DNA of 33,873 nucleotides from Nitrososphaerota archaeon (lineage in GTDB: Archaea > Thermoproteota > Nitrososphaeria_A > Caldarchaeales > JAVZCJ01): contig JAWAZL010000020.1 of assembly GCA_038817485.1 (NCBI GenBank), forward strand, positions 1 through 33,873, in the 5' to 3' direction. The position numbers were made by a program, and so were the translations under genes. Of this stretch, positions 1-33,873 are shown in pieces. Under the pieces are notes generated by a model. That model searched no databases. It was not told the origin of the DNA and was given only the letters and a program-made list of their open reading frames with translations. Position 1 is the first letter of the stretch. Each line of letters begins with the position of its first letter.

Positions 1-565
1 TTCCTAATTCTTTTTCAAGATCTTCTCTTCTTATTGTATCATAGTATAATATTCTCATATTGAAACCTTTTGCTCTTCTTGCAATAGCAGATCCAATTCT
101 TCCTAATCCAATAATTCCAAGAGTTGAGCCATTAAATCTATAAATAGGTTGTAATTCTTTCCAATCCCATTTTCCATTTTTTACATTTTTATTTGCTAAT
201 AAAATTTTTCTAGCTAAAGATAAAATTAATGCAAAAGCATGATCTGCTACATCACTTATATCATAAATAACATTTGCAACAAATATTCCTTTTTCAGTAG
301 CGGCTTTAATATCAATGTTATCCACTCCAACTCCATAACGAACAATAATTTTTGCTTTTTGAAGGTTTTCTATTACTTTCCTTGTTATAGGTGCGTATTG
401 ATTTAATAAAGCATCAGCATCTTTACAATATTTTATAACTTCTTCTTCTGTTCTACATTGAAATTTTATTAATTCTACATTTAATTTTGATAAAACATTT
501 TTTTCAGGTTCATGATTTTCATATTCTGCATCAGTAATTATCACTTTAAATTTTTTAGGCATCAT
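1..565 (-). CDS. D-2-hydroxyacid dehydrogenase, 5' part (runs off window start)
   Basis: The first 188 residues of a D-isomer-specific 2-hydroxyacid dehydrogenase (phosphoglycerate dehydrogenase/CtBP-like), which reduces 2-oxoacids or oxidises D-2-hydroxyacids with NAD(P). Seen: the N-terminal substrate-domain motif RYGVGVDNID at about 76-85, then the Rossmann loop GLGRIG at 153-158 followed by SAIARR. The catalytic Arg, Glu and His lie beyond the window edge, so the substrate cannot be judged. Two ATG codons are adjacent; the one at 565 is chosen because GAGGTG sits about 7 nt upstream of it. It is transcribed divergently from the helicase gene. Whether it is serA, a glyoxylate reductase or another subfamily is open. 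Confidence 0.88.
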   Translation of the reverse strand, partial: MMPKKFKVIITDAEYENHEPEKNVLSKLNVELIKFQCRTEEEVIKYCKDADALLNQYAPITRKVIENLQKAKIIVRYGVGVDNIDIKAATEKGIFVANVIYDISDVADHAFALILSLARKILLANKNVKNGKWDWKELQPIYRFNGSTLGIIGLGRIGSAIARRAKGFNMRILYYDTIRREDLEKELG

Positions 566-738
566 AATATTTTCACCTCTATTCTTAGATCTTAATATTT
601 TCTTCATTTATGAGAATATTTTAATATTTTTAAAAATAATTAAAATAAAATTATCATTTTGTCGTTAAGAATTAATAAAGAAGCGATATTTTTCTTTCAT
701 AGAATAAAAATTACTTTAAAATAAAAGCTAGAATTAGG

Positions 739-796
739 TATATAAATAATAAAAAATTTAAAACAAGCCATTTTAAAAATGATTATAAAAATGGAG
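739..796 (+). promoter_or_regulatory. TATA box and ribosome site of the Lhr helicase gene
   Basis: In the 238-nt divergent spacer (566-803), TATATAAATA lies at 739-748 in a very AT-rich stretch. GGAG at 793-796 ends 7 nt before the ATG at 804 and decides this start over the ATG at 791, which is out of frame. Nothing else is recognisable in the spacer. Confidence 0.5.
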
Positions 797-803
797 CACA
801 TCT

Positions 804-3434
804 ATGGCCATAGAATTCGTTAAAAAACCTTTTAAAAAAGAAGAAAATTTATCATGTTTAGAAAGTTACGTTAGAGAATGGTTTGTTAAAACTTTTAAAG
901 AACTTACTCCTCCTCAAAAATATTCTTTTAAATTAATTTCAGAAGGACATAATGTAGTTATAACTGCTCCAACTGGTTCAGGAAAAACAATAGCTGGATT
1001 TTTGTCGATTTTAAGTGAATTATTTAAAATGGGTAAAGAAGGGAAGCTTAAAGATAGTGTATATTGTATATATGTTTCGCCTTTAAAAGCTTTAGATAAT
1101 GATATTAAAAGAAATCTTTTAATTCCTCTTAAAGAAATAAGAGAAATAGCTAAAAATAAAGGAATAGATTTGCCAGAAGTTAGAATAGCTGTACGTAGTG
1201 GAGATGTTACTCCTCATGAAAAACAAAGGCAGCTTAAACAACCTCCACATATATTGATTACAACTCCTGAAAGCTTAGCTGTTATGCTTAATGCTCCTAA
1301 GTTTTCAAGATATCTTTCAACTGTTAAATGGGTTATTGTAGACGAAATACACGAACTTGCAAATAATAAACGTGGAGTACATCTTAGCTTAAGCTTAGAA
1401 AGATTGCAAGAAATTGCAGGAAAATTTATTAGAATAGGATTGGGAGCAACTCTTCATCCAATTGAAAATGCAGCTGCTTTTTTAGTTGGATATGATGATA
1501 GTGGAGAATTAAGAGATTGTAAAATAGTTGATGTAAGTTGGTATAAACCATATGATTTAAAAGTATTATGTCCAGTAAAAGATATAATTCATTCTACAGC
1601 TGAACAACTTAATTCTGCTATGTATAAACTTTTAGATAAACTTATTTCTGAACATAGAACAACATTAATTTTTACCAATACAAGAAGTGGTACTGAAAGA
1701 GTTGTATTTCATTTAAAAGATAAATGGAAAAATAAGTATAGTGATACAACAATCGGTGCTCATCATGGCTCTTTAAGTAGAGAAATTAGACTTAGCGTAG
1801 AAGAAATGTTAAAGAAAGGTTTGCTTAAAGCGGTTGTATGCTCAACATCTCTTGAGCTTGGAATTGATATTGGATATATAGATTTAGTTGTTCAAATAGG
1901 TTCTCCTAAAAGTGTTACTAGAGCAATTCAAAGAATTGGTAGAAGTGGACATAAATTTGGCGATATAGCTAAAGGAATTATAATCGCGATGGATAGAGAT
2001 GATCTTATAGAATGTGCAGTAATGCTTAAATGTGCTCTCGAAAGACATCTTGATAAAATACAAATTCCAAAGAATTGTTTAGATGTTTTAGCTCAACATA
2101 TTGTTGGAATGGCTTTAAATAAAAAATGGAATATTAAAGATGCATTAAAAGTTATTAAAAGAAGCTATTGTTATCATGATTTAAATGAAGAAACATTTAA
2201 AAAACTTCTTCATTATTTAGCTGGACATTATTTAGATCTTAAAGATCAAAAAGTATATGGAAAAATATGGTATGATGAAAATGATGGAATGTTTGGTAAA
2301 AGAGGAAAATATACTAGAATAATATACTATCTTAATATTGGAACTATTCCTGATGAAGTAAAAGTAGACGTTTATAAGTTGCCGGATAAAAAATATATTG
2401 GGAATATTGAAGAAGGTTTTCTTGAAAGGCTTAAGCCTGGAGATATTTTTGTATTAGGTGGAAAATTGTATGAATTTAGATATGCTAAAGCAATGCGTTG
2501 CTATGTTTCTCAAGCTCCTAAAGAAGCAGTACCAACAATTCCAGCATGGTTTTCTGAACTTCTTCCATTAAGTTTTGATTTAGCTTTGGAAATTCAAAAA
2601 TTTAGAAAAGAAATGAAGAAAAAATTCGAAAAAGGTGAAAATGAAGAAGAAATAATTTCTTGGTTATTAAAAAATTATCCAATAGATAAATACTCTGCAT
2701 ACTCTATATATGAATATTTTAAAGAACAATACGAATATTGTAATATAATTCCATCTTTTAATGAAATACTTATTGAAGAAACATATGATTTACAAGGTAG
2801 AAAATATATTGTTTTTCATTCATTATACGGTAGAAGGACTAATGATGTTCTTTCAAGAATTGTAGCTATAATTATTTCAAATCAATTGGGGAAAAATATT
2901 GGTGTAATAGTTAGTGATAATGGTTTTGCTTTGCATATACCTAAAAAGAGTAAAGTGGATATTAGTAAATTGCTTGAAGAAATTAAAAATACCGATCCAA
3001 TTACTCTTCTTCGAGAAAATATTAGAAGAACAGAACTTATGAATAGACGCTTTAGACATTGTGCAACTAGAAGTTTTTTAATTCTTAGAAATTATAAAGG
3101 CCATAAAATAAGTGTAAGTAAGCAACAAACAAATGCTCAAACATTAATTAAAGTATGTGAAGAAATAGATCCAAAATTCCCAATAATAGAAGAAACTTAT
3201 AGAGAAATATTAGAAGATGTATTTGATATAGAAAATGCTTTAAAAGTAATTTCATGGATAAAAAATGGAAAAGTTGAAATTAATTATATTAAAACAAATC
3301 TCCCCTCTCCATTTGCTCATAATTTAATAATATTAGGCGAGGCTGATGTTGTTTTAATGGAAGATCGTAAAAAAGCTTTATTAGAATTACATGAAGCAAT
3401 TATGAAAAGTATAGAAAATAGAAAAAAAAGTTAA
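804..3434 (+). CDS. lhr: Lhr-family superfamily-2 ATP-dependent helicase
   Basis: An 876-residue SF2 helicase of the Lhr group, an ATP-driven nucleic-acid translocase linked to DNA repair or RNA handling. Seen: Walker A APTGSGKT at 55-62, TTPES at 153-157, DEIH box at 180-183, motif III region GLGATLHP at 212-219, and motif VI QRIGRSGH at 376-383. Next comes a stretch near 400-440 (DLIECAV, then LDVLAQ) typical of the Lhr winged-helix region, then a long C-terminal domain. The length matches archaeal Lhr-core proteins, which lack the long extension of bacterial Lhr. A COG1407-type phosphoesterase follows 33 nt downstream on the same strand, the same partnership as helicase and PdeM in bacterial repair clusters. 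Family assignment is firm; the substrate is inference. Confidence 0.92.
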   Translation: MAIEFVKKPFKKEENLSCLESYVREWFVKTFKELTPPQKYSFKLISEGHNVVITAPTGSGKTIAGFLSILSELFKMGKEGKLKDSVYCIYVSPLKALDNDIKRNLLIPLKEIREIAKNKGIDLPEVRIAVRSGDVTPHEKQRQLKQPPHILITTPESLAVMLNAPKFSRYLSTVKWVIVDEIHELANNKRGVHLSLSLERLQEIAGKFIRIGLGATLHPIENAAAFLVGYDDSGELRDCKIVDVSWYKPYDLKVLCPVKDIIHSTAEQLNSAMYKLLDKLISEHRTTLIFTNTRSGTERVVFHLKDKWKNKYSDTTIGAHHGSLSREIRLSVEEMLKKGLLKAVVCSTSLELGIDIGYIDLVVQIGSPKSVTRAIQRIGRSGHKFGDIAKGIIIAMDRDDLIECAVMLKCALERHLDKIQIPKNCLDVLAQHIVGMALNKKWNIKDALKVIKRSYCYHDLNEETFKKLLHYLAGHYLDLKDQKVYGKIWYDENDGMFGKRGKYTRIIYYLNIGTIPDEVKVDVYKLPDKKYIGNIEEGFLERLKPGDIFVLGGKLYEFRYAKAMRCYVSQAPKEAVPTIPAWFSELLPLSFDLALEIQKFRKEMKKKFEKGENEEEIISWLLKNYPIDKYSAYSIYEYFKEQYEYCNIIPSFNEILIEETYDLQGRKYIVFHSLYGRRTNDVLSRIVAIIISNQLGKNIGVIVSDNGFALHIPKKSKVDISKLLEEIKNTDPITLLRENIRRTELMNRRFRHCATRSFLILRNYKGHKISVSKQQTNAQTLIKVCEEIDPKFPIIEETYREILEDVFDIENALKVISWIKNGKVEINYIKTNLPSPFAHNLIILGEADVVLMEDRKKALLELHEAIMKSIENRKKS

Positions 3435-3467
3435 TTAAGCTTTCTAATTAAAATATACTTAGCAATT

Positions 3468-4217
3468 ATGAAAATTTTAGAAAATATAGAATTAATAGAG
3501 TGTTTTCCAGCAATATATATAAAGAGTATAGATAGTATGGTTATTGCCGATCTTCATTTAGGTTATGAAGGAATAATGGCTGAGCAAGGAATTTTTATAC
3601 CTAAAATTCAATTTAAAAAAGAAATGGATATGCTTTCTAAAATAATAAATAAAAAGAAAGCTAATAGAATAATTATTAATGGAGATATAAAGCATGAATT
3701 TTCAGAAACAAGTTATCATGAATTTATTGAAGTTTCAGACCTTTTAAATTTTCTTAAGAATAATTTTAAAGAAATTGTTTTAATTAAAGGAAATCATGAT
3801 AATTATATTGCTAGAGTATCAAATAAGTATGATGTTAAATTATATGAAGAATTTAAAATAAATGAATTTTATTTTTTGCATGGTCATAAGATACCTATAG
3901 ATTTTATGAGAAAAGATGTGGAAATAATCATTATTGCTCATGAGCATCCAGCAATTGCTTTATATGATGAAATTGGTGTAAAAGAAAAAATTGATTGCTT
4001 ACTTTATGGAAATATGAAAGATGGAAGGAAAATAATTGTTTTACCAGCTTTTTCATATTTTGCTCAAGGAAGTGATGTAAATATTCTTCCAAAAGAAGAA
4101 TTGCTTTCACCTATATTAAGAGAATATGTGGATATTGATGAATTAAATGTTATTGCTATAAGTGAAGAAGTTGGTTGCTTAATTTTTCCAAAAATTGGTG
4201 AACTTAAAAAATTTTGA
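3468..4217 (+). CDS. PdeM-like (COG1407) calcineurin-type metallophosphoesterase
   Basis: A 249-residue two-metal phosphoesterase. The metal-binding series is complete: DLH at 28-30, GDIKHE at 72-77, GNHD at 108-111, GH at 139-140 and HEHP at 158-161. This order and length match the COG1407 family, whose bacterial member PdeM is a repair-associated nuclease/phosphodiesterase encoded with an Lhr-like helicase. Here the gene also follows an Lhr helicase, so a joint role in processing nucleic acid is likely (inference). No clear ribosome site precedes the ATG, so translation may be coupled to lhr or use a second promoter in the AT-rich 33-nt gap. It converges on the next gene with 11 nt between stop codons. 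Confidence 0.85.
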   Translation: MKILENIELIECFPAIYIKSIDSMVIADLHLGYEGIMAEQGIFIPKIQFKKEMDMLSKIINKKKANRIIINGDIKHEFSETSYHEFIEVSDLLNFLKNNFKEIVLIKGNHDNYIARVSNKYDVKLYEEFKINEFYFLHGHKIPIDFMRKDVEIIIIAHEHPAIALYDEIGVKEKIDCLLYGNMKDGRKIIVLPAFSYFAQGSDVNILPKEELLSPILREYVDIDELNVIAISEEVGCLIFPKIGELKKF

Positions 4218-4228
4218 TTAATGCATGA

Positions 4229-4924
4229 TTATTCTCTTTTATAATTATTTAAAGAATTTAAAATTTTTAATACATCTTCATCTTCTAAATCATACCATTC
4301 TTTATATGCATCTGCTACTGCAAAAAATAAATCAGATCTAATATTTAAACAAATTATTTTATTAACATAAGGTTTTATTAAATTTATAGCTTTAAGTGAA
4401 GCTGTAGGAATTGCAACTATTATTTCTTTTGGTTTTCTTTTTTTAATAGATTTTATTGTTGCTAACATTGAAAAACCTGAAGCAAGTCCATCATCAACAA
4501 TTATTACTATTTTATTTTCTATATTTGGAAAAGGTTTATTTCCTCTAAATAGTTTCATTCTCTTTTTAATAATTTTCTTTTCTTCAATTATACATTGATT
4601 TATTTCTTCTTTTGTTAATTTAAGATAAGGAATGATTTCTTTATTTAAAATTATTATTCCATCCCAAGAGATTGCTCCAAATCCAGCTTCTGGATTCCAT
4701 GGAATGTGTATTTTTCTTGTAATAGCCAAATCTAATGGAAGATTAAGCTTTTTAGCGATTGGAGCTCCTACTTGAACTCCCCCTGTTGGAATAGCAAATA
4801 TGTAGGCATCTTTATTATCTTTGTATTCTTTAAGTTTTTCAGCTAATAATTCACCTGCATGATATCTGTCCTTAAACACGTGCTTTTTATATCTAAAACT
4901 TGGTTCATCTATCACTTTTTCCAT
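4229..4924 (-). CDS. Predicted phosphoribosyltransferase (COG1926-like)
   Basis: A 231-residue type I phosphoribosyltransferase-fold protein. The PRPP loop reads VDDGLASG at 143-150, preceded by hydrophobic residues, and the pyrophosphate loop is IPTGGVQVG at about 45-53. The C-terminal half looks like the COG1926 group of predicted phosphoribosyltransferases, whose substrates are unsettled; it is not PyrE, which is encoded separately at 6622. It starts 42 nt from the divergent EamA transporter and the two may share a promoter. Given the pyrimidine genes close by, a salvage role is possible but is only inferred from position. Confidence 0.8.
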   Translation of the reverse strand: MEKVIDEPSFRYKKHVFKDRYHAGELLAEKLKEYKDNKDAYIFAIPTGGVQVGAPIAKKLNLPLDLAITRKIHIPWNPEAGFGAISWDGIIILNKEIIPYLKLTKEEINQCIIEEKKIIKKRMKLFRGNKPFPNIENKIVIIVDDGLASGFSMLATIKSIKKRKPKEIIVAIPTASLKAINLIKPYVNKIICLNIRSDLFFAVADAYKEWYDLEDEDVLKILNSLNNYKRE

Positions 4925-4934
4925 AATCTTTAAC

Positions 4935-4951
4935 TTTTATATATTATAAAA
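4935..4951. promoter_or_regulatory. Shared palindromic TATA element between divergent genes
   Basis: The 42-nt gap between the phosphoribosyltransferase (start 4924) and the EamA transporter (start 4967) holds TTTTATA (4935-4941), TAT, and TATAAAA (4945-4951), two perfect 7-bp inverted arms. The left part is about 27 nt upstream of the plus-strand start and the right part about 26 nt upstream of the minus-strand start. That is the spacing expected for two leaderless archaeal transcripts from one site. Confidence 0.5.
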
Positions 4952-4966
4952 TAACTTAAAAATTTA

Positions 4967-5848
4967 ATGTTAGGAGAATTAGCTTCTTTAATCTCTGCCA
5001 TATGCTGGACATTCTCAGCAGCATTATATAAAATAGCTCTTAAAGATACAGAACCATTAATTGCTAATATTGTTAGAATTATTCTTACATCAATATCATT
5101 AATATTAATTTGTTTTTTATTAAATAAAATAAATGAATTATTTATATTTTCATTATTACCATTTTTTTATATCATTTCAAGTTCTTTAATAGGATTAGGT
5201 TTAGGAGATTTAATATATATGTATAGTTTAGATTCTATAGGAGTTTCAAGAGCAGTACCAATTTCTTCTATATACCCACTTTTTACAATACTTTTCTCAT
5301 TTTTATTTTTTAATGAAAGAATTTCTTTAATTGTTTTTATTGGAGCTTTAATAATTATTTTAGGAATATGGATATTATATAAAGAAGAAAAATCAAATTT
5401 ATCAAATAATAATAAAAATCGTGATAAAAAAGGATATTTTGCAGCAATTTTATGTGCTATTCTATGGGGATTAAGTATAAGCTTAATGGGAGAAGCTTTA
5501 AAATTTTTAGATTCTTTAATCGTTAATACTTTAAGAACAATAGTTCTTTCAATATTTTTCATTTTTTTAATGATTTTTAATAATATTAGAAGAAAAATAT
5601 TTAATATGAAATTTAGGACATGTTTTATATTAGGTTTGGCAGGATTTATTGCTCTTGGACTTGGATGGATTAGTTTATCTATAGGATTAATACTTATAGG
5701 TGCTGCTAAAGCTGTTCCAATTTCTTCTATTACTCCTTTATTTTCTTTAATTATTGGGAAAATGTTTTTAAAAGAAAAAATTGGAATAAATATAGTAATA
5801 GGTGCAATAATAATTTTTATTGGAGTTATATTCATTAATTTAGGATAA
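4967..5848 (+). CDS. EamA/DMT-family membrane transporter
   Basis: A 293-residue membrane protein of two repeated EamA domains, about ten predicted transmembrane helices. The duplication is visible in the paired motifs VPISSIYPLF in the first half and VPISSITPLF in the second, each followed by a helix and an acidic-basic turn (NERIS, KEKIG). DMT-family proteins export or import small metabolites such as amino acids or nucleotide precursors; the substrate cannot be read from sequence. Only 3 nt separate its stop from the GTG start of pyrF, so it is probably co-transcribed with pyrF and pyrE, which makes a pyrimidine-related solute worth considering (inference). Confidence 0.88.
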   Translation: MLGELASLISAICWTFSAALYKIALKDTEPLIANIVRIILTSISLILICFLLNKINELFIFSLLPFFYIISSSLIGLGLGDLIYMYSLDSIGVSRAVPISSIYPLFTILFSFLFFNERISLIVFIGALIIILGIWILYKEEKSNLSNNNKNRDKKGYFAAILCAILWGLSISLMGEALKFLDSLIVNTLRTIVLSIFFIFLMIFNNIRRKIFNMKFRTCFILGLAGFIALGLGWISLSIGLILIGAAKAVPISSITPLFSLIIGKMFLKEKIGINIVIGAIIIFIGVIFINLG

Positions 5849-5851
5849 ATA

Positions 5852-6616
5852 GTGAATATTATGAACAATTTTAAAGAATTTGTATTAAAATTTGCTAAAG
5901 AGAAAAATTCAAGAATAGTTTTAGCTTTAGATCTTTATAAAGAATTGTATAGTTTATCAATAAATACTAGAAAAGAAGAAAGGAAGAAACTTTTAAATTC
6001 AGCTATTAACCTTCTTTCTAATCTTGAAGAATATATTGCAGGAATTAAAATTGGATTACCTTTTTCTTTATGTGTAAATCTAGATAATGTAGAAAAAATA
6101 ATTAAAGATTTTTCTAATAAATATTTTTTTATATGTGATTTTAAAATAGCTGATATTGGATATACAAATATTTTAATAATTAGAAATATTTTAAATATAG
6201 GTTTTAATGCAGTAATAGCACATGCAATTATAGGTTTTAAAGAGGGTCTTGAAAAAATAGTTTCAGAAGCTAAAAAATTTAATGCAGGAGTATTAGCTTT
6301 ATGTGCCATGAGTCATGCTGGTGCAGAAGAATTTATTAATAAACATTATATTGAATTATTAGAAATATCTGCTAAATCTAAAGTAGATGGTTTTATTCTT
6401 CCAGCAACTTATCCATCATATATTTCTATTGCAAGGAAGCTTTATCCATGGGCTCTTATTTTCTCTCCTGGTGTAGGAGCACAAAAAGCAACTTTTGGCT
6501 CAGCTATACATAATGGAGCAGATTTTGAAATTATTGGAAGAGCTATATATAATGCAGAAAATCCTAAAAAAGAAATTGAAAAGATTTTAAAAGAAATGAT
6601 TAAGAGTAAGAGGTAA
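5852..6616 (+). CDS. pyrF: Orotidine 5'-phosphate decarboxylase
   Basis: The last step of UMP synthesis, decarboxylating OMP. The 254-residue protein has ALDL near 25-28, the strand KIG near 66-68, the catalytic DFKIAD at 96-101 (Asp-x-Lys-x-x-Asp), and the phosphate-binding SPGVGAQ near the C-terminus. Start choice: GTG at 5852 has AGGA 6 nt upstream; an in-frame ATG at 5861 gives a protein three residues shorter with GTGA as a weak ribosome site, and either is plausible. It sits between the EamA transporter and pyrE in one tight transcription unit. At about 250 residues it is slightly longer than typical archaeal PyrF. Confidence 0.93.
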   Translation: MNIMNNFKEFVLKFAKEKNSRIVLALDLYKELYSLSINTRKEERKKLLNSAINLLSNLEEYIAGIKIGLPFSLCVNLDNVEKIIKDFSNKYFFICDFKIADIGYTNILIIRNILNIGFNAVIAHAIIGFKEGLEKIVSEAKKFNAGVLALCAMSHAGAEEFINKHYIELLEISAKSKVDGFILPATYPSYISIARKLYPWALIFSPGVGAQKATFGSAIHNGADFEIIGRAIYNAENPKKEIEKILKEMIKSKR

Positions 6617-6621
6617 TAAAA

Positions 6622-7242
6622 ATGGAAAATTCAATATTGGAATCTATTGTCTTAACATTATTTAATTGTAAGTGCATTTTATTTAATGAATTTAAACTTT
6701 CATCTGGAATAACTAGTCCATACTATATTGATTTAAGAATAATTCCATCTTATCCAGAAGCATATGATATTATTAGTAATGCGTATGTTAATAAAATAAA
6801 GGAATTAAATATAAGATTTGATAAAATATGTGGAATAGCTGTTTCTGGATTACCATTAGCTGCACTTGTTGCTTATAAATTGAAGAAACCATTCATATAT
6901 GCTAGAAAAGAAAAAAAGGAATATGGTACAAAGAGTTTAATAGAAGGAGTTATAAATAAAAATGACAAAATTTTAATTTTAGATGATGTTATAACAACTG
7001 GTGGAAATATAATTAATACAGTTAATGCTTTAAGAGAAATAGATGCGATAGTAGAAAAAGCAATTGTTTTAGTTGATCGTGAACAAGGCGGATTTGAAAA
7101 ACTTAAAGAAATGAATGTAGAATTGATATCGATAATCAAAGTTTCTCAAATATTTAAAATACTTTTTGATAAAGAGCTTATTTCAAAAGAAAAATATAAA
7201 GAAATTTTAAGATATACTAGTGAAAACCTTAAGATAATATAA
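6622..7242 (+). CDS. pyrE: Orotate phosphoribosyltransferase
   Basis: Adds ribose 5-phosphate from PRPP to orotate, giving OMP for PyrF. The 206-residue protein carries the PRPP-binding motif DDVITTGG at 121-128, preceded by ILIL, and the orotate/phosphate region SSGITSPYYIDLR near 27-39. GAGGT at 6610-6614 overlaps the end of pyrF and sits 7 nt before the ATG, so the two genes are translated from one mRNA. The downstream gene is on the other strand, so this unit (transporter, pyrF, pyrE) ends here. Confidence 0.93.
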   Translation: MENSILESIVLTLFNCKCILFNEFKLSSGITSPYYIDLRIIPSYPEAYDIISNAYVNKIKELNIRFDKICGIAVSGLPLAALVAYKLKKPFIYARKEKKEYGTKSLIEGVINKNDKILILDDVITTGGNIINTVNALREIDAIVEKAIVLVDREQGGFEKLKEMNVELISIIKVSQIFKILFDKELISKEKYKEILRYTSENLKII

Positions 7243-7304
7243 ATGGTAAGTTACTATTTCTCATGGAAACTAATTATTTACTCTCTCTTTAAAAATAAAA
7301 ACTT

Positions 7305-8381
7305 TTACGCTTCATTAATAGGATATTTTCCATATTTTTCTGCTGCTTTTATCATAGCATCTATATTTTCTGGAGGAGTATTAGCAACAAAACCTCCACC
7401 TGGAGCTAATATATATCCTCCATTATGAGCTGCTTTTTTAATAGCATCTTTACATGCTTCATCAACTTTTTCAGGATCCCCTCTTAACATAATATTAATT
7501 GGATCTATATTTCCTATAAGACATATTTTATCTCCAATAATTCTCTTTGCATTAAGTAAATCTATATTTTCACCTAAATGCCAACAATCTGCTTCAATCT
7601 TTGGAACTAAATCTATAAGATGTTTTATATTCCCCTCATTATGATAAATTATTATAGAATTTTTAAAAGTATTTGTTATTTTCTTTAAATATGGTATACA
7701 AAATGTTTCAAATTCTTTTCTTGACATAAATGTTGCAGAATGATCAGATAAAAATATTTTTGTAATTTTTCCAACAATTTTTTCTTGTGCTTTTACATAT
7801 TCTATTGATAAATCTGTTACAATTTCTATAAGCTTATGTATTTTTTCAGGATATTTATGAAAACCTAAAAGGAATTTATCATAGCCAATAAGAAGAGCTG
7901 CATATTCAACTCCTCCAGGGCAATACGCATTATTATCTAATAAACCATATTTTTCTCTAATTTCTATAGGAGCTTTTTCCATATAATATCTTAATCCTTC
8001 AAGTTGAATTGGTAATCTCCCATCTTTATATGGATCTGGAATTTTAAGATTATCTATATCTTTTGGATCTTTAATAATTGGTTTTGTCCAAGGAGCATTA
8101 TTTTCTGACCAAATTAATTCAGCTCCAAAAGCAGTTGTTATTCCATCTCCTGGGCCGCTTAATCTTGGCCATAGATTTAATATACTGAATAATGCGTTTG
8201 GAAATCTTTTTATGAATGATAATTGGCATTCGAGCATTTTAGCAGGATCTTTATAAAGCTCTATTAATTTTATTCCACAAAATGCTGCATATGTATTTTC
8301 AGAAGAAACAATCCATACCGGAACTTGATCAGATTCTTTATGCATAATTGCTTGATAAAAACGTTCTAACAATTTTCCCAT
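7305..8381 (-). CDS. Uroporphyrinogen-decarboxylase (URO-D) family protein, probable methyltransferase relative
   Basis: A 358-residue protein with the URO-D TIM-barrel signature: GNIDP near residue 290 and the C-terminal block APGGGFVANTPPENIDAMI, typical of the COG0407 branch. In archaea and anaerobes most such proteins outside haem operons are corrinoid- or thiol-dependent methyltransferases (MtaA/MtbA/CmuC relatives), not true HemE. The His-x-Cys zinc motif of MtaA-type enzymes is not clear here: the matching place reads HNEGN. The methyl-transfer role is therefore inference and the substrate unknown. It is monocistronic and lies antisense between pyrE and pyrB. AGGAT directly precedes the ATG, so the ribosome site is poor. 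Confidence 0.8.
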   Translation of the reverse strand: MGKLLERFYQAIMHKESDQVPVWIVSSENTYAAFCGIKLIELYKDPAKMLECQLSFIKRFPNALFSILNLWPRLSGPGDGITTAFGAELIWSENNAPWTKPIIKDPKDIDNLKIPDPYKDGRLPIQLEGLRYYMEKAPIEIREKYGLLDNNAYCPGGVEYAALLIGYDKFLLGFHKYPEKIHKLIEIVTDLSIEYVKAQEKIVGKITKIFLSDHSATFMSRKEFETFCIPYLKKITNTFKNSIIIYHNEGNIKHLIDLVPKIEADCWHLGENIDLLNAKRIIGDKICLIGNIDPINIMLRGDPEKVDEACKDAIKKAAHNGGYILAPGGGFVANTPPENIDAMIKAAEKYGKYPINEA

Positions 8382-8473
8382 ATCCTAATCATCTTTTTAT
8401 GTAAGATTTAAAAATATTAAATTTTTTAGGAAAATTTTATTATTAAATAAAATTATAGTTTATATGAAAAATT

Positions 8474-9400
8474 ATGTTTAAAGGAAGAGACGTTCTTTCA
8501 ATACTAGATTTTAAAAGGGATGAAATAGAACGTATATTTGAAGTTTCAAATGAAATGAAAAAAATTTTAACTAAAGGAAAATCAAATCTTTTAGAGGGAA
8601 AAATTCTTGCAACTGCTTTTTTTGAACCTAGTACTAGAACAAAACTTAGTTTTGAAACAGCAATGCAAAGATTAGGTGGCTCAGTTATTGGTTTTTCTGA
8701 ACCAAGTATTTCATCTATTGCTAAAGGTGAAAATATTTCTGATACTATTAGAATGCTTGATTCTTATGCTGATATTATAGTTATTCGTCATAGATTAGAG
8801 GGGGTAGCAAAATTAGCTGCAGAAATAGCAAATTCACCTGTAATAAATGGTGGTGATGGAACACATAATCATCCAACTCAATCAATAATAGATTTATATA
8901 CTATTTGGAATAAATTTGGAAAAATTGATGGATTAAATATTTGTGTTCTTGGAGATTTAAAATATGGTAGAGCTGCAATTTCTTTTATACATGGATTAAC
9001 ATTATTTAATCCTAAAAAAATTTTCTTAGTTTCTCCTCAATTATTAAAAATTAGACAAGAAGTAAGAGATTTTCTCAAATCTATAGGATTAAATATTTAT
9101 GAAACAGAATCTTTGGAAGAAGTTTTAAATGATATTGATGTACTATATGTTACAAGAATACAAAAAGAACGCTTTCCAGATCCAGCAGAATATGAAAAAG
9201 TTAAAGGAAGTTATAGAATTAATATTGAAATGCTTAAAAATGCAAAAGATGATTTAATAATTCTTCATCCACTTCCAAGAATAGATGAAATAGATATTAA
9301 TATAGATTATACAAAATATGCATACTACTTTAAACAAGCAGCTAATGGGATTCCTGTTAGAATGAGTTTACTTGCATTACTATTAGGAGCTATTGAATAA
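8474..9400 (+). CDS. pyrB: Aspartate carbamoyltransferase, catalytic chain
   Basis: Joins carbamoyl phosphate and aspartate, the committed step of pyrimidine synthesis. In 308 residues it shows FFEPSTRTKLSFE at 49-61 (carbamoyl-phosphate site), the catalytic-loop Lys in AKGE at about 83-86, HPTQ at 133-136, and LHPLPR near 265. The ATG at 8474 is chosen because the ATG at 8464 runs into a stop after five codons. The regulatory chain pyrI follows after an unusually long 199-nt gap with its own TATA box, whereas pyrB and pyrI often abut in archaea. Feedback control through PyrI by nucleotides is expected from the family. Confidence 0.96.
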   Translation: MFKGRDVLSILDFKRDEIERIFEVSNEMKKILTKGKSNLLEGKILATAFFEPSTRTKLSFETAMQRLGGSVIGFSEPSISSIAKGENISDTIRMLDSYADIIVIRHRLEGVAKLAAEIANSPVINGGDGTHNHPTQSIIDLYTIWNKFGKIDGLNICVLGDLKYGRAAISFIHGLTLFNPKKIFLVSPQLLKIRQEVRDFLKSIGLNIYETESLEEVLNDIDVLYVTRIQKERFPDPAEYEKVKGSYRINIEMLKNAKDDLIILHPLPRIDEIDINIDYTKYAYYFKQAANGIPVRMSLLALLLGAIE

Positions 9401-9552
9401 ATATTCATTAAATCTTATATTTCCATTCATTTTTCATTTTTTATTAAATCTGATTTTAAATTCTATTTTCAATTTTATGAAGAATCTCTTTCTTTTAAAA
9501 AATGGACTTTATTAAAATGTCTTCTCTTTTACAATCTTCGTTACTATTTAAA

Positions 9553-9562
9553 TTTATAAAAA
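9553..9562 (+). promoter_or_regulatory. Probable TATA box of pyrI
   Basis: TTTATAAAAA lies about 40 nt upstream of the pyrI ATG at 9600, inside the 199-nt pyrB-pyrI spacer. It would give a short leader. No strong Shine-Dalgarno precedes the start; only GGAT 4 nt away. The rest of the spacer (9401-9552) shows no further recognisable element. Confidence 0.35.
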
Positions 9563-9599
9563 TTTAAGAGTTTTAATATTTTATTATTAATGGATAAAT

Positions 9600-10073
9600 A
9601 TGGGATTGTCGGAAGAACTTGTTGTTAGAAAAATAAGAGATGGAACAGTAATTGACCATATTCCCGCTGGTCAAGCATTAAATGTTTTACGTATAATGGG
9701 TATAAAAGGTTTTGAAGGAAATAGGATTGCAATAGTAATGAATGTTGAAAGTAAAAAACTTGGAAAGAAGGATATTGTTAAAATTGAAAATCGTGAAATA
9801 GCTCCGGAAGAAATTAATAAAATTGCTTTAATAGCTCCGAATGCAACAATAAATATTATTAGAAATTATAAAGTAATAAAAAAAGAAAAAGTAACTCTTC
9901 CTGATAAAATTAAAAATATTGTAAAATGTATAAATCCTACATGTATAACAAATCAAGAAAGAGAATCTATTATTCCAGCATTTAAATTAATTTCTAAAAA
10001 TCCTATAATACTTTTATGTGAATATTGTGAAAGATATCTTTTACAAGAAGATATAATAAGACAATTTGAGTAG
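9600..10073 (+). CDS. pyrI: Aspartate carbamoyltransferase, regulatory chain
   Basis: The allosteric partner of PyrB, binding nucleotides in its N-terminal domain and holding the catalytic trimers through a zinc domain. The 157-residue length is normal. Seen: the N-terminal nucleotide domain with [10 protein letters not shown] at 15-24, and the four zinc cysteines C110, C115, C140 and C143 (CINPTC and CEYC). The ATG at 9590 is out of frame, so 9600 is the start. It is the last gene before the opposite-strand ABC transporter and lies 138 nt from that gene's 3' end; the spacer holds only AT-rich sequence. Confidence 0.95.
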
Positions 10074-10211
10074 TTTTCTTTAATAAAATAACTCATATTA
10101 TTCAATTAAAAAGTAAAATTATTATAGCAGATCATTATAAACGCCTTTATATTGTATAACATAATAACATAAATTAAGAAAATAAATTTAATAAGATTTA
10201 GATTTATGAAT

Positions 10212-10958
10212 TCATTTTATAGGACTCTTAAGTTTTCTAAGAAATTTTTCTGTTCTTGCTATCTTTGGTTTTTTAAGCATTTCTCTAGCATCACCTTCTT
10301 CAACTATTATTCCCCCTTCAATGAATATAACTCTGTCAGCCGCAGCTTCAGCAAAATCTATTTCATGAGTAACTATAATCATTGATCTACCTTGCTTTGC
10401 AACATCATATAGTGTCTCAACAACTTCATACCTAAGTTCTGGATCGAGAGCAGAAGTTGGTTCATCTAATAGAAGTAATATCGGATCTATTGCTAAAGCT
10501 CTTGCTATTGCTGCTCGTTGTTGTTGTCCACCCGAAAGCTCAAGTGGATATTTAAACGCTAAATCACTTAATCCTAAACGACTCAAAATAGATAAAGCTA
10601 TATTCTCAGCATCTTTCTTCTTTAGGCCTTTACCTAATTCTAATGGTAATGCAACATTTCTTAATAAATTCATATGTGGAAAAAGACTATATTGCTGAAA
10701 AACAAATCCAATTTTTGTTCTAATTTCTTTAAGAGAGCTAGGATCATTTGTTACAACTTTACCATTAAAAATAATTTCACCAGACCACGGTTTAATAAGC
10801 ATAGGTATGCATTTAAGCAATGTACTTTTACCCGATCCACTGGGCCCAATCACTACAATTTTCTCTCCCTTATCAACTTCTAAATTAATTCCTTTTAATA
10901 CTTCTACTTTACCATATCCTGCTCTAAGCTCTTTAATAGTAAGAATTTTTTCCTTCAT
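10212..10958 (-). CDS. Polar amino-acid ABC transporter, ATPase subunit (GlnQ/HisP type)
   Basis: A 248-residue ABC ATPase powering uptake through the adjacent permease. Seen: Walker A GPSGSGKST at 38-46, Q-loop FQQYSLFPH from 87, signature LSGGQQQR at 141-148, Walker B LLLLDEPTSALD at 161-172, and the switch His in IIVTHE. This set and the length match COG1126 polar amino-acid importers. Its start overlaps the permease stop by 4 nt (ATGA), so the two are translationally coupled. The cassette is visibly richer in G+C than the pyr genes around it: the line at 10801-10860 has 24 G/C of 60, against 11 of 60 at 14221-14280. Confidence 0.95.
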   Translation of the reverse strand: MKEKILTIKELRAGYGKVEVLKGINLEVDKGEKIVVIGPSGSGKSTLLKCIPMLIKPWSGEIIFNGKVVTNDPSSLKEIRTKIGFVFQQYSLFPHMNLLRNVALPLELGKGLKKKDAENIALSILSRLGLSDLAFKYPLELSGGQQQRAAIARALAIDPILLLLDEPTSALDPELRYEVVETLYDVAKQGRSMIIVTHEIDFAEAAADRVIFIEGGIIVEEGDAREMLKKPKIARTEKFLRKLKSPIK

Positions 10959-11623
10959 ACTAGAGTCCTTTTATATCCTGGAATAGCATATTTATGTTCT
11001 AGAATTTTTGAGATTTGAGATGATGGTAAACATATAGCAAGATAAAACATAGCTGCTACAAGATACATTTCTGGTCTGAATGTATATGCTACCATATATT
11101 CGGTTTTTCTAAGCAGTTCTGCAACACCTATTATCGAAGCTAAAGAAGTATATTTAACAAGAGCTACAAATTCATTAACTAAAGCAGGAGTGGCTATTCT
11201 TATGGCTTGTGGTAAAATAATGAATCTATAAATTTCACTCTTACTCATTCCAAGGGATTCGGCTGATAAAAATTGTTCTTCAGGTATTCCTTTAATTGCT
11301 GATCTAAGGATTTCAGCTTGATATGCAGCACTATTTAAACCTATTGCAAGAACTGAAGCTGTAAACGCATCTAATTTAATACCGGCTGCTGGTAAACCAA
11401 AATAAATAAAGAATAATTGAACAAGTAGCGGCGTACCTCTAAAAAATTCTATATATATACGTGCAATTCCTGATATTGGGCTTATTGCGAAAATTCTAGC
11501 AGCAGCCAAAATAATGCCTAAAGCTAAACCTAAAGTAAATGAAAATATTGTTAATTGAAGTGTAACAGGTATGCCTTCAGCTATATAAGGAAGGATTTTT
11601 AAAAAAAATTGGTTTAGGTCCAA
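10955..11623 (-). CDS. Polar amino-acid ABC transporter, permease subunit (HisM/GlnP type)
   Basis: A 222-residue inner-membrane permease with about five hydrophobic helices. Diagnostic stretches are EFFRGTPLLVQLFFIYFGLP near residues 59-78 and the ATPase-contacting EAA-type loop around SAESLGMSKSEIYRFIILPQ. It sits in a three-gene minus-strand operon, binding protein, permease, ATPase, the standard order for this class. One permease gene is present, so a homodimer is expected. The 22-nt gap to the binding protein and the overlap with the ATPase support a single mRNA. Confidence 0.95.
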   Translation of the reverse strand: MDLNQFFLKILPYIAEGIPVTLQLTIFSFTLGLALGIILAAARIFAISPISGIARIYIEFFRGTPLLVQLFFIYFGLPAAGIKLDAFTASVLAIGLNSAAYQAEILRSAIKGIPEEQFLSAESLGMSKSEIYRFIILPQAIRIATPALVNEFVALVKYTSLASIIGVAELLRKTEYMVAYTFRPEMYLVAAMFYLAICLPSSQISKILEHKYAIPGYKRTLV

Positions 11624-11645
11624 TGCTTACACCTATGAATTATTT

Positions 11646-12479
11646 TTACTCTCCAAGCCATTTACCAATTTCTTCTTGGAATATTTGTTCCATTTCTCCT
11701 GACTTAATGAGATCTTCAATAACTTTATTAACTACATACTTAAGATCTTCTGCACCTTGAGGCACAGCTACAGCTGCTCCAGCAAGACTACCAACACGCT
11801 TTGCTACTATTAAGTCTGGGTCTCTTCTCTCTAAAACTGTTGCTATTATGTCGCCAACAACTATTGCATCAAGGTCACCTCTCTTAAGAGTCATAACCAT
11901 CTCAGGATATACTCTATCGTACGATATTATACTAGCTTTATCCTTTAAGTTATTATTAGCCCACTCTTCTTGTATAGTTCCAAGTTGAACGCCAATATTT
12001 TTACCATAAAGTGATGGGATATCTATAAATTGACTTGCTTTATTTTTTAATGTAACAATAGCGCACTCATAAGCAATATAATATTCTTTTGAGAAATCAA
12101 CTTCTTTTTCTCTTTCTGCTGTAATATGCATATCAGCCAATATAAGGTCTATTTGCCCCCCTTTTAAAGCTTCTATAAGAGCTGCAAATTTCATATCCTT
12201 AATTTCTAATTTGACATTGAGAGCCTTAGCTATTTTTTCAGCTAAGACAATATCTATTCCAGCAAAATTACCTTGAGCATCAATATATTCAAATGGTGGC
12301 CAATCAGCACTAGTTCCTACTATTAGCTTTCCCCTACTTTTAATCGTATCTACAAGAGATAATGGTTTTTGTGGAACTATAAAAAATGATACAACATAGT
12401 AGCCAAGAGCACCAATGATAATACCTACAACTAGCGCTACTGCAAGCCATACAATATTTATATTTTTACCTGTTTTCAT
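11646..12479 (-). CDS. Polar amino-acid ABC transporter, substrate-binding protein (SBP family 3)
   Basis: A 277-residue extracytoplasmic binding protein that captures an amino acid and delivers it to the permease. A positively charged N-terminus and a single hydrophobic segment at about residues 10-33 anchor it; no lipobox cysteine is seen, so membrane-anchor tethering is likely. The mature domain starts with IKSRGKLIVGTSADWPPFEY, the family-3 opening, followed by IDIVLAEKIAKAL and DLILADMHITAEREK. It leads the operon. A 12-bp palindrome lies immediately upstream of its start codon. Which amino acid is bound cannot be told by eye. Confidence 0.94.
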   Translation of the reverse strand: MKTGKNINIVWLAVALVVGIIIGALGYYVVSFFIVPQKPLSLVDTIKSRGKLIVGTSADWPPFEYIDAQGNFAGIDIVLAEKIAKALNVKLEIKDMKFAALIEALKGGQIDLILADMHITAEREKEVDFSKEYYIAYECAIVTLKNKASQFIDIPSLYGKNIGVQLGTIQEEWANNNLKDKASIISYDRVYPEMVMTLKRGDLDAIVVGDIIATVLERRDPDLIVAKRVGSLAGAAVAVPQGAEDLKYVVNKVIEDLIKSGEMEQIFQEEIGKWLGE

Positions 12480-12491
12480 GCATTTAAATGC
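12480..12491. promoter_or_regulatory. Palindrome GCATTTAAATGC at the ABC operon start (candidate operator)
   Basis: A perfect 12-bp palindrome abuts the ATG of the binding-protein gene (12479). A TATA-like stretch is present further upstream on the minus strand at about 12503-12512, so the palindrome would lie at the transcription start, a classic place for an archaeal repressor. A second site with the same half-sites, GCATT-CT-AATGC, occurs at 12659-12670. Function is inference. Confidence 0.4.
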
Positions 12492-12795
12492 TTTAAAAGC
12501 AATATTTAAATCTTTCGAAAAAATTTAAAAAGCATTTACAAAAATAAAGTAAAATGAAAAAATAAGTTAAAAATCTTTTATAAAAATATTAAAAATAAAA
12601 GAAAAGTTAATTCTTTTTCAAGAACTATTAAAAACAAGCATTTTTAAATTTTAAGAACGCATTCTAATGCTATTGAATAATCAAAACTAAATTTTCATAG
12701 AAATAGAGATAGAATATAAAACATTAAATACATTTTTTATTAAAATATAATAAAAAGAAAAATGAGAAAATTAAGCTTAGAAAAGGCTTAAGTAG

Positions 12796-12807
12796 TGGTT
12801 TAAACCA
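12796..12807. promoter_or_regulatory. Palindrome TGGTTTAAACCA upstream of pyrK
   Basis: A perfect 12-bp palindrome around a TATA-like TTTAAA core, 44 nt before the likely ATG of pyrK (12851). It may be the TATA/BRE region of the pyrKCD operon or an operator overlapping it. Its half-site differs from the GCATT sites of the ABC operon. Confidence 0.35.
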
Positions 12808-12850
12808 TTATTTATTGATTATTTCTCAAATAAAGAAGACGATTTATATT

Positions 12851-13744
12851 ATGATTCAAAACTTGTTACAAAATATTTATGAGGAGAAGATCAGGAATAT
12901 GATAGAAAAATTTTCTAACAATGTTGATCCATATTATAAGCATTCATTTAAAATAGCTAGAGTTAAAAAAGTAGTAAATGAAGCAAGAAGAATAAAATCT
13001 TTATATATAGAAACAAATATAACTTCTCCTCCAATTCCAGGACAATTTTTAATGGTTTGGCTTCCAGGAGCTGAAGAAATTCCTATTAGTATTTCAGATT
13101 TTAAAAATGGAATTGTTAGATTAACAATAGCAAATGTTGGATTAACAACTTCTTTATTGAGTGAAGTTAAAATTAATGAGAAAATTTTTTATCGGGGACC
13201 ATATGGTAATGGATTTAATTTAAAATCTAATTCATTCTATGTTACAATTGGTGGAGGTTATGGTGTTGCTCCTTTAGTTTATGCTATTAAAAAAATTTTA
13301 GAATATAATAGTAAAGCAATTTATATAATTGGAGCAGAAACAAAATCAGATTTATTATTTATTAAAGAAATTGAAGATTTAGAAATTCCTTATTATATTG
13401 CAACTGAAGATGGTTCAATTGGTTATAAAGGAGTTGTTACAGATTTATTTAAAAATTTAATGGACAGCTTTCTGAAAGATAAAAAATACACAATTTTAAC
13501 ATGTGGCCCCGAGAAAATGATGAAAAAAATTGTTGAAATTGCTTTAAAAAATAAAATTAATGTTCAAGCATGCTTAGAAAGATATATGAAATGTGGTTTT
13601 GGCATATGTGGCTCATGTGTTCTAGAACCCTTAGGGCTTAGAGTATGTTTAGATGGACCAGTTTTTAATGGAGAAATATTAGAAAAAACACTTTTTGGTA
13701 AAGAAACTAGACTCCCCTCTGGAGCAAGAACAAAGGTGTATTAA
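12851..13744 (+). CDS. pyrK: Dihydroorotate dehydrogenase electron-transfer subunit
   Basis: The FAD/[2Fe-2S] subunit that passes electrons from PyrD to NAD. With the ATG at 12851 the protein has 297 residues: flavin motif PISIS at 78-82, glycine-rich nucleotide loop GGGYGVAPL at 134-142, and cluster cysteines at about 248, 253, 256 and 266 in the spacing C-x4-C-x2-C-x9-C. The start is uncertain. An upstream TTG (12815) stays in frame; the ATG at 12899 has GAGGAG 12 nt before it and fits the usual domain start (FKIARVKKV) best, at 281 residues. It heads the tight operon pyrK-pyrC-pyrD. Presence of PyrK implies a class 1B, NAD-linked dehydrogenase. Confidence 0.9.
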   Translation: MIQNLLQNIYEEKIRNMIEKFSNNVDPYYKHSFKIARVKKVVNEARRIKSLYIETNITSPPIPGQFLMVWLPGAEEIPISISDFKNGIVRLTIANVGLTTSLLSEVKINEKIFYRGPYGNGFNLKSNSFYVTIGGGYGVAPLVYAIKKILEYNSKAIYIIGAETKSDLLFIKEIEDLEIPYYIATEDGSIGYKGVVTDLFKNLMDSFLKDKKYTILTCGPEKMMKKIVEIALKNKINVQACLERYMKCGFGICGSCVLEPLGLRVCLDGPVFNGEILEKTLFGKETRLPSGARTKVY

Positions 13745-13746
13745 GA

Positions 13747-15054
13747 ATGAGCATACTCATAAAAGGTAAAATTCATACTGGAGAAAAAATGATTAAGGGA
13801 TCAATATTGATTGAAAATGAAAAAATTTCAAAAGTAGTTGTTGGAGAAATTAATCAAACTGTTTCTGAAAAAATAGATTTTAGCAATTATGAAAATATCA
13901 TTATACTTCCAGGTTTAATAGATATTCATACACATTTAAGAGATTTAGATTATAGTTATAAAGAAGATTTTATTAGTGGAACAAGAGCAGCAGCTAAAGG
14001 TGGATATACAATCATTGCAGATATGCCTAATACAAAGCCTAAAACAAATAATATAAAAAATCTTATAGAGAAAAACAATTTAGCAAAATCAAAAGCATTA
14101 ATAGATTATGCTCTTTATTATGGTTTTCCAAATAATGAAAAAGATTTAGGAAATGAAGTAACTAAACTTTGTTCTGGAATTAAATTTTATTCATATGAAG
14201 ATTATTATTTTAATGAAAATAATGAAATTATTGAAAAAGTTTTTTCTTTTGCATATGAAGAAAATATTCCTATAATAGTTCATGCTGAAAATCCAATATT
14301 TTTTAAAGGTTCAGGAAGTAATTTTTTCGATAGACCTATTGAAGCAGAAATTTCAGCTGTAAAAGATTTCTTAGAAATTTCTAAAAAGTATAATTTTCAT
14401 CTTCATATAACTCATATTTCTTCAGCTATTAGTGTAAAAATTATTGAAAAGCATAGGTTTAATGGATATGCTAATATAACAATAGATACTTGTCCACATT
14501 ATATTTTTCTAGATGAAACTAGTATTAGATTTTTAGGGAGTTTTGCTAAAGTTTATCCACCTCTTAGAAAAATGAGTGATTGTTTATATTTATTAAAAAG
14601 TTTAAAAAATGGAGTTATAGACATTGTTTCTTCAGATCATGCTCCTCATTCTTTTAATGAGAAAATGAAACCTTATGAAGAAGCCCCAGCTGGTATTCCA
14701 GGATTAGAAACTACTGCCCCTTTATTACTTACACTTGTAAATAAAAATGAAATAAGTATTGAAAGATTCATTGAATTATTTTCAATAAATCCAGCTAAGC
14801 TTTTAAATATAAAAAAAGTAGGATTAATTAAAGAAGGATATTATGGGAACATAACTATAGTAGATATGAAGCATGAAGGAGAAATAAAAGCAGAATATTT
14901 TGAAAGTAAAGCTAAATATAGCCCATTCAATAATTGGAAAATTAAAGGTAAGCCTATCGCAACTATTGTGAGAGGAAAAACAGTAATGCTTAATGATGAA
15001 GTATTCAATTTTATTGGGTGGGGTAAAAATGTCAGAACTTACGACCAATATTAG
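13747..15054 (+). CDS. pyrC: Dihydroorotase
   Basis: Closes carbamoyl aspartate to dihydroorotate, a zinc amidohydrolase reaction. The 435-residue length fits the long (type I-like) dihydroorotases. Seen: metal-binding DIHTHLRD at 59-66 with H61 and H63, a likely carboxylated Lys in GIKFY at about 144-148, metal His in IVHAEN (H179) and HITHISS (H220, H223), and SDHAPH at 296-301 with the catalytic Asp. It starts 3 nt after pyrK and its last codons overlap the start of pyrD by 26 nt, so all three subunits of the dihydroorotate steps are co-translated. Confidence 0.95.
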   Translation: MSILIKGKIHTGEKMIKGSILIENEKISKVVVGEINQTVSEKIDFSNYENIIILPGLIDIHTHLRDLDYSYKEDFISGTRAAAKGGYTIIADMPNTKPKTNNIKNLIEKNNLAKSKALIDYALYYGFPNNEKDLGNEVTKLCSGIKFYSYEDYYFNENNEIIEKVFSFAYEENIPIIVHAENPIFFKGSGSNFFDRPIEAEISAVKDFLEISKKYNFHLHITHISSAISVKIIEKHRFNGYANITIDTCPHYIFLDETSIRFLGSFAKVYPPLRKMSDCLYLLKSLKNGVIDIVSSDHAPHSFNEKMKPYEEAPAGIPGLETTAPLLLTLVNKNEISIERFIELFSINPAKLLNIKKVGLIKEGYYGNITIVDMKHEGEIKAEYFESKAKYSPFNNWKIKGKPIATIVRGKTVMLNDEVFNFIGWGKNVRTYDQY

Positions 15055-15943
15055 TTCTCTTAAATTAAAAAATCCAACAATGCTTGCTTCAGGAATACTT
15101 GGTGTAAGTGGGTCATTATTAAAAAAAGTTGCTTTAGAAGGAGGTGCAGGAGCAGTCGTGACTAAAAGTTTAACATATAAACCTAGGAATGGCTATCAAA
15201 ATCCTGTTATAATTGGTGTAAAATGTGGATTTATAAATGCTATTGGACTTGCAAATCAAGGATATGAAGAATTTCTTAAAGAAGAGCTCCCAATCGTTAA
15301 AGAAAGTAATGTTCCAATTATAGTTAGTTTAGCTGGTGAAAATTTAAATGAATTTAAAGAGATGAGTTTAAAAGTAGAGAAAGCTGGAGCAGATGCTATA
15401 GAATTAAATCTTTCATGCCCTCATGTTGAAAAACATGGTTTTGAAATAGGGCATGACCCAGAACTTGTGTACAATATCATTAAAGAATTGAAAAAGGAAA
15501 TAAAAATACCTATATTTGTAAAAATTGGCTTAATGGATAATTTAAAAGATGTTGCATTAATGATTGAAAAAGCTGGAGCAGATGCTATTGTAGCAATAAA
15601 TACTATTAAAGCTATGGCTATAGATATTCATTCTTTTAAACCAATCCTTTCTAATATTTTTGGTGGTTTATCTGGGCCTGCTATACATCCAATAGCTATT
15701 AGATGCGTTTATGAATTATATGAAACTGTTAAAATACCACTTATTGGAGTTGGTGGAATTGAAAATTGGAATGATGCTATAGAATTTATTTTAGCTGGAG
15801 CAAGCGCAATTCAAATAGGTTCTGCTATTGCTATTAAAGGTATAGAAATTTTTAAAGAAATCAATAATGGATTAAGAAACTATCTTGAAAAAAATGGTTT
15901 TAGTAATATTAATGAAATAATTGGTTTAGCTCATAAAAAATAA
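15029..15943 (+). CDS. pyrD: Dihydroorotate dehydrogenase, catalytic subunit (class 1B)
   Basis: Oxidises dihydroorotate to orotate with FMN; works with PyrK. The start ATG at 15029 (304 residues) is preferred over an in-frame ATG at 14993 because GGGTGGGG lies just upstream and because the family begins at SELTTNISSLKLKNP. Seen: SKSLTYKPRNG near the substrate site, the catalytic-loop cysteine in NLSCPH (His where many family members have Asn), the FMN region GLSGPAIHPIAI, and the phosphate-binding IGVGGI and GASAIQIGSA. The first 26 nt overlap pyrC. A 45-nt AT-rich gap separates it from ilvE. Confidence 0.95.
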   Translation: MSELTTNISSLKLKNPTMLASGILGVSGSLLKKVALEGGAGAVVTKSLTYKPRNGYQNPVIIGVKCGFINAIGLANQGYEEFLKEELPIVKESNVPIIVSLAGENLNEFKEMSLKVEKAGADAIELNLSCPHVEKHGFEIGHDPELVYNIIKELKKEIKIPIFVKIGLMDNLKDVALMIEKAGADAIVAINTIKAMAIDIHSFKPILSNIFGGLSGPAIHPIAIRCVYELYETVKIPLIGVGGIENWNDAIEFILAGASAIQIGSAIAIKGIEIFKEINNGLRNYLEKNGFSNINEIIGLAHKK

Positions 15944-15988
15944 TTATTCTATAGAAAACTTTATTTTTTTAAAAAATAAAATAAAATT

Positions 15989-16885
15989 ATGTCTTCAGAG
16001 AGGGAATTATTAGTATTTATAGATGGAAAATTCTATCCAAAATCTGAAGCAAAAATTTCTGTTTATGACCATGGTTTTCTTTATGGAGATGGGGTATTCG
16101 AAGGAATAAGAGCTTATAATGGAATAGTTTTTAAACTTAAAGAGCATATTGATAGACTCTTTAACTCAGCAAAAGTATTAATGATCAATATTCCATATAC
16201 TAAAGAAGAAATAATTGAAATGGTTTTAGAAACTCTTAGAAAAAATAATTTAAAAGAAGCATATATTAGACTTATAGTTACTAGAGGTGTAGGAGATTTA
16301 GGTTTAGATCCTAGAAAATGCCCTAAACCAACTATTGTGATTATTACTCAACCATGGGAAACGTTGCATGGAGTTGAAGCTAGAGAGAAAGGGATTAAAG
16401 TTATTATCCCATGGGTTAGGAGAGATAGGGTTGATGCCACATCTCATGAAATAAAATCTTTAAATTATTTAAATAGTGTATTAGCTAAAATTGAAGCTAA
16501 TAATGCAGGTGTTGACGAAGCTCTATTTCTTTCTGAAAATGGTTGCATAAGTGAAGGAGTTGGAGAAAATATATTTATTGTTAAGAATGGAAAAGTTTTT
16601 ACAACAATGAATAAAGCCGGAATACTTCCTGGAATAACAAGAGAAGTTGTTATAGAAATTCTTAATAAACTCGGATATCAAGTAATTGAAAAAGATATAA
16701 CCCCATATGAATTATTCACAGCTGATGAAGTTTTCTTTACGGGTACAGCAGCTGAAGTTACTCCAATATCTGAAGTTAATGGAAGAATTATTGGAAATGG
16801 AAAACCTGGCCCAATAACTAAAAAAGTAATGGAAGAATTCTTTAAAGCTACAAAAGATCCTAAAAATGGAATTCCAATATATTAA
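15989..16885 (+). CDS. ilvE: Branched-chain amino-acid aminotransferase
   Basis: A fold-type IV PLP aminotransferase of 298 residues that interconverts Val, Leu and Ile with their 2-oxoacids. Seen: [20 protein letters not shown] at 10-29, [13 protein letters not shown] at 31-43, the PLP lysine K156 in SHEIKSLNY, and the cofactor-phosphate region [10 protein letters not shown] near the C-terminus. These features favour IlvE over D-amino-acid aminotransferase or PabC, though that family is hard to split. It has its own AT-rich upstream gap without a Shine-Dalgarno, suggesting a leaderless message. Its 2-oxoacid products suit the ferredoxin oxidoreductases, one of which is encoded downstream. 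Confidence 0.92.
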
Positions 16886-16928
16886 AATTTTATATAAAAC
16901 ATTTTTTTAATGAATTAACTGAAAATAG

Positions 16929-16956
16929 TTTTTTAAGAGCCTCATTTCTTAAAAAA
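16929..16956 (+). promoter_or_regulatory. Leader hairpin touching the eL33 ribosome-binding site
   Basis: A perfect 10-bp inverted repeat, TTTTTTAAGA (16929-16938) and TCTTAAAAAA (16947-16956), encloses an 8-nt loop. The right arm ends directly at the Shine-Dalgarno AGGTG (16957-16961) of the ribosomal protein gene. A TATA box at about 16886-16898 would put the hairpin in the mRNA leader. It could control access to the ribosome site; the stem is AT-rich and therefore weak. Confidence 0.4.
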
Positions 16957-16968
16957 AGGTGCTTTAAA

Positions 16969-17229
16969 ATGAAGCCAATATCTAGAGGGGTTATTTTAAA
17001 TTACAGAAGAGGCCCAAAATCACAAAAAAATTATGAATATTTAATAAAATTTAATTCATGCAATTCAAGAAAAGATGCGATTGCTTTAATTGGAAGAAAA
17101 GTAATATGGAATAAAAATATTATTGGAAAAATAATAGCACCTCATGGGAATAAAGGAGTTGTTAGAGTACGTTTTAAAAAAGGTTTACCTGGACAAGCAT
17201 TAGGTACATATGTATTACTGTATAAATAA
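16969..17229 (+). CDS. rpl35ae: 50S ribosomal protein eL33 (L35Ae)
   Basis: A small basic protein (86 residues) of the large subunit, shared only by archaea and eukaryotes. Seen: the opening YRRGPKSQ, GRKVIWN around residues 42-48, and the family C-terminal signature APHGNKGVVRVRFKKGLPGQ at about 58-77 followed by ALGTYVLLYK. AGGTG lies 7 nt before the ATG. Its own promoter (TATAA around 16886-16898) and leader hairpin suggest separate expression from ilvE. It converges with the creatininase-family gene 39 nt downstream. Confidence 0.95.
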   Translation: MKPISRGVILNYRRGPKSQKNYEYLIKFNSCNSRKDAIALIGRKVIWNKNIIGKIIAPHGNKGVVRVRFKKGLPGQALGTYVLLYK

Positions 17230-17268
17230 TAATATTTTTCAATTATTCAGAAAATTATATATAATAGT

Positions 17269-18102
17269 TTAAAAGATATTTTCAATCATTTCAATTAAAT
17301 TCTCAATTGCTATTTCTATAATTTCTTTACCTTTTTCAACTTTTGCATTTAAAGGGTCTCCACTCTCAAATAAGACTCCGCTTTTAGAAATTTCAGAAAC
17401 ATTCATTGCAGCATTGTAAATAGCATACCCACTTGGATCTACTTTACTAAATTTATTATATGATGCAATTTTTTTGGCTATTTCTAACCCAGGAAAAGAT
17501 TTATCTTTAAATTCTTCATATGCTTTTAGATTTACAAGCTCAGGATGAGTAAATAAAGCTGTAGATGTTTCATATTCTCCTGCATGTCCTGGTAATGATA
17601 TTTTATTACTAAAAATTTTTATATAAATTTCTCTTGGAACTAAATCCCAATAATTTATCCATATTGCTTTCATTTCTAGCTCTTCTTTAGCTCTTCTTGT
17701 AGCTATATGTAATGCTGGTCCATTTCCTCCATGACCATTAAGGAAAATTACATTCTTCATTCCATGATGTTTTATACTTTTGCAAACATCTAATAAAAGT
17801 TCTATAAAAATTTCATATCTAAAACTTAGAGTTCCAGGAAAATCCATGTGAAAAGGGGATGTGCCTATTGTTGTTGGAACACAAACTATAGCATTTGGAT
17901 ATATTTCTTCTGCTGCTTTTTTCGCTATATAAAAAGCTGAGAGCAAATCATGTTGTAATGGTAAATGTGGACCATGTTGTTCAGTACTTCCTGTAACTAT
18001 GATAGCTACTTTGGCTTTTTTAAACATTTCCTTGGCTTCAATCCAAGTCATTTCTCCTAGAATAACTTTTTTATTCATACTTTTTCTTAAACAGCTCTTC
18101 AT
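17269..18102 (-). CDS. Creatininase-family amidohydrolase
   Basis: A 277-residue member of the creatinine amidohydrolase family, metal-dependent C-N hydrolases. The metal and catalytic residues are intact: GSTEQHGPHLPLQHD at 38-52 (E41, H43, H46, H51, D52), NGHGGN at 122-127, and GHAGEYET at 172-179 with its Glu. In archaea one well-known member is ArfB, the formamide hydrolase of flavin and F420 synthesis; others act on different amides, and the sequence alone does not choose. The start could also be the ATG nine codons in (18078). It is transcribed divergently from iorA across 196 nt holding promoters for both. Confidence 0.87.
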   Translation of the reverse strand: MKSCLRKSMNKKVILGEMTWIEAKEMFKKAKVAIIVTGSTEQHGPHLPLQHDLLSAFYIAKKAAEEIYPNAIVCVPTTIGTSPFHMDFPGTLSFRYEIFIELLLDVCKSIKHHGMKNVIFLNGHGGNGPALHIATRRAKEELEMKAIWINYWDLVPREIYIKIFSNKISLPGHAGEYETSTALFTHPELVNLKAYEEFKDKSFPGLEIAKKIASYNKFSKVDPSGYAIYNAAMNVSEISKSGVLFESGDPLNAKVEKGKEIIEIAIENLIEMIENIF

Positions 18103-18298
18103 TTATAAACCTTTAAATTATTAATATGCTATTTGGAATAAAATATTTTTAATCATAAATAGACTTCATAAAATTTTTTATTAATAAACCTCTAAACATG
18201 TGAAATTTATAATATAATTAACCTCTTTTTTTATAAGATTTTTCAATAATTGAAAAAGATATAAACTACGTTATCTAATTATGTTTTGGTAAATATAA

Positions 18299-20176
18299 AT
18301 GGATGTGCTTGAAGAATCTGGAAAAAAAGTAGTATTATTAGGAAATGAAGCAATTGTAAGAGGAGCATTAGAAGCTGGTGTTGGATTTGTTGCTGCTTAT
18401 CCCGGAACTCCTAGTTCTGAAATACCAATAACTTTTTCTAGAATAGCAAAAAAAATTGGTTTATATTTTGAATATTCTTCTAATGAAAAAGTTGCTTTTG
18501 AAGCTGCTGTTGGAGCTGCATGGTCTGGAGTTAGAGCTCTTGTTAGTCAAAAACAATTTGGTCTTAATGTTGCAGCTGATTCTATAATGCCTGTAGCTTA
18601 TACAGGAGTAAGAGCTGGATTAGTTATAATGGTAGCTGATGATCCACAAGGTTGGAGTTCTGCACAATCAGAACAAGATACAAGATTTTATGCTAAAATG
18701 TTTAGAATGCCAATGGTTGAACCAAGTAACCCACAAGAATGTTTAGAATACACAAAAATTGCTTTTGAAATATCTGAAAAATATCAAATTCCAATTTTCT
18801 TAAGAACTACTACAAAAGTTAGTCATTCTATTGGAACTGTAAAACTTGGAGAATTAAAGAAACCTAATACAAAAGGAAAATTCATAAAAGATCCTGATAG
18901 ATTTTATAATATTCAACCACATTTACAAGTCCTTCATAATAGATTGGATAAAAAAATTGAAGAAATAGAAAAAGAATATGGCTATAAGCTTAATAAAGTA
19001 TTTCCAGGAGAAGGAGAAATAGGGATAATTGCTTCAGGAGTTAGTTTTGAATATGTTAAGGAGGCATTACAAGAATTAGGATTAAATCCTCCAATTGCAA
19101 AAATTGGATTAGTACATCCTATATCAAGAAGCTTTATTAGCGATTTTATTAAAGATAAAAAAACAGTTCTTATATTAGAGGAACTTGAACCATTTATAGA
19201 AGAATTTGTAAAACAAGTTGCTAAAGATGTTAACCCAAAAATTATTATTCATGGAAAAGATATGCTTCCTAGAGCAGGTGAATATAATCTTGAAATAATA
19301 ATTCCTGTATTAGAAAAAATATTCGATAAAAATATTAATATTGACTTAAAAAATCATAAAGAAATGGTTGTTTCTACATTAAAGAACATTCCTCCTAGAA
19401 AACCTGTTTTATGTCCTGGGTGTCCTCATAGATCAACATTTTATGCTGTTAAAAAAGTTTATGGAAAAGATACTATTTATGCTGGAGATATTGGATGCTA
19501 TATTTTAGGAATATATGAGCCATTTAATATGCAAGATTATGTCATTAGCATGGGTGCAAGCATTGGTATTGCTCATGGAATAAGTATAGTAAGTGATCAA
19601 GAAACTGTTGCTTTTGTTGGAGATTCTACATTTTTCCATGCTTCTATACCTGCAATAATAAATTGCAAATTTAATAATAGTAGAGCCCCTCTTGTAGTTA
19701 TTTTAGATAATGGTGTTACTGCAATGACTGGTCATCAACCTCATCCAGGTTCTGGGTTTACTGGAATGGGAGATAAAGTAGAACCAATAAAAATTGAAGA
19801 AATAATTAAAGCTATTGGGGCTGAAATGAGAATAGCAAATTCATTTAATCAAAAACAATTGATTCAATCTTTGCAAGAATTAAGAAAAATTAATGGTTTA
19901 AAAGTATTGATTAGTAGAGGAGAATGTAGATTATTAACAACTAGAAAATTTCGGGAAAAAGGGATAGAAATTCCTAAATTTCAAATAAATAAAGAAAAAT
20001 GTACAAAATGTGATATATGTATTAGAGATTTTGCTTGCCCTGCAATAGTGAAAACAATTAAGAATGAAGAAACAATTTACTATATAGATTTAGATATGTG
20101 TACAGGTTGTAGTGTGTGCATGCAAATATGTCCTGAAGGAGCTATACATTCTATTAAAAGAGGTGAAAAGGAATGA
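18299..20176 (+). CDS. iorA: Indolepyruvate ferredoxin oxidoreductase, alpha subunit
   Basis: The thiamine-diphosphate and iron-sulfur subunit that oxidatively decarboxylates aryl pyruvates from aromatic amino acids to acyl-CoA, reducing ferredoxin. The 625-residue length is typical. Seen: the N-terminal domain AAYPGTPSSEIP; the ThDP region with CPGCPHRSTF, GDIGCYIL and VGDSTFFHAS; and a C-terminal ferredoxin domain with two cysteine sets, C568/C571/C574/C580 and C601/C604/C607/C611. A TATA-like sequence near 18258 precedes the ATG by about 40 nt. It overlaps iorB by 4 nt. Confidence 0.95.
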   Translation: MDVLEESGKKVVLLGNEAIVRGALEAGVGFVAAYPGTPSSEIPITFSRIAKKIGLYFEYSSNEKVAFEAAVGAAWSGVRALVSQKQFGLNVAADSIMPVAYTGVRAGLVIMVADDPQGWSSAQSEQDTRFYAKMFRMPMVEPSNPQECLEYTKIAFEISEKYQIPIFLRTTTKVSHSIGTVKLGELKKPNTKGKFIKDPDRFYNIQPHLQVLHNRLDKKIEEIEKEYGYKLNKVFPGEGEIGIIASGVSFEYVKEALQELGLNPPIAKIGLVHPISRSFISDFIKDKKTVLILEELEPFIEEFVKQVAKDVNPKIIIHGKDMLPRAGEYNLEIIIPVLEKIFDKNINIDLKNHKEMVVSTLKNIPPRKPVLCPGCPHRSTFYAVKKVYGKDTIYAGDIGCYILGIYEPFNMQDYVISMGASIGIAHGISIVSDQETVAFVGDSTFFHASIPAIINCKFNNSRAPLVVILDNGVTAMTGHQPHPGSGFTGMGDKVEPIKIEEIIKAIGAEMRIANSFNQKQLIQSLQELRKINGLKVLISRGECRLLTTRKFREKGIEIPKFQINKEKCTKCDICIRDFACPAIVKTIKNEETIYYIDLDMCTGCSVCMQICPEGAIHSIKRGEKE

Positions 20177-20790
20177 AATATGATGTATTATTAATGGGAG
20201 TTGGGGGTACAGGGGTATTAACAACACAAGTTATTATAGCTAGAGCTGCCAATATTGAAGGATATTATGTTAGAGGAGTTCAATTGCATGGTCTTGCTCA
20301 AAGAGGAGGAATAATACCTGCATTTATTAGATTTGGTTCAGAAAATGAAGTTTCATCTCCAGGAATAATGCAAGCTAATGCTGATCTTATCATTGCTTTT
20401 GAACCATTAGAAGCACTTAGGGCTATTTATTATGCTAGAAAAGATAAAACAATTTTTATAATAAATAATCATCCTTTAATACCTGTTTATTCATATGTTT
20501 TAAATATTCCTTATCCAACCATGGATGAAATCATTAAAAGAATAGAGCCTTTTGCTAAGAAAATCTATGTTTTTAATGTTTCTCAATTAAGTAAAGAAAA
20601 TTTTGGAAATATTGTTTTTGGAAATGTTATGTTAATTGGAATTGCTACAGGATTAGGATTACTTAAATTAAAAGAAGAAAGTTTGCGCGAAGCAATAAAA
20701 ATTACTTCACCAAGAGAAGTGGAAAAAAATATTAAAGCATTTGAATTAGGTTTAAAATTAGGAAAAGAAAAATTACATGAAAATATATAA
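20173..20790 (+). CDS. iorB: Indolepyruvate ferredoxin oxidoreductase, beta subunit
   Basis: The gamma-domain partner of IorA, 205 residues, completing the active enzyme. It opens with the glycine-rich GVGGTGVLTTQVI at about 9-21 and carries VRGVQLHGLAQRGG, the standard IorB/PorG-type block. The ATG overlaps the iorA stop as ATGA, with AGAGGTG a few bases upstream, so the two are made in step. The small membrane-protein gene 49 nt downstream may share the transcript, but its role with IorAB is unknown. Confidence 0.95.
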   Translation: MKYDVLLMGVGGTGVLTTQVIIARAANIEGYYVRGVQLHGLAQRGGIIPAFIRFGSENEVSSPGIMQANADLIIAFEPLEALRAIYYARKDKTIFIINNHPLIPVYSYVLNIPYPTMDEIIKRIEPFAKKIYVFNVSQLSKENFGNIVFGNVMLIGIATGLGLLKLKEESLREAIKITSPREVEKNIKAFELGLKLGKEKLHENI

Positions 20791-20839
20791 AAAGATAAAT
20801 TAATCCAATAACATTCTTTAATTAAAAAAGTGAGGTAAA

Positions 20840-21058
20840 ATGAGTATTCCTACTTTAGTAATGCTAGCAATAATAATATTTACAATAATACATGCTATTA
20901 AAAGAAGAATAGGGTATATATCTCTTATTATAATGATGGTACTAATACTGCTTTATGAAGCTATCGTAGATGGATTTTATTTACCTACTGTTTTCATGAT
21001 AATAATGGTTATGAGTATAGCATCCATTTTCTTTATACTAGGGGATCTTCTTGGATAA
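20840..21058 (+). CDS. Small three-helix membrane protein, unknown
   Basis: A 72-residue protein that is almost all hydrophobic, with predicted helices at about 3-21, 25-43 and 49-70 separated by short charged turns (KRRIG; EAIVDG). I do not recognise the family. A real gene is supported by a good ribosome site, GTGAGGT ending 4 nt before the ATG, and by codon use matching the neighbours. It follows iorB on the same strand after 49 nt. Confidence 0.65.
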   Translation: MSIPTLVMLAIIIFTIIHAIKRRIGYISLIIMMVLILLYEAIVDGFYLPTVFMIIMVMSIASIFFILGDLLG

Positions 21059-21179
21059 AAAAATCTAATATTAATTTTTAGCTAACCTAAAATGAATAAT
21101 GTAAAACTTATATTTTCCTAAATTTTAATTAAACTAATGATATAAAAAGATATTTAGATATATTTTCAGAGGTTTCTCT

Positions 21180-21686
21180 ATGAATATTAAAACTATTGAA
21201 GAAATAATGAAAGAAATACATAAAAAATATAATGAAGACCCTTATGGATGGAAAGTATTAAGTGGAATTGATAATAAAGGTTTCATAGATTTATATTTCA
21301 TTCATAGAAATAAAGCATGGCGTTTAAAAATCTGGCAATTAGACCCATTTAGAAATGTTGGTTATGGTATTGCTTTAGAAGATTTTGGAGAAATAAAAAG
21401 ATTAAAAAATTATCCATTATATGGTTTTAGAGATTTATCAAAAAAAGAAGCTATTGAAATACTTAGTCTCCCTCCTAGAGAAGCTATTAAAAAACTTATG
21501 AATATTAAACCTGTTCCAATAGATGAATTGAATAAACCAATAATTTTAGAAGGACCTATAACTTTTTCTAATAAACCATTAAGCTTCCTTTCAGAAAAGC
21601 AAAAAAGCTTGGATCAAAAACTTTCTAGTGAACTTGAAAAACTTCTTATTAAAAAATATATCGATAGAATAAAAATTTATGGTTAA
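21180..21686 (+). CDS. Hypothetical protein, 168 residues
   Basis: Not recognised. A soluble, basic protein with an N-terminal half of alternating charged and aromatic residues (KAWRLKIWQLDP near 45-56), a middle segment LPPREAIKKLMNIKPVP, and a helical, lysine-rich C-terminus. No membrane segment, metal motif or nucleotide loop is visible. AGAGGT ends 7 nt before the ATG, and the spacer upstream (21059-21179) has TATA-like sequence near 21139-21160, so it is probably expressed alone. A pseudogene of another family lies just beyond its stop on the opposite strand. Confidence 0.7.
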   Translation: MNIKTIEEIMKEIHKKYNEDPYGWKVLSGIDNKGFIDLYFIHRNKAWRLKIWQLDPFRNVGYGIALEDFGEIKRLKNYPLYGFRDLSKKEAIEILSLPPREAIKKLMNIKPVPIDELNKPIILEGPITFSNKPLSFLSEKQKSLDQKLSSELEKLLIKKYIDRIKIYG

Positions 21687-21689
21687 TCA

Positions 21690-22045
21690 TTATAGAGGAA
21701 AATAACAAGCTACATAATGTTCTACATTTGTTTCTATTAATATTGGCTCTTCTTTAGAACAATTTTTCCAAGATGTATTACTGCAATTCTATCAGAAATA
21801 TATTTTGCTACAGCTAAAATCATGTGTTATAAATAAATATGTTAAATTGAATTCTTTTTTCAAATTCATCATAAGTTCTAAAATTGAAGCTCTAAAGGAA
21901 ACATCTCTCATTGAAACAAGTTCATCAGCCATAATAAAATCCGGAAAATAACTTTTTCGAGCATTCTTAAGCTATCTTTTTCCCTCATTTTTATTCCTAT
22001 TCCATACATTTCTAATGAATTATTTTCTCCTATTTTCGTTCATAG
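21690..22045 (-). pseudogene. Wreck of an oligopeptide/dipeptide ABC transporter ATPase (Opp/Dpp type)
   Basis: Read on the minus strand, three pieces of one ABC ATPase can be pieced together. First, ENNSLEMYG... MLEKV (about 21955-22030) resembles the helical region before the signature. Second, PDFIMADELVSMRDVSFRAS (21886-21945) is a damaged Walker B/D-loop followed by LTYLFITHD. Third, after a frameshift in the A-run at 21816-21819, comes LAVAKYISDRIAVIHLGKIV and finally the Opp/Dpp C-terminus CSKEEPILIE... VACYF with a stop at 21690-21692. The ABC signature (about 30 residues) is deleted and the Walker A part is gone. No other genes of the transporter are in the window. Family assignment rests on order and motif likeness. 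Confidence 0.8.
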
Positions 22046-22079
22046 ATTTAAAGAGGAAGATCTTAAAAAAATTATTTGC

Positions 22080-22646
22080 TTAAAAATTATGAAAATTTAC
22101 CCATCTTTTAAAAAGATTATGCTCAATTCCTATAATATCAAGAATTTTTCCAATAATAAAATCTACTAAATCGTCTATTTTTTCTGGTTTATGATAGAAT
22201 GCTGGTGAAGCAGGTAAAATTATAGCTCCTATTCTTGCTAATTTAAGCATATTTTCTAAATGTATAGGATTTAAAGGGGTTTCTCTTGGAACAATTATTA
22301 ATTTTCTTTTTTCTTTTAAAATAACATCTGCCGCTCTTAAAATTAAATTTTCACTAAATCCGCAAGCTATTCCTGCAAGTGTTTTCATAGAACATGGAAT
22401 AATGATCATTCCATCAATTTTTGTTGATCCACTTGTTATAGGAGCTAGTAAATCATTCTCATTATATGAATGAGAAGCTAATTTTTCAATATCTTTTTTT
22501 TCAATTCCGAGTTCGTGCTTAATAATTTTCTCGCAATTATTGCTTACAATCAAATATGTCTCAATATTTTTTTCTTTTAATATTTCTAATAATCTTTTTC
22601 CATAAATTACTCCACTTGCACCAGTAAGTGCTACTATTAATTTCAT
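22080..22646 (-). CDS. ubiX: Flavin prenyltransferase UbiX
   Basis: Attaches a dimethylallyl unit to FMN to make prenyl-FMN, the cofactor of UbiD decarboxylases. The 188-residue protein shows the FMN loop TGASG at 8-12, the [12 protein letters not shown] segment near residue 80, and the prenyl-phosphate loop [15 protein letters not shown] near 118-132. AGGAG lies 8 nt before the ATG. No UbiD-type decarboxylase is in the window, so the partner must be encoded elsewhere; in archaea the pair can serve ubiquinone-like quinones or the mevalonate variant. Known UbiX length and motif set match fully. Confidence 0.94.
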
Positions 22647-22938
22647 ATATTTTCTCCTTATTTTCTCTCAAATTACATACTAAAATTTTTTCACTTACTT
22701 TTAAACTTAAATATTTTTCAGGATTTTGTTACATTTGATGGATTTAAAAATTCTTATTTATGTCGATCATCATATGGTTTCATTTGAATTTCATGTATTG
22801 GATTTTCTACAAAATTTCATAATTTCTATATAGGAATGCATATTTATTAAAGAAGTGTTAATGTATATCTTAATTAAAGTAAAACTTCTTTTAATACTCT
22901 AACTATACTTCTCATTCATAAATATCGTAGATTATTTA
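22647..22938. other. 292-nt intergenic region between ubiX and vapC
   Basis: Nothing convincing is seen here. It contains the ubiX promoter side (Shine-Dalgarno near 22655) and a weak 6-bp inverted repeat around 22853-22895. A short minus-strand reading frame around 22755-22815 gives a protein-like string but is closed by stops on both sides. Confidence 0.4.
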
Positions 22939-23364
22939 TCATAGTTTAGGTAACCTTTCTATTCCCTTTACTTTATCAAAATCTTCATCAAATGAATAAA
23001 TTTCCTTTAAGTTATTTAAGTGCATAAAATCAATAGCTAGAGCATCATTTGGATCAAGCTTTAAATCAGCTCCTAATTCAGTTGCAGCGAAATATGCTTT
23101 TTCACTTACACCATATATTTTTACATTTTTAAGCATAAATAATCCTAGTATAATATTAGTTAATTGTTCTGGAGAAATACTATGTTTAAGAATATTCACA
23201 ATTTCAGATAAATGTACAACTGTAGTTACTACCTCCTCTTTTCCCTGTGATATATCATTAACTATCTTTTTTGCATAATCCTTCATTTGCTTTTCTTTTT
23301 GACTTAATTGTCTTTTAGGTTTATAATAAGCATATATGAATATATTTGCATCTAAGAATCTCAT
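22939..23364 (-). CDS. vapC: VapC-type PIN-domain ribonuclease toxin
   Basis: A 141-residue PIN nuclease, the toxin of a VapBC pair, expected to cut specific RNAs. The acidic active site is present: D5 (FLDANIFIYA), E54 (HLSEIVN), D107 (DPNDALAID) and D126/D128 (SFDEDF). The start overlaps the vapB stop by 4 nt, so antitoxin and toxin are co-translated. The spacer between HLSEIVN and LDPND is of normal length and no lesion is visible, so the pair looks functional. The genes are richer in G+C than the neighbours, which fits mobility of such modules. Confidence 0.93.
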   Translation of the reverse strand: MRFLDANIFIYAYYKPKRQLSQKEKQMKDYAKKIVNDISQGKEEVVTTVVHLSEIVNILKHSISPEQLTNIILGLFMLKNVKIYGVSEKAYFAATELGADLKLDPNDALAIDFMHLNNLKEIYSFDEDFDKVKGIERLPKL

Positions 23365-23606
23365 AAACTTGCCCCTTGAAACTTCTTTTCAAACTCTTTC
23401 CAACTTCCAATAGCTTCAATACCCAAATCCACTTTATCGAAATATTGAGTTAAATCTACTTTTCGCTTTGGAATTATCTTTAAATATCCCTTACGTTTTA
23501 CTATAAAAAGTTCTCGACTTTCATCGATCTCAGATTCACGCCAATCAGCAGGCAAAATAATACGACCTTGTGAATCGACCTTTTTAACTTCTACTCCAAT
23601 TTCCAT
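23361..23606 (-). CDS. vapB: VapB-type antitoxin with AbrB/SpoVT DNA-binding domain
   Basis: An 81-residue antitoxin. The N-terminal swapped-hairpin DNA-binding domain is clear (VKKVDSQGRIILPADWRE at about 7-24), and the C-terminal part, DLGIEAIGSWKEFEKKF, is the likely toxin-binding helix. GGTGA ends 6 nt before the ATG. Antitoxins of this type repress their own operon. A count of the line 23521-23580 gives 27 G/C of 60, well above the pyr genes, so the pair may have been acquired. The 181-nt upstream spacer is shared with the 3' side of nadE. Confidence 0.92.
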   Translation of the reverse strand: MEIGVEVKKVDSQGRIILPADWRESEIDESRELFIVKRKGYLKIIPKRKVDLTQYFDKVDLGIEAIGSWKEFEKKFQGASL

Positions 23607-23787
23607 TATATGTCACCATAAAAGAATCATTTTTACCAAAATATAAATTTTTCCTCCAAAAAAACTTTAAAAATGGAAACTTGAAATTATTAAGCACTAA
23701 AAGCTTTTTCTACTTATTTTTAAGCTTAAGCTATTTATAGTATAATTACAAACTTTTATCTATATACCTTATTAAATAATAAGTTAC

Positions 23788-24594
23788 TTAAAAAGTACTT
23801 ATCTTAGCAATAGGAGGCATTAAACGTTTATGTTGAGAATTTTTAACCATATTGATTACTTTTTCAATAATATCTTTTGAAATTTTTAGCTTAGAAGCAA
23901 TTTCCTCTTTATTTATTTTTAAATCAAATAATCCATAAAGAATTAAATCTATTGTTTTATAATCTAATCCAATTTCTTTTTCAGCTAAATGATTTTTCCA
24001 CAATCTTGGACTGCTAGGCTTTTCAACTATTTTATTTGGTAAACCTAAATGTTTTGCGATCATTCTTACTTGAGTTTTATAAAGATCTCCAATTGGTAAA
24101 AGATCTGCTGCGCCATCACCATACTTAGTAAAGTATCCTATTAAAATTTCACTTTTATCTCCAGTACCCGCAACCAAAAAATTATTCACATTTGCAAAAT
24201 AATATAATAAAACCATTCTTATTCTTGCTCTAAGATTCCCACAAGCCTTCTTATTATTTTCATTATGAATAGGATTTATAGAAGAAAAAACATTATAAAT
24301 ATCATCTATTTTTATAACATAATATTTTATTCCAAGTTTTTCAGCTAATTCAATAGCATCCTTAATATCTTCTTCAGGTGTTATTCTTTCATCAGGAAGA
24401 ATGAGCCCAATAACTTTATCTTTTCCTAAAGCTTTAACACAAAGTGTAGCAACAACAGAAGAATCCAATCCTCCACTTAAGCCAAGAACTATTCCATTGC
24501 TTTTAGAATTATTAACTATCTCTTTTATAAAATCTATTATTTTTTTAATTACTTCATCCCAATTAAGATTAAATACTTCTATATTAAGAGACAT
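23788..24594 (-). CDS. nadE: NAD synthetase, ammonia-dependent
   Basis: Amidates deamido-NAD to NAD using ATP and ammonia, the last step of NAD synthesis. The 268-residue protein lacks a glutaminase domain, so ammonia is the donor. Seen: the PP-loop SGGLDSS at 40-46, TGDKSE at 144-149, and GYFTKYGDGAAD at 153-164. The C-terminal helical part is complete. No Shine-Dalgarno is visible, so a leaderless message is likely. It is followed by vapB after 181 nt and preceded by the YjbQ-family gene on the same strand after 46 nt. Confidence 0.95.
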   Translation of the reverse strand: MSLNIEVFNLNWDEVIKKIIDFIKEIVNNSKSNGIVLGLSGGLDSSVVATLCVKALGKDKVIGLILPDERITPEEDIKDAIELAEKLGIKYYVIKIDDIYNVFSSINPIHNENNKKACGNLRARIRMVLLYYFANVNNFLVAGTGDKSEILIGYFTKYGDGAADLLPIGDLYKTQVRMIAKHLGLPNKIVEKPSSPRLWKNHLAEKEIGLDYKTIDLILYGLFDLKINKEEIASKLKISKDIIEKVINMVKNSQHKRLMPPIAKISTF

Positions 24595-24640
24595 ATTATC
24601 ATAATTGATTTATTTTTTCTTCTATTTAAATTAATTATTC

Positions 24641-25045
24641 TTATCTTTCGATTATTTTTATATATACTTTTCTTTTTCTTGGCCCATCAAACTCGCATAA
24701 AAATATTCCTTGCCAAATTCCTAAAGCAAGTTTACCATTTTCTATGAAAATTATTTCACTATGTCCTACCAAACTTGATTTTACATGTGCAGGTGAATTT
24801 CCCTCTAAATGCTCATAATCTAAATCTTCTGGAACTATTTTATTAAGTGTATTAATAATATCTTCTTTTACACTAGGATCAGCATTTTCATTAATAGTAA
24901 TTCCAGCAGTTGTATGTGGAATAAATAAATAGCATATTCCATTTTTTATGTCTTCTTCTTTTATAATTTTCTCAATTTGATTAGTAATATCTATAAATTC
25001 AATTTTTTTATTAGTTTTAACTTCTAAAATTTTCATATACATCAT
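24641..25045 (-). CDS. YjbQ/UPF0047 family protein
   Basis: A 134-residue protein of the widespread YjbQ family. The hallmark HTTAGITINENADP lies at 44-57 and the C-terminal part carries HVKSSLVGHSE and GTWQ-like LGIWQGIFLCEFDGPR. Members have weak thiamine-phosphate-synthase activity and a trimeric fold, but their true function is not settled. Three ATG codons are available at the start (MMYM). A minus-strand TATA box near 25067-25077 sits about 25 nt upstream of the first, so a leaderless transcript starting there is likely. nadE follows on the same strand. Confidence 0.92.
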   Translation of the reverse strand: MMYMKILEVKTNKKIEFIDITNQIEKIIKEEDIKNGICYLFIPHTTAGITINENADPSVKEDIINTLNKIVPEDLDYEHLEGNSPAHVKSSLVGHSEIIFIENGKLALGIWQGIFLCEFDGPRKRKVYIKIIER

Positions 25046-25156
25046 CTATTTTTAAAAAATGGGAATATTTATACCTAATCTTAACTTCATTAAGATATTT
25101 TAAAAATTTTAGAAAAACTTATAAAATAGAATTATATAAAAGAAAATGGTGAGATT

Positions 25157-25969
25157 TTGCAAGAAAATAAATTAAGGAAATTAATACGTGAAGGTAAACC
25201 AACACTTGGAACAAGAATACTTTCATCATGGCCTGGTATTGTTGAGATAATAGGACAAACAGGTTTATTTGATTATGTTGAATTTCTTGCAGAATATGCT
25301 CCATGGAATCTTTATGATTTAGAAAATTTAGCTAGGGCAGCTGAATTATATAATATGTCTTCAATGATAAAAATAGACGCAGTTCCAAGAAGCTATATTG
25401 CAGCTAAAGCACTTCAATCAGGAATACAGAACTTTCTTTTTGCAGATATTAGAACAGTTGAAGATGCAGAAGAAGCTATTAAATCTGTTAGGCTTGAACC
25501 TAAAGGACTTATGGGAGTAGGGAATTTTAGAATTGGAGGATATGTTTTTGCAAAATATTCAATAGCAGATTATAGAAAAGCAGCAGAAGATGCTGTTATT
25601 GCTTTTATGATAGAGAAAAAAAGTGCAGTAGATCATTTAGAAGAAATATTATCTATTGAAGGCGTTGATATGGTTCAATTCGGACCTTGGGATTATGGTT
25701 TAAGCATAGGTTTAACAGGAGAACCTGGAACACCTTGGGCTTTAGCTGATCCGAGAGTAAAAGAAGCTGAATTGAAAACAATAAAAACAGCTATAAAAAT
25801 GGATAAACGTCCAAGAGTTGAATTAGGAAGTGCTGATGTAGATTTAATTAAAAAATATGTTGAACTTGGAGTTAAAGATTTTAATATAGGAACAGATATT
25901 AGAATTCTTTACAATTTTTGGAAAAGAGAAGGTGAAGAAATAAGAAGAATTCTTTCAAAAATTTCCTAA
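25157..25969 (+). CDS. HpcH/HpaI-family aldolase/citrate-lyase-like protein
   Basis: A 270-residue class II aldolase-like protein, TIM barrel, acting on 2-oxo-3-deoxy acids or related C-C bonds. Seen: GTRILSSWPGIVEIIGQTG at 18-36, FVEFLAEYAP-type strand, the metal-binding Glu in AFMIEKKSAV near 148-157, and DMVQFGPWDYGLSIG near 172-186. It begins at a TTG: GGTGAG sits just upstream, and the nearby ATG at 25146 is out of frame. The Arg and Glu/Asp metal residues look conserved but the substrate is not clear. Convergent with cobO, with only 5 nt between stops. Confidence 0.86.
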   Translation: MQENKLRKLIREGKPTLGTRILSSWPGIVEIIGQTGLFDYVEFLAEYAPWNLYDLENLARAAELYNMSSMIKIDAVPRSYIAAKALQSGIQNFLFADIRTVEDAEEAIKSVRLEPKGLMGVGNFRIGGYVFAKYSIADYRKAAEDAVIAFMIEKKSAVDHLEEILSIEGVDMVQFGPWDYGLSIGLTGEPGTPWALADPRVKEAELKTIKTAIKMDKRPRVELGSADVDLIKKYVELGVKDFNIGTDIRILYNFWKREGEEIRRILSKIS

Positions 25970-25974
25970 ATTTT

Positions 25975-26538
25975 TTAATATTGTATTCCTTTAGTTGTTA
26001 CTATTTCTTTAGGCATTTTTTTATCAATAATTAAATTCACAAAATCAGCTTTTTCAAACAATTCTTTAGGAGCATATCTTCCAGTTAATACAACATGTGT
26101 TCTTTTAGGTATTTTATTTAAAAAATCTAATACTTCTTTAATATCTATAAGTTTCCAATGTAATGCTAAATTTATTTCATCTAAAACAAGTAAATGAGGC
26201 TTTTTCTTTTTAACAATTTCTTCAGCAAATTTTAATGCTTTTTCAGCTAATTTTTTATCAAGTTCTTCTATACTTCTAACTTCAAATTTTTCTTTATTAA
26301 TTTTTATTATTTTCTTTCTTCCACTTTCAACTTTTATCCATCCAGGTCTTCCAAATTGATATATTTCATAATATGGTTCAAGTAATTTTCTAATTTTATA
26401 TTCTCCAATATTTTTCCACCATTTTAAAAATTGAATTATTATCACTTTCTTTTTATGTCCAACACATCTAAGAGCTAATCCTAAAGCATTGGTTGTTTTC
26501 CCTCCACCAGTCCCTGTATAAAGATAAATATGACCCAT
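25975..26538 (-). CDS. cobO: Cob(I)yrinic acid a,c-diamide adenosyltransferase
   Basis: Transfers the adenosyl group of ATP to cobalt, giving adenosylcobalamin or its precursor (CobA/BtuR/CobO type). The 187-residue protein opens with the P-loop GTGGGKTT at 9-16 and shows the family stretches VIIQFLKWW near 32-40, LVLDEINLALHW in the middle and VVLTGRYAP near 150. A strong ribosome site (GAGGAGGG) precedes the ATG. It is a lone gene. The class II ribonucleotide reductase encoded in the window needs its product. Confidence 0.94.
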   Translation of the reverse strand: MGHIYLYTGTGGGKTTNALGLALRCVGHKKKVIIIQFLKWWKNIGEYKIRKLLEPYYEIYQFGRPGWIKVESGRKKIIKINKEKFEVRSIEELDKKLAEKALKFAEEIVKKKKPHLLVLDEINLALHWKLIDIKEVLDFLNKIPKRTHVVLTGRYAPKELFEKADFVNLIIDKKMPKEIVTTKGIQY

Positions 26539-26735
26539 TCTTCCCTCCTCTTAATTAAGCTCATTTTAAACTTTTATTCTTAAAAATTTTTTCAATAAAT
26601 TATATTAAAACTAATATTCTTCTCCTATTTATTAATGAGAAACTTATTCTTAAACTATTATGGCGATAAAATTTTTAGATGGTATTTTTTGAAATTAATT
26701 TTCACTCCTCTCTAAGAATTTTATTATAACTAAAA

Positions 26736-26745
26736 GATTTATATC
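26736..26745 (+). promoter_or_regulatory. TATA box of the 332-residue membrane protein
   Basis: GATTTATATC sits about 27 nt upstream of the ATG at 26768, the spacing of a leaderless archaeal promoter. There is no Shine-Dalgarno. The rest of the 229-nt spacer (26539-26735) shows nothing else. Confidence 0.45.
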
Positions 26746-26767
26746 CCAAAATCTAATTAAATAATAT

Positions 26768-27766
26768 ATGAGTGAAAAGGCGAAGCCAGAAGAAGAAATA
26801 TCTTCATTAATTTCCCAAGTCAAAAGTATAGGGTATTATGCTGGTCTCACTTTTGGTGCAGGATATACGCTAATATTCTTTGGAATAATTTTCATATTTG
26901 TGGAAATGGTTTTAAGAGCACTTCAAGCAGGAGTTTTGCATTATATAGGTGATCTTCCACCTTGGAGAATAATAACATTAGTCTTTATTTTTATTGGGTT
27001 ATTTTTCGGAGTAGTTTTTGGTTCAACAATCACTGGGAATGCTAAATCATTGAAAGAAGATTCATTAAATCTTAATAAAATATCTTCTTCAGCATCCGTA
27101 TTTTCTTTAATGTTACTTTTCTTATGGCTTGGCTCAACAATCTCAGCTTTCGTAAATAGGCAACCATCATTCTCTTCTGTTTGTGGAGTTGCAGGTACAG
27201 CTTTGTTTCTTATAGGCTTAGGAAGATATCGTGAAAAAGCTTCAAGATTTATGGGTGCAATAATTATGTTGATATCTCTTGTCTTAATATACTTTGCTGC
27301 ATATTGGAACTTTCTACAAAGACCAGTTAATGGATTACTTTTCTCAGAGCTAACAATAGAAGTTGTATCACTATTAATTTTAGGTATTTGTGCAGCAATT
27401 TTCTCTCTACCAATTATTCAGGAAGAGCTTAAACAGACAGTTTTTGGTTTGATATTATCCATTGTAGGAATAGTGTTTTCAGCAGGTGTTATATATCTTA
27501 ATTTTTCAGCACTTCCAGCTTTTAGCATATCTACACCCATAGACCAAATACCATATGTAAATAACTTACCAGGGTGTTCAATCTTATTAAAAAGTTTATC
27601 CAAATTTTATATTAGCAGTGTATTTGCATTCTCAGAAGCTTACTCCGCTTTGATTATTTTTGCAGGCTTTCTAATTCTAGGAATATCAGGCATAATCGGT
27701 ATCATAACAGCATGCTTAACTCTCATAATTTTCATGAGACAAGTTACTACAGGTTCTAAGGCATAG
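26768..27766 (+). CDS. Multi-spanning membrane protein, unknown
   Basis: A 332-residue protein with a charged N-terminus (EKAKPEEEISSLISQVKSIG) and about eight predicted helices, at roughly 29-50, 70-92, 105-130, 138-155, 160-180, 195-218, 222-247 and 295-325. A hydrophilic loop with two half-conserved cysteines lies around 262-272. I do not recognise the family. Base use is less AT-biased than the neighbours (25 G/C of 60 in line 27121-27180), hinting at lateral origin or a different expression class. It has its own promoter and is convergent with the reductase gene. Confidence 0.75.
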   Translation: MSEKAKPEEEISSLISQVKSIGYYAGLTFGAGYTLIFFGIIFIFVEMVLRALQAGVLHYIGDLPPWRIITLVFIFIGLFFGVVFGSTITGNAKSLKEDSLNLNKISSSASVFSLMLLFLWLGSTISAFVNRQPSFSSVCGVAGTALFLIGLGRYREKASRFMGAIIMLISLVLIYFAAYWNFLQRPVNGLLFSELTIEVVSLLILGICAAIFSLPIIQEELKQTVFGLILSIVGIVFSAGVIYLNFSALPAFSISTPIDQIPYVNNLPGCSILLKSLSKFYISSVFAFSEAYSALIIFAGFLILGISGIIGIITACLTLIIFMRQVTTGSKA

Positions 27767-27857
27767 TTAAATGCACTTCTTCTAATACTTTTGAATCCAT
27801 GCCTAGCTTAATAATTTTTATTGATACTTTACTGAATAGTCTCTTTATATTAGAAAA

Positions 27858-27899
27858 TAAAATTTAAATTATATTTTAAATTTTATACCATCTTTTTTT
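27858..27899 (+). terminator. Hairpin plus T-tract between convergent genes
   Basis: A perfect 11-bp inverted repeat, TAAAATTTAAA (27858-27868) and TTTAAATTTTA (27875-27885) with a 6-nt loop, is followed on the plus strand by a run of Ts (27893-27899). It lies between the stop of the membrane-protein gene and the stop of nrdJ. Archaeal termination depends mainly on the T-tract, so the stem may be incidental in such AT-rich DNA. Confidence 0.4.
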
Positions 27900-27940
27900 G
27901 GGAATATTTAAAATTAAAAAATATTTCTTAAATGAAAGTA

Positions 27941-30900
27941 TTATGCTTCAACACACTCACTCCATCCACAATTCATACAAGTTACACATGATTCATGATA
28001 AACCAAGCTTTGACTTTGACACATAGGACAAGCTTCTCTTCTTGCTCCTTTCTTTATTTCTTTTGGTAGAAGATTAAACTTTGGTATGTCCATTTTAAGG
28101 AATGGAAGAGAATTTATTTTTTCTTCTTTTTCTTCAATAGTTACTTTAATTCCATATTTATTAAGCATATCAATTGTTTTATTTTCAACAATTTTTAAAT
28201 ATTTTCCTCTTCTTTGAGTAGGAGTTGTTAAAACTTGTTTTGTTTTAGAACCATCTCTATAAATTGTTATTCCTTTTAATCCCAATTTATAAGCAAAAAG
28301 ATAAGCATTCTTAACATCTTCTACACTTACCCAATTTGCCATATTTATTGTTTTACTTATTCCAGCATCCACCCATAGTCCTATTTCATATTGAGCTCTT
28401 ATATGGTCCCACCATGGAATATCATATGCAGTAACAAAAACTTTCTTTAAATCTTCAGGTATCCCATCTATTTCTTGTATTGATCCTCCATTTTCAGCGA
28501 TTTTCTCGATTATTTTTTCATTATATAATCCTCTTTCTCTTAATTGTATTTCAAGTTCTTGATTTACATAATAGAATTTTCCAAGAGTAACTGTTTTTTC
28601 AAATATTAAAGCAAATTGAGGTTCTAAACCAGAGGATGTATCAACAATCATAGATATAGTACCTGTTGGAGCAATGGATGTTAAATTTGAATTTCTAACA
28701 CCATACTTCTTTATATCTTCAATTATTCTATTCCAATCAAAATTCCAAACATCTTTATGATAAAACCCTTCTATTGGCATTTCTCCATCTATATAACCGC
28801 TTTTTTCAAATAATGGAAATGGTCCTCTTTCTTTTGCTCTTTCTATTGATCTAATGTATGCATGATAATCAATAAATTCCATTATTTTCCTCATAAATTC
28901 GAATCCCTCCTCGCTATTATATGGAATTTTTAATGCAAATAATGTATCAGCTAAGCCCATTATTCCTAAACCTATTTTTCTAGATTCCTTAGTTTTTTCT
29001 TCTATTTTCTTAAGAGGGTATTTATTAACATCTATTACATTATCCAAAAAATCAATAGCAATTTTTATTGTTTTTTCTAATTCTTTCCAATCAAATTCTA
29101 CATTTCCTTCAATATCTCTTTTTATAAAAGCATATAAATTAATAGATCCTAAATTACAAGATTCATATGGATATAAAGGTTGTTCACCACAGTCGAGCGA
29201 TATTATTCCATTTGAAATAAAGCTAAAAGTTTTTGGCTCAGTTAAATCGTATACGATCTTTTTCCCATTCGGTTTAATTAATAAAACTTTATCTTCAAAT
29301 ATAGTTTCATGAAAATCTTTTATTTTTAATTTCTTAATTTTATTATTATGTTTGTTTAATAAGAAACCTATTTTATCAATGAAATTTTTAATACCATCTC
29401 TACTTATATGTAATTCATAACATTTTCCATCTTCTTTATAATATTGAATTTTACCATTTTTACTTTTATAAGGAAATATTTTTCTAGGTTTTCTACTTCT
29501 ATTATATATTTTGGATTTTATTCCAAGATTTAGCAATAATATTTGAACATCTTTTAAAAGTTTCTTCGATTTTGAAGTTAATCTTATATAATAACCATTA
29601 TCTTCATTGTATCCGATTGTACCATCTGCAGTAAACAATCCTTGTAAAAATCCAATAACAGCTTCTTTAGGAGCAGTAAAAATGCTTTCAGGAACGACTT
29701 TTTCTTTAGCATCTACATTTTTCACGCCTAATTTCTTAAAGAAATTAACAAAATATTTTGAGTGATAAGATAAATAATAAACACCATTCTTTCTTTTTAC
29801 TTCTTTTATATCAAAATTATACCAATTATTAATTATTGGTTTAAAGTATTCTAAAATTTTCTTATCTTCTTTTGAGAATGTAAATCCCACTCTACAATTT
29901 TCCCCTTCTCTTAACCAACCATCTCCTATTAGCCATCCTAAAACTTGTCCTAATTCTTTACTCCATTTTGTTGGTAAATTTAGTTTATAGATTCTACCAT
30001 TTTTTCCTTTAAACTTATTTTTTACTTTAAATGGTAATTGATAATTATTATTAAATTTTCCTTCACCAGATTGAATTAAAACTTTATGTTTTTTTGGATT
30101 TAATTCTGTTACCTTTATCCATCCTTCATTTGTTAATACTTTATGATCTCCTGTACAAACTAATTCGTAACCAGATTCTGTTATTAATTTATATGTTTCT
30201 TTAATACCAGTACAAAATGCTTTTGATATTTCATTAAAGCTAACACCTTCTTGTGAAGAATTTAGTAAAAGTAATGTTCCATTTGAATTCATAATTTGAA
30301 TTGGCACTCTATTATCAGTTGCGATTTTAATTCCTCCATTAGGATATTTCTTTACCAAATCTTTCATTCTCATTAATCCATTCTCAGTAGAGATTAAAGT
30401 ATCTCCTACTACACAAGGATTAGTTGCTGTTATTTCTCCTTTAGCTTTCTTTAAAATATTTCTTTTATTTATATTATCTAAAAATAATACTCCTGGATCA
30501 GCTGTTTTCCATGCAGATAAAGCAATTATTTCTAATAAATGTTTAGGGTCTATTTTTTTAACACTTTTTCCATTCCTTGGGTTAACTAAAAAATATGGTT
30601 CATCTTTTTCATATGCATCCCAAAAATCTTTATCTAATGCGACAGAAATATTGAAGTTTTCTAATACTCCCTCTGTTGTTTTTAATGTTATGAATTTTTC
30701 TATTTCTGGATGTGATGCATTTAATATTCCCATGTTTGCTCCTCGTCTTTTTCCACCTTGTTTTATAACGTCAGTTGTTACATCTATTATTCTCATAAAG
30801 CTACATGGTCCAGAAGCAGTACCACTTGTAGAAGCAACAACATCTCCTTCAGGTCTTAATTTTGAATAATTTATTCCAACTCCTCCACCAGTTTTGAAAA

Positions 30901-31786
30901 TTATAGATGCTTCCTTAACAGTTTCCATTATAGATTCTATATTATCATCTATGTCTAAAACAAAACATGCAGAAAGCTGACCCAATCTTGCACCTGCATT
31001 GAATAATGTTGGTGAATTTGGCATAAACTTTTTCTCAACCATAATTCTATAATATTCCATGAATTTTTCATAATAATTATCAAATTCTCCATTTTCAAGC
31101 ATTTCTAAAAATTTCTTCCAACTTACTTTCATTTTTCTTTGAGAATTTAATTCATCATAAAGATTTTTCATTCTTTCTAAATGCCATCTATTCCATTTAA
31201 TTTCTTTTAATCCAATTTTAAATTCATAATCTTCTGGATTAAAATCTTCTTTTTCATGTATTTTTTGTAAACCATTTTTATCAAAAATTCTTGAATCATA
31301 TAGTATGTCTGGAATAACAATTAATGCTGCAACTCTTTGAAACAATTGTTTAGGAGACTCTATTATTTTTCCTTCTTCATCTCTAAGAAGATATCTTGAA
31401 GCTAATATTCTTAATGCATTAATTGAAAAATTTTTATCGACTTCATCAACTTCAGTTTTTTGAAGAATTTTCTTTTTCTCTTCTCTTATTCTTTCTCTTT
31501 CTTTTCTATATAGAACATAAGCTTTAGCAGTTTCAAATAATCCGTATTTCATTAAAGAAAATTCAACTATATCTTGTATTTCTTCTACATGAGGATATCT
31601 CTCTTTATATTTTTCATTAATAATTAAAAGAATATATGAAATAACTTTTTCAAGTATTTCTTTATTATATGAATTTGTTGCTAGCATTGCTTTTCTAATA
31701 GCATTCTCTATTCTTGTAGCATCAAAATCTACTATTCTTCCATCTCTTTTAATAACTTTCTCAACTTTAACTTCTACCCTGCTCAA
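27941..31786 (-). CDS. nrdJ: Adenosylcobalamin-dependent (class II) ribonucleotide reductase, intein-containing precursor
   Basis: Makes deoxyribonucleotides by a B12-initiated thiyl radical. The 1281-residue precursor is an 873-residue enzyme plus a 408-residue intein at 458-865. Seen: an N-terminal ATP-cone (VIKRDGRIVDFDATRIENAI at 11-30), the redox-active Cys in LSACFVLDIDD (C274), NP at 456-457, then after the intein C866, E868 and C877 (CGEQP... ESCNLGSINL), forming the NxCxE site. A C-terminal zinc ribbon carries CPMC, ESC, CMNC and SEC. The start is a TTG at 31786 backed by GAGGAGTG upstream; no ATG fits. The 284-nt spacer to the tRNA holds its promoter. The neighbouring cobO supplies the cofactor. 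Confidence 0.95.
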   Translation of the reverse strand: MSRVEVKVEKVIKRDGRIVDFDATRIENAIRKAMLATNSYNKEILEKVISYILLIINEKYKERYPHVEEIQDIVEFSLMKYGLFETAKAYVLYRKERERIREEKKKILQKTEVDEVDKNFSINALRILASRYLLRDEEGKIIESPKQLFQRVAALIVIPDILYDSRIFDKNGLQKIHEKEDFNPEDYEFKIGLKEIKWNRWHLERMKNLYDELNSQRKMKVSWKKFLEMLENGEFDNYYEKFMEYYRIMVEKKFMPNSPTLFNAGARLGQLSACFVLDIDDNIESIMETVKEASIIFKTGGGVGINYSKLRPEGDVVASTSGTASGPCSFMRIIDVTTDVIKQGGKRRGANMGILNASHPEIEKFITLKTTEGVLENFNISVALDKDFWDAYEKDEPYFLVNPRNGKSVKKIDPKHLLEIIALSAWKTADPGVLFLDNINKRNILKKAKGEITATNPCVVGDTLISTENGLMRMKDLVKKYPNGGIKIATDNRVPIQIMNSNGTLLLLNSSQEGVSFNEISKAFCTGIKETYKLITESGYELVCTGDHKVLTNEGWIKVTELNPKKHKVLIQSGEGKFNNNYQLPFKVKNKFKGKNGRIYKLNLPTKWSKELGQVLGWLIGDGWLREGENCRVGFTFSKEDKKILEYFKPIINNWYNFDIKEVKRKNGVYYLSYHSKYFVNFFKKLGVKNVDAKEKVVPESIFTAPKEAVIGFLQGLFTADGTIGYNEDNGYYIRLTSKSKKLLKDVQILLLNLGIKSKIYNRSRKPRKIFPYKSKNGKIQYYKEDGKCYELHISRDGIKNFIDKIGFLLNKHNNKIKKLKIKDFHETIFEDKVLLIKPNGKKIVYDLTEPKTFSFISNGIISLDCGEQPLYPYESCNLGSINLYAFIKRDIEGNVEFDWKELEKTIKIAIDFLDNVIDVNKYPLKKIEEKTKESRKIGLGIMGLADTLFALKIPYNSEEGFEFMRKIMEFIDYHAYIRSIERAKERGPFPLFEKSGYIDGEMPIEGFYHKDVWNFDWNRIIEDIKKYGVRNSNLTSIAPTGTISMIVDTSSGLEPQFALIFEKTVTLGKFYYVNQELEIQLRERGLYNEKIIEKIAENGGSIQEIDGIPEDLKKVFVTAYDIPWWDHIRAQYEIGLWVDAGISKTINMANWVSVEDVKNAYLFAYKLGLKGITIYRDGSKTKQVLTTPTQRRGKYLKIVENKTIDMLNKYGIKVTIEEKEEKINSLPFLKMDIPKFNLLPKEIKKGARREACPMCQSQSLVYHESCVTCMNCGWSECVEA
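29192..30415 (-). mobile_element. Intein with LAGLIDADG homing endonuclease inside nrdJ
   Basis: 408 residues (458-865 of the precursor) in frame. Block A starts at C458 (CVVGDTLISTENG), block B has TGDH at 545-548, and two LAGLIDADG motifs are present with acidic residues intact: VLGWLIGDGW at 615-624 and FLQGLFTADG at 713-722. The C-terminal blocks F and G read YDLTEPKTFSFISNG then IISLD, joined to C866. The usual form is His-Asn before the +1 Cys, and a His in block F; here they are Leu-Asp and Phe. The N-terminal nucleophile and the +1 Cys are both present, so splicing is possible but by atypical residues. Confidence 0.92.
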
Positions 31787-32030
31787 TTCTTTACACTCCT
31801 CAAGAACGATTATAATGAAATCTTTAACAATATAAAACTATTTCCCTTAAATCATTTTTTAATTATTTTTTCTTTTTCTCGTTAATTCTTAAAAATCATT
31901 AAAAAGTTTTTTCTTTCTTATTTTTCTAAAAATATGATATTATACGTATAAAAAAGGGAAAAACATTTCTAATTTTTTAAGAATTAAGGAAAACAAAAAT
32001 AAATTAAAAAAGGTTAAAGCAATAAAAATA

Positions 32031-32040
32031 TTTATATAAA
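32031..32040 (+). promoter_or_regulatory. TATA box of tRNA-Thr
   Basis: TTTATATAAA lies 34-43 nt before the first base of the tRNA, as expected for an archaeal tRNA promoter with a short leader. Confidence 0.55.
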
Positions 32041-32073
32041 AATAAATATTTCTTTTTAAATTAAAAATGTCAT

Positions 32074-32158
32074 GCCCCGATAGCTCAGCTGGTCGGAGCA
32101 TCGGCCTTGTACAATTTAAGATAGCCGAGGGTCCCGGGTTCAAATCCCGGTCGGGGCT
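32074..32158 (+). tRNA. tRNA-Thr (anticodon UGU) with an 11-nt intron
   Basis: The acceptor stem pairs GCCCCGA with TCGGGGC (32151-32157); the D-stem is GCTC/GAGC, the anticodon stem TCGGC/GCCGA, and the T-arm CCGGG-TTCAAAT-CCCGG. The anticodon loop is CT-TGT-A, then an 11-nt insert at 32111-32121, then A, giving anticodon UGU. The intron lies at the usual place after base 37. The bases CUUG and UAAG form the 4-bp central helix, with 3-nt bulges UAC and AUA, cut as UA^C and AU^A by the splicing endonuclease. The discriminator is U, as common in archaeal tRNA-Thr. CCA is not encoded. Confidence 0.93.
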
Positions 32159-32182
32159 TATATAATAATCTGTTTTCTAAAA

Positions 32183-32544
32183 ATGTTACAATTTTCTATA
32201 AATACAATAATGAGAGAAAGTAGAAAATATAATTTAGCATGTATATTATCTTCTCAATTAATTTATGATTTTTATTCTTCTATTATTGGAAATACAGAAT
32301 GAAATTATTTATGATAAATGATAGTGAAAAGATATTGATGCAATTATAAATATTACAGGATGTGAAATATTAAGACAAGTTTTACCTTCATTAAAAACAA
32401 TTTGAAGTTGTTACAATAAGAAAACAAGAAATTGAAGAATTAATGAAAACTACAGGAGGAAAATTATATCCTACGATTGCTTTATTGATTGCCTCATTAA
32501 AACCATATTTTAAAGAATATGAAAATAGAAAGAAAAGAAATTAA
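32183..32544 (+). pseudogene. Remnant of a DUF87/HerA-like P-loop ATPase
   Basis: An initial open stretch from an ATG at 32183 encodes TIMRESRKYNLACILSSQ then IYDFYSSIIGNTE, matching the conserved region of HerA/DUF87 ATPases (RE-x-RKYG... ILASQ ... NTG). A stop at 32300 follows. A second frame continues KLFMINDSEKILMQL, a third NITGCEILRQVLPSLKT, and the last reads VVTIRKQEIEELMKTTGGKL to a stop at 32542-32544. At least three frameshifts break it, and the Walker motifs are missing. It lies directly after tRNA-Thr and its end overlaps the HepT stop by 3 nt. The family call is by motif likeness only. Confidence 0.65.
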
Positions 32545-32873
32545 CTTTCTAAATCTCTTAAAATTTTCTCAAACATCGGCTTAATTTCTGGAATTCTTTT
32601 TTTTACTGTTGCCCAAATATACTTTAAATTTACGCCAAAATATTCATGAATAACTTTATTTCTCATTCCTGCCATCCCTTCCCAAGGAATTTCTGGATAT
32701 CTTGTTCTTATTTCTTCAGGGATTTTCTTAATAGCTTTACCTATGATTTCGAGAGCATTAAGGATTATATTATTAACATTATTGATTCTATGAATAAAGC
32801 TATAAAATTCATAGAAGGAATGTCTTATGAGCAATTTATTCAAGATGATAAAACAGTTTTTGCAGTTGTGAAT
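32541..32873 (-). pseudogene. HepT-type (DUF86/HEPN) toxin gene split by an internal inversion
   Basis: The C-terminal two-thirds (minus strand, 32541-32756) is ALEIIGKAIKKIPEEIRTRY, continuing to RNKVIHEYFGVN and ending KILRDLES. This is the full HEPN active site (R-x4-H) of DUF86. The N-terminal part is missing on this strand but stands on the plus strand at 32757-32873. Read in order it begins IKDYIINIIDSMNKAIKF, continues through GMSYEQFIQDDKTVFAVVN and joins directly to ALEIIGKAI. The current minus-strand ORF (32541-32843) therefore starts inside antisense sequence and is not a valid protein. HepT is an RNase of the MNT-HepT toxin-antitoxin pair; the antitoxin remnant lies immediately upstream. 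Confidence 0.88.
32757..32873 (+). other. 117-bp in-frame inverted segment of the HepT gene
   Basis: Exactly 39 codons of HepT sequence are flipped relative to the rest. The restored minus-strand junctions are AGAGAA|ATT on the upstream side and AAT|GCTCTC on the downstream side: the segment ends in ATT/AAT and the flanks carry GAGA and TCTC, a short imperfect inverted repeat. Reverting it gives VKRE-IKDYIINIID... VVN-ALEIIG, the normal HepT start and fold, in one frame. Confidence 0.85.
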
Positions 32874-32881
32874 TTCTCTTT

Positions 32882-33090
32882 TTACAAATAAATCACTTCT
32901 TGTAAAATGTGCCTTCCTATTGCTGGCTTTAAAGTAGTTTTATCCATAAGATCAACCTTTATTCCTAAAATTTCTGATAAATAATTTTCAATTTCTATAA
33001 ATTTTATAAGATCAATTTTGCAAATTCTTTAAATTCTATAAGAATGTCAAGATCACTTGATTCTCTACACTTGATTTTTATATCTTTTCT
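32882..33090 (-). pseudogene. Remnant of an MNT (minimal nucleotidyltransferase) antitoxin
   Basis: On the minus strand, RESSDLDILIEFKEFAKL (about 33013-33066) carries the two catalytic aspartates of MNT. After a frameshift near 33010-33018, DLIKFIEIENYLSEILGIKV follows, then the MNT C-terminus IGRHILQEVIYL with a stop at 32882-32884. The GSxxRGE nucleotide-binding part that should precede RESSD is replaced by unrelated KDIKIKC. The order MNT then HepT, with almost abutting ends, is the standard operon. The antitoxin is dead, so the toxin, also broken, is probably tolerated for that reason. Confidence 0.82.
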
Positions 33091-33563
33091 TATAAAAAAT
33101 ACTCATTAGTAATTTATATAATTTATCTTTAAAAAAATTTAAGCAAACTTTTTTTTTAGCAGTTTTATAATATATAATTATTATAACTCATTTACAATTT
33201 TTCTTTATTTTTAAAAGAGGATTAATATTAAGAAATTTAGAAATTTTAAAAAGAATTTAAAAAATTATTAAATATTGGAAAATTAGGTATCTTTTAAAAC
33301 AATTAAAGAAGTGATTGAAACATAAAATTTAATCTTTAATCCAAATAATAATTTATCCAATTGAAATTTTATTTTATTCTCAATATAAAGTTCGTAAAAA
33401 ATTTCTTTCAATAGCATTTTCGTCTTTTATAAAATTAAAAATGCTTAATAATCATTATTAAATATTAAAAGGAAAGAAAATGAAGAATATAAAAATTTAT
33501 TTAGAATTAGAAAAAGATTTAAAAATACATTCTTAAGTATATTATAAAATGAGGTGATTAAAA
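33091..33563. other. 473-nt AT-rich non-coding region
   Basis: No open frame of note; stops are dense in all six frames. It probably holds the upstream end of the decayed toxin-antitoxin pair and the promoter of the glycosidase gene. The strongest element is GAGGTGAT at 33551-33558, a full Shine-Dalgarno for the next gene. Confidence 0.55.
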
Positions 33564-33873
33564 ATCAAGATAGCTATTATAGGTGCTGGAAGTCTTGCTT
33601 GGAGTTCTACAATTATTCATGATTTATGTATGACACCTGAATTATATGGTAGTACTATTTCATTAATGGATATTAATGAAGAACGTTTAAATACTATTTA
33701 TGATTTTGCTAGAAGATATGCGTTTGAACGTAAAGCTAATTTAAAATTTGAGAAAACTTTAGATAGAAAAGAAGCAATAAAAGATGCTGATTTTGTAATA
33801 AATATGGCAATGGCTGGAGGCCATCAATATTATGAAAAAATGAGAGAAATATCTGAAAAATATGGTTATTATA
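33564..33873 (+). CDS. Glycoside hydrolase family 4 (alpha-glucosidase/galactosidase-like), 5' part, ATC start position
   Basis: The first 103 residues of a GH4 NAD- and metal-dependent glycosidase, running off the window. Seen: the N-terminal Rossmann motif KIAIIGAGSLAWSSTIIHDL, then ISLMDINEERL, and DADFVINMAMAGGHQYY. The codon where the family has its initiator Met is ATC (33564-33566), placed 5 nt after a perfect GGTGAT ribosome site; there is no in-frame ATG, GTG or TTG upstream before a stop, and the first internal ATG is at residue 22, inside the Rossmann domain. Either a rare AUC start is used, or a mutation or sequencing error destroyed the ATG. Confidence 0.85.
   Translation, partial: MKIAIIGAGSLAWSSTIIHDLCMTPELYGSTISLMDINEERLNTIYDFARRYAFERKANLKFEKTLDRKEAIKDADFVINMAMAGGHQYYEKMREISEKYGYY

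What the first reader, a model, noticed from the sequence alone, without database searches (positions are those of the whole stretch)
32541..32873. HepT toxin gene with a 117-bp exactly in-frame internal inversion
The HEPN active-site part is on the minus strand, the first 39 codons after the start are on the plus strand, and flipping 32757-32873 restores a continuous, normal DUF86 protein (VKRE-IKDYI ... VVN-ALEIIG). The ends carry short inverted repeats (ATT/AAT plus GAGA/TCTC). Such a micro-inversion could be a phase switch that turns a toxin on and off, a fold-back replication error, or an assembly chimera. I favour an error-driven loss because the antitoxin is also decayed.
Basis: partly seen in the sequence, partly recalled or inferred. 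Interest (0 to 1): 0.85.

Follow-up and report, generated by a model that had tools for sequence, protein, structure and literature searches.

The report
Dead toxin gene with flipped segment
In this archaeal genome a toxin-antitoxin gene pair has decayed, and one of the breaks is a 115-base piece of the toxin gene copied backwards in place; a sister species still has the intact pair in the normal orientation, so this is a mutation scar and almost certainly not an on/off switch.

Summary
Minus-strand hepT (32541-32885) carries residues ~5-43 on the plus strand, and flipping them raises the Pfam HepT-like score from 72 to 96.5 bits. A genome of the same genus (G001) is collinear with the window and holds an intact mntA-hepT pair with this segment in the normal orientation at 98% identity. 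Among 61 HepT-bearing loci scanned, only the window's own shows both strands. Comparison with G001 corrects the details. The inverted copy is 32757-32871 (115 nt). The ATT/AAT repeat is absent from G001, so it is a scar: AT was copied twice, TC was lost, and invariant Arg43 became Asn. The GAGA/TCTC pair is chance level (P=0.52). "Exactly in-frame" is automatic for any length-conserving inversion. The flipped protein is not normal: its GTG start is now GTA, and invariant Asp11 and Glu50 have changed. The antitoxin has lost its start, about 42 codons and its GS motif, and has a frameshift. No serine or tyrosine recombinase was detected in the genome. Best reading: a one-way, replication-type micro-inversion in a dying HepT/MntA operon. 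A phase switch is strongly disfavoured; a library or assembly artefact is unlikely but cannot be excluded without reads.

The parts
32541..32885 (-). hepT pseudogene frame (115 codons with stop), open but without a start codon: codon 1 is GTA where relatives have GTG
32541..32756 (-). C-terminal part of hepT in normal orientation, carrying the intact RX4HXY motif (RNKVIHEY); E50K and K69E are derived in this lineage
32757..32871 (+). inverted copy of hepT codons ~5-43 (helix 1 and the first half of helix 2); 113/115 identical to G001 on the opposite strand
32757..32758 (.). scar: AT (inverted duplicate of the AT at 32872-32873) stands where the congener has TC; changes invariant Arg43 to Asn if flipped
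32872..32885 (-). 5' end of hepT in normal orientation (codons 1-4 and part of 5), with start codon GTG->GTA at 32883-32885
32882..33067 (-). mntA antitoxin remnant (NTP_transf_2): keeps the C-terminal part and the DLD of GSX10DXD; lacks the start, about 42 codons and the GS
33060..33067 (.). single ATTCTCTA left at the junction of the ~125-bp mntA deletion (two copies flank the missing DNA in G001)
33015..33018 (-). 1-nt frameshift in mntA (TTTT versus TTTTT in G001)

Best explanation
The locus is a decayed chromosomal HepT/MntA (type VII) toxin-antitoxin operon in an uncultured thermoproteote-like archaeon. In this lineage hepT suffered a one-way local micro-inversion in which about 115 nt coding helix 1 and half of helix 2 were copied from the opposite strand. 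The likeliest route is a double template switch or break-repair event during replication, with little or no microhomology, which duplicated AT at one edge and dropped TC at the other. hepT also lost its start codon, and mntA lost its start and active-site GS by a deletion between 8-bp direct repeats. Shown: orientation difference from the congener, scar, start loss, antitoxin lesions, homology. Inferred: the replication mechanism, that the product is inactive, and that toxin inactivation preceded or accompanied antitoxin loss (an unneutralised toxin should be harmful).
For: G001 is collinear over the whole contig and has intact mntA-hepT, with the segment on the opposite strand at 98%. L026 (SJ3.Bin56, 84% identical HepT) is uninverted, with GTG start and AGG for Arg43. 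The scar is non-conservative. Breakpoint repeats are chance level. D11, R43 and E50 are invariant in 20 homologues but changed here; lineage-specific changes are 3 nonsynonymous against 0-1 synonymous. mntA has a deletion plus a frameshift. Decay of HepT is seen elsewhere too (L073 truncated; G015, G034, G044 with stops). One micro-inversion was found in ~183 kb aligned between the two genomes.
Against: No reads were available, so a chimeric library molecule cannot be excluded, and the site is ~1 kb from the contig end. Template switching usually uses longer flanking inverted repeats (PMC8755829, PMC8604942), and here there are none above chance. The RX4HXY motif and an open frame survive.
Confidence: 0.85

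Rival explanations
1. Assembly or library artefact: the inversion exists only in the assembled contig, made by a chimeric read or amplification fold-back.
For: Single MAG-like assembly of 38 contigs with the site ~1 kb from a contig end; no reads to check. No second contig in the bin carries either orientation.
Against: There is no inverted repeat long enough for an assembler to flip the segment (longest 4 nt at the breakpoints; none of the listed repeats of 14 nt or more in 31750-33600 brackets the segment), so the junctions must have been in the reads. Independent decay of the same operon (lost start, antitoxin deletion and frameshift) makes a real lesion expected. The other long genes of the window are intact.
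Confidence: 0.1
2. Reversible phase switch: a recombinase flips the segment and turns the toxin on and off.
For: Intragenic inversions exist in prokaryotes; the frame stays open in both orientations.
Against: The relative lacks inverted repeats at the breakpoints; the 2-nt exchange is not reversible by a conservative flip. The start codon is lost and invariant residues are changed even after flipping. No PF00239 or PF00589 match in the 98%-complete genome, while controls ring. The antitoxin is dead.
Confidence: 0.02
3. The inverted frame is a new functional protein: a HEPN fragment with a replaced N-terminal helix, kept by selection.
For: The 114-codon frame has no stop, a TTG-initiated 100-aa ORF exists, and RX4HXY is intact.
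Against: No GTG/ATG start at the usual place; substitutions at invariant positions in the unchanged part (E50K); open antisense frames of this length occur in about 10% of local codon stretches; weaker structural prediction, pLDDT 82 versus 91 for an intact relative.
Confidence: 0.03

Closest known systems
HepT/MntA (HEPN/MNT, type VII) toxin-antitoxin, Shewanella SO_3166/SO_3165 (PMC7641770)
   Same: Congener pair: HepT has RX4HXY (RNKVIHEY), MntA has GSX10DXD (GSYVKGKNRESSDLD), antitoxin upstream with GTGA overlap; the modelled relative best matches 5YEP/6M6U/7BXO/7AE2-9.
   Different: In the window both genes are broken; sequence identity to the solved HepTs is low (~18%).
Micro-inversions by template switching or MMBIR (human-chimpanzee, PMC8755829; yeast IR spacer inversion, PMC8604942)
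   Same: Short local inversion with length conserved, and sequence homogenised at the edge.
   Different: Longer (115 nt versus 17-33 nt), with no flanking inverted repeats above chance, and in an archaeon.
Intragenic invertons / phase-variable invertible DNA
   Same: An in-gene inverted segment.
   Different: No recombinase, no recombination-site repeats, non-reversible scar, no start codon.

Membership tests
HepT/MntA toxin-antitoxin | HepT-like domain PF01934 | tested here: met
   72.5 bits present, 96.5 flipped, 104.2 congener; cut-off 23.5
HepT/MntA toxin-antitoxin | RX4HXY motif in the toxin | tested here: met
   RNKVIHEY at residues 75-82, present in the window and in all 20 homologues
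HepT/MntA toxin-antitoxin | Adjacent MntA with GSX10DXD | tested here: not met
   Met in G001, not met in the window: GS deleted, frame broken. The window holds a pseudogene pair, not a working member
HepT/MntA toxin-antitoxin | HEPN fold like solved HepT | tested here: inconclusive
   Intact relative L026 model: top PDB hits are HepT/HEPN toxins, TM 0.7 with prob 1.00, but E about 0.02; the broken protein itself was not tested in this way
HepT/MntA toxin-antitoxin | RNase toxicity neutralised by AMPylation | not testable with these tools
   needs biochemistry
Phase-variable inverton | Inverted repeats at both ends, in both orientations | tested here: not met
   ATT/AAT absent in the un-inverted relative; longest arm 4 nt, P=0.52
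Phase-variable inverton | Cognate recombinase in the genome | tested here: not met
   No PF00239 or PF00589 match
Phase-variable inverton | Both orientations in one population | not testable with these tools
   reads not available
Template-switch micro-inversion | Local length-conserving inversion relative to a relative | tested here: met
Template-switch micro-inversion | Flanking inverted repeats at the boundaries | tested here: not met
   chance-level 4 nt; mechanism therefore inferred only

The most novel reading that the evidence does not exclude
The inverted hepT frame is still expressed from the internal TTG as an N-terminally rewired HEPN protein with a new, antitoxin-independent role, born by a single micro-inversion.
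Probability: 0.03. Interest if true: 0.7.

Novelty: new member of a known kind. Interest (0 to 1): 0.27.

Why it matters
It is a well-resolved natural example of a >100-nt micro-inversion in an archaeon, readable because the sister species keeps the ancestral state. It shows one route by which a toxin gene dies together with its antitoxin. It also warns that short repeats seen at an inversion's ends can be scars of the event and not its cause, and that being in frame is not evidence of a switch.

Tried and rejected
Phase switch: rejected on scar, start loss and absence of recombinases. GAGA/TCTC as recombination site: flipping between these repeats would not produce the observed junctions, and their match is chance level. 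Serine-recombinase-like 2-nt staggered exchange: would formally fit the 2-nt TC->AT conversion, but no such enzyme or half-sites exist. Other micro-inversions: ~183 kb of aligned blocks gave two further short opposite-strand matches, both ordinary hairpins that align collinearly. A viral-contig scan for HepT relatives found none. Sequence searches of the PDB with one sequence and with a profile gave no hit at E<=0.001; fold search did better.

Full report
What is there. The window is the whole of contig C20 of a 1.44-Mb, 98%-complete archaeal genome, G000. On the minus strand a frame runs from 32885 to the stop at 32541. Its C-terminal 71 codons are a HepT-like HEPN domain, and the plus strand of 32757-32873 codes the missing N-terminal part. 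Flipping that piece gives a 114-residue HepT; the Pfam score rises from 72.5 to 96.5 bits. The intact gene of the sister genome scores 104.2.

Comparison with relatives. G001, the only other genome of the family searched, is collinear with the window along the whole contig (C2:375.2-413.4 kb, 90-97% identity in the main blocks). It has an intact MntA-like antitoxin (GSYVKGKNRESSDLD, the GSX10DXD motif of PMC7641770) whose TGA stop overlaps the GTG start of an intact HepT. The segment matches window 32757-32871 on the opposite strand, 113 of 115 bases identical. A HepT from 'Thaumarchaeota' SJ3.Bin56 (L026, 84% identical) and the other homologues are uninverted: among 61 HepT-bearing loci scanned, only those that are the window itself show both strands. 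The inversion is therefore derived and occurred in the window's lineage.

The breakpoints. On the plus strand G001 reads GAGAGC-TC-TCACAAC...CCTTA-ATTTCTC; the window reads GAGAGC-AT-TAAGG...GTTGTGA-ATTTCTC. A core of 113 nt is inverted; at one edge TC is gone and AT, an inverted duplicate of the AT still present at the other edge, stands instead. Longest inverted match between the 15-nt flanks in the uninverted relative is 4 nt, reached by 52% of random pairs. Length conservation makes flipped-back frame restoration automatic, so it is no evidence of design.

Other lesions. The start codon GTG is GTA in the window, with no other start upstream in frame. D11, R43 and E50, invariant in 20 homologues, are N, N (by the scar) and K. 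Polarised with L026, the window lineage has 3 nonsynonymous and 0-1 synonymous changes beyond the scar, too few for a test but in line with no constraint. mntA has lost ~125 bp, including its start and the GS motif, between two ATTCTCTA repeats, and has a 1-nt frameshift. NTP_transf_2 (14.8 bits) and the MntA model (15.7 bits) now match only below their cut-offs. An AlphaFold2 model of the L026 HepT (pLDDT 91) has helix 1 at 5-23 and helices at 28-33 and 35-53; the inversion (residues 5-43) removes helix 1 and half of helix 2. That model's best solved matches are HepT and HEPN toxins.

Switch, artefact or mutation. A switch needs repeats, a recombinase and a working gene in one orientation: none was found. 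An artefact cannot be excluded without reads. However, an assembler needs a repeat to flip a segment and there is none, and the operon is independently dead. A replication-type event is the best remaining cause: template switching and microhomology-mediated repair are the published mechanisms (PMC8755829, PMC8604942). The known cases are mostly flanked by inverted repeats, so the exact mechanism here is inferred. In ~183 kb of aligned blocks this was the only micro-inversion, so it is rare, as expected.

Order of events. A working HepT without MntA should be harmful, so toxin damage probably came first or together with antitoxin loss. This is inference; the sequence does not date the lesions.

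Verdict. Real, well resolved and ordinary in kind: a mutational micro-inversion in a decaying toxin-antitoxin operon.

Noticed in passing
window 27941-31786 (-), insert about 29192-30408: Ribonucleotide reductase gene with a LAGLIDADG intein that is absent from the collinear gene of the sister genome G001: recent gain or loss.
   Followed up: partly
window 32074-32158 (+): tRNA-Thr(TGT)-like gene with a short intron after the anticodon, read by eye; ARAGORN did not call it.
   Followed up: no
window 32183-32544 (+): Frameshifted remnant of a ~110-aa family (RKYNLACILSSQLIY..., no Pfam match) with several copies in G000 (C2, C9, C22, C30) and G001 (C3, C6, C13, C16); possibly tail of a mobile-element protein next to the tRNA.
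   Followed up: partly
window ~33213-33500: AT-rich noncoding stretch with 72-80% identical copies at several places in G000 and G001: a dispersed repeat family.
   Followed up: no
L073 2943-3102; L026 2680-3003: Other HepT/MntA loci are decaying too: L073 hepT is truncated near the same residue (LEII) with a short internal duplication; L026 mntA has a 1-nt frameshift.
   Followed up: partly
G000 whole genome: No tyrosine recombinase (PF00589) or resolvase (PF00239) match at all, although 14 and 10 of 14 control genomes have them; absence of any XerA-like protein would be unusual.
   Followed up: no
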